Position numbers and translations under genes: made by a program. The notes under the pieces were generated by a model that worked only from the letters and a program-made list of their open reading frames with translations, was not told the origin of the DNA and made no database searches. From Rhizobacter sp. (GTDB lineage: Bacteria; Pseudomonadota; Gammaproteobacteria; Burkholderiales; Burkholderiaceae_C): a stretch of 50,202 nucleotides of DNA. Every line of letters begins with the position of its first letter. Position 1 is the stretch's first letter. Where the stretch lies: NCBI GenBank assembly GCA_025361845.1, contig JANYJL010000070.1, positions 1 to 50,202 on the forward strand, written 5' to 3'. Of the stretch, positions 1-50,202 are shown piece after piece.

Positions 1-1
1 G

Positions 2-1228
2 CGCCTGGTGCTCGCCTTGTGCCTGGGCAGCTCGGTGGCCTTGCAGATCGACCTCGGTCGCGGCACGCTGGAATTCCACTTCGGCGTGTTCGTCGTCCTC
101 GCGCTCCTGCTGGTGTACCGCGACTGGCGGCCCATCGTCGCGGCCGCAGCCTTCTTCGCGGTGCACCACGTGCTGTTCGACCGGCTGCAGGCCGCGGGCG
201 TGGGCGTGTACTGCAGTCCCGAGCCGAACTTCCTGAAGATCGTGATGCACGCGGCCTACGTGGTGCTGCAGACCGCGCTTGAAATCGTCATCGCCGTGAA
301 GATGCGTGCGGTCGCGGCCCAGGGCGATGAACTCGGCCGGCTCGTGCATGCCGTCGGCGCTGACGCCACCCTCACGCTCGACCTGCGCCAGGTGCAGGTG
401 GCGAGCCCCGGCGCCGTGGCCTTGAAAGATGCGCTCGCCCGTGTGTACCAGGCCCTGGTGCAGGTGCAGTCCTCGGCCGGCAATGTGCAGATGGCCAGCC
501 ACGAGATCGCCGCCGGCAGCCTGGACCTGAGCCACCGCACCGAGCAGACCGCCGGCAGCCTGAAGGAAACGGCCTCGTCGATGGAGCAGATCACGAGCAC
601 GGTGCGCCAGACCGCCGCCTCGGCCCAGCAGGCCAACCAGCTCGCGGCATCGGCCTCGGAGGTCGCCTCGCGCGGCGGCGCGGTGGTGGCGCAAGTCGTC
701 ACCACGATGGAGCAGATCAATGCCAGCTCGAAGAAGATCGCCGACATCATCGGCGTGATCGACGGCATCGCCTTCCAGACCAACATCCTCGCCTTGAACG
801 CCGCCGTGGAAGCGGCGCGCGCCGGCGAGCAGGGCCGCGGCTTCGCGGTGGTGGCGAGCGAGGTGCGCTCGCTCGCGCAGCGCAGCGCCGAAGCGGCGAA
901 GGAAATCAAGGCCCTGATCGGCAGCTCGGTCGACAAGGTCGACACCGGCACCCGGCTGGTGGCCGATGCCGGCCAGACGATGAACGAGATCGTGGCCAGC
1001 GTGCAGCGGGTCTCGGACGTGATCGGCGCGATCACCAACGCCTCGTCCGAACAGTCCAACGGCATCGGGCAGGTCAACGCCTCGGTGTCGCAGCTCGACC
1101 AGATGACGCAGCAGAACTCGGCGCTGGTCGAACAGTCGAGCGCGGCCGCCGAAAGCCTGAAGGAACAGGCCGCGCGCATGTTGCAGGTGCTGGCCGGCTT
1201 CCGGATCCACGCCACTGCGGCGGCCTGA
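2..1228 (+). CDS. Methyl-accepting chemotaxis protein, 5' end cut by window
   Basis: The frame is open to the window edge, so the true start lies upstream; GTG at 8 is only an internal candidate. The N-terminal ~100 residues are hydrophobic, with three or four membrane segments and conserved-looking elements FHFG, YRDWRP and HHVLFD rather than a periplasmic Cache or four-helix sensor domain. A cytoplasmic coiled coil follows, with the MCP hairpin tip around residues 245-285 ([20 protein letters not shown]). The protein ends in RIHATAAA, with no NWETF-type CheR/CheB tether. It should present a signalling tip to CheA and CheW. It is the first gene of the visible che cluster, and cheA is presumably upstream. 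The ligand is unknown; a membrane-embedded redox or hydrophobic signal is only a guess. Confidence 0.93.
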
Positions 1229-1283
1229 TGCGCAACGCCGCTCAAGCTGCCGACAGCCCCTCATCCCCGAACGGAGTGACCCC

Positions 1284-1796
1284 ATGAACATGATCAACGA
1301 CGCCAAACACATTGCCCGGCACGAAGCGGCGCGCGCGGCGCAGGCGCAGGGCGGTGAATTCCTGACCTTCCGGCTCGGCGCCGAGGAGTACGGCATCGAC
1401 ATTCTGAAGGTGCAGGAAATCCGCTCCTACGAACAACCGACCCGCATCGCCAACGCCCCGCCGTTCGTGAAGGGCGTGGTCAACCTGCGTGGCGTGATCG
1501 TGCCGATCGTCGACCTGCGCCTGAAGCTCGGCTGCGAGACGGCCGACTACAACAGCTTCACGGTCGTGATCGTGCTCAACGTCAAAGGCCGCGTGGTCGG
1601 CGCTGTCGTCGACTCGGTCTCGGACGTGTTGGAACTCAAGGCCGACACCATCAAGCCCGCACCCGAAATGGCCTCGGCCATCGACGAGGGCTACATCACC
1701 GGCATCGGTTCGATCAACGACCGCATGCTGATCCTGATGGACATTGAAGCGCTCATGGCGAGTGCCGAGATGGGCTTGATCAACGACCTGCACTGA
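1284..1796 (+). CDS. cheW: Chemotaxis coupling protein CheW
   Basis: This 170-residue protein has the single CheW-like SH3 fold: [21 protein letters not shown] near residue 28 and [17 protein letters not shown] near residue 70. Both are hallmarks of the adaptor that links receptors to the CheA kinase. It starts 55 bp after the MCP stop and is followed 9 bp later by cheR, so it sits in the che operon. The N-terminal ~20 residues are charged and extend slightly beyond the core. Length and motifs are normal and I see nothing broken. Confidence 0.96.
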
Positions 1797-1805
1797 ACCC
1801 GAAGA

Positions 1806-2663
1806 ATGACTGCGCTGCTGTCAGCGCGCCCGAACCCGGGCGCTGAATACGAGCTGACCGCGGCGGATTTCGAGCGTGTGCGCAGCCTGATCCTGCAACG
1901 CGCCGGCATCAGCTTGCACTCGGGCAAACAGGCGATGGTGCAGGGGCGCCTCTCGCGCCGCGTGCGCAAGACCGAGCACGCGAGCATCGCAGAGTACCTG
2001 CGCTGGATTGAACCGCTGCGTGGTGCAGAAGGTGAGGCCGAATGGCAGGAGTTCATCAACTGCCTGACCACCAACCTGACCGCTTTCTTCCGCGAAGAAC
2101 ACCACTTTCCGCTGCTCGCCGAAGCCATGCGTTCTCACCAAAACGCGCACCGTGGTGCCGCGATACGCGTCTGGTGCAACGCCGCCTCGACCGGCGAGGA
2201 GCCGTACTCACTGGCGATGACGGCGATCGACACGCTGGGCACGAAGCCCGCCGTCAGCATCACCGCCAGCGACATCGACACGAACGTGCTCGACACTGCA
2301 CGCCGCGGTGTCTACGGCGCCGATGCGCGGGGCCTGACACCCGAACTCCTGCGCCGTCACTTCCTGCGCGGCAAGGGCGCAAACCAGGGTCGCATCCGCA
2401 TCAAGCCCGAACTGGCCAGCCTGATCGACTTCCGGCCCTTCAACCTGATGGACGCGCACTGGTCGCTCGGCGAGCCCTTCGACATCGTGTTCTGCCGCAA
2501 CGTGATGATCTACTTCGACGCCGAGACGCAGATGCGTGTGCTCGAAGGCATGCACCGCGTGATGCGCCCGGGCGCGCTGCTGTTCGCCGGCCACTCCGAG
2601 AATTTCAGCCAGGCGCGCAGCCTGTTCCGCCTGCGCGGCAAGACGGTCTACGAACGCCTCTGA
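1806..2663 (+). CDS. cheR: Chemotaxis receptor methyltransferase CheR
   Basis: This 285-residue protein should transfer methyl groups from S-adenosylmethionine to glutamates on chemoreceptors. The N-terminal helical CheR domain (FERVRSLILQRAGISL) is followed by the catalytic domain, with a SAM-binding segment IRVWCNAASTGEEPYSLAM around residue 120 and FDIVFCRNVMIYFD near residue 227. It lies between cheW and cheD with very short gaps, which suggests translational coupling. The visible MCP lacks a C-terminal pentapeptide, so CheR probably acts directly at the methylation helices. Start and length are typical. Confidence 0.96.
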   Translation: MTALLSARPNPGAEYELTAADFERVRSLILQRAGISLHSGKQAMVQGRLSRRVRKTEHASIAEYLRWIEPLRGAEGEAEWQEFINCLTTNLTAFFREEHHFPLLAEAMRSHQNAHRGAAIRVWCNAASTGEEPYSLAMTAIDTLGTKPAVSITASDIDTNVLDTARRGVYGADARGLTPELLRRHFLRGKGANQGRIRIKPELASLIDFRPFNLMDAHWSLGEPFDIVFCRNVMIYFDAETQMRVLEGMHRVMRPGALLFAGHSENFSQARSLFRLRGKTVYERL

Positions 2664-2674
2664 GCGCACACCGC

Positions 2675-3340
2675 ATGGCCCTTCCTCCTCCGCCAGCTTC
2701 AGCTTCCCTCGGCAGCGACAGTGCCCGGCTGCTGCGCCTCAAGAGCCAGGCGCGCGGGCCGGGCGAAGCCTCGTTCTTCTTCTCCGACGCGCACTTCAAG
2801 TGCGAAGCCGTGCGCGTGCTGCCCGGCGAGTATTTCGTCGATACCGAAGACACGCTGATCGTCACCACGCTCGGCTCGTGCATCGCCGCCTGCCTGTGGG
2901 ACCGTGACGCGCGCATCGGCGGCATGAACCACTTCATGTTGCCCGAGGGCAGCGGCGACTCGGGCCGCTACGGCTCGTTCGCGATGGAAATGCTGATCAA
3001 CCAGATGATGAAGCGCGGCGCCTCGCGCCTGTCCCTCGAAGCGAAGGTGTTCGGTGGCGGCCAGATCATCGGTGGCGCAGGTGCCACCAGCACCCTCAAC
3101 GTGGGTGAACGCAACACCGCCTTCGTGCTCGACTACCTGAAGGCCGAGCGCATCCCCGTGGTCAGCCGCGATGTGCTGGGGCCGCACCCGCGCAAGGTCT
3201 GTTTCCTGCCCGCGAGTGGCAAGGCGATGGTCAAGCGCCTGGGCAGCATGAACACCGACCGGCTGGTCGCGCAGGAACGCACCGCAGCCCACCACACCAC
3301 GCCGCAGGCGGTGGGCGCGGGCACGGTGGACCTGTTCTGA
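2675..3340 (+). CDS. cheD: Chemoreceptor glutamine deamidase CheD
   Basis: I chose the ATG at 2675, 11 bp after the cheR stop, giving 221 residues; the open frame runs further upstream but there overlaps cheR. The CheD fold is clear: TLGSCIAACLWD carries the catalytic Cys, GGMNHFMLP the His, and LEAKVFGGGQIIGG is also present. CheD deamidates receptor glutamines and in some bacteria also binds CheC. No cheC is visible here and dephosphorylation is assigned to CheZ, so deamidation and receptor tuning are the likely roles. An N-terminal extension of about 45 residues precedes the conserved core. Confidence 0.94.
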   Translation: MALPPPPASASLGSDSARLLRLKSQARGPGEASFFFSDAHFKCEAVRVLPGEYFVDTEDTLIVTTLGSCIAACLWDRDARIGGMNHFMLPEGSGDSGRYGSFAMEMLINQMMKRGASRLSLEAKVFGGGQIIGGAGATSTLNVGERNTAFVLDYLKAERIPVVSRDVLGPHPRKVCFLPASGKAMVKRLGSMNTDRLVAQERTAAHHTTPQAVGAGTVDLF

Positions 3341-3385
3341 CGCCGCTGGCGGTTCAAGATTTCCCGACGCATCCGGAGTACGCAG

Positions 3386-4486
3386 ATGGCACCAGGAATA
3401 AAAAAGACACGCGTGTTGGTGGTCGACGATTCGGCCCTGGCGCGCAGCCTGCTCGGCGAGATCATCAACCGCCAGAGCGACATGGAATGTGTGGGCGCGG
3501 CCAGCGACCCGCTGGTGGCGCGCAAAATGATCCGCGACATCAACCCCGATGTGCTGACACTCGATGTCGAGATGCCGCGCATGGACGGCATCGATTTCCT
3601 CGGCAAGCTGATGCGCCTGCGGCCGATGCCGGTGGTGATGGTCTCCACCCTCACCGAGCGCGGTGCCGAGGTGACGCTGCGCGCACTGGAGCTGGGCGCG
3701 GTCGACTTCGTGGCGAAGCCGAAGATCGGCCTGGCCGACGGCATCCGCGCGCTCGAGACCGACATCACCGACAAGATCCGCATCGCCGCCGCGGCGCACG
3801 TGCGGCGCGCGCCGCCCGTGGCCAGCCTGCCGCCGGCCGGTGCGACCAGCACGGCCGCTGCCGCACCACGTTCCATCGGGCGCCTGTCGACCGAGAAGAT
3901 CATCTTCATCGGCGCCTCAACCGGCGGTACCGAAGCGACGCGTGAACTGCTGATGCAACTGCCTGCCGATTCGCCCGCCGTGATGATCACCCAGCACATG
4001 CCGCCGGGCTTCACGACCAGCTACGCCAAGCGCCTGGACGGCCTGTGCCGCATCAGCGTAAAAGAAGCCATCGACGGTGAACGGGTGCTGCCCGGTCATG
4101 CCTACGTGGCGCCGGGGGGCATGCACCTGAGCGTGGAGCGCTCGGGCGCGAACTACATCGCCCGTGTGCGCGACGGCGACCCGGTGAACCGCCACAAACC
4201 CTCGGTCGAGGTGTTGTTCAGGTCGGCCGCGCGCGTGGTCGGCCCGAACGCGTTGGGGGTGATGCTCACCGGCATGGGTGCCGACGGCGCCCTCGCGATG
4301 AAAGAGATGCGCGAGGCCGGCAGCTACAACCTGGTGCAGGACGAAGCGAGCTGCGTGGTCTACGGCATGCCGCGCGAAGCGGTGGCGGCCGGCGCGGCAC
4401 ACGAGGTGCTGCCGCTCTTGCAGATAGCGCCGCAGCTCATCGCGCGGCTGCGCCAGACGGGTGGTGTGGCGATGCACCGGGTGTAG
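3386..4486 (+). CDS. cheB: Chemotaxis methylesterase/response regulator CheB
   Basis: This 366-residue protein has an N-terminal receiver ([10 protein letters not shown], phospho-acceptor Asp near residue 60 in [11 protein letters not shown]), a linker rich in Ala and Pro, and a C-terminal methylesterase with the Ser-His-Asp triad in [17 protein letters not shown] and LTGMGADGA. It removes methyl groups from receptors when phosphorylated by CheA, opposing CheR. It is the last gene of the (+) che operon. The next 770 bp contain only gene remnants on the other strand. Confidence 0.96.
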
Positions 4487-4520
4487 CGAGCACCGCGACG
4501 CTCGAAGAAGACACCGCGCA

Positions 4521-4981
4521 TCAGATCGGTTGCAGGTCGATGAGCGCGCGCTTGAGGCCGGCCGAGCTGAGGCTCTCGACAAACACGCAGCGCTTGGCGT
4601 TGCGTTTGCAGTGGTCCTTCACACGCCAGCAGGCGTTGTGGCTGAGGCAACCGGTCTGGCAGATCACGAGGTCGGCGCCGCCAAGGTGGCTTCGAGCCTG
4701 CCGACGCTCTCTTCCTCGCCACCGTCGCAGTGAAGAATGCGCCCCGCTTTGTTCGAGCATGGAATCGACACGCTGCAAGTCGACACGCCCCGCCATGCCC
4801 ACCTGGTGTTGCAGCATGTGGACCACGCCCAGCACCCGGTGTTCGAGTGCCGGCGTGTAACGTGCATGCGAGAGCGTGGCCCAGAACACGCCGGCCAGGT
4901 CGGTGCCTTGCGAAGCCTCGGCCATCGGCGTGCGGTGATTGCAGTCGGCAATCGCACCGCAGTGAAGTCACGTTCGCACAT
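4521..4981 (-). pseudogene. Remnant of a DUF2325 protein gene, internally deleted and frameshifted
   Basis: Pieces of one family appear in order but in different frames on the minus strand. A start-like MCERDF begins at 4981. The helical segment LAGVFWATLSHARYTPALEH and VHMLQHQVG lies at about 4800-4910. ILHCDGGEEESVGRLEATLA at about 4690-4740 is in another frame. LVICQTGCLSHNACWRVKDH plus KRCVFVESLSSAGLKRAL, ending at 4521, returns to the previous frame. From memory, intact DUF2325 proteins of this type have roughly 350-420 residues; about 150 codons remain, so the N-terminal half and the central coiled coil have been lost. It converges on cheB. The function of the intact family is not established. 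Confidence 0.72.
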
Positions 4982-4984
4982 GCC

Positions 4985-5260
4985 GGTGTCCGGCTTCTTC
5001 GAACTGAAGGCGCGTGCCGAGCCCGAGTGTCCCGCTGTGCAAGCCGCGGCCCGAGGTCCGGCGGTGACGGGCGATGTTCATGCGGGCGAACTGAATTACT
5101 TCGTCAGGATCAACTTGCCCAGGGCCGTGCCCCGCAGGCGGGAACGGTCTCCCCTTCTCGCTGCGCCCATTGCCCTGCGAGGCGGCCGATGATGGTGCGG
5201 AACTCGGGCGAGAGCAGCGGGTGCGCTGCAATGCGCGCCAGGTTCGACGCGATCTGGGTG
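4985..5260 (-). other. Non-coding stretch with probable coding debris
   Basis: No intact gene is visible between the DUF2325 remnant and cheZ. Directly after the cheZ stop the minus strand reads a protein-like stretch (IASNLARIAAHPLLSPEFRT, then IIGRLAGQWAQREG) with no start codon of its own before a stop near 5110. Another frame gives PDEVIQFARMNIARHRR. I could not assign either to a family. The region may be the eroded upstream end of a gene once lying between cheZ and the DUF2325 gene. Confidence 0.35.
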
Positions 5261-5890
5261 TCAGAACCCCAGGCTCGCCAGCAGATCGTCGACCTCGCGC
5301 TGGTTGGCCACCACGTCGGTGCGGCCTTCCGGGTTGACCACGGGGCCGTTCAGGCCGGCGCTAGCGGCCTCTTGCATCGGCTCCAGCGGTGCGGCCTGCA
5401 CCAGCAGCTTCACGAGATTGGCCTCGAGGTCGCCGGCCAGGGCCACGACGCGTGCGACCACCTGGCCGGTGAGGTCATGAAAATCCTGCGCCAGCATGAT
5501 GTCGGTGAGGTGGGCGTCGATGCGCGCGGTGGCGGCTTCGACCTCGGCCACGAAGTTCAGCACCGCGCCCGAGGCCACGGCCTTCACCGGGTCGGCAACG
5601 ATGGCCGCGGCGATGCGCCGGGTTTCTGCCGAGATGGCCGATTGATCGAGCTTGGCCTGGTCGACCGAGTTGAGCACCTTGTTGGCCGCCTCGCCGGTCT
5701 TGCTGGCGATGTAGGCCAGGCGGCTGCGTGCGTCGGGCAGGTTCTCGGCCGCGTTCTTCAGGCTCGGCATCACGCCGAGCTGGTTCAGCGCGTCGTGCAG
5801 GTGGCGGGTGATGAGCCCGAGCTGCTTGAACACGTCGGCCGATGCGGCGGACGGCGCAGGCGCCAAGGTGTCGGGGCTGTCCATTTTCAT
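5261..5890 (-). CDS. cheZ: CheY-P phosphatase CheZ
   Basis: CheZ dephosphorylates CheY-P. The helical protein has the active-site segment LAQDFHDLTGQVVARV (family DxxxQ geometry) around residue 130 and the C-terminal CheY-binding tail REVDDLLASLGF. I prefer ATG at 5890 (209 residues), which has a GAGG element about 9 bp upstream. A TTG at 5914 overlapping the cheY stop would add eight residues. It is the last gene of motA-motB-cheY-cheZ. In many relatives flhB follows cheZ, but here debris follows. Confidence 0.93.
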   Translation of the reverse strand: MKMDSPDTLAPAPSAASADVFKQLGLITRHLHDALNQLGVMPSLKNAAENLPDARSRLAYIASKTGEAANKVLNSVDQAKLDQSAISAETRRIAAAIVADPVKAVASGAVLNFVAEVEAATARIDAHLTDIMLAQDFHDLTGQVVARVVALAGDLEANLVKLLVQAAPLEPMQEAASAGLNGPVVNPEGRTDVVANQREVDDLLASLGF

Positions 5891-5910
5891 TGTTACTGCC
5901 TCGTTGCCGC

Positions 5911-6309
5911 TCAAGCCGTCGCGGCGAGTTTTTGCAGGATCTTCTGCACCTTGTCTTCGAGCGTCGCCTTGGTGAAGGGCTTGACGATGTAGCCGGCAGC
6001 ACCGTCTTGCGCGGCACGCACGATGTCTTCTTTGCGCGCTTCAGCGGTGACCATCAGCACCGGGATGTGCCTCAGGCTGTCGTCGGTCTTGACGGCCTTG
6101 AGCAGGTCGAAGCCGTTCATGTTGGGCATGTTGATGTCGCTCACGACGAAGTCGAACTTCGCTGCTTTCAGCATGCTGAGCGCGACGACGCCGTCCTCGG
6201 CCTCCTCCGCGTTCTGGCAGCCCATCTCCTTGAGCAGGCCGCGAACGATGCGCCGCATGGTCGAGAAGTCGTCAACGATCAGGAATTTCAGGTCGGTCGG
6301 GGTGCTCAT
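5911..6309 (-). CDS. cheY: Chemotaxis response regulator CheY
   Basis: This 132-residue single receiver domain has acidic pair Asp13/Asp14 ([11 protein letters not shown]), phospho-acceptor Asp58 ([13 protein letters not shown]), Thr in MVTAEA and Lys in YIVKPF. The sequence [12 protein letters not shown] is typical of true motor-binding CheY rather than a generic receiver. When phosphorylated by CheA it binds FliM, encoded at 32642 in this window, and reverses the motor. It is 33 bp downstream of motB and about 20 bp upstream of cheZ, in one operon with them. Confidence 0.97.
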
Positions 6310-6342
6310 GGGGGTTCCTCGCGGGAAGGGCGCGCTGGGTTG

Positions 6343-7329
6343 CTATCGGGTGGATGCGTGTGTAGCTTGAGGTGCAAGCGCCCCGACCACGACCGGCGGC
6401 ACGGCCGCTGCCGGTGGCTCGCCCGGTGCGGCTTCGGGCGGCTCCTCGGGCACAGGGGCGGTGCGGAAGAAGCGGTCCTCGGCCTCGCGGTTCATCACGA
6501 TGATGCTGATGCGGCGGTTCGCCGGGCTGTCGGGTTGGTCCTTCTCGAACAGGCTGCTCGATGCGAGGCCTTGCACGCGAAGGGTGCGGTTCTCGGGCAA
6601 GCCGCCACTGATCAATTCGCGGCGCGAAGCATTGGCGCGGTCGCTCGACAACTCCCAATTGCTGTAGCCGCGGTCGCCGCCCGGGAACGGCACGGCATCG
6701 GTGTGGCCTTCGAGCGTGAGCCGGTTCGGCACCTCTGCAAGCACCGAGCCGATCTCGCGCAAGAGATCGCGCATGTTCGGTCGCACGACGGCACTGCCGC
6801 TGTCGAACATCGGCCGGTTCTGTTCATCGACGATCTGGATGCGCAGGCCGTCGCGGGTCATGTCGAGGCGAATCTGCGAGCGCATCGCGGCGAGTTTCGG
6901 GTTGGAGGCGAGCACGTCCTCGACCTTGTCGCGCAACTCTTCCAGGCGCGCGGCTTCGGCCTTGCGCTGTTCGGCCTTGAACGCCTGCAGGTTGATGGTG
7001 CGGCGTTTGGCTTCGACGTCGCCCTGCTTGACCTGGCCGCCACTGCGCGAGAGGTCTTGCCCGCCGCCCTTGACGACATGCGACGAATCACCCGACCCGC
7101 TGCCACCGTTGAGCAAGGCCACCTTGAGCGGCGAGGCGAAGAAATCGGCAATGCCCTTCTTGTCGCCCTCGGTCGTGGAGCCGAGCAGCCACATCAGCAG
7201 GAAGAAGGCCATCATGGCCGTCACGAAGTCGGCGTAGGCGATCTTCCACGCACCGCCGTGAACGGCATGGCCGCCCTTCTTGACGCGCTTGATGATGATC
7301 GGTTGCAGCTTCTTGGCATCACCAGCCAT
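6343..7329 (-). CDS. motB: Flagellar motor stator protein MotB
   Basis: This 328-residue protein has a short cytoplasmic N-terminus, a single membrane helix with the proton-carrying Asp at about residue 34 (IAYADFVTAMMAFFLLMWLL), a plug/linker, and a C-terminal OmpA-like peptidoglycan-binding domain (LEGHTDAVPF, SNWELSSDRANASRRELI). The Tyr-Ala-Asp-Phe context fits proton-driven MotB. A Pro/Glu/Ala-rich tail of about 40 residues follows the OmpA domain. It forms the stator with MotA, whose gene lies 108 bp upstream across a repeat element. Confidence 0.97.
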   Translation of the reverse strand: MAGDAKKLQPIIIKRVKKGGHAVHGGAWKIAYADFVTAMMAFFLLMWLLGSTTEGDKKGIADFFASPLKVALLNGGSGSGDSSHVVKGGGQDLSRSGGQVKQGDVEAKRRTINLQAFKAEQRKAEAARLEELRDKVEDVLASNPKLAAMRSQIRLDMTRDGLRIQIVDEQNRPMFDSGSAVVRPNMRDLLREIGSVLAEVPNRLTLEGHTDAVPFPGGDRGYSNWELSSDRANASRRELISGGLPENRTLRVQGLASSSLFEKDQPDSPANRRISIIVMNREAEDRFFRTAPVPEEPPEAAPGEPPAAAVPPVVVGALAPQATHASTR

Positions 7330-7360
7330 GTCGTGCTCCGTTTATGTCGAAGGAGTCGCG

Positions 7361-7437
7361 GGCCAGCGCCGGGCCGCCCCGAGCGGACCGCTCGTCCCCT
7401 CGGGGGGCAGGAGCCGTACCCGGCGACGTGGGGGCCA
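7361..7437 (-). repeat. GC-rich intergenic repeat, copy 1 (after motA)
   Basis: This ~77 bp element begins immediately after the motA stop codon. It shares with a second element at 24445-24519 an identical first 26 bp (plus-strand GGCCAGCGCCGGGCCGCCCC continuing to GAGCGG) and an identical 14-mer TCCCCTCGGGGGGC, plus a looser GGGG-TCA end next to the stop codon. CCCCGAG and CTCGGGG can pair into a hairpin. Both copies directly follow a minus-strand gene, which suggests a 3'-end, terminator-like or REP-like role. Similar elements are common in Burkholderiales genomes, from memory. Confidence 0.75.
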
Positions 7438-8298
7438 TCATTTCTTGCCTTTGACGTGGCTTTCGAGTTCGCCGAAGGTCGGTCGATCGCCCGAGTACAA
7501 GACCTTGCGGCCGAACTCGACCGCCACTTGCGGCGCGTAGCCCTGCATGCTGGCCAGCAGCGTGGTCTTGATGCACTGCAATTCCTTGCCCGCGTCCTCG
7601 ACCTTCTGCTCCAGCAAACCGCCCAGCGGCTCGACAAAGCCGTAGGCCAGCAAGATGCCGAGGAAGGTGCCGACCAGGGCCGAGGCAATCATGCCGCCGA
7701 GAATGGCCGGCGCCTGGCCGACCGAGCCCATCGTGTTGACCACGCCGAGCACGGCCGCGACGATGCCGAAAGCCGGCAGGCCGCCTGCGAGCCGGCCGAT
7801 CGCGGCGACGGCGGCGTGTTCTTCGGCGTGGTGGGTGTCGATCTCGCTGTCCATCAGCGATTCGATCTCATGGGCGTTCAGGTTGCCCGAGACCATCATG
7901 CGCAGATAGTCCGTGACGAACTCGGTGACATGGTGGTCGTTGCCCACGTTCGGGTACTTCTGGAACAGGGGCGAACTGTGCGGGTCTTCCACATCCTTCT
8001 CGATCGACATCAGGCCTTCCTTGCGCGCCTTCTGAAGAATGTCGTAGAGCAACGCCAGCAATTCCATGTAGCGCGCCTTGCTGAACTTGCTGCCCTTGAA
8101 GCACTTCCCCAGGCCGGCGAGCGTCGCCTTGATGACCTTCATCTGGTTGTTCGCCAGGAAGGCACCGGCCGCAGCGCCGAAGATGGTGATCATCTCGAAC
8201 GGCAGCGCGTGCAGCACCACGCTGATGTTGCCACCGTGGAAGATGTACACCCCAAAGATGCAGACCATCGCAAGGGCCCAACCGACGAGAACAAACAT
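7438..8298 (-). CDS. motA: Flagellar motor stator protein MotA
   Basis: I start it at the ATG at 8298 (286 residues), because further upstream the open frame runs through a sigma-28 promoter and a terminator. The protein opens with MFVLVGWALAMVCIFGVYIF, has four membrane segments, a large cytoplasmic loop with YRMMVSG-like YLRMMVSGNLNAHEIESLMD, and FGIVAAVLGVVNTMGSVG in the third and fourth helices. It forms the proton channel with MotB and pushes on FliG. It is the first gene of the motA-motB-cheY-cheZ unit. A repeat separates it from motB. Confidence 0.96.
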   Translation of the reverse strand: MFVLVGWALAMVCIFGVYIFHGGNISVVLHALPFEMITIFGAAAGAFLANNQMKVIKATLAGLGKCFKGSKFSKARYMELLALLYDILQKARKEGLMSIEKDVEDPHSSPLFQKYPNVGNDHHVTEFVTDYLRMMVSGNLNAHEIESLMDSEIDTHHAEEHAAVAAIGRLAGGLPAFGIVAAVLGVVNTMGSVGQAPAILGGMIASALVGTFLGILLAYGFVEPLGGLLEQKVEDAGKELQCIKTTLLASMQGYAPQVAVEFGRKVLYSGDRPTFGELESHVKGKK

Positions 8299-8344
8299 GG
8301 TGTGAGGTCCGGGAATGCGGGCTCGGTGAGCCTTCGTTGACGCT

Positions 8345-8371
8345 TTATCGACGTCCGCGCTGCCGGCTTGA
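8345..8371 (-). promoter_or_regulatory. Sigma-28 promoter of motA
   Basis: On the minus strand TCAA is followed by exactly 15 bp and then GTCGATAA, one mismatch from GCCGATAA. It lies 47 bp upstream of the motA ATG and downstream of the flhDC terminator, so motAB-cheYZ can be expressed as a late class separate from flhDC. Confidence 0.85.
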
Positions 8372-8401
8372 GCGCAAACCCGCACGGTCTGGCGACCAAC
8401 C

Positions 8402-8450
8402 AAAAAAAACGGATCCCGAGGGACCCGCTTCAAAGACACCCGGGGGTGTC
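8402..8450 (-). terminator. Terminator after flhDC
   Basis: On the minus strand, GACACCC-CC-GGGTGTC forms a perfect 7 bp stem. It is followed by a second stem, CGGGTCCC / GGGATCCG with one mismatch, and then eight T. It lies about 80 bp after the flhC stop and before the motA promoter, so it should insulate motAB-cheYZ from flhDC transcription. Confidence 0.8.
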
Positions 8451-8530
8451 AGGAGGAGACAAGCAAGAAAACGGTGACGTTGATCGGTGTATCGGTTCGT
8501 CGAATGAAAACTTGAGTGTGAAAGCCAGAC

Positions 8531-9070
8531 TCAATGCATCTGGATGCCGCCGGCGGCCTTGCCCTTGCCGGCACGGGCGGGCGGGCAGCACAGGCCGCAC
8601 ACATAGTGTTTGGCAATCTCGTGCGGGTGGGTCACGAAGTGGCCACCACACTTGGAGCATTTGGTCATCGTCAACATGCCGTTGTCGACGAACTTCACGA
8701 GACGCCAGGCGCGCGTGACGGACAGCAGCGCTTCGAGGTCCTGCGCCTTCGTCTGTTCCTGGTAGAGCTGGTAGGCCTTGATGACGGTGTCGATCTCGTC
8801 CATCTCGGCGACCTTGTTCAGGTACTCGTGGATGTTGAGGAAGAGGCTGGCATGGATGTTCGGCTGCCAGGTCATGAACCAGTCGGTCGAGAAAGGCAAC
8901 TGGCCCTTGCTCGGCGACTTGCCGGCGACTTCCTTGTACAGGCGCAGCAGGCGCTCGTAGGACAAGTCGGTCTCCGATTCCAGCACTTGCAGCCGTGCGC
9001 CCAGGTTGATCAACGTGACAGCACGGTCGATCTGCTTGGCTTCGGTCAGGATGCTCTTGCTGCGGGCCAT
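8531..9070 (-). CDS. flhC: Flagellar transcriptional activator FlhC
   Basis: This 179-residue protein has the full FlhC fold and a C-terminal zinc site of two CxxC pairs (CSKCGG and CGLCCPP, the second within HYVCGLCC). With FlhD it forms the hexamer that activates class 2 flagellar genes with sigma-70. It starts about 37 bp after flhD, and the two are evidently one operon. The tail after the last Cys pair is Ala/Gly/Lys-rich and variable. The presence of FlhDC rather than FleQ or FlrA is a marker for the Burkholderiales/Enterobacterales type of flagellar hierarchy. Confidence 0.97.
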   Translation of the reverse strand: MARSKSILTEAKQIDRAVTLINLGARLQVLESETDLSYERLLRLYKEVAGKSPSKGQLPFSTDWFMTWQPNIHASLFLNIHEYLNKVAEMDEIDTVIKAYQLYQEQTKAQDLEALLSVTRAWRLVKFVDNGMLTMTKCSKCGGHFVTHPHEIAKHYVCGLCCPPARAGKGKAAGGIQMH

Positions 9071-9107
9071 GTTCTTCTCTCCTCTTGGTGTTGTTGTCTT
9101 GTGCGGC

Positions 9108-9431
9108 TTAAGCAGCTTCTTGATGGCGGCCGGCCATCAGGATGGAAGCGTGAAGGCGGGTGGTCGTGTCGTTCGCAGCCGACTTGCCGTGGTTCGTCAG
9201 CAGGCTCCAAACCAGATCGTCGTCCATGCGGAAGCGGCACAGCAGGGTGTTGCCCGAAGCGATCTTCATCATCTGCGCCGGCGTCAGCAGGTTCAGCAGC
9301 GCGGCGTTCTCTTCGCTGATGCCCAGGCGGTAGAGGGCTTGTTCGCGGTCGGTGCGGATGAGGCTCTGGGCCAGCATCAGGTAGGACAAGTTGGCTTCGC
9401 GAATTTCGGTCAGGATCTGGTCGGCGTTCAT
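9108..9431 (-). CDS. flhD: Flagellar transcriptional activator FlhD
   Basis: Starting at the ATG at 9431 gives 107 residues beginning MNADQILTEIREANLSYLML, the usual FlhD start. A longer open frame adds 32 poor-quality residues across the leader. LLTPAQMMKIASGNTLLCRFRMDD is the helical core that pairs with FlhC. It is the first gene of flhDC, and the leader region upstream shows a tetranucleotide tract. It is divergent from the gene at 9741. Confidence 0.96.
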   Translation of the reverse strand: MNADQILTEIREANLSYLMLAQSLIRTDREQALYRLGISEENAALLNLLTPAQMMKIASGNTLLCRFRMDDDLVWSLLTNHGKSAANDTTTRLHASILMAGRHQEAA

Positions 9432-9461
9432 GCGGTGTACTCCGGGGAATGTGCTGTTGTT

Positions 9462-9490
9462 GGTTCGGTTCGGTCGGTCGGTCTGTCTGG
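9462..9490 (-). repeat. Tetranucleotide-like tract in the flhDC leader
   Basis: The plus strand reads GGTTCGGTTCGGTCGGTCGG and continues TCTGTCTGG: three perfect CGGT units flanked by near-repeats (CGGTT, CTGT, CTGG). It lies 31-59 bp upstream of the flhD start. It is short and imperfect, so slippage is possible but unproven. Confidence 0.5.
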
Positions 9491-9740
9491 GCCCTGAAGG
9501 CTTCAACGTGAAACGAAGTGTGCTCACCCGAGACGGGGCGCAACATCAGGTCGGCGCTGTGGCTTGAGTCCAGTTTCTTCCACACCCCGTGTCAGGCAAC
9601 TTCCTACAAGGCTGACGGGGCCGGGCCGAACTGGCGGCCGTTCGCCCCGGTACTTCGGCGACTCCCCGGCCCGGCCTGGCGGTCGAATAGCGGTCAGCGG
9701 CGCGCGTGTCCCCGGTGGATGCGCCGCGCCGAATTTCACC
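9491..9740. other. Divergent intergenic region between flhD and the sugar island
   Basis: With the tract just described, this forms about 310 bp between the flhD start and the gene at 9741. I see no recognisable sigma-28 site and no gene. A longer open frame from 9564 would extend the rightward gene across it, but the translation is Arg/Pro/Gly-rich and looks non-coding. Promoters for flhDC (leftward) and the island gene (rightward) should lie here. Confidence 0.5.
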
Positions 9741-11453
9741 GTGAGGCCGCCCTTGAAGATCGACGCCTTCCTGTTCCTGCAACGCAGTGACATCGCCCAC
9801 TACGCGGCCACGCGACCTGCGTTCGGCGACATCCCGCACCTGTTCATCGACGCCGGCCTGGTGGAAGAGGCGGTGAAGGCCGGCCTAGACCAACGAAACT
9901 TCAGCTACCGCCCGCTCGACGTGGGCCGCCACTTCCAGGCCCGTGTGGTGCAGGAAGCGCACACCCGCGCCGGCATGATCGATCTGCTGCTGACCCACGA
10001 GCGCCAGCGCCTGTTCGGCAAAGGCGCATGGCAGGGCTGGGACCACGGGCCGCTGCGCCTGTTCCTGACCCGCGCGATGGTGGCGCGTTACCTCGGTGTA
10101 GCCTGCGACGCCACGTTCGGCGAAACGCCGATCGGCCTGTTCCGGCCGAGCCGGCCGCAGCTCTTCTACTTCGACTCCTTCCTCACCACCGATCTGTTCG
10201 CCGCCTCGTCCGAACGCTGGCGCGTCGTCGACCACTACGACACGGTGCTGAACTGGGTGCCCGAACACGCGCACCACTGCTTCGATTTCGGCCGCATCGC
10301 GAGCCTCGCCGCCGCCGGCCAGGCCGCCGCCGTGACCCACATTCCGACCTGCTACCAGCACCACGAGCGCCTGCTCGGCGAGATCACGCGGCGCTTTCCG
10401 AACAACATCGATCTGCCGAGCGCTTTCTGGGACTTGCCGGTGCGGCGCACTGCGCCGATGTGGGCACGGCTGGAAGACGTGCCGCGCGACCACATCAGCG
10501 AACGCGCCCTCGCCTATCGCGAACGCGCGCGCCGCGTTTTCGAAGCGCAACTCGGCCCGCTGATCCCGAACCACGCGGCCTTGCAGGCCCAGGTGGAGGT
10601 GCTGGCGCAGCGCTGCTTCGTGCAGGCGGTGAACTACGAGGGCCTGTCGGCGGCGCTGCGCGGCACCCAGCCTCACTTCGTGCTGGCCGACCACGACACC
10701 GGCAACAACGGGCCGCTGTTTTCGGTCGCCGCGCAACTCGATGCGCCGATCACCGTGCTGCCGCATTCGGCCTACCCGATCATGATGATGCCGCACGCGT
10801 TGAAGGTGCGCGCGGTTCAACGGCACGGCTTTCAGACCCGCACGCAGACCGTACTCGGCGAGCCGGTGCCGACCGTCGGCGTGCCGCTGACCCGCCCGGC
10901 CGCGCCCGTCGTGCGCCAGCGCGCCCAGCAGGTCTGCCTGCTGCTCAACACGCTGTACAGCCAGGGCCTGTCGCACATCGATTTCGCAGGCATGACCCGC
11001 TTTCACCGCGCGCTTGCGGCCCTGTGCCAGCAGCACGGCGCGCAGCTCTCGGTGCGCTTGAAGCCGAACGGCGCGGCGGTGTTGATGGCGGCCTCGGGCT
11101 TCGAGATGTCGCCCGAAGCGCTGTTCGCCGATCTGAAGCTGCCGCTGGAGCAGGTGGCCGAGCGCACCGACCTGTGCATTGCCTATGGCGAAGTGACCAC
11201 GGCGACGATCGATTTCCTGGAACGCGGGTGTCACCTGCTGCACACCTGCGAGCAGCTGCGGCCCACCGACTACTGGGCCGCGCCCTCTTACCTGGCCGAT
11301 GGCACCGTGACCTCGCGCCACGACGCCGCCACGCTGGCCGAAGTGGCTGCGCTGCTGGCCGACCCGGCGCTGTTCCGACAGCGCACCGCGGTCCAACAGC
11401 AGCGCTACATGCAAGGCTTGAAGGCGCCCGGCGCCGTGTTCGACGCGGCCTGA
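9741..11453 (+). CDS. Large protein of unclear family, possibly a GT-B-like transferase
   Basis: It has about 570 residues from GTG at 9741. A TTG at 9753 (product MKIDAFLFLQRSD) has a GAGG element 7 bp upstream and may be the real start. There is no signal peptide or membrane helix. Features include an early aromatic/acidic region (FDSFLTTDLF, HYDTVLNWVPEHAHHCFDFG) and a C-terminal half with PHFVLADHDTGNN, VLPHSAYPIMM and LLLNTLYSQGLSHIDFAG. The HSAYP and CIAYGEVTTATIDFLERGC segments recall the nucleotide-binding halves of GT-B or CDP-glycerol transferases (TASSTAALEA-like loops), but I cannot name a family. Its position beside five sugar and methyl transferase genes suggests a role in flagellin or surface glycan assembly. 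Confidence 0.6.
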   Translation: MRPPLKIDAFLFLQRSDIAHYAATRPAFGDIPHLFIDAGLVEEAVKAGLDQRNFSYRPLDVGRHFQARVVQEAHTRAGMIDLLLTHERQRLFGKGAWQGWDHGPLRLFLTRAMVARYLGVACDATFGETPIGLFRPSRPQLFYFDSFLTTDLFAASSERWRVVDHYDTVLNWVPEHAHHCFDFGRIASLAAAGQAAAVTHIPTCYQHHERLLGEITRRFPNNIDLPSAFWDLPVRRTAPMWARLEDVPRDHISERALAYRERARRVFEAQLGPLIPNHAALQAQVEVLAQRCFVQAVNYEGLSAALRGTQPHFVLADHDTGNNGPLFSVAAQLDAPITVLPHSAYPIMMMPHALKVRAVQRHGFQTRTQTVLGEPVPTVGVPLTRPAAPVVRQRAQQVCLLLNTLYSQGLSHIDFAGMTRFHRALAALCQQHGAQLSVRLKPNGAAVLMAASGFEMSPEALFADLKLPLEQVAERTDLCIAYGEVTTATIDFLERGCHLLHTCEQLRPTDYWAAPSYLADGTVTSRHDAATLAEVAALLADPALFRQRTAVQQQRYMQGLKAPGAVFDAA

Positions 11454-11474
11454 GCGCCGCGCGCCCCAAACAGA

Positions 11475-11525
11475 ACAGCGAGCCGGCGGCTCGCTGTGTC
11501 GTTTGAAGAGGGGCCACGCGGCCCC
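11475..11525. terminator. Two hairpins between convergent genes
   Basis: ACAGCGAGCCG-G-CGGCTCGCTGT is a perfect 11 bp inverted repeat at 11475-11497, followed by GTCGTTT. GGGGCC-ACGC-GGCCCC lies at 11510-11525. They sit between the stops of the rightward gene (11453) and the leftward methyltransferase (11532), a typical place for a two-way terminator. Confidence 0.7.
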
Positions 11526-11531
11526 GCAGCC

Positions 11532-12377
11532 TCAGCCGTGTTTTTGCATCACCACCGCCATGCCATTCGTCATCTCGAACGGGAAGGCCGCGGCCACGTT
11601 GCGCTCGAACCACTGGATGAAGGCACGCGCGCCAGGGTCGCGGTAGAAGTCGTCGAAGGTGGACTTGTAGGCGAGGAAGCCGTCGCCGCCGAGCACCGAG
11701 GCGATCACCGCGTTCTGGCGGAAGAAGCCCAGCGGCGCCACGTCCACCAGGTCGAGCCCGGCCGAATCGGCGGCGAGTTGAAGTTCGTCGATCGAGGCCG
11801 AGGCATAGAACATCGTTTTGTCGCCACCGCGCACGCGGTTGTCGTAGCCGAACTTCGCGTGTTCGAGCGTGCCGTTGCGATTCGCCAGCTCATAGTTGCC
11901 GCGGCTCGTGTGGTCGAACACCAGGGTGCCGCCGGGTTGCAGCACCCGCGCCGCTTCTTTCACGATCACGGGCCAGTCGCGGAAGTGCGGAATCACCCAG
12001 CGCGTCGTGACCCCGGCGAAGGAGGCATCGGGAAACGGCAGCGCGTACACATCGCCCTGTTGCAAGGTGATGCGGTCGCCTTCGGATTCGGGGCGTATCT
12101 TGTCGAGCATGGCCTGGCTGATGTCGACGCCGTAGGCATCGAAGCCGAGTGCGGCGAGCGACTTGATGAGCACGCCGGTGCCGCAGCCCAGATCGAGCAC
12201 GCGGCTGCGCGGGGCGATGCGGCGGGTCAACTGGCCGAGGTATTCATCGGTCAGGAAGCTCGTGATGTCGGTCTTCGAATTCGTGCTCGCGTCGTAGGCG
12301 CGGGCACGTTCGGTGGACGTCCAGGCACCGGTCTTGAACGCCTTCATCGCGTCGAATGTGTTGAGAACTGCGGACAT
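11532..12377 (-). CDS. Class I SAM-dependent methyltransferase
   Basis: This 281-residue protein has the class I fold: motif I VLDLGCGTGVLIKSL near residue 60, acidic loop GVDISQAMLDK, motif II/III GDVYALPFPDASF, and VLQPGGTLVFDHTSRG. It is a methyltransferase-11 type small-molecule or sugar enzyme. The substrate cannot be read from the sequence. It is the last gene of the leftward island operon, 24 bp after the neighbouring fusion gene. O- or N-methylation of a flagellin sugar is a reasonable guess. Confidence 0.85.
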   Translation of the reverse strand: MSAVLNTFDAMKAFKTGAWTSTERARAYDASTNSKTDITSFLTDEYLGQLTRRIAPRSRVLDLGCGTGVLIKSLAALGFDAYGVDISQAMLDKIRPESEGDRITLQQGDVYALPFPDASFAGVTTRWVIPHFRDWPVIVKEAARVLQPGGTLVFDHTSRGNYELANRNGTLEHAKFGYDNRVRGGDKTMFYASASIDELQLAADSAGLDLVDVAPLGFFRQNAVIASVLGGDGFLAYKSTFDDFYRDPGARAFIQWFERNVAAAFPFEMTNGMAVVMQKHG

Positions 12378-12401
12378 GGTTCTTCCTTGTCGTGGGGTTG
12401 T

Positions 12402-13760
12402 TCAGGCCACCGACGCGGCTTGGCGAGTGAGCTCGCCGCACAGCGTGGGGATCATCGAAAACTGCGGGTACTTGTGCAGCAGGCGCTGGGCGCTGTCGTT
12501 GAAATCGTCGGGCACTTTGTAGTCGCCCACCGAGTTGTGGAACAGCGGCACGTCGAGGATCTGCGCGATCGGCCGGCCCGCCAGTTGCTGCGCCTGCAGG
12601 CACAGGTCAGTGGCCCAGAGGTGCCAGCCGAGCGTGGCGTCGATCGCGACGGCGCTGTCGCGGTGCAGGCAGATCGCCAGTTCGTCGAGCGACACTGCGC
12701 CGCTGGAACGCTCGTGCCAGAAGAGCGCGCGCCGGTCGATCACCATGCCGGCGTGGCGCACGCTGCCTGCAGCGCCGCCCACACCATCGAGACCGGCGAA
12801 GCCGATCGGCAGTTGCCGCATGCCGGCGGCATCCATCGCGCCGAGCTGCTGCGCGAGCGCAAAGCCGGTGCCCACGGGGAAGTACACGTCCTGGTGCGCC
12901 ATCACGTGCCAGGCATGCTTCGCGCGCGAGGCGCCCATGCGGTAGGCCTCGGCCGCGCTCGTGGCGCCCTGCACCGCAATCACCTCGGCCTGCACTTCCT
13001 GCAAGCCCGGCGAACGGGCGATGTTGAGTTCGTACTGCCAGGGCCGATTGACCGGCACGATGACCGAGAAGGGCACCGGCGTCGCGGCCTGTGCGAGCGC
13101 CTGCATCGGCCACTTCTTGCACACCAGGATCATCTGGTACAAGCCCATGTTGCGCAGCGCGGTGTCACGCGGCAGGCCGAGCGCCATCGCCGCATCGACC
13201 AGGCGCGCGGCAAACTGGGTCTGCGGCAACTCGACGCGGTACTGGTCCTGCATGTGCGGCAACCAGCCTGCGTCGAGGAAGGTCTTGAAGGCCGAACCGG
13301 GCGAGAAGAAGCGCACGTGCGTCTGGTCGAGCAAGCCGACCGGGTCGTAGCTGATGTCGCCGGCGATCAGGCGTTCGATCACCGACACATGCGCCATGTT
13401 GGGCAGGCAGCAGACGATCTGCGCGCCCGCCGCAGTCAGGTCGTACAGCGCTTCGAGCATGGCATGCGGGCGGCGCAGGTGTTCGAGGAGATCGCCGACG
13501 ACGATGACATCGAAGCCGCGGCCGAGCACCGAGAGATCGGCACTGTCGAGGTCGAGCGTGAACACGCGGTCGAGGTGCGGCGCGGCGGTGGCGGCCGCTT
13601 CGGCCGACAGGTCCACACCCCACCACTCGGTGTGCGGGTGGCTCTCCTTGAAGCGCTGGCCGAGGCGGCCATTCGCGCAGCCGAGTTCGAGCACACGCTT
13701 CGCATCCTGCGGGATCGCCGCCAGCAGCTTGAGGTTGAGGCCGTCGTAGTAATTGCTCAC
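12402..13760 (-). CDS. Methyltransferase / StrF-like glycosyltransferase fusion
   Basis: This 452-residue protein has two domains. Residues ~15-215 form a class I methyltransferase (VLELGCANGRLGQRF, GVDLSAEAAA, FDVIVVGDLLEHLRRP, GAQIVCCLPNMAHVSV). Residues ~225-430 resemble the StrF-type glycosyltransferase-like family (FSVIVPVNRPWQYELNI, VQGATSAAEAYRMGASRAK, HVMAHQDVYFPVGTG, then a DLCLQAQQLAGR core). Joining a methyltransferase to a sugar transferase suggests a capped or modified glycan on one substrate. It lies 6 bp from the gene upstream and 24 bp from the one downstream, all in one operon. Family assignment of the second half is from motif memory. Confidence 0.78.
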   Translation of the reverse strand: MSNYYDGLNLKLLAAIPQDAKRVLELGCANGRLGQRFKESHPHTEWWGVDLSAEAAATAAPHLDRVFTLDLDSADLSVLGRGFDVIVVGDLLEHLRRPHAMLEALYDLTAAGAQIVCCLPNMAHVSVIERLIAGDISYDPVGLLDQTHVRFFSPGSAFKTFLDAGWLPHMQDQYRVELPQTQFAARLVDAAMALGLPRDTALRNMGLYQMILVCKKWPMQALAQAATPVPFSVIVPVNRPWQYELNIARSPGLQEVQAEVIAVQGATSAAEAYRMGASRAKHAWHVMAHQDVYFPVGTGFALAQQLGAMDAAGMRQLPIGFAGLDGVGGAAGSVRHAGMVIDRRALFWHERSSGAVSLDELAICLHRDSAVAIDATLGWHLWATDLCLQAQQLAGRPIAQILDVPLFHNSVGDYKVPDDFNDSAQRLLHKYPQFSMIPTLCGELTRQAASVA

Positions 13761-13766
13761 GATGCT

Positions 13767-15305
13767 CTACGCGCTGACGGCGTGAAGTTGCGGTTCCATC
13801 GAAGGTTGCGCGCGTGCCCAGAGCGGCGGCGCGGCGGCATACACGGCCGGCAGGTCATCGGGCACACCCCCGAAATCGGCTTGCAGGGTACGCGCCACGG
13901 TGCGTTCTTGCAGGGTCGTCTCGGTCTTGCGCAGCGTGAGGTGCAGCACCGTGGCGCGCTCCTTGTGGCAGGGGCGCTGCTCGGCATCGAGCCAGCCGAG
14001 CGCCGCCAGTTCGAAGCGGTGCGTGAACCAGCCGAGCGACCAGAAGGCGTCGGCATAAGGCACCCAGCTCGATTCATCCAACATGCGCGGCCCACCGGCT
14101 GCCGTCGCGCCGTGGCCGGCCGGCAGCACGATGTGCATCTCGCCGCCGGTTTGCAGCAGGCGCAGGCACTGGGCCATCAGCGTGTCCAGGTCGCTGGTTT
14201 GCGTCAGCAGCGCACCGGCATGGATGCGCGCGACGCTGCCTTCGTGCAGTTCGATCGTGCCCGCCAGCGGTGACATCAGCGTGGCCGGCAGCGCGAGCGG
14301 CTGCGACAGGTCGCACAGCAGGTCGGGTTGCGCCACCGCGCTCGTGTCGATGTTGAGCCAGCCGCCCTGATAGCCGTCACCCGCGCCGAGGCGGATGTGC
14401 GTGGGCTGCCACGCCGTGTTGTCGCGCCGCTCGCGGTGGGCGCCGGCATACCCGCGGGCAAAACCCATCAGGTCGGCATAGGCCTCGATCGGGTCGGCCT
14501 CGCGAAAGCGTTCGACAGCACCGCGCATGGCCTCGTAGAACTCGGGCGTGCCGCAGTCTTCACCGAAGAATTGCTCCAGCTCATCGCCTTGCAGCCACAG
14601 CACGCAGTCTTCGAAGGCCGGGTGCGGGTGGCTTTGATCGGTGCGCTCGGAAATCACCGGCGTGCCCAGCGACAGGCAGTGCGAAACCCGCGCCTGCTCG
14701 AAGCGGCTGCTCTCGTAGAAGGGCACGTTGAGCACCACCTTGGCCTGCGAGATGTACTGGTCGCGCTCGGGGCCGTAGAGCGGCGAATCGAACATCGCGA
14801 CGTTGAAACCGAGCGCTTCGATGCGGTCGAGCCAGGCGCGGCGGCGTGCGTTCATGCTGCCGTAGAACAGCAGGTCGATCGGGCGATCTTCCAGCGGCAG
14901 CGGCTCGGCCGGCGTGAGGTAGGGCGCGTAGAGGAAGGGCACGAGCGGCACGTCGTTCACGTCACGCGCATAGCTGGCCAGGTTGTCGGCGTCGTAGTCG
15001 ACCACGGCCGACGAGGCCAGCAGCTGCAGGTAATCGGGCGACACACTCGCCCCGCCCTCGCCCAGCTGTTCGAGGTTGACGAAGATGCAGGTCTGGCGCT
15101 GGCACTGGGCCGCGTCGAAACCGAGGTGCGCACCGAACACGAAGTTCACGGCGTCGTGGCGCAGGCGGTTCTTGCCCAGGCTCACGCTCGCACCGAGGCG
15201 GCGAAACTGGTAGCGAAAGTAACGGGCCTGGTCGAGCAGCCCCAGGGAGTGCACGTAGCCGGCCGGCTGGACGATGCACAGGTTGATCTCGGGGAGCGCA
15301 CTCAT
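13767..15305 (-). CDS. Glycosyltransferase-like / degenerate methyltransferase hybrid
   Basis: The first ~270 residues of this 512-residue protein look like a GT-B glycosyltransferase lacking the usual first domain: IDLLFYGSMNARRRAWLDRI, YISQAKVVLNVPFYESSRFE, RVSHCLSLGTPVISERTDQS, as in the CgeB-like or glycosyltransferase-1 family. Residues ~300-470 resemble a methyltransferase (IRLGAGDGYQGGWLNIDTS, then LDTLMAQCLRLLQTGGEMHI) in the style of predicted SAM enzymes with a GCG-to-GAG altered motif I. It probably works with the fusion gene next to it. The start ATG at 15305 gives MSALPEINLCIVQPAGYVHS. Confidence 0.72.
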   Translation of the reverse strand: MSALPEINLCIVQPAGYVHSLGLLDQARYFRYQFRRLGASVSLGKNRLRHDAVNFVFGAHLGFDAAQCQRQTCIFVNLEQLGEGGASVSPDYLQLLASSAVVDYDADNLASYARDVNDVPLVPFLYAPYLTPAEPLPLEDRPIDLLFYGSMNARRRAWLDRIEALGFNVAMFDSPLYGPERDQYISQAKVVLNVPFYESSRFEQARVSHCLSLGTPVISERTDQSHPHPAFEDCVLWLQGDELEQFFGEDCGTPEFYEAMRGAVERFREADPIEAYADLMGFARGYAGAHRERRDNTAWQPTHIRLGAGDGYQGGWLNIDTSAVAQPDLLCDLSQPLALPATLMSPLAGTIELHEGSVARIHAGALLTQTSDLDTLMAQCLRLLQTGGEMHIVLPAGHGATAAGGPRMLDESSWVPYADAFWSLGWFTHRFELAALGWLDAEQRPCHKERATVLHLTLRKTETTLQERTVARTLQADFGGVPDDLPAVYAAAPPLWARAQPSMEPQLHAVSA

Positions 15306-15428
15306 GGACGGGCCTTTGCTGAAAAGGTCGGGCGGAGCTGCCCGGTCCGATCAGGTTAAGCAGCAGCGCGAAAACTTAAGCGCCGATATGCGGAGGCAAA
15401 GGGCGGCAATTGCCCCTCACCGCCGGCG
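15306..15428. other. Short gap inside the glycosylation operon
   Basis: These 123 bp separate two leftward genes. They contain TTAAG twice (15356 and 15376) and GCCGATAT at 15382 on the plus strand. The latter has no -35 partner at the right distance and points away from the local genes. I see no clear promoter or terminator. Confidence 0.4.
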
Positions 15429-17375
15429 TCAAGCCGCCGACAGATGGTCGGGCAACAAGCCGGCAGCGGCGCGTGCCCACATGCGCTGGTACAGCGCCTC
15501 GATGTCGCGTGCGAACAGCGCGCCGTCGAACAAGGTGCTGCTCGTGCGCTGGGCCACCAGGTGCTCGCGCAGTTGGGCGCGGCGCGCCGGGTCGCGCAGC
15601 AAAGCCAGCACCTGGTCGTGGTAACTCTGGGCGCCATCGCACACCAGCTCGTCCAGTTGCACGGCATGCAACAGGCTCGCCGCGACACGCTGCGCGAAGG
15701 TGTGGCCGATGCGCGTGACCACCGGCACACCGGCCCACAGCGCTTCGCCCGCCGTGGTGTGCGCATTGCACGGCCAGGCGTCGAGGAAGACATCGGCATG
15801 CGCCAGCCGGCTCACGTGCTGGTCGAGCGGCAGCAGCGGGCCGAACAGCAAACGATCAGGATCGATGCCACGCGCGCGGGCTGCGGCAATGAGGGTCGAT
15901 TGCACGTTCGCGTTCCACAGCAGCAGCCACAGCTGGGCGCGCGGTTCGGCCTTCAGCAGTGCGCACCAGGCATCGAACACCTCGGCCGAGATCTTGTACG
16001 ACTGGTGGAAGGCGCACAGCAGCAGCGCATCCTCGGGCACACCCCATTCGGCACGCGTCGAAGGCCGCGGCAGCGCACGCCTAGCGTCGTTCGGTTGGTA
16101 GCAGTTCGGCAACTGCGCCAGCTTCTCGCTGAAGTTCGCAGCGTCGGCCAGCGGCGTGACGATCGGGTCGCCGATCATGTAGTCGATGAAGGGCGCGCCG
16201 GTCGTGCCCGGAAAGCCGAGCCAGTTCACCTGCAAGGGCGCAGCGCGGTAGGCCAGCACGCGCATGCGGTTGTCGTTCGTCGCGCCCTTCAGATCGACCA
16301 GGATGTCGATGCCGAGTTGCTGAATGCGGCGCGCCATCTTCTTCTCGTCGAGGCCGCGCAGGTCTTCGAAGTGTTCGCTCGCCGCCATCATGCGGTGGCG
16401 CAGTGCCGAGCCGTCATCCGGCCCGGCCGAGAAGAGCGTGACCTCGAAGGCGCTGCGGTCGTGGCATTCGAGCATCTGCGCCATCAGCTGGCTGGTGGCG
16501 TGGGTGTGAAAGTCGGTGGAGAGGTAGCCGATGCGCAGCCGCTCCGTGCGCTTGCCCGCCGCGCGACGCGGCAGCGGTGGAATGCCACGCGCAGCGTGCA
16601 GTGCGTAGAGGCGCGCCACCTTCAGCTGTTCGGCCGCATCGTCCACCAGCACCGCGTGCTGGAACACGCCGGTCTCGCAGATCACGTCGGGCGACGCATC
16701 GCGCACGGACTGGCGCAGTGTGGCCAACTCGGCATCGGCCACCGCCCAGTTGCAGGCCTCGCGCTCCAGGAACACCAGCTGCGCACGGGCTGCAAGTGAG
16801 CTCGCGTCGAGGCACAGCATCAGCGCGGTACGCACACATTCGGCGGCCTGCGCCTTCATGCCGATGTCCTTGAAGGACATGCCGAGGCGGAAATGCGCGA
16901 CCGGGTCGTCGATCTTCGCGGCCAGCACGTCCATGAAGGCGGGGATCGCTTCGTCGTGCCGGTAGCAGCGTTGCAAGGACACTGCCAACGCCGTCAGGTA
17001 AGCGTGGTCGCGCGGCGCTTCGGCCGGCAACTGGCGCAGGTGCGAAGCGGCTTCGGAGGGCAGGCCGAGTTCCAGCAGCGCGTGCGATTCGAGCGTGTAG
17101 GCGGTCGTGGCCAGCGGATGCTTTTTGCGGATGCGGCGCGCGCACTCCAGCGCTTCGTCGGGCCGGCCAGCGCAGATGAGCGCATGCGCAGCGGCGAGCG
17201 GGTACGCCACATCGCCGTGCAAGCGGGTCGCCTGTTCGAACGCGGCCACCGCCGCCGGCCACTGCTCCTGCGCAGCATGGTTGCGGCCCATTTGCCAGCG
17301 CTGATAGGCCCGCACCGGAGGCGACGAAGCGCCGGTCGAACGCGGTGGGGTCGGAGCGGGAAGGGGCAGCGCCAT
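15429..17375 (-). CDS. TPR-containing O-GlcNAc transferase-like (GT41) protein
   Basis: This 648-residue protein has TPR-like helical repeats at residues ~25-250 and a SPINDLY/OGT-type catalytic region from ~285: RIGYLSTDFHTHATSQLMAQ, DILVDLKGATNDNRMRVLAY, VNWLGFPGTTGAPFIDYMIG, CAFHQSYKISAEVFDAWCAL, and the donor-binding ADVFLDAWPCNAHTTAGEAL plus WAGVPVVTRIG. Such bacterial GT41 enzymes O-glycosylate proteins, and several near flagellin genes modify flagellin. The two flagellins downstream have Ser/Thr-rich middles. Flagellin O-glycosylation is therefore the likeliest job; the donor sugar is unknown. Confidence 0.86.
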   Translation of the reverse strand: MALPLPAPTPPRSTGASSPPVRAYQRWQMGRNHAAQEQWPAAVAAFEQATRLHGDVAYPLAAAHALICAGRPDEALECARRIRKKHPLATTAYTLESHALLELGLPSEAASHLRQLPAEAPRDHAYLTALAVSLQRCYRHDEAIPAFMDVLAAKIDDPVAHFRLGMSFKDIGMKAQAAECVRTALMLCLDASSLAARAQLVFLEREACNWAVADAELATLRQSVRDASPDVICETGVFQHAVLVDDAAEQLKVARLYALHAARGIPPLPRRAAGKRTERLRIGYLSTDFHTHATSQLMAQMLECHDRSAFEVTLFSAGPDDGSALRHRMMAASEHFEDLRGLDEKKMARRIQQLGIDILVDLKGATNDNRMRVLAYRAAPLQVNWLGFPGTTGAPFIDYMIGDPIVTPLADAANFSEKLAQLPNCYQPNDARRALPRPSTRAEWGVPEDALLLCAFHQSYKISAEVFDAWCALLKAEPRAQLWLLLWNANVQSTLIAAARARGIDPDRLLFGPLLPLDQHVSRLAHADVFLDAWPCNAHTTAGEALWAGVPVVTRIGHTFAQRVAASLLHAVQLDELVCDGAQSYHDQVLALLRDPARRAQLREHLVAQRTSSTLFDGALFARDIEALYQRMWARAAAGLLPDHLSAA

Positions 17376-17488
17376 GGTCCGGAGCGATCGGCTTGTCGCC
17401 GGTCGGGGAAGGGAGTGATGTAGCGCGTCAGGGTATGCGGCGGGGCGCTGCGGCGATGCCTTGAATTGAGCGGGCAGGCACGCGCTAT

Positions 17489-18559
17489 TCAGGCGGTGGC
17501 GGGCGCTCGAACTGGGCGCGCGTGCCGCAACACCCGCTCCCGTTCACGCCAGCTCAGTGCCTGCGCCTCGTGCCCCAGGCTCGCGTGCAGCACGGCGAGG
17601 TTGTGGGCGGCGAGGTAGCTGCCGCGGCCGCGCACGGTGTCGTTCAAGGCCGCGCTTTCGCCGATGGCCAGTGCCTGCAGCCAGCTTGATTCGATCATCG
17701 GCAACAGCGCTGCGCCGCGCGCCGGTTCGCTGGCCGCCCAGTCGAGCAGCAGGTCGCCGAGGGTGAAGAAAAAGTCGGGTGAATGCGGCCAGTGCGGCAA
17801 CTCGCGCTCGACCAGCAGCATTGCCTGCGCATGACGCCCGAGCTTCTTCAGGCTGAAGATCAAGCGCAGCACCAGGTCGTGGCGCCAGGCCGCATGAAGC
17901 TCCACGTGAACATGAGCTTGTTCATACAGAGGCACCGCCGCATCGAAGCGGCCGCGCAGTTCCAGGTCCTTGCCGAGTTGATAACGCACATACGGGTCTT
18001 GCGGGTTCTCCACCAACTCGCGCCGCAACAGGCGTTCGTTGCGGCCGGCCTTGGCGTGCAGGTGTTCGTCGAGGTAGCCGTCGTGGCCGACGACCAGCGC
18101 GAGGCGTCGGCGCGGCACCGAGGCATCGGGTTGTTCGTGGATGCGCCCGCTGTAGCGCACGCCGCGCGGCAGCACACGTGGCAACCAACTGGGTGATTCG
18201 TCACCGCCCCGGCCGAACTGGCTGCTCACGCAGACCTGACCGATGAAGTCGGCTGCCATGCTGCGCAAACCCCCCAGGCACTCGACTCCGCTGTCGATCC
18301 ACTCATCGGCGTCGAGCACGAGGCGCCAGTCGGCATCGCAGAGATCGAGTGCGGCATTGCGCGCCGCGGCGAAGTCGTCGATCCAACCGAAGTGATGCAC
18401 CTGCGCGCCGGCGCGCTGTGCGCGGGCCACCGTGTCGTCGCGCGAGCCGGTGTCGAGCACGAGCATCGTGTCGACCCAGGGCCGTGCACTCGCCAGGCAG
18501 CGCTCGATGCAGCGCGCTTCGTCGCGAACGATCATCACCAGGGCCAGTCGATTGGACAT
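17489..18559 (-). CDS. GT2 glycosyltransferase with C-terminal TPR-like repeats
   Basis: Starting at the ATG at 18559 gives 356 residues beginning MSNRLALVMIVRDEARCIER. The N-terminal ~230 residues are a GT-A domain (TMLVLDTGSRDDTVARAQ, WIDDFAAARNAALDLCDADW, and the DXD-like VLDADEWID metal site). The rest is helical TPR-like (QDPYVRYQLGKDLELRGRFD). The SPBc2-type GT2-TPR arrangement is common in protein or surface glycosylation loci. It is the first gene of the leftward island operon, back to back with fliC, from which it is separated by about 400 bp. Confidence 0.85.
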   Translation of the reverse strand: MSNRLALVMIVRDEARCIERCLASARPWVDTMLVLDTGSRDDTVARAQRAGAQVHHFGWIDDFAAARNAALDLCDADWRLVLDADEWIDSGVECLGGLRSMAADFIGQVCVSSQFGRGGDESPSWLPRVLPRGVRYSGRIHEQPDASVPRRRLALVVGHDGYLDEHLHAKAGRNERLLRRELVENPQDPYVRYQLGKDLELRGRFDAAVPLYEQAHVHVELHAAWRHDLVLRLIFSLKKLGRHAQAMLLVERELPHWPHSPDFFFTLGDLLLDWAASEPARGAALLPMIESSWLQALAIGESAALNDTVRGRGSYLAAHNLAVLHASLGHEAQALSWRERERVLRHARPVRAPATA

Positions 18560-18696
18560 GGTCGGAATTGTGGGCCGGCCGCTGCGGTGCTGCGCCCTGC
18601 CCATCGTCGGAACAAGCGAGGGTTTGCGGTGCTGTTCCTTCGATCGAGCGGCACGTGGTGTGGCACCGGCCGTTCAACGTGCCCAAAAAAACTTTC

Positions 18697-18724
18697 TCAA
18701 GTTCGGCGTGGCGCTCTCCGATAA
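18697..18724 (+). promoter_or_regulatory. Sigma-28 promoter of the first flagellin
   Basis: TCAA (18697-18700), a 16 bp spacer and TCCGATAA (18717-18724) form a near-consensus FliA promoter. Its spacer is one base longer than at the other four sites in this window. It predicts a start near 18731 and an untranslated leader of about 230 nt. Confidence 0.75.
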
Positions 18725-18730
18725 GCATTC

Positions 18731-18959
18731 CAACGCACCTGGAAATTCTGGGAACGTGGTCCGGATAGCCGGCCGGAAGTGGGGCAGCGAAGTGGCTGCA
18801 GGACACGACGGTTGGTTACTGCGGGCGGTGCCGATGAACAGGACGAAGGTCTTGCGCAAAGGCAGGCAAAGGTGCTGCGAAGGCAGCCGTTTTCAAGGCA
18901 CTTGTGTTCGACGCCGGCAGACAGGCCGGGTTTCAAATCAACCGTAAGGAGTTTCTACC
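18731..18959 (+). promoter_or_regulatory. Long 5' leader of the first flagellin
   Basis: If transcription begins at the sigma-28 site, about 230 nt precede the start codon. The leader has several GGA triplets close together near its 5' end (around 18741, 18769 and 18776) and a strong AAGGAG 10 bp before the ATG. A CsrA-type or structural control is possible but unproven. No convincing leader peptide was found. Confidence 0.4.
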
Positions 18960-19760
18960 ATGTCGATGATGATCAACACCAACGTCGTTTCGATGAATGC
19001 CCAGCGCAATCTGACGACTTCGCAAAGCTCGCTGGCCACGTCCATGCAGCGTCTTTCTTCCGGCCTTCGCGTCAACTCCGCCAAGGACGACGCTGCCGGC
19101 CTCGCGATTGCCGACCGCATGAACGCCCAGGTCAAGGGCATGAACGTCGCGATCCGCAATGCCAACGACGGCATCTCGCTGGCGCAAACCGCTGAAGGCG
19201 CGCTGGCCACGGTGACCGATGCGCTGCAACGCATGCGTGAACTGGCTGTGCAATCACAGAACGGTACCAACAGCACCGGCGACCGGACCAACCTGGACAC
19301 GGAATACCAAGCGCTGTCGGCTGAAATCACCCGCATTGCGCAACAAACCAAATTCAACGGCGTCGCTATGGTGAGCAGCCAGACCGTCACGCAGTTCCAG
19401 GTCGGTGCCAACAACGGCGACACGCTGACGGTCACCACCGCTGCGGTGACCACCGTGGGTGGCAACGTCAGCACCGCCGCCGGCGCTTCGACGGCCGTCT
19501 CCGCACTGGACACCGCGCTGGACACGATCAGCACGAACCGCGCGACCTACGGTGCCACGATCAGCCGCTTCCAGTTCGCGATCTCGAACCTGTCGATCAC
19601 GGAAGAAAACCAGTCGGCCGCCCGCGGCCGGATCATGGACGCCGACTTCGCGACGGAAACCTCCAACCTGTCGCGCTCGCAGATCCTGCAACAGGCTGGC
19701 ACGGCGATGGTGGCGCAGGCCAACCAGCTCAGCAACAACGTCATGTCGCTGCTGCGCTGA
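18960..19760 (+). CDS. fliC: Flagellin (first copy)
   Basis: This 266-residue flagellin has conserved ends that form the D0/D1 helices ([31 protein letters not shown]-like [19 protein letters not shown]-terminal [20 protein letters not shown] ending VMSLLR). The middle (~residues 145-200) is short and rich in Ser/Thr/Val, which makes it the likely glycan-bearing surface and leaves almost no D2/D3 domain. It starts with ATG after AAGGAG. A terminator at 19788 follows. It is exported with FliS as chaperone and polymerised under FliD, both encoded downstream. Confidence 0.97.
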
Positions 19761-19787
19761 TCGAGCCGCGAGCCCCTCGCCCTCACG

Positions 19788-19811
19788 AGCCGCCCTTCGG
19801 GGCGGCTTTTT
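19788..19811 (+). terminator. Rho-independent terminator after first flagellin
   Basis: AGCCGCCC-TTCG-GGGCGGCT is a perfect 8 bp stem with a stable UUCG-type loop, followed by four further T. It lies 27 bp after the flagellin stop and separates it from the second flagellin. Confidence 0.9.
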
Positions 19812-19968
19812 CGTTTCCGGTTTGGAAGTAGGTCCGGAAGCCCGCGCATTTCGTCGCATCGAAAGGCCTCAAGTCGCCCAAGAATCCGTTCCACGGGTCG
19901 CACAACCTCGCGTGGCCTGAAGCAGCCGGCGCACCTGCCGCCCTTTTGGAACCTCTCGGAGCGAGCAC

Positions 19969-20775
19969 ATGCCATCAACCATCAACACCAACGTCGTTTC
20001 GCTGAACGCGCAACGCAACCTCGACACCTCGCACAGCTCGCTGGCAACGTCGATGCAGCGCCTGTCCTCGGGCCTGCGGGTCAATTCCGCCAAGGACGAC
20101 GCCGCCGGCCTCGCCATCGCCGACCGCATGAACACCCAGGTGCGAGGCATCGCCGTCGCGATCCGCAACGCGAACGACGGCATCTCGCTGGCGCAGACCG
20201 CTGAAGGCGCGCTGGCCACGATGACCGACGCCTTGCAACGCATGCGTGAACTGGCTGTGCAGGCGCAGAACGGCACCAACGGCACGGGCGACCGCGGCAA
20301 CCTCGACACCGAGTTCCAGCAGTTGTCGGCTGAAATCGCGCGCATCGCCTCGCAGACGAAATTCAACGGCGTGGCCATCGTCGGCGCCGGCGCGGGCGCG
20401 CAGGTGTTCCAGATCGGGCCGAACAACGGCGACACGCTGACCGTCACCACCGCGACGGTGACCACGGTGGTCGGCTCGGTCAGCACCGCGGCATTGGCCT
20501 CGACGGCGCTGTCGGCGATCGACACCGCGCTCGACTCGATCAGCACCAACCGAGCCACCTACGGCGCGGCGATGAGCCGCTTCGGCTTCGCCATTTCCAA
20601 TCTGCAGATCACCGGCGAGAACCAGAGCGCCGCACGGGGCCGCATCATGGATGCCGATTTCGCGATGGAAACTTCGAACCTCTCGCGTGCGCAGATCCTG
20701 CAACAGGCGGGCAACGCAATGGTGGCGCAAGCCAACCAGTTGCCCCAGCAGGTGATGGCGCTGCTGCGCAACTGA
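19969..20775 (+). CDS. Flagellin (second copy)
   Basis: This 268-residue flagellin is closely similar to the copy at 18960 along its whole length (INTNVVSLNAQRNLDTSHSS; shared [21 protein letters not shown]-terminal SNLSRAQILQQAGNAMVAQA, ending ALLRN). Differences concentrate in the central ~60 residues (IVGAGAGAQVFQIGPNNGD against [18 protein letters not shown]). It has its own leader after the first copy's terminator, but I find no good sigma-28 site there: TCAAG at 19869 is followed by CCGTT at the wrong distance. It may be a minor filament subunit or be expressed differently. Confidence 0.96.
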   Translation: MPSTINTNVVSLNAQRNLDTSHSSLATSMQRLSSGLRVNSAKDDAAGLAIADRMNTQVRGIAVAIRNANDGISLAQTAEGALATMTDALQRMRELAVQAQNGTNGTGDRGNLDTEFQQLSAEIARIASQTKFNGVAIVGAGAGAQVFQIGPNNGDTLTVTTATVTTVVGSVSTAALASTALSAIDTALDSISTNRATYGAAMSRFGFAISNLQITGENQSAARGRIMDADFAMETSNLSRAQILQQAGNAMVAQANQLPQQVMALLRN

Positions 20776-20811
20776 TGTCGTGAGCACGAGCCGGGCAGCG
20801 CTGTGCCTGGC

Positions 20812-20838
20812 TCAAGTTCGCGCCACGGGAGCCGATAT
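20812..20838 (+). promoter_or_regulatory. Sigma-28 promoter of fliD
   Basis: TCAA, exactly 15 bp, then GCCGATAT: one mismatch from consensus. It lies about 93 bp upstream of the fliD ATG and just after the second flagellin stop. Confidence 0.9.
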
Positions 20839-20930
20839 GCCGATGAGCGTGGTTCAACCCGAACCCGCCGCGTCGGGCGCGTGATCGCCCGCACGTTCCC
20901 GCCAGAGTCCCTCACGCGAAAGGCCCCGCC

Positions 20931-22367
20931 ATGGCCACCATCAGTTCAGCAGGCATCGGCAGCGGCCTGGATGTCAATTCGATCGTCACCCAGCTGGTGG
21001 CCATCGAGCGCCAGCCGATCACGGTGCTGCAGACCAAAGCCACCAAGATCCAGACCCAGATCTCGGAGTTCGGCAAACAGAAGAGCGCTCTGGCGACGCT
21101 GCGTGACGCGGCTTCGAAGCTGACCAGCGGTGATTTCTGGGGCCAGACGACCGGCGCCTCCAGCAACCCCTCGTCCGTCAGCGTGACGACGACGACGGGC
21201 GCGGTGGCCGGCAACTATGCGGTGGAAGTGACCTCGCTCGCGGCTTCGCAATCCGTGGCCACTGGCGTGTTCGCCGCCAGCACGACACCACCGGGTGCCG
21301 GCACCTTGCACATCGAGGTCGGCGCCTGGGGCGCGGGGCAGACCAGCTTCACGCCCAAGACCGGCGCGACCGCGGTGGACATCACGGTCGACGCGACCGA
21401 CACCCTGGCCCAGGTGCGCGACAAGATCAACGCAGCCAACGCCGGCGTGACAGCCACGGTGCTCACCGATGCGAGCGGCTCGCGGCTGATGATGCGTTCC
21501 ACTGCCACCGGCGCGGAGAATGCCTTCCGCACGTCGGTGGTCGATGCCGACGGCACGAACGGCGACGCCACCGGCCTGTCGGCCCTGGCCTACGACCCCT
21601 CGACTGCAGCCTCCACGGTGATGGCGCGCACGCAGATCGCTGCGAACGCCGCCGCCACGCTGAACGGTCTGCCCATCAGCTCGGCCAGCAACACGCTCAC
21701 CAACCTGGTGGACGGGGTGACGCTCAAGCTCAGCGGTGTGACCACCGCGCCGGTCAACGTGAGCGTGGTGCAGGACAACGACGCGCTGAAGAAGCAGCTC
21801 CAGGCTTTCGCCGATGCCTACAACGCGGTGCAGACACTCATCACCACCCAGACCAAGTACGACGCCGCCACCAAGACCGGCGGCCCGCTGCAAGGTGATG
21901 GGGCAGCGGTCGGCTTGCAGCGCCAGTTGCGCAACCTGGCGGGCGCCTCATCGGGCGCATCGAGCACCTTCGCGCGCCTGTCCGACGTGGGCCTGGGCAC
22001 GGACGCTACCGGCCAGATGGTCGTGAGTGCCACCAAGCTCGACAACGCCTTGGCCAACCCGACCGAGCTGAAGAAGCTGTTCGCCAATGCCGACACGCTG
22101 GTGGCTTCGAACAACGGCCTGGGCCGGCAGATCCGCGTGCTGGCCGATTCGTTCCTGAGTGTGGACGGCTCGCTCAGCACCCGCGCCGACGGCCTGCGCC
22201 AGCGTCTGGATTCGAACAAGGACCAGCAGGACAAGCTCACCGACCGCGTCGCGCAGACCGAAAAGCGCCTGCGCGCACAGTACACCGCGCTCGACACGCA
22301 GATGGCCACGCTCAACGGCCTGAGCTCCTACGTGACCCAGCAGATCGCGCAGTACAACAAGGCTTGA
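20931..22367 (+). CDS. fliD: Flagellar filament cap protein FliD
   Basis: This 478-residue protein starts with the family hallmark SSAGIGSGLDVNSIVTQLVA. The N-terminal FliD domain (KQKSALATLRDAASKLTSGD) is followed by a Thr/Ala/Gly-rich central region and a C-terminal helical FliD domain (RQIRVLADSFLSVDGSLSTR, then QQDKLTDRVAQTEKRLRAQY ... TQQIAQYNKA). It caps the filament and folds incoming flagellin. It has its own sigma-28 promoter at 20812 and a hairpin after the stop at 22381, so it can be expressed independently of flagellin and fliS. Confidence 0.96.
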   Translation: MATISSAGIGSGLDVNSIVTQLVAIERQPITVLQTKATKIQTQISEFGKQKSALATLRDAASKLTSGDFWGQTTGASSNPSSVSVTTTTGAVAGNYAVEVTSLAASQSVATGVFAASTTPPGAGTLHIEVGAWGAGQTSFTPKTGATAVDITVDATDTLAQVRDKINAANAGVTATVLTDASGSRLMMRSTATGAENAFRTSVVDADGTNGDATGLSALAYDPSTAASTVMARTQIAANAAATLNGLPISSASNTLTNLVDGVTLKLSGVTTAPVNVSVVQDNDALKKQLQAFADAYNAVQTLITTQTKYDAATKTGGPLQGDGAAVGLQRQLRNLAGASSGASSTFARLSDVGLGTDATGQMVVSATKLDNALANPTELKKLFANADTLVASNNGLGRQIRVLADSFLSVDGSLSTRADGLRQRLDSNKDQQDKLTDRVAQTEKRLRAQYTALDTQMATLNGLSSYVTQQIAQYNKA

Positions 22368-22380
22368 GGCCTCGCGAAGC

Positions 22381-22396
22381 AGGCCCCGCGGGGCCT
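22381..22396 (+). terminator. Hairpin after fliD
   Basis: AGGCCCCGCGGGGCCT is a perfect 16 bp palindrome 13 bp past the fliD stop. There is no T-run, so termination may be weak. The fliS promoter starts 10 bp later. Confidence 0.55.
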
Positions 22397-22405
22397 CCGT
22401 CCGGC

Positions 22406-22432
22406 TCAAGTGCGGAGCGTCCACGCCGATAT
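22406..22432 (+). promoter_or_regulatory. Sigma-28 promoter of fliS-fliT-ycgR
   Basis: TCAA, exactly 15 bp, then GCCGATAT, identical in design to the fliD promoter. It lies 35 bp upstream of the fliS ATG. Confidence 0.9.
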
Positions 22433-22467
22433 TCAAGGCAGGCCCACCGACAGAAAGCAACTGACCC

Positions 22468-22890
22468 ATGTTCGCATCTGCCCTCGCACGCAATACCACC
22501 GGCGCATCCAGCAACGCGTACCGCCAGATCGGGGTCGAGACGGCGGCGTCAACCGCCACACCGCACCAGCTCGTGCTGATGCTGTTCGACGGCTTTCGCG
22601 ACGCCGTCGCCCAGGCGCGCGGCGCCCTGGCAGCGGGTCGCATCGACGACAAGGGCCAGGCGATCGGCCGCGCACTGCGCATCATCGACGAAGGCCTGCG
22701 TGCGGGCCTGAACCTGGAATCCGGCGGCACGATTGCGGCTGACCTTCAGTCGCTCTACACCTACATCATGCTGCGCCTGACGCACGCCAACATCCGCAAC
22801 GACGACGCTGCGCTGGCCGAGTGCGTGAGCCTGCTCGAACCGGTGCGCACCGCCTGGGTCGCGATCGGCCGCCAGGCCGAAGCGCACTGA
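22468..22890 (+). CDS. fliS: Flagellin export chaperone FliS
   Basis: This 140-residue four-helix protein has the typical FliS signature: ASSNAYRQIGVETAAS near residue 12, TPHQLVLMLFDGFRDAVAQA near residue 30, KGQAIGRALRIIDEGLRAGL and LYTYIMLRLTHANIRND. It binds the flagellin C-terminus and prevents early polymerisation in the cytoplasm. It is the first gene of the fliS-fliT-ycgR unit, under its own sigma-28 promoter. The Met start at 22468 fits the family. Confidence 0.96.
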   Translation: MFASALARNTTGASSNAYRQIGVETAASTATPHQLVLMLFDGFRDAVAQARGALAAGRIDDKGQAIGRALRIIDEGLRAGLNLESGGTIAADLQSLYTYIMLRLTHANIRNDDAALAECVSLLEPVRTAWVAIGRQAEAH

Positions 22891-22947
22891 GCGCCAAGTC
22901 TCTTGAACCACCCTGCACCGCCTGTGACCGCGTCACCTGGAGCCCTC

Positions 22948-23247
22948 ATGAATGCCGCGCTGCTGAACTACTACGAAGCCATCGAACGGGCCAGCATGGA
23001 CATGCTGGAAGCCGCGCGAACCGGCAACTGGGATCAGGTCGTCAAGCTCGAAGGCGCCTGCGCCGTGCTGATCTCGCAACTGCGCACCGCCGCGACCAGC
23101 ACGCCGCTGGACAGCGAGGAGGTGCAGCTCAAGAGCCGCATCATGCAGCGCATCCTCGTCAACGACGCCGAGATCCGCAATCTCGCCGAGCCCTGGCTCG
23201 AAGACCTCGATCAGCTGCTCGCCGGCCGCCCCAAGACCTTGCACTGA
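22948..23247 (+). CDS. fliT: Flagellar protein FliT
   Basis: Starting at the ATG at 22948 gives 99 residues beginning MNAALLNYYEAIERASMDML, a typical FliT opening. An upstream TTG at 22903 would add 15 Pro/Ala-rich residues and seems unlikely. The protein is all-helical with an acidic C-terminal segment (RNLAEPWLEDLDQLLAGRPK). FliT chaperones FliD and, in enterics, also restrains FlhDC. It sits 58 bp after fliS and 14 bp before the PilZ gene. Sequence conservation in this family is low, so the position helps the call. Confidence 0.85.
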   Translation: MNAALLNYYEAIERASMDMLEAARTGNWDQVVKLEGACAVLISQLRTAATSTPLDSEEVQLKSRIMQRILVNDAEIRNLAEPWLEDLDQLLAGRPKTLH

Positions 23248-23260
23248 AAGGGCTCGGAGG

Positions 23261-24019
23261 ATGGAAACACTGCCGATGCCGCTGGACACGCTGGCGGCCC
23301 AGCCCGGCGGGCTGGACGACTTTCGCATCACCTCGCCGCGCGAGATTGCCGCGGTGCTCAGGCAGCTCTGCGACGGCAACGTGCGCCTGAACCTCAACAC
23401 GCCCGATGGCACCGTGCTCGGCGCGCTGCTGTGGACGGTGGACAGCCTGCGCGACCGCCTCTCCTTCAGCGCGGACGAAAACGACCCGATGCTTCCGGCC
23501 CTGCTGGAATGCGATGAGGCCGTCGTCGTGGGCTACCTCGACAGCGTGAAATTGCAGTTCGACGTGAGCCAGCTCGTGCTGGTGCGCGGCGGCCGCGACA
23601 GCGTGCTCTCGGCCGCCTTGCCGCGCCAGATGTTCCGCTTCCAGCGCCGCAGCGGCTACCGCGTGCGGCCGCTGCTCAACAACGCACCGCTGGCGCGCCT
23701 GCGTCACAGCGAGATCGGCGAGATGCAGTTGGCACTGCGTGTACTCGACCTGAGCATCGGCGGTTGCGCGCTGTTCCTGCCCAACGACGTCCCGGCCATG
23801 CAACCCGGCGTGCAGATCAACCAGGTGCGCATCGAGCTGGATGCGGACACGCAGTTGCTCGTGAACCTGAAGCTACAACACGTGACGTCGATCAACCCCG
23901 ATTCGCGCGGTGTGCGCCTGGGTTGCGAGTTCGTGAACGCCAGCGGCGACGCGCTGCGCACCTTGCAGCGCTTCATCGACCAGACGCAGAAGCGCAGAAA
24001 ACTGATGGCCTTGCCCTGA
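23261..24019 (+). CDS. ycgR: YcgR-type c-di-GMP flagellar brake
   Basis: This 252-residue protein has an N-terminal YcgR domain (ITSPREIAAVLRQLCDGNVR, LLWTVDSLRDRLSFSADEND) and a C-terminal PilZ domain. The c-di-GMP-binding RxxxR element is in FRFQRRSGYRVRPL near residue 128 and the DxSxxG element in DLSIGGCALFLP near residue 165. It should slow or bias the motor at high c-di-GMP through contacts with FliG/FliM or MotA. It overlaps functionally with the fliST unit and probably shares its sigma-28 promoter. No GGDEF or EAL gene is visible here. Confidence 0.92.
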   Translation: METLPMPLDTLAAQPGGLDDFRITSPREIAAVLRQLCDGNVRLNLNTPDGTVLGALLWTVDSLRDRLSFSADENDPMLPALLECDEAVVVGYLDSVKLQFDVSQLVLVRGGRDSVLSAALPRQMFRFQRRSGYRVRPLLNNAPLARLRHSEIGEMQLALRVLDLSIGGCALFLPNDVPAMQPGVQINQVRIELDADTQLLVNLKLQHVTSINPDSRGVRLGCEFVNASGDALRTLQRFIDQTQKRRKLMALP

Positions 24020-24099
24020 GCGGGCTGGGTCTCGGGTGGTGACAACCACCGTGCGTGAAAAACGCACACAACTCATTACAAGACGCCGCCCACCCGGCC

Positions 24100-24126
24100 T
24101 CAAGTCCGGCGGCGGATTGCCGTTAT
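24100..24126 (+). promoter_or_regulatory. Sigma-28 promoter of the unnamed 84-residue gene
   Basis: TCAA, exactly 15 bp, then GCCGTTAT, a close match to the FliA consensus. It lies 38 bp upstream of the ATG at 24165, which is preceded by AAGGAG. Confidence 0.85.
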
Positions 24127-24164
24127 CACTGACATCAACCCCTGCCCCACCTAAGGAGAGCAGC

Positions 24165-24419
24165 ATGAATGTCAATGGTATTTCTTCAGGAGCCGTACGC
24201 AGCGCACAGCCTGTCGCGCCGACCCAGCCGGTTCAGGCCGAGACGCGTGATCCGCGCTCGAGCCCGCTGATCGAGATCGACAAGAAGACGAACGCGCCGG
24301 TGCCGCTGAAGTTTCCGTGGCTGAGCCGTTTGTCGCGCGAACTGGAGCAGGCCTCAGGCCAGCCCGCACCGTTCAGCGCCGGCCCCGAACTGGGCGACCA
24401 GCTCGACACCAAGGCTTGA
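24165..24419 (+). CDS. Small unnamed protein of the late flagellar class
   Basis: It has 84 residues starting MNVNGISSGAVRSAQPVAPT. I do not recognise a family. It has no signal peptide, membrane helix or Cys. The N-terminal half is disordered (Pro/Ala/Gln/Val-rich). A more structured stretch follows (SPLIEIDKKTNAPVPLKFPW, then LSRLSRELEQASGQP), and the end is acidic. It has a strong AAGGAG ribosome site and its own near-consensus sigma-28 promoter, and lies between ycgR and fliE. It may be a secreted or chaperone-like late flagellar factor. It is not FlgM by sequence as far as I can tell, although the size and the short amphipathic helix would suit an export-coupled regulator. Confidence 0.75.
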   Translation: MNVNGISSGAVRSAQPVAPTQPVQAETRDPRSSPLIEIDKKTNAPVPLKFPWLSRLSRELEQASGQPAPFSAGPELGDQLDTKA

Positions 24420-24444
24420 ACGGGCCATGCCAGGCCGGCGCTCA

Positions 24445-24519
24445 GGCCAGCGCCGGGCCGCCCCGAGCGGCCTGAGATCCCCTCGGGGGGCGACGCCGCA
24501 GGTGTCTTGGGGTCGTCAT
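24445..24519 (-). repeat. GC-rich intergenic repeat, copy 2 (after fliE)
   Basis: This second copy of the element at 7361 again begins directly after the stop of a minus-strand gene (fliE). The outer 26 bp and the TCCCCTCGGGGGGC block are identical and the middle differs. CCCCGAG and CTCGGGG can form a stem. It separates the rightward 84-residue gene from leftward fliE, so it may serve as a terminator for both. Confidence 0.75.
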
Positions 24520-24843
24520 TCAAACTTGCATGTTCATGATGTCGGAGTAGGCCTGTACGAGGCGGTTGCGCACCGCGAGCGTGGCCTGGAACCCGACTTG
24601 CGCCTTCTGCATCGCGACCATCGTCTGCTCGATGCTGACGCTCGGGTTGTCTATCTGCACCTCGCGCTGCAAACGCACCGATTCATTCTGCGTCTGGCTC
24701 ACCGAGCCGAGCGCCTGCGTCAGCGCCTGCTGAAACCCCGCCCCCTGCACCGCGTTGTTGCGCGCCAGCGGCTGGCCGTTCGTGGCCAGGCCCGCACGGG
24801 CCACGGCCTGGGCGAAATCGAAAGGTTTGAGGGTGACGTTCAT
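24520..24843 (-). CDS. fliE: Flagellar hook-basal body protein FliE
   Basis: Starting at the ATG at 24843 gives 107 residues. The C-terminal two-thirds match FliE: GFQQALTQALGSVSQTQNES, REVQIDNPSVSIEQTMVAMQ, KAQVGFQATLAVRNRLVQAY ending DIMNMQV. FliE links the MS ring to the proximal rod and is the first rod protein exported. It is divergent from fliF across about 180 bp, the usual betaproteobacterial arrangement. A much longer upstream frame (to 25140) runs into fliF and is not real. Confidence 0.95.
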   Translation of the reverse strand: MNVTLKPFDFAQAVARAGLATNGQPLARNNAVQGAGFQQALTQALGSVSQTQNESVRLQREVQIDNPSVSIEQTMVAMQKAQVGFQATLAVRNRLVQAYSDIMNMQV

Positions 24844-25024
24844 GGGGCTGAATCCTCGATGAGGAATGACTGAATCGTAGCCAGCGGCAACGACCGCGAT
24901 GGCGCGAACAGGCGCCGCTTTGGCAGGCTGTTCGCGGCATGCGCCACCCTCAAGTCCAGAACAATCGCTTTCATTCGGGCATATCGCCACGAGCAGTGCC
25001 ACCCACAGGCTGGAAACAGGATTC
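24844..25024. promoter_or_regulatory. Divergent fliE / fliF promoter region
   Basis: These 181 bp hold the start regions of both class 2 units. TCAAG at 24951 lacks a correctly spaced GCCGATAA-type -10, so this is not an obvious sigma-28 promoter. FlhDC plus sigma-70 control is expected from the class, but I cannot pin the box by eye. Confidence 0.5.
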
Positions 25025-26698
25025 ATGGACAACGCCATCGTCGCCAACCCCTCGCTGCCGCTGGTGCAACAAAGCGCCGGCCTGGGCCAGCGCCTGGCCG
25101 AGCTGCCGGGGCGCACCAAGCTGAACCTGGCCCTCGGCATCGCCGGCCTCGCCGCCGTGGTGCTGGCGATGACGATGTGGAGCAGCCAGGGCGACTACAA
25201 GGTGCTCTACGCGAATCTGTCGGACAAGGACGGCGGCGCCATCCTCGCGCAGTTGTCGCAGATGAACGTGCCCTACAAACACGCTGACGGCGGTGCCGCC
25301 ATCCTCGTGCCGGCCGCGCAGGTGCACGACGTGCGCTTGAAGCTCGCTTCGGCCGGCCTGCCCAAGGGCTCGGTGGTCGGCTACGAGTTGATGGACGGCG
25401 CGCGTTTCGGCCAGACGCAGTTCCAGGAACGCCTGACCTTCCAGCGCGGCCTGGAAGGTGAGCTCACGCGTTCGATCACCTCGATGTCCGCAGTGCAGAA
25501 CGCGCGTGTGCACCTGGCGCTGCCGAACCAGAACGGCTTCTTCCGCGAGCAACAAAAACCCACCGCCTCGGTGCTGCTGACGATGTACCCCGGCCGCACG
25601 CTCGACCGCACGCAGATCGCCGGCATCGTGCACCTGGTCTCAAGCAGCGTGCCCGAGATGAACCCCAAGGCCGTGAGCGTGCTCGACCAGACCGGCGCGC
25701 TGCTCACCGACAGCGAAAGTGCCCACGGCAGCGGCCTCGACGCGCAGCAGTTGCAGTACGTGAACCAGATCGAGAGCGGCTACACGAAGCGCATCTTCGA
25801 TCTGCTGGAGCCGATCGTCGGGCGCGACAACCTGCGTGCCTCGGTGACCGCCGATGTCGACTTCTCGCAGACCGAAGCGACGAGCGAAGAGTTCAAACCG
25901 AACCAGGGTGCGGACGCGAGCATCTCGGTTCGCAGCCAGCAGACCACCGAACAATCGGGCAGCACGGGCGCGCAAGCCAGCGGCATCCCGGGCGCCACCT
26001 CGAACCAGCCGCCGGTGGCCGCCACTGCGCCGCTGACCGGTGCCTCGCAGCCGCTCATCACCGCGCAAGGCGGTGGTGCGGCCGCAGGCAACAGCCGCCG
26101 CGACGCGACCACCAACTACGAAGTCGACAAGACAGTGCGCGTGACACGCAACGCCACCGGCAGCGTGAAACGCCTGAACGCCGCCGTGGTGGTGAACCAC
26201 CGCACCAGCACCGACGCGAAGGGCAAGACGACGACCGTGCCGCTGACGTCCGACGAGATCGAGAAGATCACCTCGCTCGTGCGTGAAAGCATCGGCTTCA
26301 AGCAGGACCGCGGCGATTCGGTCAAGGTCATCAACGCGCCCTTCAAGGTGGCACCGGTCGACAAGACCGAACTGCCGCTGTGGAGGCAGCCCGAACTGAT
26401 CGACCTGCTGCGTGCCGGCCTCGTGCCGGGCGGGCTGGCGCTGGTGGCGGTGCTCGTCTTCTTCGGTATGGTCAGGCCGGCGATGCGCACCGCGCTGGCA
26501 CCGGCGCCCAAGCCCGAACCCGGCCGCAGCCTGAACGCGGTGGTCGACGACGCGCAGAGCCTGCCCGGACCGGACATTCCGGCCCTCGCCGGCCCGAGCA
26601 ACCTGGAACTGCTGAACGACGCCCGCACGCTGGCGAAAGAGAACCCGCAAGCGGTGGCCGGCATCGTGCGTGGCTGGGTGAATGGCGAAGCGGCCTAG
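25025..26698 (+). CDS. fliF: Flagellar MS-ring protein FliF
   Basis: Starting at ATG 25025 gives 557 residues. An N-terminal membrane helix (NLALGIAGLAAVVLAMTMW) is followed by the periplasmic YscJ/FliF ring domains (KVLYANLSDKDGGAILAQLS, RGLEGELTRSITSMSAVQNA, HLALPNQNGFFREQQKPTAS), a Gln/Thr/Ala-rich segment, a second membrane helix (GGLALVAVLVFFGMV) and a C-terminal FliG-binding tail (NPQAVAGIVRGWVNGEAA). It builds the MS ring and houses the export gate. It starts the fliF-fliR run. The earlier in-frame start at 24899 lies inside the intergenic region. Confidence 0.97.
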   Translation: MDNAIVANPSLPLVQQSAGLGQRLAELPGRTKLNLALGIAGLAAVVLAMTMWSSQGDYKVLYANLSDKDGGAILAQLSQMNVPYKHADGGAAILVPAAQVHDVRLKLASAGLPKGSVVGYELMDGARFGQTQFQERLTFQRGLEGELTRSITSMSAVQNARVHLALPNQNGFFREQQKPTASVLLTMYPGRTLDRTQIAGIVHLVSSSVPEMNPKAVSVLDQTGALLTDSESAHGSGLDAQQLQYVNQIESGYTKRIFDLLEPIVGRDNLRASVTADVDFSQTEATSEEFKPNQGADASISVRSQQTTEQSGSTGAQASGIPGATSNQPPVAATAPLTGASQPLITAQGGGAAAGNSRRDATTNYEVDKTVRVTRNATGSVKRLNAAVVVNHRTSTDAKGKTTTVPLTSDEIEKITSLVRESIGFKQDRGDSVKVINAPFKVAPVDKTELPLWRQPELIDLLRAGLVPGGLALVAVLVFFGMVRPAMRTALAPAPKPEPGRSLNAVVDDAQSLPGPDIPALAGPSNLELLNDARTLAKENPQAVAGIVRGWVNGEAA

Positions 26699-26710
26699 AA
26701 CAAGATCATC

Positions 26711-27706
26711 ATGGACGACAAAGGTCTCGAAAGCGCAGCGATATTGCTGATGTCCCTCGGCGAAGAGGAGGCCTCGGCCGTCTTCAAGCACCTCACGCCG
26801 AAAGAGGTGCAGGGCCTGGGTGAAACCATCGCCAAGATGCAATCGGTGCCGCGCGAGCGTGTCGCCGAGGTGCTGACGAAGTTCAACAACGTGGCTGCCG
26901 CGCAGAACATGCTGGTGCCCGACAACAGCGAGTACGTGAAGAACGTGCTGCGCAAGGCGCTTGGCGAAGACACCGCCAACCTGCTGCTCGACCGGATATT
27001 GCAAGGCAACGATGTGAGCAGCATCGAAAGCCTGAAGTGGATGGACCCGGCTGCCGTGGGCGAGCTGCTGCGCAACGAACACCCGCAGATCGTCGCCGCG
27101 ATCCTGGTGCACCTGGATTTCGAGCAGGCCAGCGCGATCCTCAAGACCTTCGTCGAGCGCCATCGTAACGAGGTGCTGGTGCGCATCGCCACGCTCGATG
27201 GCATCCAGCCCGCCGCGCTGCGCGACCTGAACGACGTGATGAGCAAGATATTGGTGGGCAGCGACAAGGGCCGCAAGGCCTCGCTCGGCGGCGTGAAGAC
27301 GGCGGCCGAGATGATCAACCTGATGGGCACCGCGGTCGAGACCTCGGCGCTCGACTTCATCCGCGAGGCCGACAACGACCTGGCACAGAAGATCCAGGAC
27401 AACATGTTCACCTTCGATGACCTGGACAAGCTCGACGACAAGGGCTTCCAGTTGCTGCTGAAGGAAGTGCAGTCCGAATCGCTGATCCTGGCGCTGAAGG
27501 GTGCGAAGCCCGAGATGCGCGAGAAGGTGTTCAAGAACATGTCCTCGCGCGCCGCCGAAAGCCTGCGCGAAGACCTCGACTCGCGCGGCCCGGTGCGGGT
27601 GTCGGAAGTCGAAGCCGAGCAGAAGGAACTGCTGAAGATCGTGCGTCGCCTGTCTGACGAAGGCCAGATCGTGCTGGGCGGTGGCGGTGGTGATGACTTC
27701 CTCTAA
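26711..27706 (+). CDS. fliG: Flagellar motor switch protein FliG
   Basis: This 331-residue protein has the N-terminal FliF-binding domain (ILLMSLGEEEASAVFKHLTP), the middle FliM-binding EHPQ motif (LLRNEHPQIVAAILVHLDFE) and the C-terminal torque domain with the charged helix FDDLDKLDDKGFQLLLKEVQ. It converts stator force into rotation with MotA. fliH starts inside its last codons (27693), an overlap that argues for coupled translation. Length is standard. Confidence 0.98.
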   Translation: MDDKGLESAAILLMSLGEEEASAVFKHLTPKEVQGLGETIAKMQSVPRERVAEVLTKFNNVAAAQNMLVPDNSEYVKNVLRKALGEDTANLLLDRILQGNDVSSIESLKWMDPAAVGELLRNEHPQIVAAILVHLDFEQASAILKTFVERHRNEVLVRIATLDGIQPAALRDLNDVMSKILVGSDKGRKASLGGVKTAAEMINLMGTAVETSALDFIREADNDLAQKIQDNMFTFDDLDKLDDKGFQLLLKEVQSESLILALKGAKPEMREKVFKNMSSRAAESLREDLDSRGPVRVSEVEAEQKELLKIVRRLSDEGQIVLGGGGGDDFL

Positions 27707-28451
27707 ACCCTCGTTCAAGAACGTGCCGCCGCCGGCCGGCAAGGCCTCGGTGTATGCACGCTTCATCCCGCGTGAAGAGCTGGGCGGCTTCGCCTCGTGG
27801 ACGCCGGGCGCGCTGACGGAAAACGGCGAGCCGATCGCCGACCGCCGCAAGACCGTGCGTCCTGCAACTGCCGCCGCGCAGGCCCCGGCCCCGGCCGCAG
27901 CGCCCGACAGCGCGGCCCTGCAACGCGCAGCGCGCCAGCAGGGTTACCAGGACGGCTACCGCGACGGGCTGGTGGCGCTGGAAGGATTCAAGCAGAGCTT
28001 CGCGATGCAGACCGCTACGCAAGTCGCGGCGGTGGTGCGTTCGACGGGCGAACAGCTCGATGTGTTGCAGCAGGAGATGGCCCAGGCGCTGGCCGGTGCC
28101 GCCATCGAACTGGCGCGCCAGATCGTGCGCAGCGAACTCGAAGGCCGGCCGGAGCTGGTGGCCACCGTCGCGACCGAAGCGCTCGACACCTTGCTGCTGA
28201 GTGCGCGGCACATCACGCTTCGGCTGCATCCGGACGACCATGCCCTGGTGGCGGCGGGCGCTGCGGACGATCTCGCGGCGCGTGGCGCGCGGCTCATCGG
28301 CGATTTGAACGTGACCCGCGGTGGTTGCATCGTCGAGTCCGACCTCGGTGTGATCGATGCCAGCATCGAAGCGCGCTGGCATCGCGCCGCGGCGGCCTTG
28401 GGGCAGAACGTGGCCTGGGATGTGTCGTCGGGCCAGGCTGCGACCCCATGA
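27693..28451 (+). CDS. fliH: Flagellar export ATPase regulator FliH
   Basis: I start it at the ATG at 27693, which overlaps the fliG stop by 14 bp and gives 252 residues ([20 protein letters not shown]). The N-terminus is variable and Pro/Ala-rich. The central and C-terminal helices carry the FliH/HrpE pattern ([60 protein letters not shown]). It forms the stalk-like partner of FliI in the type III export apparatus. ATGA overlap with fliI follows. Confidence 0.93.
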
Positions 28452-29872
28452 GCACCGCGACATCCACCCAGTCCAGTGCCGACAAGTGGCACCGCTACCT
28501 GCGCGACCTGCAAGTGTTCTCGGCCGACCCGATCACCCTGGAAACACAAGGCACCCTGGTGCGCGTGGCCGGCCTCGTGCTGGAGGCTGCCGGCATCCGC
28601 GTCCCGGTCGGCTCGGTCTGCGAAATCCACCAGGCCGGCCGCGCCGATGGCCAACCGGTGCATGCCGAAGTGGTCGGCTTCTCGGGCGACCGCACCTACC
28701 TGATGCCCACCGGCGAAGTGCACGGCCTGTCGAGTGGTGCACGCGTCGTGCCACGCGCCTCGCCGATCGCGCCACTCGTCTGGGGCGGTGCCAACCACCC
28801 CTGGCGGCGGCGTGAGGACCGCACCCTGCACCTGCCGGTCGGCGACGGGCTGCTCGGCCGCGTGATCGATTCGCATGGTGAGCCGATGGACCGCAAAGGC
28901 CCGCTCGGTTCCGTGCACAGCGAGCCGCTGATTCGCCGCCCGATCAATGCGATGGACCGCGACCCGGTGCGCCGCCCGCTCGACACCGGCGTGCGCGCGA
29001 TCAACGCCCTGCTCACCGTCGGCCGCGGCCAGCGCCTCGGCCTGTTCGCCGGCACCGGCGTCGGCAAATCGGTGCTGCTCGGCATGATGGCGCGTTACAC
29101 CGAAGCGGACGTCATCGTCGTCGGCCTGATCGGCGAACGCGGCCGCGAGGTGAAGGAATTCATCGAGGACATCCTGGGCGAAGAGGGCCTGCGCCGCTCG
29201 GTCGTCGTCGCCGCGCCGGCCGACTCGCCGCCGCTGGTGCGCATGCAAGGCGCGAACTACGCGACGGCGATCGCCGAACACTTCCGCGACCGCGGCCAGA
29301 ATGTGCTGCTGCTGATGGATTCGCTGACCCGCTATGCGATGGCCCAGCGCGAGATTGCGCTGGCCATCGGCGAGCCACCCGCCACCAAGGGCTATCCGCC
29401 GAGCTGCTTCGCGAAGCTGCCGCAGCTGGTCGAGCGCAGCGGCAATGGCCTGAAGGGCGGCGGCTCGATCACCGCGATCTACACCGTGCTGTCCGAAGGC
29501 GATGACCAGCAAGACCCGATCGCCGATGCGGCACGCGGCATTCTCGACGGCCACATCGTGCTCTCGCGTGATCTGGCCGAGGCCGGCCACTACCCGGCCA
29601 TCGACATCGAACGGTCGATCTCGCGCGTGATGACGAACGTGAGCGCGCAGCCGAACATCGATGCGGCGCGGCGCTTTCGGCAGCTGCACGCGCGCCACAA
29701 CAAGGCACGCGACCTGATCCAGCTCGGCGCCTACGCGCCCGGCCATGACCACGAACTCGACACCGCCGTGCGCATGCACGCACCGATGACGGCCCTGCTG
29801 CAACAAGGCATGCACGAAGCCGCACCGTTCGACCAGAGCCTGGCGCGCCTGCACGCCGTGATGACGGCCTGA
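28448..29872 (+). CDS. fliI: Flagellum-specific export ATPase FliI
   Basis: This 474-residue protein starts at ATG 28448, overlapping the fliH stop by four bases. It is an F1-beta-like ATPase: Walker [21 protein letters not shown] around residue 200, Walker [21 protein letters not shown], and conserved [20 protein letters not shown]. It energises and unloads substrate-chaperone complexes at the export gate with FliH and FliJ. All catalytic elements appear intact. Confidence 0.98.
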
Positions 29873-29919
29873 TGCGCCATCACCAAGACATTCCGCATTC
29901 AACCTGAACGGACCGCCGC

Positions 29920-30387
29920 ATGAACGAGCTGCAACCCCTGATGACCCTGCTGGGCCAGGCCGAAAGCGAACGCGACGAAGCGCTCGGGCACAGCCAGCGC
30001 CTGGACGCCGCGCACCGCGCCGCGCAGGCCCAGGCCGACCAGTTGCTCGTGTACCGCGGCGACTACGAAGCGCGCTGGAGCGAGCACTTCAGCCGCCAGG
30101 CCAAGATCGAACTGCTGCACTGCTACCAGGGCTTCATCCAGCGGCTCACGCTGGCCATCGAACAGCAGGCCCGCGTGGCCACCCAGGCCGGCAGCCAGGC
30201 GGCCGTGGGTCTTGCAGCGCTGAACGAGGCGGAGATGCGTGTCGCCTCGGTGCGCAAGCTGATCGAGCGGCGTGTCGGCGAGCAGCGGCAGCGCGAGGAG
30301 CGGCGCGAGCAGAAGCAGACCGACGAGTTCGCAGCGCGCGTGGCGTGGCAGCGGCTGTCGAATTTCGGTTCGCTCTCGGCCCGTTGA
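29920..30387 (+). CDS. fliJ: Flagellar export chaperone FliJ
   Basis: This 155-residue almost wholly helical coiled-coil protein is rich in Gln, Glu, Arg and Ala (LMTLLGQAESERDEALGHSQ; RRVGEQRQREERREQKQTDE near the end), typical of FliJ. It follows fliI by 47 bp and precedes fliK by 19 bp. It acts as the central stalk of the export ATPase and as an escort for chaperones. Primary sequence is weakly conserved in this family, so gene order is part of the evidence. Confidence 0.88.
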   Translation: MNELQPLMTLLGQAESERDEALGHSQRLDAAHRAAQAQADQLLVYRGDYEARWSEHFSRQAKIELLHCYQGFIQRLTLAIEQQARVATQAGSQAAVGLAALNEAEMRVASVRKLIERRVGEQRQREERREQKQTDEFAARVAWQRLSNFGSLSAR

Positions 30388-30406
30388 GCTCGTTGAAGGA
30401 CACCCC

Positions 30407-31855
30407 ATGTTGAACGTCAAGAACAGCAACACCACCAGCCCGATGGCCGCCTTGTTGCCGAGCGCGGCCGCCACGCCCGAGGTGAACCCCGCGCAGCCCA
30501 GCTTCGCGAAGATGCTGCAAAACAACCAGGCCCCGGCCGCGCCCGCGATGGCGCGCCAGCAGGCCCAGACCCAGGCCCAGAACCGCCGCGCGGACCAACG
30601 AAGCACCGAACCGAAGGCCGGCACACGCGCTCAGCCCGAAGCCCACTCACCCACCCCGAGCGCCACACGCCCCGCCAGCCCGACGCGGGAGCCGGCGAAG
30701 GCCCGGGAAGCAGACTCGCACGGGCCACAGACATCGGGCACCGCAGCGAAGGCTGCCGAGGCGCACGATGCCGACGCTTCCGGGCATTCGGTCGATGGCA
30801 CCGACGAGGCCCACGACAAGGACGACACCCCGGTCGCCGCCGACCCCGCCCTGGCCGACTGGCTGGCCGGGCTGAAGCTGCCCGATCCATCGCAAGCTGC
30901 GACGCCCTTGCCGGCGCCTGCGACCGGCCCCACGGCAAACGGCGCGGCGGCAAGCGACACCCCGAACGACACCCGGAACACCAGCGCGGCCACCGACCTC
31001 GCCGCTTCCGCGGCGGCCGGCCGTGCCGCCGTGATCGCGCTCGGCAGCAGCGTGGCGGCCAGCGCCAATGCAGGCCCCGAAGCCGGCCTGGGAAAATTCG
31101 CTCCCGGTGAATCCCCCGCGTCTGGCAGCGCCAACTCCGGTCACATCGACCGCCACAACGACACCGGCCCGCGCGGCGCGGTGCGCGACGGCAGCGACGC
31201 CAATCTGGCCGCCCTCGCCGCAGCCTCCGCGGCGCCCGGTGGGCAGCCCGGCGCGGGCACCGACACGGGTGACGGCGGTTCGGCCGACCGAGGCACGCAG
31301 GCACCGGGCTGGTCCGCGCTCACGTCGTCCGCGGCGGCCTCGCCGACAGGCGCCGTCTTCATGCCGATCGCCCAGACCGCACTCGCACTGCAGGCCGGCC
31401 AGAGCGCGTCGCAGCCGCTGCCGGTGAACCTGCCGGTGCCGCTCGGCTCCACCGAGTTTCCGCAGGCGATGGGCGCGCAACTCACTCTGCTGACGCAAAA
31501 CGGCATCGAACATGCCGAGCTGCACCTGAACCCGGCCGACATGGGCCCGGTGTCGGTGCAGATCGAAGTGCAAGGCACGCAGGCGCGCATCGACTTCGGC
31601 GCCGACATGGCCACCACGCGCCAGGCCATCGAAGCCAGCCTGCCCGAACTCGCCAGCGCGCTGCGCGACGCCGGTCTCACGCTCAGCGGTGGCGGCGTCT
31701 CCCAGCATTCACGCAACCGCCAGGACATGGCCGATGCGCAAGGCAGCGGCCGGGGCACCGGCAACGGCCGCGGCGATGGCGGCACCGGTGGCGACATCGC
31801 CCCCGCCCCGCTGCGCCGCAACGTGCGCGCCGGCGGTGTCGACGCCTACGCCTGA
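30407..31855 (+). CDS. fliK: Flagellar hook-length control protein FliK
   Basis: Starting at the ATG at 30407 gives 482 residues. The first ~320 are low-complexity, rich in Ala, Pro, Thr, Gly and Asp, as expected for the molecular ruler. The conserved C-terminal FliK domain lies at ~350-435 (LTLLTQNGIEHAELHLNPAD, MGPVSVQIEVQGTQARIDFG, ALRDAGLTLSGGGVS). The Gly/Arg/Asp-rich tail is unusual but common in this group. It measures hook length and switches FlhB specificity (flhB is not in the window). Confidence 0.93.
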   Translation: MLNVKNSNTTSPMAALLPSAAATPEVNPAQPSFAKMLQNNQAPAAPAMARQQAQTQAQNRRADQRSTEPKAGTRAQPEAHSPTPSATRPASPTREPAKAREADSHGPQTSGTAAKAAEAHDADASGHSVDGTDEAHDKDDTPVAADPALADWLAGLKLPDPSQAATPLPAPATGPTANGAAASDTPNDTRNTSAATDLAASAAAGRAAVIALGSSVAASANAGPEAGLGKFAPGESPASGSANSGHIDRHNDTGPRGAVRDGSDANLAALAAASAAPGGQPGAGTDTGDGGSADRGTQAPGWSALTSSAAASPTGAVFMPIAQTALALQAGQSASQPLPVNLPVPLGSTEFPQAMGAQLTLLTQNGIEHAELHLNPADMGPVSVQIEVQGTQARIDFGADMATTRQAIEASLPELASALRDAGLTLSGGGVSQHSRNRQDMADAQGSGRGTGNGRGDGGTGGDIAPAPLRRNVRAGGVDAYA

Positions 31856-31980
31856 CGGCGAAACACCGCCCTTATCACCGCATCGCGCCAACGGCCTGGT
31901 TTCCATAATTTGAGCAAGGCCTCAGGCCCGCAGGCCCGACGGCCCGCGCCCTGCTGGCCGCCATTTTCGAAGGAGAGCCC

Positions 31981-32625
31981 ATGTCCGCTGCCGCTGCCCC
32001 CACCGCCGATGCCGGCGCCGCCCCCGCGGCCAAGAAGGGCAAGAAGAAGCTCATCATCATCCTCGTCGCGGCCCTCGTCGTGCTCGGTGGTGGCGGTGGT
32101 GCCGCCTTCGTGATCATGAAGAAGAAGGCCGCCGCGGAAGCCGCTGCTGCGGCCGAGGACGGCGGCGAGGCCGTGGCCGAACACGCCGCACCCGCCCACC
32201 ACGCCGACCCGGCCCATCCTCCGACCTTCGTGCCGCTGGACCCCTTCGTCGTCAACCTGGCCGACCACGACAGCGACAAGTACGCCCAGATCGGCGTCAC
32301 CCTGCAAGTCGACGACGCCAAGTTCGCCGAACAGATGAAGGCCTACATGCCGGCCATCCGCAACGGCATCCTGATGGTGCTGGCGCACAAGAGCTCGCAG
32401 GAGCTGCTGCAACGCGAAGGCAAGGAAAAACTCGCGGCCGAAATCCAGCGCGAATCGGTGCGTCCGATGGGCATCGAGATCGACGACCCGGACCAGGAAG
32501 AAGCCCAGGCCGCCGCGGCCGAAGCCGAGGCCAAGGCCGCCGGCAAGAAGGTGAAAAAGAAGCACAAGGCCGAGGTGCACAACCCGGTCGAGAAGGTGCA
32601 CTTCTCGAACTTCATCATCCAGTGA
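31981..32625 (+). CDS. fliL: Flagellar basal body-associated protein FliL
   Basis: This 214-residue protein has a basic cytoplasmic start, one membrane helix (KLIIILVAALVVLGGGGGAA), a low-complexity Ala/Glu/His linker and the periplasmic FliL domain (PFVVNLADHDSDKYAQIGVT). Between ESVRPMGIEI and the final VEKVHFSNFIIQ lies an insertion of about 30 residues, highly charged and Ala/Lys/Glu-rich. This is an unusual feature I would not expect in a textbook FliL. FliL supports stators under load. Confidence 0.94.
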   Translation: MSAAAAPTADAGAAPAAKKGKKKLIIILVAALVVLGGGGGAAFVIMKKKAAAEAAAAAEDGGEAVAEHAAPAHHADPAHPPTFVPLDPFVVNLADHDSDKYAQIGVTLQVDDAKFAEQMKAYMPAIRNGILMVLAHKSSQELLQREGKEKLAAEIQRESVRPMGIEIDDPDQEEAQAAAAEAEAKAAGKKVKKKHKAEVHNPVEKVHFSNFIIQ

Positions 32626-32641
32626 AACAACGAGCCACTCC

Positions 32642-33649
32642 ATGAGTGATGCCATCCTTTCGCAAGACGAAGTCGACGCGCTTCTTCAAGGCATTACCGG
32701 CGAAAGCCAGGCGCCCGAGGCCGACGAAGCGCCCCAGGTCGGCGGCGTGCGCGGCTACGACCTGGCGAGCCAGGAGCGCATCGTGCGCGGGCGCATGCCC
32801 ACGCTGGAAGTCATCAACGAACGCTTCGCACGCAACATCCGCGTCGGCTTCTTCAACTTCATCCGCAAGAGCCCGGAAATCGCCATCGGCAGCATCAAGG
32901 TGCAGAAGTACAGCGCCTTCCTGCGCGAGCTGGTGGTGCCGACCAACTTCAACATCGTGAGCGTGCGGCCGCTGCGCGGCTCGGGGCTCATCATCTGCGA
33001 ACCCGCCCTCGTGTTCGCGGTCATCGACGCGCTCTACGGCGGCGCCGGCAAGTTCCACACCCGCATCGAAGGGCGCGATTTTTCGCCCACCGAACAACGC
33101 GTGATCACGCGGCTGATCGATGTCATCACCGCCGAATACAAGAAGGCCTGGGACGGCATCTACCCGCTCGAGCTGGTCTACCAGCGCTCGGAGATGCAGC
33201 CGCAGTTCGCCAACATCGCGACACCGGGCGAGGTGGTCATCACCACCTCGTTCACGCTCGAGATCGGCGAGACCAGCGGCACCCTCCATTTCTGTGTGCC
33301 CTACTCGACGCTGGAGCCGATCCGCGACGTGCTGTATTCGACCATGCAGGGCGAAGCGACCGAGAACGACCGCCGCTGGGTCAAGCTGATGACGCAGCAA
33401 CTGCAATCGGCCCAGGTGCAACTGGTGGCCGAACTTGCCGAAGCACCGGCCACGGTGGAACAACTGCTGTCGTTCAAGGTGGGTGACTTCATCGAGCTCG
33501 ACCTGCACCAGGCCATCCAGGCCAAGGTGGCGGGTGTGCCGGTGTTCGACTGCCACTACGGCACCAGCAATGGCAAGTACGCACTCAAGATCGATCAACT
33601 GCTGACCGGCGCCAACATGGGCTGGCTGGGGGAATCCCATGTCAACTGA
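32642..33649 (+). CDS. fliM: Flagellar motor switch protein FliM
   Basis: This 335-residue protein has the N-terminal CheY-P-binding element ILSQDEVDALLQGITGE, the middle CheC-like domain with the GGAGKF loop (DALYGGAGKFHTRIEGRDFS) and a C-terminal SpoA domain (LHQAIQAKVAGVPVFDCHYG, DQLLTGANMGWLGESHVN). It receives CheY-P and, with FliN and FliG, sets rotation direction. It follows fliL by 16 bp and overlaps the fliN start by 11 bp. Confidence 0.98.
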   Translation: MSDAILSQDEVDALLQGITGESQAPEADEAPQVGGVRGYDLASQERIVRGRMPTLEVINERFARNIRVGFFNFIRKSPEIAIGSIKVQKYSAFLRELVVPTNFNIVSVRPLRGSGLIICEPALVFAVIDALYGGAGKFHTRIEGRDFSPTEQRVITRLIDVITAEYKKAWDGIYPLELVYQRSEMQPQFANIATPGEVVITTSFTLEIGETSGTLHFCVPYSTLEPIRDVLYSTMQGEATENDRRWVKLMTQQLQSAQVQLVAELAEAPATVEQLLSFKVGDFIELDLHQAIQAKVAGVPVFDCHYGTSNGKYALKIDQLLTGANMGWLGESHVN

Positions 33650-34079
33650 CAACACCGAACCCGCCCTCGACGACGCCGACGCGATGGCCGCCGAATGGGC
33701 CGCCGCACTCGCCGAAGCGAAACCCGAAACCGCCTCTGAACTCCAGACCGCGGCCGAGCAGGTGGCGCCCGCCCAGTTCACCAACTTCGCGCCGACCGGC
33801 GTGGGCGGTGCGGGCAACGACATCAACATGATCCTGGACATCCCGGTCCAGCTGACCGTGGAGCTGGGCCGCACGCGCATCCCGATCAAGAACATCCTGC
33901 AACTCGCGCAGGGTTCGGTGGTCGAGCTGGAAGCGATGGCCGGCGAGCCGATGGACGTGCTCGTCAACGGCTACCTGATCGCGCAGGGCGAGGTGGTGGT
34001 GGTGAACGAGAAGTTCGGCATCCGCCTGACCGACATCGTGACGCCGAGCGAGCGCATGCGCCGCCTGAGCCGCGGTTGA
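33639..34079 (+). CDS. fliN: Flagellar motor switch protein FliN
   Basis: This 146-residue protein has an N-terminal ~60-residue Ala/Glu-rich extension followed by the SpoA domain: MILDIPVQLTVELGRTRIPI, KNILQLAQGSVVELEAMAGE, LIAQGEVVVVNEKFGIRLTD. It forms the bottom of the C-ring and docks FliH-FliI for export. The ATG overlaps the fliM end. The sequence is intact. Confidence 0.97.
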   Translation: MSTDNTEPALDDADAMAAEWAAALAEAKPETASELQTAAEQVAPAQFTNFAPTGVGGAGNDINMILDIPVQLTVELGRTRIPIKNILQLAQGSVVELEAMAGEPMDVLVNGYLIAQGEVVVVNEKFGIRLTDIVTPSERMRRLSRG

Positions 34080-34103
34080 CCCGCGCCTGAGGCCTCCGCA
34101 CCC

Positions 34104-34481
34104 ATGCCTTCTTCCGTTCCCGGCCAGGGGCTGTCTTCGCTGCTCTGGTTCATCGCCGTCCTCGCACTGATTCCGCTCGCGCTGTGGTTGTTCAAGCGCA
34201 GCCCGGCGGGCGCCCGCTTCGGCGGTGGTGCAGGCCAGGGCGCGATGCGCACGGTGTCGTCGCTGTCGCTGTCGCCGAACCAACGTGTCGTCACGGTCGA
34301 AGTGGGCCAGGGTGACGAGCGCCGCTGGCTCATCCTCGGTGTGACCACTTCCAGCATCAACACCCTGCACAGCATGGCGCCGCAAGGCGACGCGCCAGCG
34401 GCGGCCCAAGCGCCGGGGCCTGCGTTCGCGCAGTTGCTCGCCGGCCTGCGGCGTGACAAGGGGGCCGACGGTGCAGCCTGA
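34104..34481 (+). CDS. fliO: Flagellar export apparatus protein FliO
   Basis: This 125-residue protein has one N-terminal membrane helix ([20 protein letters not shown]) and a small cytoplasmic domain with [20 protein letters not shown], the FliO core. It helps to assemble FliP into the export gate. It lies between fliN and fliP, and the fliP GTG start overlaps its last codons. FliO is poorly conserved, so the position matters for the call. Confidence 0.9.
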
Positions 34482-35256
34482 TCGTTCCTTTTTTTCGCGC
34501 TGTGCGAAGCACCGGAGCGCGCTTCTCGCGCTGTCGTTGTTGTCGGCTGTTCCGACGCTGGCTTTAGCGCAAAGCAGTGCCCCCGCCACGCTGCCGCTGC
34601 TGATCGGCCAGGGCGCAGGCGGCGCCAGCTATTCGGTGCCGATCCAGACCTTGCTGTTCTTCACGGCGCTCAGTTTCCTGCCCGCGGTGCTGTTGCTGAT
34701 GACGGGCTTCACGCGCATCGTCATCGTGCTCGGCCTGTTCCGCCAGGCGCTCGGTGCGCAGGCGGCGCCGCCGAACCAGGTGATCGTCGGGCTCTCGCTC
34801 TTCCTCACCTTCTTCGTGATGGGGCCGACGATCGACAAGGTCTATGCCGATGCCTACGAGCCCTTCGCGGCCAACAAGATCGCGTTCGACGAAGCGCTCA
34901 AGCGTGGTGAGGTGCCGATGCGCGAGTTCATGCTGAAGCAGACCCGCCAGGCCGACGTGATGCTGTTCGCCAAGCTCGCCAAGCTCGACCCGGCGGTCAA
35001 GAGCGCCGACGTGCCCTTCAAGGTGCTGGTACCGGCCTTCGTGACGAGCGAGCTGAAGAGTGCGTTCCAGATCGGCTTCCTGATCTTCATTCCCTTCCTC
35101 GTCATCGACATGATCGTCGCGAGCGTGCTGATGTCGCTGGGCATGATGATGCTGAGCCCGGTGCTCGTCGCCCTGCCCTTCAAGCTGATGCTGTTCGTGC
35201 TGGCGGATGGGTGGAACCTGCTGCTCGGTTCCCTGGCCGCGAGCTTCGCCACCTAG
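34471..35256 (+). CDS. fliP: Flagellar export gate protein FliP
   Basis: GTG at 34471, with AAGGGGG about 8 bp upstream, gives 261 residues. Another GTG at 34453 would add six. A cleavable signal sequence ([17 protein letters not shown]) is followed by four membrane segments with [40 protein letters not shown] and [20 protein letters not shown], the FliP hallmarks. It forms the pentameric core of the type III gate with FliQ and FliR. Confidence 0.97.
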
Positions 35257-35264
35257 AGATTCAG

Positions 35265-35534
35265 ATGGACTCGCAACAAGTCTTCACGCTCGGCCAGCAA
35301 GGCCTGTACATCCTGCTGATGGTTGCTGCACCCGTGCTCTTGACGGTGCTCGTCGTCGGCCTGCTGGTCAGCATCTTTCAAGCGGCCACGCAGATCAACG
35401 AACAGACCCTGTCTTTCGTGCCGAAGATCATCGCCGCCGTGGCGGTGCTCGGCTTCGCCGGGCCGTGGATGCTGACCACCCTGGTCGAGTACCTGCAACG
35501 CACCTTGCAATCGATCCCCAGCGCCGTCGGCTAG
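35265..35534 (+). CDS. fliQ: Flagellar export gate protein FliQ
   Basis: This 89-residue protein starts at the ATG at 35265, 8 bp after fliP. It has two membrane helices (GLYILLMVAAPVLLTVLVVG; PKIIAAVAVLGFAGPWMLTT) joined by FQAATQINEQTLSFVPK, the conserved FliQ loop. It surrounds FliP in the export gate. Length and motifs are normal. Confidence 0.97.
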   Translation: MDSQQVFTLGQQGLYILLMVAAPVLLTVLVVGLLVSIFQAATQINEQTLSFVPKIIAAVAVLGFAGPWMLTTLVEYLQRTLQSIPSAVG

Positions 35535-35536
35535 CC

Positions 35537-36298
35537 ATGCTCACCTTCAGCGAAGCGCAGGTCCTGACCTGGATCAGCCCGCTGCTCTGGCCCTTCCTGC
35601 GCGTGCTGGCCTTGTTCGGCAGCATGCCGGTGATGGGCCAGCGCACGGTGCCGATGCGCGCGCGCGTGGGGCTCGGCTTCCTGGTCGCGTTCTGCGCGCA
35701 GGCCACGCTGCCGGCGATGCCGGTGATCGCGCTCGACACACCGCTCGCCTTCCTCACGGTGGTGCAGCAACTCATCATCGGCGTCTCGCTCGGCTTCGCA
35801 GTGCGCATCGTGTTCGCCGCGATCGAGTTCGCCGGTGAGATCGTCGGCCTGCAGATGGGCCTGAACTTCGCCGGCTTCTTCGACCCCGCGACCGGCGGGC
35901 AGACCACCGCGATGAGCCGCTTCTTCGGCGTCTCGGTGAGCTGGCTGTTCATCGTCATCAATGGCCACCTGCTGCTCATCGCGGCCGTGGTGCAGAGCTT
36001 CGAAGCCTTCCCGGTGAGTGCCGAACCCTTCGCCTTCCTGCGTGCGGTGCAGCCCCAGGTCTGGGGCGCCGAGGTGTTCCGCCTCGGGTTGTGGATCGCT
36101 TTGCCGATGATCGGCATTCTGCTGTTCACGAACCTGGTGCTCGGCGTGATCTCGCGCGTGGCGCAGCAGATGAACATCTTCTCGATCGGCTTTCCGATCA
36201 CGGTGGCCGTCGGCCTGATCGGCGCGTTGATGACCTTGCCGCTGATGCAGATGCCCTTCACGATGGCGCTGGAGCGCATGTTGAGCTACTTCCAATAG
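35537..36298 (+). CDS. fliR: Flagellar export gate protein FliR
   Basis: Starting at the ATG two bases after the fliQ stop gives 253 residues with six or so membrane segments (LLWPFLRVLALFGSMPVMGQ; MGLNFAGFFDPATGGQTTAM; GILLFTNLVLGVISRVAQQM; NIFSIGFPITVAVGLIGALM). These are standard FliR motifs. It is the last flagellar gene of the run; flhB does not follow. The next gene, about 240 bp on, is an unrelated binding protein. Confidence 0.97.
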   Translation: MLTFSEAQVLTWISPLLWPFLRVLALFGSMPVMGQRTVPMRARVGLGFLVAFCAQATLPAMPVIALDTPLAFLTVVQQLIIGVSLGFAVRIVFAAIEFAGEIVGLQMGLNFAGFFDPATGGQTTAMSRFFGVSVSWLFIVINGHLLLIAAVVQSFEAFPVSAEPFAFLRAVQPQVWGAEVFRLGLWIALPMIGILLFTNLVLGVISRVAQQMNIFSIGFPITVAVGLIGALMTLPLMQMPFTMALERMLSYFQ

Positions 36299-36537
36299 CG
36301 CAACGCGCGCGCAGCGAGCGCAAGCCTCGCGATTTCCCAGCTGCCGGGTTCGCCATAGGAGCGAAATTGAAACCTGTCAAGCCTGACAGCTCGTATTCGA
36401 GGTACACAGCCCCTACCCTTGTTTGAGTTGGACAGGTTCGGTTGCCATTTGCCTTGGGCGCAGCAACCGCCGTCTGGCCATCTCCGAAACGCAGGCGATT
36501 TGCGTGTGACGGTCAGTCAGGCGCAAATTTGCCGGGA
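36299..36537. other. Intergenic region after fliR
   Basis: These ~240 bp have slightly lower GC than their neighbours around 36361-36430. A perfect dyad at 36374 is the only structured element. I see no clear promoter, although the operon of the binding protein and kinases should start here. An open frame from 36442 reads a basic, non-signal-like N-terminus and was not used. Confidence 0.5.
36374..36389. promoter_or_regulatory. Perfect 6-4-6 dyad upstream of the signalling cassette
   Basis: CTGTCA-AGCC-TGACAG is a perfect inverted repeat about 150 bp upstream of the binding-protein ATG and 76 bp after fliR. Its shape resembles operators of dimeric regulators (LuxR- or TetR-type). It could also be a weak hairpin at the fliR mRNA end. 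No regulator gene adjoins it. Confidence 0.4.
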
Positions 36538-37611
36538 ATGCGCGACTCGCCGTTCTCACGCGCTGGAGAAGCTGATTTGGCTCGCGAGACCCACCGCCGT
36601 CGAGGCCGTGCGCTCGCCGTCGCGTTGTTCGCGATTGCGCTCGCCGGGATGCTCGCGATCGGTTTTTTGGGCAGCCAAAGACTGTTTACCGGGCCGGCGC
36701 CACCCACCGAGAAGCTGAGCATCGCCCTGCCCACGGTGCCACACGCCGCCTTGCTCTACGTCGCGGTGGCCAAGGGGTATTTGGCGGAAGAAGGACTGGA
36801 CCTGGCGATCACACCCGTGGGCTACGGCCGGGCCGCGCTGGAGCTTCTGACGCAGGGCAAGGTCGATCTGGCGGCGGCGACCGAAGTGCCCTTCGCCACC
36901 TCGGTCTTGACGGGTGAACGGCTGGGCATCGTCGCGGCGGTGGCCAGCGTGTCGAGCGAGACGGCGGTCGTCGCGCGACGAGACCGCACCATTGCCGCAC
37001 CACACGACCTGCTGGGCAAACGCATCGGCGTCACCTTCGGTACCAGCGGCGAGTTTTCCTTCTGGTCCCTCCTGATTCGAAACCGCCTCGCGCCCGGTTC
37101 GGTCACGCTGGTGGATCTGCAGCCCGGCACGATGGTGCAGGAACTGGCCAAGGGGACGATCGACGCGATCTCGACCTGGGAGCCTTTCAAGTCCAACGCC
37201 CATTCGGCACTGGGCGACAACGCCGTGTCCTTCACCGATGCCGACGCGTTCACCGTCGACTTCCTGGTGATCGGCCGCAGCGAGCTGCTGAAAGCCCGTT
37301 CTGGCGCTCTCGAGAAACTGGTGCGGGCACTGCTCAAAGCCGAACGTTTCAACCAGTCCGAGCCGCAACAGGCGCTGCGACTTGTCGCCGAGCAGTTGAA
37401 GCTCGACATCAAGGCCTTGGAGCCGAGCTGGAAGGACTTCGAGTTCAAGGTCGACTTGAGTCAATCGCTGCTCGTCACCCTGGAAGACGAAGCACGCTGG
37501 GCGATGGCGCGCGGCTATGCCGACAAGGGCCCGTTGCCGAACTTCCTGCCGCACCTGCACCTCGACACGCTGCTGGCGGTGCAGCCCGCGCGCATGACGG
37601 TGGTGCGCTAG
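36538..37611 (+). CDS. NMT1/THI5-type periplasmic binding protein without transporter genes
   Basis: From ATG 36538 it has 357 residues. A basic start and hydrophobic helix (ALAVALFAIALAGMLAIGFL) form a signal or membrane anchor. The NMT1/SsuA-type domain follows: LSIALPTVPHAALLYVAVAK, GYLAEEGLDLAITPVGYGRA, GKVDLAAATEVPFATSVLTG, GKRIGVTFGTSGEFSFWSLL, GTIDAISTWEPF. No ABC permease or ATPase gene lies nearby. A histidine kinase starts 15 bp downstream, so this is likely a sensory binding protein that reports ligand to that kinase. Ligand unknown (pyrimidine, sulfonate and nitrate types exist). Confidence 0.85.
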   Translation: MRDSPFSRAGEADLARETHRRRGRALAVALFAIALAGMLAIGFLGSQRLFTGPAPPTEKLSIALPTVPHAALLYVAVAKGYLAEEGLDLAITPVGYGRAALELLTQGKVDLAAATEVPFATSVLTGERLGIVAAVASVSSETAVVARRDRTIAAPHDLLGKRIGVTFGTSGEFSFWSLLIRNRLAPGSVTLVDLQPGTMVQELAKGTIDAISTWEPFKSNAHSALGDNAVSFTDADAFTVDFLVIGRSELLKARSGALEKLVRALLKAERFNQSEPQQALRLVAEQLKLDIKALEPSWKDFEFKVDLSQSLLVTLEDEARWAMARGYADKGPLPNFLPHLHLDTLLAVQPARMTVVR

Positions 37612-37626
37612 AGGGCCGGGCCAGCC

Positions 37627-39078
37627 ATGAAGATCAGCACCAAGGGACGGCTCGTGACGGCGACGGCGCTGGTGGCCATCGCCCTGATTGCCGGCATGGT
37701 CGGCTGGGCGAACCACGAGGTCGACGACGCCAACAGCAAGCGCATCCAGGCGGCAGAAATCGCCCGCACGCTGAGCGACCTGAGGCTGGTGACCGCCGAG
37801 TACATCACGCAGCGCCAGCACCGCGCGCGCGCGCAGGAGCTCGAAGTCTCGGCCCGCTTCGATCGCCTGATCGCGGCCAACCCGATTTCAGGGCCCGAGC
37901 AGGGCGTGGTGCTCAACCATCTGCGCGAACGAAATGCGACGATCCAGCGCCTGTTCGAAGAAGTCGTTGCGACCCCTTCCGCGGCTCGGGCAGACGCGGA
38001 CAACGAGCCGATCCGGCTTTTTCATGCACAGTTGTCCAGCCGGCTCTTGATCCTGCAACAGGAAAGCCGCGCCGACACCTACAGCCTGACCGAGTACTCG
38101 ACCGAGCGCATCATCGCCGCGCAGCATCGCCTGGTGCTCGTGATCCTGGTCGGCCTGGCCCTGATCGCCTTGAGCACGGGCAGCGCCGGCTGGCTGATCC
38201 ACCGCAACGTGCTGGCACCCATCGGCCGGCTCAAACAGGCCACCCAGGAAGTCGCTGCCGGGAACTGGAACTACACGCTGGGCATCGTCAGCCATGACGA
38301 GATCGGCGAGCTGTCCAGAACCTTCGACACGATGACCCAATCGCTGCGAACCTCGTTCGCGCAGATCGAGCGCAGCAACGAGGAACTCGCTGCCTTGAAC
38401 CGGGAGATCGAGGCGTTCAGCTACTCCGTCTCGCACGATCTGCGGGGGCCCCTGCGCAGCATGGACGGCTTCTCGCTCGCCCTGCTCGAAGACTACGGCG
38501 ACAAGCTCGACGCCGAGGCGAAGGACTCGCTGCAGCGCATTCGCGCCGCCAGCCAGCGCATGGGCCGGCTCATCGACGAGTTGCTCGGCCTATCGCGCGT
38601 GACGCGGGTCGAGTTGGCACGCAGGCCGGTCGACCTGAGCGAGATCGCGCGCGAAATCGCGGCCTCGCTCGATCACCAGGAGCCGACGCGGGCGGTGCAA
38701 TGGGTCATCGAAGACGGCATGAGCTTGCACGCCGACAAGCCGCTGCTTCAGATCGCCATGCAGAACCTGCTGGAGAACGCCTGGAAGTTCACCGGCAAGA
38801 CCGCCCAGCCGGTGATCCGCGTGGGCGCGACGGAGCGCGATGGCCGGCGGGAGTACTGGGTAGCCGACAACGGTGTGGGCTTCGACATGGTGTACGCGGA
38901 CCGGCTGTTCGGTGCCTTCCAGCGGCTGCACCACGAAAGCGATTTCTCGGGCACCGGGATCGGCCTGGCGATCGTGCAGCGCATCTTCCGCCGCCACGAA
39001 GGTGCGATCCGGGCGTAGGCGCAACCGGGCCTCGGCGCGACATTTTTCTTCAGTCTGAAGGAGCAAGGCCATGAGTGA
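37627..39078 (+). pseudogene. Sensor histidine kinase with in-frame amber stop near its C-terminus
   Basis: A membrane helix (TATALVAIALIAGMVGWANH) is followed by a ~135-residue periplasmic domain, a second helix (LVLVILVGLALIALSTGSAG), HAMP, a HisKA H-box (EAFSYSVSHDLRGPLRSMDG), and ATPase N (MQNLLENAWKF) and G1 (VADNGVGFDM) boxes, then GTGIGLAIVQRIF. The frame ends at TAG 39016-39018. Without that codon it continues for 19 residues as AQPGLGATFFFSLKEQGHE to the stop at 39076, exactly the missing end of the fold. GAG to TAG would explain it. The truncated protein might keep partial activity. Confidence 0.82.
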
Positions 39079-39525
39079 CACGAACAAGACCATCCTGCTG
39101 GTCGAGGACAACCCCGATGACGCCACGCTGACCCTGCGTGCCTTCAAGCGCAGCGACGTCATGATCCCATCGCGGTGGCCCGCGACGGCATCGAGGCGCT
39201 GGACTTCCTGTTCGCCCGCGGCGACCACAGCAGCCGCGCAGGGGCACCGTTGCCCGCGCTGATCATCCTCGATCTGAAGTTGCCGAAGCTCGATGGGCTG
39301 GGCGTATTGAAGGCCCTGCGCCAAGACGAGCGGACCCAGCTGATCCCGGTGGTGATCCTGACCTCGTCGAAAGAGGAGCAGGACCTGATCTCCGGCTACT
39401 CGCTGGGCGCCAACAGCTACGTTCGCAAGCCGGTGGACTTTGCCGAGTTCCTCGAAGCCGTGAAGGTGCTGGGCATCTACTGGTTGATGATGAACCAGGG
39501 CCCGCCCCCGAGGAGCACGACATGA
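39071..39525 (+). pseudogene. Rcp1-type response regulator broken by a one-base frameshift
   Basis: The first frame gives TILLVEDNPDDATLTLRAFK and SDVM, then goes off frame into PSRWPATAS. The next frame continues AVARDGIEALDFLFARGDHS, LPALIILDLKLPKLDGLGVL and the C-terminal YVRKPVDFAEFLEAVKVLGI. Inserting one A near 39164 (AT to AAT, giving MNPIAVARDG) restores a full single-domain regulator of about 151 residues like those paired with phytochrome or PAS kinases. ATGAGTGA links its start to the end of the kinase upstream. Its 3' end overlaps the hybrid kinase start by four bases. Confidence 0.82.
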
Positions 39526-41416
39526 GAGAGGCGATCAAGGTGCTGGTCGTCGAGGACTCCGAGGACGACACCAAACTGGCGATGCGCATCCTCAGGCAGG
39601 GCGGGTTCATTCCGACCTACCGGCGGGTCGAGAATGCGGAGGCGCTTCGAGCCGCCTTCGACGAAGAGCGCTGGGACGCGGTGCTCTCGGACTTCCGGCT
39701 GCCGGGGTTCAGCGGCGTGGAGGCCTTGGCCGTCTTTCGGGCCACCGCACTCGACATCCCCTTCATCTTCTTCTCCGGCACCATCGGCGAGGACACGGCG
39801 GTCGCTGCGATGAAAGCCGGCGCCAGCGACTACGTGATGAAGCAGGACATGACCCGGCTGGCACCTGCCGTGGAACGTGAGCTGGAGCAGGCCCTGATCC
39901 GCGCCGAGCTTCGCAGGGGGCAGGTCGAACTGGAGGTCTCGCACGAGCGTTACATCGATCTCTATGACTTCGCCCCGGTCGGCTACCTCACCCTGTCGGC
40001 CGAGGGCCTGATCGTCCAGCTCAACCTGACCGGGGCCGACATGCTGGGCGAGTTGCGCGAGCACCTGTTGCGCGCGCACTTCGAACGCTTCGTGCTTCCG
40101 GAGGGCGCCGACCGTTGGCACGATCACTTCTTGCATGCCTTGCAGCACGGCGGCAGGCAGAGGTTCGAACTTGCCCTGCACAGCAGCAAAGGCAAGCGCC
40201 TGCACGTTCAGCTCGACTGCATGCGCGTGGGCGGCGATGCGCCAGCACCGACCGTGCGCGTCGCCATGACCGACATCAGCGACCGCAAGGAGGCCGAAGC
40301 CGAACTGCGCCGGTTCGAGGCGCAGTTGCGCGAGGTGCAGAAGATGGAGTCCATCGGCACGCTGGCTGGCGGCATCGCGCACGACTTCAACAACATCCTG
40401 GGCACGATCCTCGGCAACGTCGCGCTGGCACGCGAGGACATGGGCACCGACCACCCGGCGCTGGTGAGCCTGAAGGAAATCCACAAGGCGGGCGTTCGGG
40501 CCCGCAACCTGGTCCAGCAGATCCTCACCTTCAGTCGCCGGGAGCCCCAGGAACTGGTGGCACAGGCGCCGCACGCGGTGCTCGAGGAAACCCGCACGCT
40601 GCTGCGCGTCACCTTGCCGGCGGGCGTGGCACTCGAGGTCGTGCACACCGATCCGGCACTGCATGCGCTGATCGATGCGACGCAGGTGCAGCAGGTCTTG
40701 ATGAACCTCTGCACCAACGCCTGGCAAGCCTTGAAAAATGGCGCGGGACGCATCGAACTCGGGCTCGATGCCGTGGTGCTCGACGCCGACGCGGCGCAGC
40801 GCCTGGGTGGCATGCCGGCCGGCCCCTATGCGCACCTGTGGGTCAGCGACACCGGCATGGGCATGAACGAGGCCACACGCGAGCGCATCTTCGAGCCCTT
40901 CTTCACGACCAAGCCGGTGGGTCAGGGCACGGGCCTGGGCTTGTCGGTGGTGCACGGCATCCTGCGCTCGCCCCTGTCGCGGCCACTGCCTCGACCGAGC
41001 CCGACGTGGCGCCGACGGCCCGGGGCCGGGGCGAGCACGTGCTCTACGTCGACGACGACGAAACCATGGTCGTCCTGGTCGAACGCATCCTGGAACGTGC
41101 GGGCTACCGCGTCAGCAGCTACTGGAACCCGCGGGATGCCATCGCCGCGGTGCGTGAGCACCCCGACGCCTTCGACATCGTCGTGGCCGACTTCAACATG
41201 CCCGAGCTCTCGGGCCTGGACGTCGCCCGTGCACTCGCCCTCATCCGGCCCGGGCTCCCGGTGGTGATCAGCTCGGGTTACATCGGCGAGGAATTGCGCG
41301 ACGAAGCGCGACTCGTCGGCGTGCGGGGTCTGCTGGAAAAGCAGAACATCTTCGAGAACATCAGGCGTCTTCTGGGGCACATCCTGGCGCAAGATGCCAG
41401 GGGGAATGTGCATTGA
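39522..41416 (+). pseudogene. REC-PAS-HisKA-HATPase-REC hybrid kinase with internal deletion and frameshift
   Basis: The first frame encodes a receiver (VLVVEDSEDDTKLAMRILRQ, phospho-site DFRLPGFSG), a PAS domain (YIDLYDFAPVGYLTLSAEGL), a HisKA H-box (LAGGIAHDFNNILGTILGNV) and an ATPase domain up to GTGLGLSVVHGIL near 40963. There the frame runs into Arg/Pro/Ser nonsense. Another frame continues from APVAATASTEPDVA into a second receiver (GEHVLYVDDDETMVVLVERI, FDIVVADFNMPELSGLDVAR) to the stop at 41416. The final ATPase strands (HGGxI...GxGTxF) are missing, so this looks like a deletion of about 20-30 codons that is not a multiple of three. Confidence 0.82.
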
Positions 41417-41471
41417 ACCGGCATGCACCGATGATGCTGAGCCACCCCCAAGCAGCGCGCTCCACCAGCCA

Positions 41472-42671
41472 TCACTTCGCGCGGAACACGATCTCCTTCA
41501 TGCGCGCGAGTTTCGGCGACACCACGGGCACCGTCAGCATGGTGCTGGCCACCGCCATCAGCAGCAGGGCGGTGAAGGTCTCGTTGGTGATGATCGCCTT
41601 GTCGAGCAGTACGTTGGCGAAGATGATCATGATCAGCGCCTTGGTCTGAAGCAGCCAGCCGATCAGCGAGGCTTCACCGGGCTGCCACTTCAGGATCTTG
41701 CCAGCCAGCTGCGTGCCGATCAGCTTGCCGGTGACCGAAGCCACCAGCATCACCGCCGCCGCCACGCCCACCGCCGCACCACCCACCTGCCAGTTGGTGC
41801 GCAGGCCGGTGCTCAGGAAGAACACCGGCATCACGACCAGCAGCACGTGGCCGCGCAGGGCGTCCATCTTGTTCCGGTCGAACCAGTTCGAGTCGATGCT
41901 CGCGCCAGCGAGAAACGCGCCGACCATGTAGTGCAGGCCTGACCAGTCGGCCCCCAGCCCGCAGGCGGCCAGCCAGATCAGACCGGCGTACCAGCGGTCG
42001 CGTTCGGGGATGGCCTGCATCAATTTGCGAAACCCATAGCCGACCACGACAAAGGCGAGCAGGAAGGCGCCTTGTTTGCCGACCCGCTGCCAATCCATCA
42101 GGATGAGCGCGAGCACGCCCCAGATGGCGATGTCGTCCAGGCTCGCGTAACGCAGGATGCGTTGGCCCACCGGCTGGCGCAGGATGTCGAGCTTTTCCAT
42201 CAGCAGGATGAGGATCGGCAACGCCGTCACCGCGCACGACATGCCGATGCCGAGCACAAACTGCCAGGGCAGCGCCTTCGCGCCGATCCAGCCCGGAAAC
42301 ATCAGCAGGCCGAGTGCCGCCAGGCTGCCGAAGGCCAGCGGCACACCGAGCGCCAGGCCGGCGGTGATGCCGCTCTCGAAGCGGTGCTCCCAGGCCTTGT
42401 GCAGGTCGAGTTCGATGCCGGCGATCCACACGAAGACCATCACCGCCCACCACGCGATGCCGTTCAGGCTCTGGATCACCGGCGCGCTGAAGACGAACTG
42501 GTAGTAGTCCGGAAAGGCCGCGCCCAGGATGCCCGGCCCGAGCAGGATGCCCGTGATGATCTGCACCACCACCAGCGGCGCGAAGTATTCGGTTCGCCCG
42601 AGCCGCCAGATCAGGTAGGGCACCGTGAAGACGATCAGCATCGCGATCAGGAAGATTTCGGTGGTGCTCAT
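41472..42671 (-). CDS. CPA2-type cation:proton antiporter
   Basis: This 399-residue protein has about 11-12 membrane segments and the Kef/Nha-type Na+/H+ exchanger pattern (VVVQIITGILLGPGILGAAF; AVMVFVWIAGIELDLHKAWE; YASLDDIAIWGVLALILMDW with the paired Asp of CPA2 members; FLAGASIDSNWFDRNKMDAL). No TrkA-N or RCK domain is attached. It probably exchanges K+ or Na+ for H+ at the inner membrane. It converges on the broken hybrid kinase, leaving 55 bp between. Its substrate ion cannot be told from the sequence. Confidence 0.92.
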   Translation of the reverse strand: MSTTEIFLIAMLIVFTVPYLIWRLGRTEYFAPLVVVQIITGILLGPGILGAAFPDYYQFVFSAPVIQSLNGIAWWAVMVFVWIAGIELDLHKAWEHRFESGITAGLALGVPLAFGSLAALGLLMFPGWIGAKALPWQFVLGIGMSCAVTALPILILLMEKLDILRQPVGQRILRYASLDDIAIWGVLALILMDWQRVGKQGAFLLAFVVVGYGFRKLMQAIPERDRWYAGLIWLAACGLGADWSGLHYMVGAFLAGASIDSNWFDRNKMDALRGHVLLVVMPVFFLSTGLRTNWQVGGAAVGVAAAVMLVASVTGKLIGTQLAGKILKWQPGEASLIGWLLQTKALIMIIFANVLLDKAIITNETFTALLLMAVASTMLTVPVVSPKLARMKEIVFRAK

Positions 42672-42766
42672 GGCTCAAGTGGGCAGGCAGGTCTTGAAGG
42701 GGCGGCAGTGTGCCATGCGCTTGCAGGCCTTCGGCGCACGCCTTGTGCAGCGAGAATGCCGCCTCC

Positions 42767-43375
42767 ATGGAACTTGCCTTCATCAAGGGTTTCGCCACCG
42801 GCGGAGCGCTCATTGTCGCCATCGGCGCGCAGAACGCCTTCGTGCTGCGCCAGGGCCTGAAGCGCGAGCATGTGCTGGCGGTGGTGCTGGTGTGTGCGCT
42901 CTCCGACGCCCTGCTGATCACGCTCGGCGTGGCCGGCCTGGGCACGCTGGTGCAGCAGAGCCCGGTGCTCTCGCAGGTGGCACGCTATGGCGGCGCGGCC
43001 TTCCTGTTCGGCTATGGCGTTTTCGCGGCACGGCGCGCCTTGGCCGCGAGTGCGATGGCGCTGCCGCCGAGCACACCGCTGTCCTTGCACGCGGCTGTCG
43101 CCACCTGCCTGGCCTTCATCTACCTGAACCCGCATTGCTGGCTCGACACGGTGGTGCTGGTGGGTTCGATTTCGAGCCAGCAACCCGAAGGGCAGCGTGC
43201 ATGGTTCGGCATCGGCGCGGCGACATCGAGCTTCGTCTGGTTCTTTGCGCTCGGCTACGGCGCGCGGCTGCTCGATGGCCTGTTCAAGCGGCCGCTGGCC
43301 TGGAAGATCCTCGACGCCTTCATCGCGCTCGTGATGTGGACCTTGGCCGTCTCGCTGCTCGTCGGTTCTTCTTGA
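42767..43375 (+). CDS. argO: LysE/ArgO-type amino acid exporter
   Basis: This 202-residue protein begins MELAFIKGFATGGALIVAIG. It has about five to six membrane segments and the LysE family signature AIGAQNAFVLRQGLKREHVL, plus LAFIYLNPHCWLDTVVLVGS. This ArgO/YggA branch exports basic amino acids, typically arginine or lysine. It is divergent from the antiporter by about 95 bp. An upstream start at 42710 adds a Cys/Ala-rich stretch that looks like non-coding leader. An adjacent LysG-type regulator is not visible. Confidence 0.88.
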   Translation: MELAFIKGFATGGALIVAIGAQNAFVLRQGLKREHVLAVVLVCALSDALLITLGVAGLGTLVQQSPVLSQVARYGGAAFLFGYGVFAARRALAASAMALPPSTPLSLHAAVATCLAFIYLNPHCWLDTVVLVGSISSQQPEGQRAWFGIGAATSSFVWFFALGYGARLLDGLFKRPLAWKILDAFIALVMWTLAVSLLVGSS

Positions 43376-43501
43376 AGGCGGCGCGCCGCGGCGTCACTGC
43401 TGCTTGCCATTTCGCCTGCAGGGGTGCGCTATCGCACAGACGGCGCGGCACTTGCCCGGCATCGTTCAGGCATGCAGTTGAAACACACCGCCAGGACGTG
43501 G

Positions 43502-43969
43502 ATGTACGGATTCATCCCGGCGGCGCTGCGCCCCCGCGCTGCGAGCACCGTTGCGGTTCCGGCCGCGGCCCCTCCGGTATCGTCGCTGAAGGTGCTGCTG
43601 GTCGACGACTGCGAGGTCAACCGCATGCTGGCCCGCGCGCAGCTGCTGCACCTGGGCATCGAGCCCACGCTCGCCTGCGACGGCGTGCAGGCGGTGGAAC
43701 TGGTCGCGTCGCAGGTCTTCGACATCGTGCTGATGGATGTCTCGATGCCGGTGATGGACGGCGTCGAAGCCACCGACCGCATCCGCCGCCTCGAGCGGGA
43801 CCATCCGGAGCGCACGCGGGTGCCGGTGGTGGCCTACACCGCAGGCGCGGTGGCCGACGATCCGGCCCTGCTGAAGCGCCACGGCTTCGATGACCTGCTG
43901 CGCAAACCCTGCAGCACCCGCCTGATCGGTGCCTGCCTGGAGCAGGTGTGCGGCGTGAGCGTGCAATGA
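43502..43969 (+). CDS. Single-domain response regulator
   Basis: A receiver domain is preceded by about 28 variable residues: LKVLLVDDCEVNRMLARAQL, phospho-site FDIVLMDVSMPVMDGVEATD, VVAYTAGAVADD and LLRKPCSTRLIGACLEQVCG. I prefer ATG 43502 (155 residues) because AGGA lies 6 bp upstream; ATG 43472 and GTG 43424 are alternatives. The CheY-like core of this type is usually the receiver of hybrid kinases such as LuxO/BarA partners, here detached. The next small gene overlaps its stop by ATGA, so the two are probably co-translated. Confidence 0.85.
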   Translation: MYGFIPAALRPRAASTVAVPAAAPPVSSLKVLLVDDCEVNRMLARAQLLHLGIEPTLACDGVQAVELVASQVFDIVLMDVSMPVMDGVEATDRIRRLERDHPERTRVPVVAYTAGAVADDPALLKRHGFDDLLRKPCSTRLIGACLEQVCGVSVQ

Positions 43970-44196
43970 GCTGGCCCTCGGACAGCCTGCTCGCGGCCGA
44001 GTGGATCGAGCGCTGCGTCGTGCACCTCGCCCGCACCGAGCCGGGGTTGGACAGGAGCGCCGCCCTCGCCCTCGCGAACGAGATGTTCCTGTTCCCGCGC
44101 ACCGCCGCCATGGACCCGGAAGAGGCGGTCGAATTCGTGGCCCACCAGTTGGCGCAGGCGGTGCCACGATTCGATCGGCGGCGGCAACCGCGCTGA
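43966..44196 (+). CDS. Small protein co-translated with the receiver
   Basis: It has 76 residues starting MSWPSDSLLAAEWIERCVVH, overlapping the receiver stop as ATGA. It is helical, with no membrane segment, and the end is basic (RFDRRRQPR). DRSAALALANEMFLFPRTAA followed by DPEEAVEFVAHQLAQ looks like a compact helical bundle. I do not recognise a family. The tight coupling suggests a partner, output or modulator of the receiver. It is convergent with the aldehyde dehydrogenase gene, whose stop lies 3 bp beyond. Confidence 0.65.
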   Translation: MSWPSDSLLAAEWIERCVVHLARTEPGLDRSAALALANEMFLFPRTAAMDPEEAVEFVAHQLAQAVPRFDRRRQPR

Positions 44197-44198
44197 CC

Positions 44199-45719
<1,521 letters not shown>

Positions 45720-45837
45720 GGAGGGCTCCGGTAGGTGGGTCGAAACGAAAGCCACGCAAACCCGTTGCGCGGCGAGGTCGCATTCTTGAAGTCGCCGCGT
45801 CGCGCGGATAGCGCAGGCGATCCCTTATGAAAGCCGC

Positions 45838-45855
45838 TGCCGAAAAAGCGTGCCA
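45838..45855 (-). promoter_or_regulatory. Sigma-54-like -24/-12 site of the aldehyde dehydrogenase gene
   Basis: On the minus strand TGGCACG-CTTT-TTCGG resembles TGGCACG-N4-TTGCW. The -24 half is perfect; the -12 half has CG where GC is expected. It lies about 120 bp upstream of the start codon and downstream of the repeat at 45874. Confidence 0.45.
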
Positions 45856-45873
45856 GCGCTGGATGGAGCCGAT

Positions 45874-45945
45874 GTGTTTCACAACGGCGCAAATGCCACC
45901 ACGGACCTCGACCGTCGCCGGTACGTCTGCGTCGTTGTGAAACAC
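45874..45945. promoter_or_regulatory. Perfect 13 bp inverted repeat, 46 bp apart
   Basis: GTGTTTCACAACG (45874-45886) is matched exactly by CGTTGTGAAACAC (45933-45945). Both lie upstream of the sigma-54-like site, as enhancer sites for an AcoR/ExaE-type activator would. No such activator gene is in the window. The second arm also lies about 30 bp upstream of the FNR box of norB. Confidence 0.6.
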
Positions 45946-45974
45946 GAGCGCCGCCTGGCTCTGCGCCAGCGCTA

Positions 45975-45988
45975 TTGATCTGCATCAA
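45975..45988 (+). promoter_or_regulatory. FNR/Dnr-type box of norB
   Basis: TTGATCTGCATCAA is a perfect TTGAT-N4-ATCAA dyad, centre 45981.5. A -10-like CACAAT starts at 46011, which puts the predicted start near 46023, 41.5 bp from the box centre (class II activator position). Confidence 0.9.
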
Positions 45989-46015
45989 ACCCGCGCCGAA
46001 AGCCCCTTCACACAA

Positions 46016-46038
46016 TAGCTGCACTTTTCGTACACCTT
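46016..46038 (+). promoter_or_regulatory. NsrR-like palindrome over the norB start site
   Basis: TAGCTGCACTT-T-TCGTACACCTT matches the NsrR consensus (AAGATGCATTT-N-AAATGCATCTT) at about 8 of 11 and 6 of 11 positions. Its centre (46027) lies 45.5 bp from the FNR box centre, the same distance as at nirK. It should block transcription when NsrR carries its iron-sulfur cluster. Confidence 0.55.
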
Positions 46039-46086
46039 CAAGCGGCTTCGGCCGTCCTTTCCGAAAACTCCTCAGGAAGCTCCCCC

Positions 46087-48363
46087 ATGAACTCCAATCA
46101 CCGGCTCTGGCGCTGGCTCGGGCTCGTCTTCGTGCTGTCCTTCGGCGCGCTCGGTTTCATCGGCTACCAGATCTACCTGACCGCACCGCCGATCCCCAAG
46201 TCCGTGATGTCGGCGAGCGGCGACGTGATCTTCACCGGCGCCGACGTGCAAGCGGGCCAGCAGGCCTGGCTGTCGGCCGGTGGCCAGCAGGTCGGTTCGG
46301 TGTGGGGTCACGGCGCTTATGTGGCGCCGGACTGGTCGGCCGACTGGTTGCACCGCGAAGCCCTTGCACTGCAGGCCATCCGAACCCGCGAGCACGCCCA
46401 TGCGCAGCCCACGCTCAACAGCGCGGACCGCGCCGCCATCGACGTGATGCTGAAGGAGGAAATGCGCCACAACGGCTATGACGAATCGACCGGAGTGATC
46501 ACCGTCTCGAACGAGCGCGCACAGGCGATCCGCGACACGGCGAGCCACTACGAAGCGCTGTTCGGCAACGACCCGTCTTTGGCCGCGCTGCGCGAGCAGT
46601 ACGCGATGTCGGAAGGCGCGCTGCCCGCGCAACTCGATCGCCACGCGCTCACCGCCTTCTTCTTCTGGACCGCCTGGGCCGCCACGACCGACCGGCCGGA
46701 CGAAGCCGGCATCTCGTACACGAACAACTGGCCCCACGAGCCGCTGGTGGGCAACACGATGTCGAACTCGGCTGCGGTTTGGTCGATGGTCAGCATCGTG
46801 CTGCTGATCGCAGGCCTGGGCGCCATGCTCTGGTTCCACGGCAGCCACAAGCCGGAAGAAGATCCGGTGCTGCCGAAGACCGACCCGTTCCTCGGCGTGG
46901 CCGCCACGCCCTCGATGAAGGCGACCCGCAAGTACTTCTTTGCCGTGATCGGCCTGCTGCTCCTTCAGATCGGCATGGGCGTCGTGACGGCTCACTACGG
47001 GGTCGAGGGCAACGCCTTCTTCGGCATCCCGCTCGCGCAGCTGCTGCCCTACGTGGTGAGCCGCACGGTGGACACCCAGGTCGGCATTTTCTGGATCGCG
47101 ACGGCCTGGCTGGCGACGGGCCTCTACGTGGCGCCTCTGCTCTCGGGCCACGAACCGAAGCTGCAGAAGCTCGGGGTGGACGTGCTGTTCTGGGCGCTCA
47201 TCGCGATCGTCGTCGGCTCGACCGCGACGGGTTGGCTCGGCACGCTGCAACACCGCGGCGTGGACTTCAGCTTCTGGATCGGCAACCAGGGCCTGGAGTA
47301 CACGAGCATGGGCCGCGTCTGGCAGATCCTGCTCTTCGTCGGTCTGCTGTTCTGGTTGATGCTGCTCGGCCGCGCGCTGTGGCCGGCCCTCAAGACGCCG
47401 TCGGAATCGCGCGGGCTGATCGCGATGGTGTTCCTCTCGGCCACCTGCATCGGCGGCTTCTACGCCAGCTCGCTGATGTGGGGCCAGCACACCCACTACT
47501 CGATGATCGAGTACTGGCGCTGGTGGCTGGTGCACCTGTGGGTCGAGGGCTTCTTCGAAGTGTTCGCTACCGCGGTCGTCGCGCTGATCTTCACCAAGCT
47601 CGGGCTGGTGCGCACCGTCACCGCGAACCGCGCCATCGTGGCCGAGACCATCGTGTTCCTGTTCGGCGGCATCCTGGGCACCCTGCACCACCTCTACTTC
47701 ACAGGCACGCCCACCTCGGTGATCTCGGTCGGCGCGGTGTTCTCGGCGCTCGAGGTCATCCCGCTCGCGATGATCGGCCTGGAGGCGTTGCAGACCTATC
47801 GACGCGCACAAGGCGCACCCTGGCTCGCCGCCTACAAGTGGCCCGTGATGTGCTTCGTGGCCGTGGGCTTCTGGAACACCGTGGGCGCCGGGGTGCTGGG
47901 CTTCGCGATCAACCCGCCCGCATCGCTCTATTACGTGCAGGGCCTGAACATGACGGCGGCACACGGCCACGCGGCGCTGTTCGGTGTCTACGGCATGCTC
48001 GGCATCGGCCTGATGCTGTTCTGCCTGCGCGGCCTCTATGCACGTGGCCTGCATGCCGACCGCCTGCTGCGCCCGGCCTACTGGGGCATGAACCTCGGTC
48101 TCGCGATGATGGTCTTCATGTCGCTGTTGCCGGCCGGTATCTACCAGGCCTGGGCCAGCATCGACAAGGGCCTGTGGTACGCACGTTCGCCGGCCATCAT
48201 CCATTCGAAGGTGATGGAAACCTTGGTATGGCTGCGTGTGCCGGGCGACATCGTGTTCGCTGCGGGTGCACTGCTGCTGGCGGTCTACGCCCTCAAGTTG
48301 CTCCGCCGGCCTGCCGGGCAGGCGGTGGGCGCCGTGCCTGCCCCTGGCAAACTGGCGGCATGA
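46087..48363 (+). CDS. norB: Quinol-dependent nitric oxide reductase (single subunit, qNOR)
   Basis: This 758-residue protein reduces NO to N2O with electrons from quinol. An N-terminal extension with one membrane helix (LGLVFVLSFGALGFIGYQIY) and a NorC-like periplasmic part without a haem CxxCH marks the quinol type. The NorB domain of about 12 helices follows, with the haem/FeB ligands in YWRWWLVHLWVEGFFEVFAT, GTLHHLYFTGTP and TAAHGHAALFGVYG. It has an FNR box and an NsrR-like site upstream and overlaps nsrR by ATGA. It detoxifies or respires NO made by NirK. Confidence 0.97.
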   Translation: MNSNHRLWRWLGLVFVLSFGALGFIGYQIYLTAPPIPKSVMSASGDVIFTGADVQAGQQAWLSAGGQQVGSVWGHGAYVAPDWSADWLHREALALQAIRTREHAHAQPTLNSADRAAIDVMLKEEMRHNGYDESTGVITVSNERAQAIRDTASHYEALFGNDPSLAALREQYAMSEGALPAQLDRHALTAFFFWTAWAATTDRPDEAGISYTNNWPHEPLVGNTMSNSAAVWSMVSIVLLIAGLGAMLWFHGSHKPEEDPVLPKTDPFLGVAATPSMKATRKYFFAVIGLLLLQIGMGVVTAHYGVEGNAFFGIPLAQLLPYVVSRTVDTQVGIFWIATAWLATGLYVAPLLSGHEPKLQKLGVDVLFWALIAIVVGSTATGWLGTLQHRGVDFSFWIGNQGLEYTSMGRVWQILLFVGLLFWLMLLGRALWPALKTPSESRGLIAMVFLSATCIGGFYASSLMWGQHTHYSMIEYWRWWLVHLWVEGFFEVFATAVVALIFTKLGLVRTVTANRAIVAETIVFLFGGILGTLHHLYFTGTPTSVISVGAVFSALEVIPLAMIGLEALQTYRRAQGAPWLAAYKWPVMCFVAVGFWNTVGAGVLGFAINPPASLYYVQGLNMTAAHGHAALFGVYGMLGIGLMLFCLRGLYARGLHADRLLRPAYWGMNLGLAMMVFMSLLPAGIYQAWASIDKGLWYARSPAIIHSKVMETLVWLRVPGDIVFAAGALLLAVYALKLLRRPAGQAVGAVPAPGKLAA

Positions 48364-48827
48364 AACTGACTCACTTCACCGACTACAGCCTGCGCGTGCT
48401 GATCTTCCTGGCGGCCGAGCCGACGCGCCGCGCCACCATCGCCGAAGTGGCCGAGGCCTTCGATGTTTCCGCGCACCACCTGACGAAGGTGGTGCACTTC
48501 CTCGGCAAGGAAGGCTGGCTCGCCAACGTGCGTGGCAAGGGGGGCGGCATGGAGCTCGCGCTGCCACCACAGCACATCGTCGTCGGCCGCGTGGTGCGTG
48601 CCGCCGAAGGTGCGGACCTGCCGGCCGAGTGTTTCGGCGACGATCCCGACCACTGCCCGATCGCACGCGTCTGCCGATTGCGCGGCGTGTTCAAGGAGGC
48701 AGTCGACGCGTTCTACGCCGTGCTCGACCGCTACACCCTGGCCGACCTGGTGCAGAACCGCGCTGCACTCGGGCGTGTGCTGGGCATCCAGGCGCTGGAA
48801 CCGCGGGGTGTTGCCGGGCGCGCTTGA
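48360..48827 (+). CDS. nsrR: Nitric oxide-sensing Rrf2 repressor NsrR
   Basis: This 155-residue protein starts at the ATG overlapping the norB stop (ATGA), so it is co-translated. An N-terminal winged helix (LRVLIFLAAEPTRRATIAEV; FDVSAHHLTKVVHFLGKEGW) is followed by three Cys at about residues 91, 99 and 105 (ECFGDDPDHCPIARVCRL), the NsrR iron-sulfur ligands, preceded by the GKGGGMELA wing loop. NO damages the cluster and lifts repression. Palindromes at 46016 and 49289 are its probable targets. Confidence 0.95.
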   Translation: MKLTHFTDYSLRVLIFLAAEPTRRATIAEVAEAFDVSAHHLTKVVHFLGKEGWLANVRGKGGGMELALPPQHIVVGRVVRAAEGADLPAECFGDDPDHCPIARVCRLRGVFKEAVDAFYAVLDRYTLADLVQNRAALGRVLGIQALEPRGVAGRA

Positions 48828-49247
48828 GTGGGCGGCCGGGATGGACGTTGGACAAAGCTTCTCGGCATGCGTCGGTCGGTGCGAGCCGAGGCTACCGGGC
48901 GACCGGCTCCGCTCGTGTGCCCCGGGCCGGTTCACTGCCGGTTCGCTTCGCGTGAAGCCGCTCCGGCCCTCCTCCTTCACTTCGCTGCGCCGGTCACCCG
49001 GCACCCTCGGCAGCGAACCACGGTGGCCTTCCATGGCCCTCAACAACTGGCAGCGTGGTGCCCAGAGCGCTGTGGTGGGGTGCTGTGTGGAGTGAAGTAG
49101 AGGAGGAGGGCCGGATCGATTCGACCCGTATCGCTTGCGGGTCAACCGGCCCGGGGGACATGAACGGAACACGGCACCCCGCCTCAGCGCTCACGCTCCA
49201 CCCGATGCCCGCAGGCAGCTGAATCTACCGCGTCCATCGCGTTGACC
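48828..49247. other. Intergenic region between nsrR and nirK
   Basis: These ~420 bp (529 bp to the nirK start) hold no convincing gene. They contain a long imperfect inverted repeat (48963-49114) and several GGTGG/CGAACC motifs. The regulatory part of nirK begins at 49248. Confidence 0.55.
48963..49114. repeat. Inverted repeat pair framing ~110 bp between nsrR and nirK
   Basis: CCGGCCCTCCTCCTTCACTT plus C at 48963-48983 pairs with the reverse complement of 49094-49114 at 19 of 21 positions. The 152 bp unit with terminal repeats looks like a MITE or other small mobile or REP-type element. No direct repeat of a target site is evident at its edges. It has no coding capacity. Confidence 0.55.

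Positions 49248-50202
<955 letters not shown>

Follow-up and report, generated by a model that had tools for sequence, protein, structure and literature searches.

The window, that is, the whole 50,202-nucleotide stretch of Rhizobacter sp. DNA analysed here, contains a flagellar locus with the gene order fliC, a second fliC, fliD, fliS, fliT, ycgR and ORF84 (plus strand), followed on the opposite strand by fliE, fliF, fliG and onward. These gene names (ycgR, fliE, fliS, fliT and the others) were assigned by eye from the translations. ORF84 is an intact gene for an 84-residue protein, comprising 84 codons on the plus strand at 24165-24419, from an ATG at 24165 to a stop codon that ends at 24419. 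It is placed between ycgR, which ends at 24019, and fliE, which lies on the minus strand at 24520-24843, and ORF84 and fliE are thus convergent. A sequence-only reading of this DNA had described an intact small gene with a strong ribosome site between ycgR and fliE, and both the 84 codons and the AAGGAG sequence confirm this description. The features of the gene and its upstream region are as follows:

24073-24081, strand not given: TCATTACAA, a TTGTNACAA-like element (two mismatches) that precedes the -35
24100-24126, plus strand: sigma-28 (FliA)-type promoter site, consisting of TCAA, a 15-base spacer and GCCGTTAT (from sequence, a pattern scan and conservation in relatives)
24153-24158, plus strand: ribosome-binding site AAGGAG, 6 bases 5' of the ATG, read directly from the sequence
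24165-24419, plus strand: ORF84, an 84-residue protein of a new family (from homologues, dN/dS and alignment)
24165-24185, plus strand: conserved N-terminal segment, residues 1-7 (family M[SN][VI][NS]xV), mean 2.9 bits per column
24309-24362, plus strand: conserved core, residues 49-66 (KFPWLSRLSRELEQASGQ), with a predicted helix at residues 51-64, mean 3.3 bits per column
24363-24416, plus strand: C-terminal tail, residues 67-84, with an LGxxLDxxA ending, 2.3 bits per column in residues 67-74 and 2.8 in residues 75-84

Several other features are visible nearby. The two flagellin genes are closely similar and arranged in tandem (18960-19760 and 19969-20775), and are preceded by a glycosyltransferase-like gene, named by eye, on the minus strand (17489-18604). 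The gap between ORF84 and fliE contains an 8-base perfect inverted repeat at 24435-24456, which lacks a T run. No terminator-like site was reported there, and the best fold of that stretch omits the inverted repeat.

ORF84 is a conserved protein-coding gene and represents a real, unnamed protein family. A search with a 12-row alignment recovered homologues at 25 named loci. The hosts are Piscinibacter, Rhizobacter, Roseateles saccharophilus, Pelomonas aquatica, a Rubrivivax MAG, a Rhodoferax MAG, and MAGs named only Burkholderiales, Proteobacteria or Pseudomonadota, with Rhizobacter, Piscinibacter and related MAGs making up most of them. Estimates of dN/dS were below 1 in all 15 chosen pairs (range 0.09-0.58), with values of 0.09-0.41 in 13 pairs of relatives, and of 0.40 and 0.58 for the window against loci L013 and L014. 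Owing to a frame shift in the assembly, locus L019 was excluded from the 25-row alignment (A2) and from the dN/dS estimates, and was kept in the promoter count. A degenerate copy in genome G139 (L012/L043) was included in alignment A1 and in the genome tallies, and left outside A2 and the promoter counts. This copy lacks the FPWLS core, has no sigma-28 site of at least 10/12 after ycgR, and is apparently decaying.

The family has a narrow range, within one group of bacteria from fresh water and soil. Single-protein searches detected ORF84 in 2 of 100 relatives and in 12 of 299 family genomes, the window's own genome counted. Alignment A2 matched 18 of 399 family genomes, which belong to 6 of the 141 genera sampled; this tally includes the own genome and one degenerate copy, and since 13 candidates were scored per genome, misses are possible. 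These genome sets overlap with the 25 named loci, and the counts are not independent. At the level of the order, 3 of 399 genomes matched: the window's own, one from the same family, and G385. The last was the sole match outside the family (E 9e-4) and was judged spurious on inspection of its frame. To judge from the 6 of 141 genera sampled in the window's family, ORF84 is not a general Burkholderiales flagellar gene. A plasmid search for ORF84 gave no match, and when the open frames of the window were searched with a profile, ORF84 alone was recovered (next best E 0.33).

Searches of family libraries did not place the protein. The window protein had no match in Pfam or NCBIfam up to E 10, and its matches in the PDB were at chance level (macrophage migration inhibitory factor, E 0.75 and above). 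Searched against structures, the family gave cecropin and macrophage migration inhibitory factor, again at chance level (E 1.3-1.8). Among the 25 members, no Pfam match was significant (six families, each in 1 of 25, best E 0.036), no NCBIfam match was found, and no PHROG match was significant (seven PHROGs in one or two of the 25, best E 0.11). The sequence-only reading had recognised no family and had asked for a profile search. Its caution was right. None of the matches in Pfam, NCBIfam, PHROG or the PDB reached significance, and the profile search, once run, matched no named family and uncovered the 25 named flagellar-locus relatives. A literature search, with most subscription journals outside its scope, found no report on the gene among the matches listed. 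Nor does any chaperone family of the FliT, FliS or FlgN kind appear among the ORF84 matches, and fliS and fliT are present as separate genes just upstream.

The promoter site of ORF84 consists of TCAA at 24100-24103 and GCCGTTAT at 24119-24126. It had been called perfect, which was overstated, since it scores 10/12 against TCAA-N15-GCCGATAA. Taken alone, the site is marginal within the 150-base upstream stretch (shuffled p = 0.045). The pattern TCAA-N13..16-GCCGWTAW occurs exactly three times in the 50-kb window, at 20812 (fliD), 22406 (fliS) and 24100, and was absent from each of 100 shuffles. Relaxing the criteria to at least 10/12 with a spacer of 14-16 gave 17 sites in the window. These include sites at motA (8371, minus strand), at 18697 (plus strand), 235 bases 5' of fliC, and at fliD and fliS, which bears out the four other sigma-28 sites reported earlier. 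Absent from that earlier list is a 10/12 site at 6343-6370 on the minus strand, 33 bases 5' of a CheY-like gene. Many other sites of at least 10/12 show no evident flagellar gene behind them, and a lone 10/12 match is therefore weak evidence. The sigma-28 case for ORF84 is made by conservation across relatives, and not by the single site.

This conservation is extensive. The best site lies 32-44 bases 5' of the ATG in all 26 rows (the window and the 25 named loci). It scores at least 10/12 in 24 rows, and the same 24 have a shuffled p below 0.05; the exceptions, L018 and L020, have sites of 9/12 that were reached by shuffles (p 0.11 and 0.07). A fixed-zone promoter pattern, composed (as was the TTGTNACAA motif) after the rows had been seen, occurs in 23 of the 26 (shuffled mean 0.03, maximum 1). 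The 26 rows are related and do not represent independent events, although some pairs have dS above 1. The gene thus has its own sigma-28-type site, as had been proposed, and the site is conserved together with the gene. A conserved site at promoter distance upstream is expected of sigma-28 (FliA)-dependent late genes, and ORF84 has one; it is very probable that FliA transcribes ORF84. The 17 window sites, many without an evident flagellar gene, could also be read as a sign that both the ORF84 frame and its promoter match arose by chance. This reading is refuted by the homologues, the dN/dS values below 1 and the conserved promoter position, and its probability is close to nil; that ORF84 is a genuine gene can be held with near certainty.

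A second element may accompany the promoter. A TTGTNACAA-like sequence (at most two mismatches) is found within 50 bases 5' of the -35 in 20 of the 26 rows (shuffled mean 2.5, maximum 6), and it starts 26-28 bases before the -35 in 19 of these 20 rows, and 18 bases before it in L032. When no more than one mismatch is allowed, the window has a single copy of the motif (24037-24045), fewer than expected by chance, and at this stringency none was found before the window's fliC, fliD or fliS. An activator could sit at the TTGTNACAA-like element upstream of the ORF84 -35.

The genomic context of ORF84 is consistently flagellar. All 25 named relatives sit in flagellar loci, in line with the earlier placement of the gene in a flagellar class, and YcgR is encoded near ORF84 in 25 of these loci, FliT in 24 and FliE in 23. 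The order fliT, ycgR, ORF84 is kept in 22 loci. In Roseateles and Pelomonas (L026 and L032), the order is fliT, ORF84, ycgR, and ycgR and ORF84 of the Rhodoferax MAG (L023) lie about 4 kb apart, with other DNA in between. FliT is 62-80% identical to that of the window in the 24 loci where it was seen. YcgR of L026 and L032 is 38% identical to that of the window, on a branch of 2.0 changes per column, and the ORF84 core and promoter are kept there.

The reverse association is much looser. YcgR was detected in 53 of 140 family genomes (one per genus), and ORF84 follows ycgR in 5 of the best 30 ycgR loci, namely the window, three intact relatives and the degenerate G139 copy. A weak frame of 7.7 bits at the expected place after ycgR in L055 was counted as absent. 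Since 25 of the best 30 ycgR loci lack ORF84 after ycgR, ORF84 cannot be a core component of the export apparatus. Elsewhere among these 30 loci, fliE abuts ycgR directly in some, and another gene follows in others. In L065, a 12/12 sigma-28 site (2275-2301) stands directly after ycgR and ahead of a motA-like gene, which shows that the gene behind ycgR varies between genera. Type IV prepilin-like genes lie just after ycgR in L026 (6106-6594), L056 (2277-2786), L063 (2259-2660) and L069 (2319-2765); these were called by eye from FTLLE/FTLVE-like starts, and the gene in L069 is listed from a later start. When mapped on a YcgR tree (55 rows, 53 of them different), ORF84 presence requires 4 changes (bootstrap 4-5), against 18.3 with shuffled labels, and at least two of the changes are forced by well supported branches. 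On this tree, the presence of ORF84 is clustered, partly via near-copies, and is not the outcome of a single gain without losses.

Conservation within the protein is concentrated at its two ends, around a hypervariable linker, with a C-terminus of the form RFPWLSRLxxeLExAs...LGexLDkqA. Linker residues 15-40 carry about 1.3 bits per column. Residues M1, F50, P51, W52, L53, S54, L60, E61 and G77 are invariant in the 25 rows of A2. An AlphaFold2 model built with the family alignment shows disorder and one helix (residues 51-64) at low confidence (mean pLDDT 58.6), with pLDDT values of 73 in residues 51-60 and 66 in residues 61-70. This agrees, within that low confidence, with the disordered N-terminus and short helical segment noted earlier. 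Amphipathicity of the helix is significant in only 12 of 25 members, and is weak in a WLSWETRQLE subgroup. The N-terminus has one charged residue in positions 2-21. In charge and in S/T/N/Q content it is nearer to the exported FliC and FliD than to FliT, YcgR, FliG and FliJ, within a hand-picked set that left out FlgM and FliK. The same comparison fails to separate the classes, as FliS and FliF also have few charges and the exported FliE has three, and this likeness is therefore only consistent with export.

The conserved sigma-28-type site and the residence in flagellar loci together point to a probable late flagellar accessory. ORF84 is most likely a lineage-restricted late (class 3) flagellar accessory of the Rhizobacter/Piscinibacter/Roseateles group. 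The preferred explanation of its role is that it is an export-coupled late flagellar protein, putatively an exported substrate, to which we assign a probability of roughly 0.4. Transcription by FliA would mean that ORF84 is made on hook completion, together with flagellin and FliD. The protein would be a largely unfolded peptide with two functional ends and a free linker between them. A conserved N-terminus in a disordered chain, combined with a conserved C-terminal helix, suggests an export signal and a docking peptide: the nearly uncharged N-terminus would act as a putative flagellar type III export signal, and the C-terminal helix (FPWLSRLxxELExA) with its LGexLD tail may dock on a folded partner. 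Among partners, the export gate or one of the late export chaperones FliT and FliS would be most plausible, and the position of ORF84 directly after fliT in Roseateles and Pelomonas was counted in favour of this reading. With the onset of late export, ORF84 would either exit the cell or compete with other late cargo. A more elaborate version, which is quite unlikely, makes ORF84 an exported checkpoint peptide that is produced after FliA release, and docks its FPWLSRL helix on the export gate or a late chaperone before being secreted, which would give this lineage a second, FlgM-like feedback that counts filament export.

Other functions would also be compatible with parts of this evidence. Ranking next after the export-coupled reading, as a tentative possibility, is a cytosolic co-regulator whose C-terminal helix occupies FliT (or FliS), and which tunes export of the filament cap or FliT-based regulation. 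Chaperone-binding peptides usually take the form of a short conserved helix in a disordered chain, as in the FliS-flagellin and FliT-FliD pairs, and the ORF84 helix would suit this form. ORF84 also adjoins fliT in L026 and L032 and is one gene away from it in 22 other named loci, and FliT itself is well conserved (24 loci); such a role, however, leaves the conserved N-terminus without explanation. A FliA-driven secreted factor that is unrelated to motility, and that acts on surfaces or other organisms, is fairly unlikely. The patchy, lineage-restricted range, the sigma-28-type site and the hypervariable linker would fit such a factor, and the Feds and FspA of Campylobacter offer precedents (PMC5223770), but the C-terminal core is strongly conserved, unlike what would be expected of a fast-evolving surface factor. 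It is likewise doubtful, and slightly less probable, that ORF84 adjusts the motor brake as a partner of the c-di-GMP effector YcgR. ORF84 adjoins ycgR in 24 of the 25 named loci, and is downstream of it in 22. Nevertheless, most of the best ycgR loci do without ORF84, ORF84 has a promoter site of its own, and the very divergent YcgR beside an intact ORF84 core and promoter in Roseateles and Pelomonas speaks against a dedicated partnership.

A relationship to FlaG was examined because the window's bacterial family mostly lacks FlaG: no PF03646 match was detected in 35 of the 36 family genomes sampled (own included), whereas 15 of 24 genomes from other families of the order had one, in a sample that kept genomes without flagella. 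ORF84 could then be a highly shrunken FlaG descendant that replaces FlaG in this family. Both proteins are small and have a disordered-looking N-terminus (by eye), and the N-terminal 34 columns score above shuffled controls (2/60 and 0/60 shuffles as high). Set against this, profile-profile comparison gives a probability below 1%, and the C-terminal part, where FlaG is conserved, does no better than column-shuffled controls. ORF84 has neither a PF03646 match nor a profile likeness to Burkholderiales FlaG, and descent from FlaG is very improbable.

ORF84 adds an uncharacterised family to the likely late flagellar regulon. The protein is small and its two conserved ends are short, which makes it an accessible subject for experiments. 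Some genera have ORF84 and related genera that carry ycgR lack it, a natural comparison for what lineage-specific flagellar add-ons do. More generally, when family libraries give no match, joint conservation of a gene and its sigma-28 site can point to an orphan flagellar gene.

On this reading, ORF84 is a new family within a known kind, the lineage-restricted late flagellar accessories. FlgM, the exported anti-sigma-28 factor, is small and largely disordered, with an N-terminal export signal and functional C-terminal helices. ORF84 resembles this general picture of FlgM in its small size, disorder and late flagellar regulon; it differs in lacking PF04316, which was found neither in the window protein (Pfam E up to 10) nor in the 25 members (E up to 1). 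A separate FlgM match above the family cut-off is present elsewhere in the window's own genome (L039). FlxA is a small sigma-28-controlled protein of unknown role. FlxA of E. coli and ORF84 are both small and share an MSV... start, and the FlxA family (PF14282) was rejected as a match, with one weak hit among the 25 members (L026, E 0.036, 14.6 bits against a cut-off of 26.3) and an hhalign probability of 0.6%. For the fliS, fliTX and flgZ (PilZ) operon of Xanthomonas oryzae, the published abstract mentions no ORF84-like gene. A parallel in mode of action may be found in Campylobacter jejuni, where, according to the same source (PMC5223770), the Feds depend on sigma-28, and FspA needs a minimum flagellar structure for its secretion. 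Like ORF84, these proteins are lineage-specific and tied to the flagellum.
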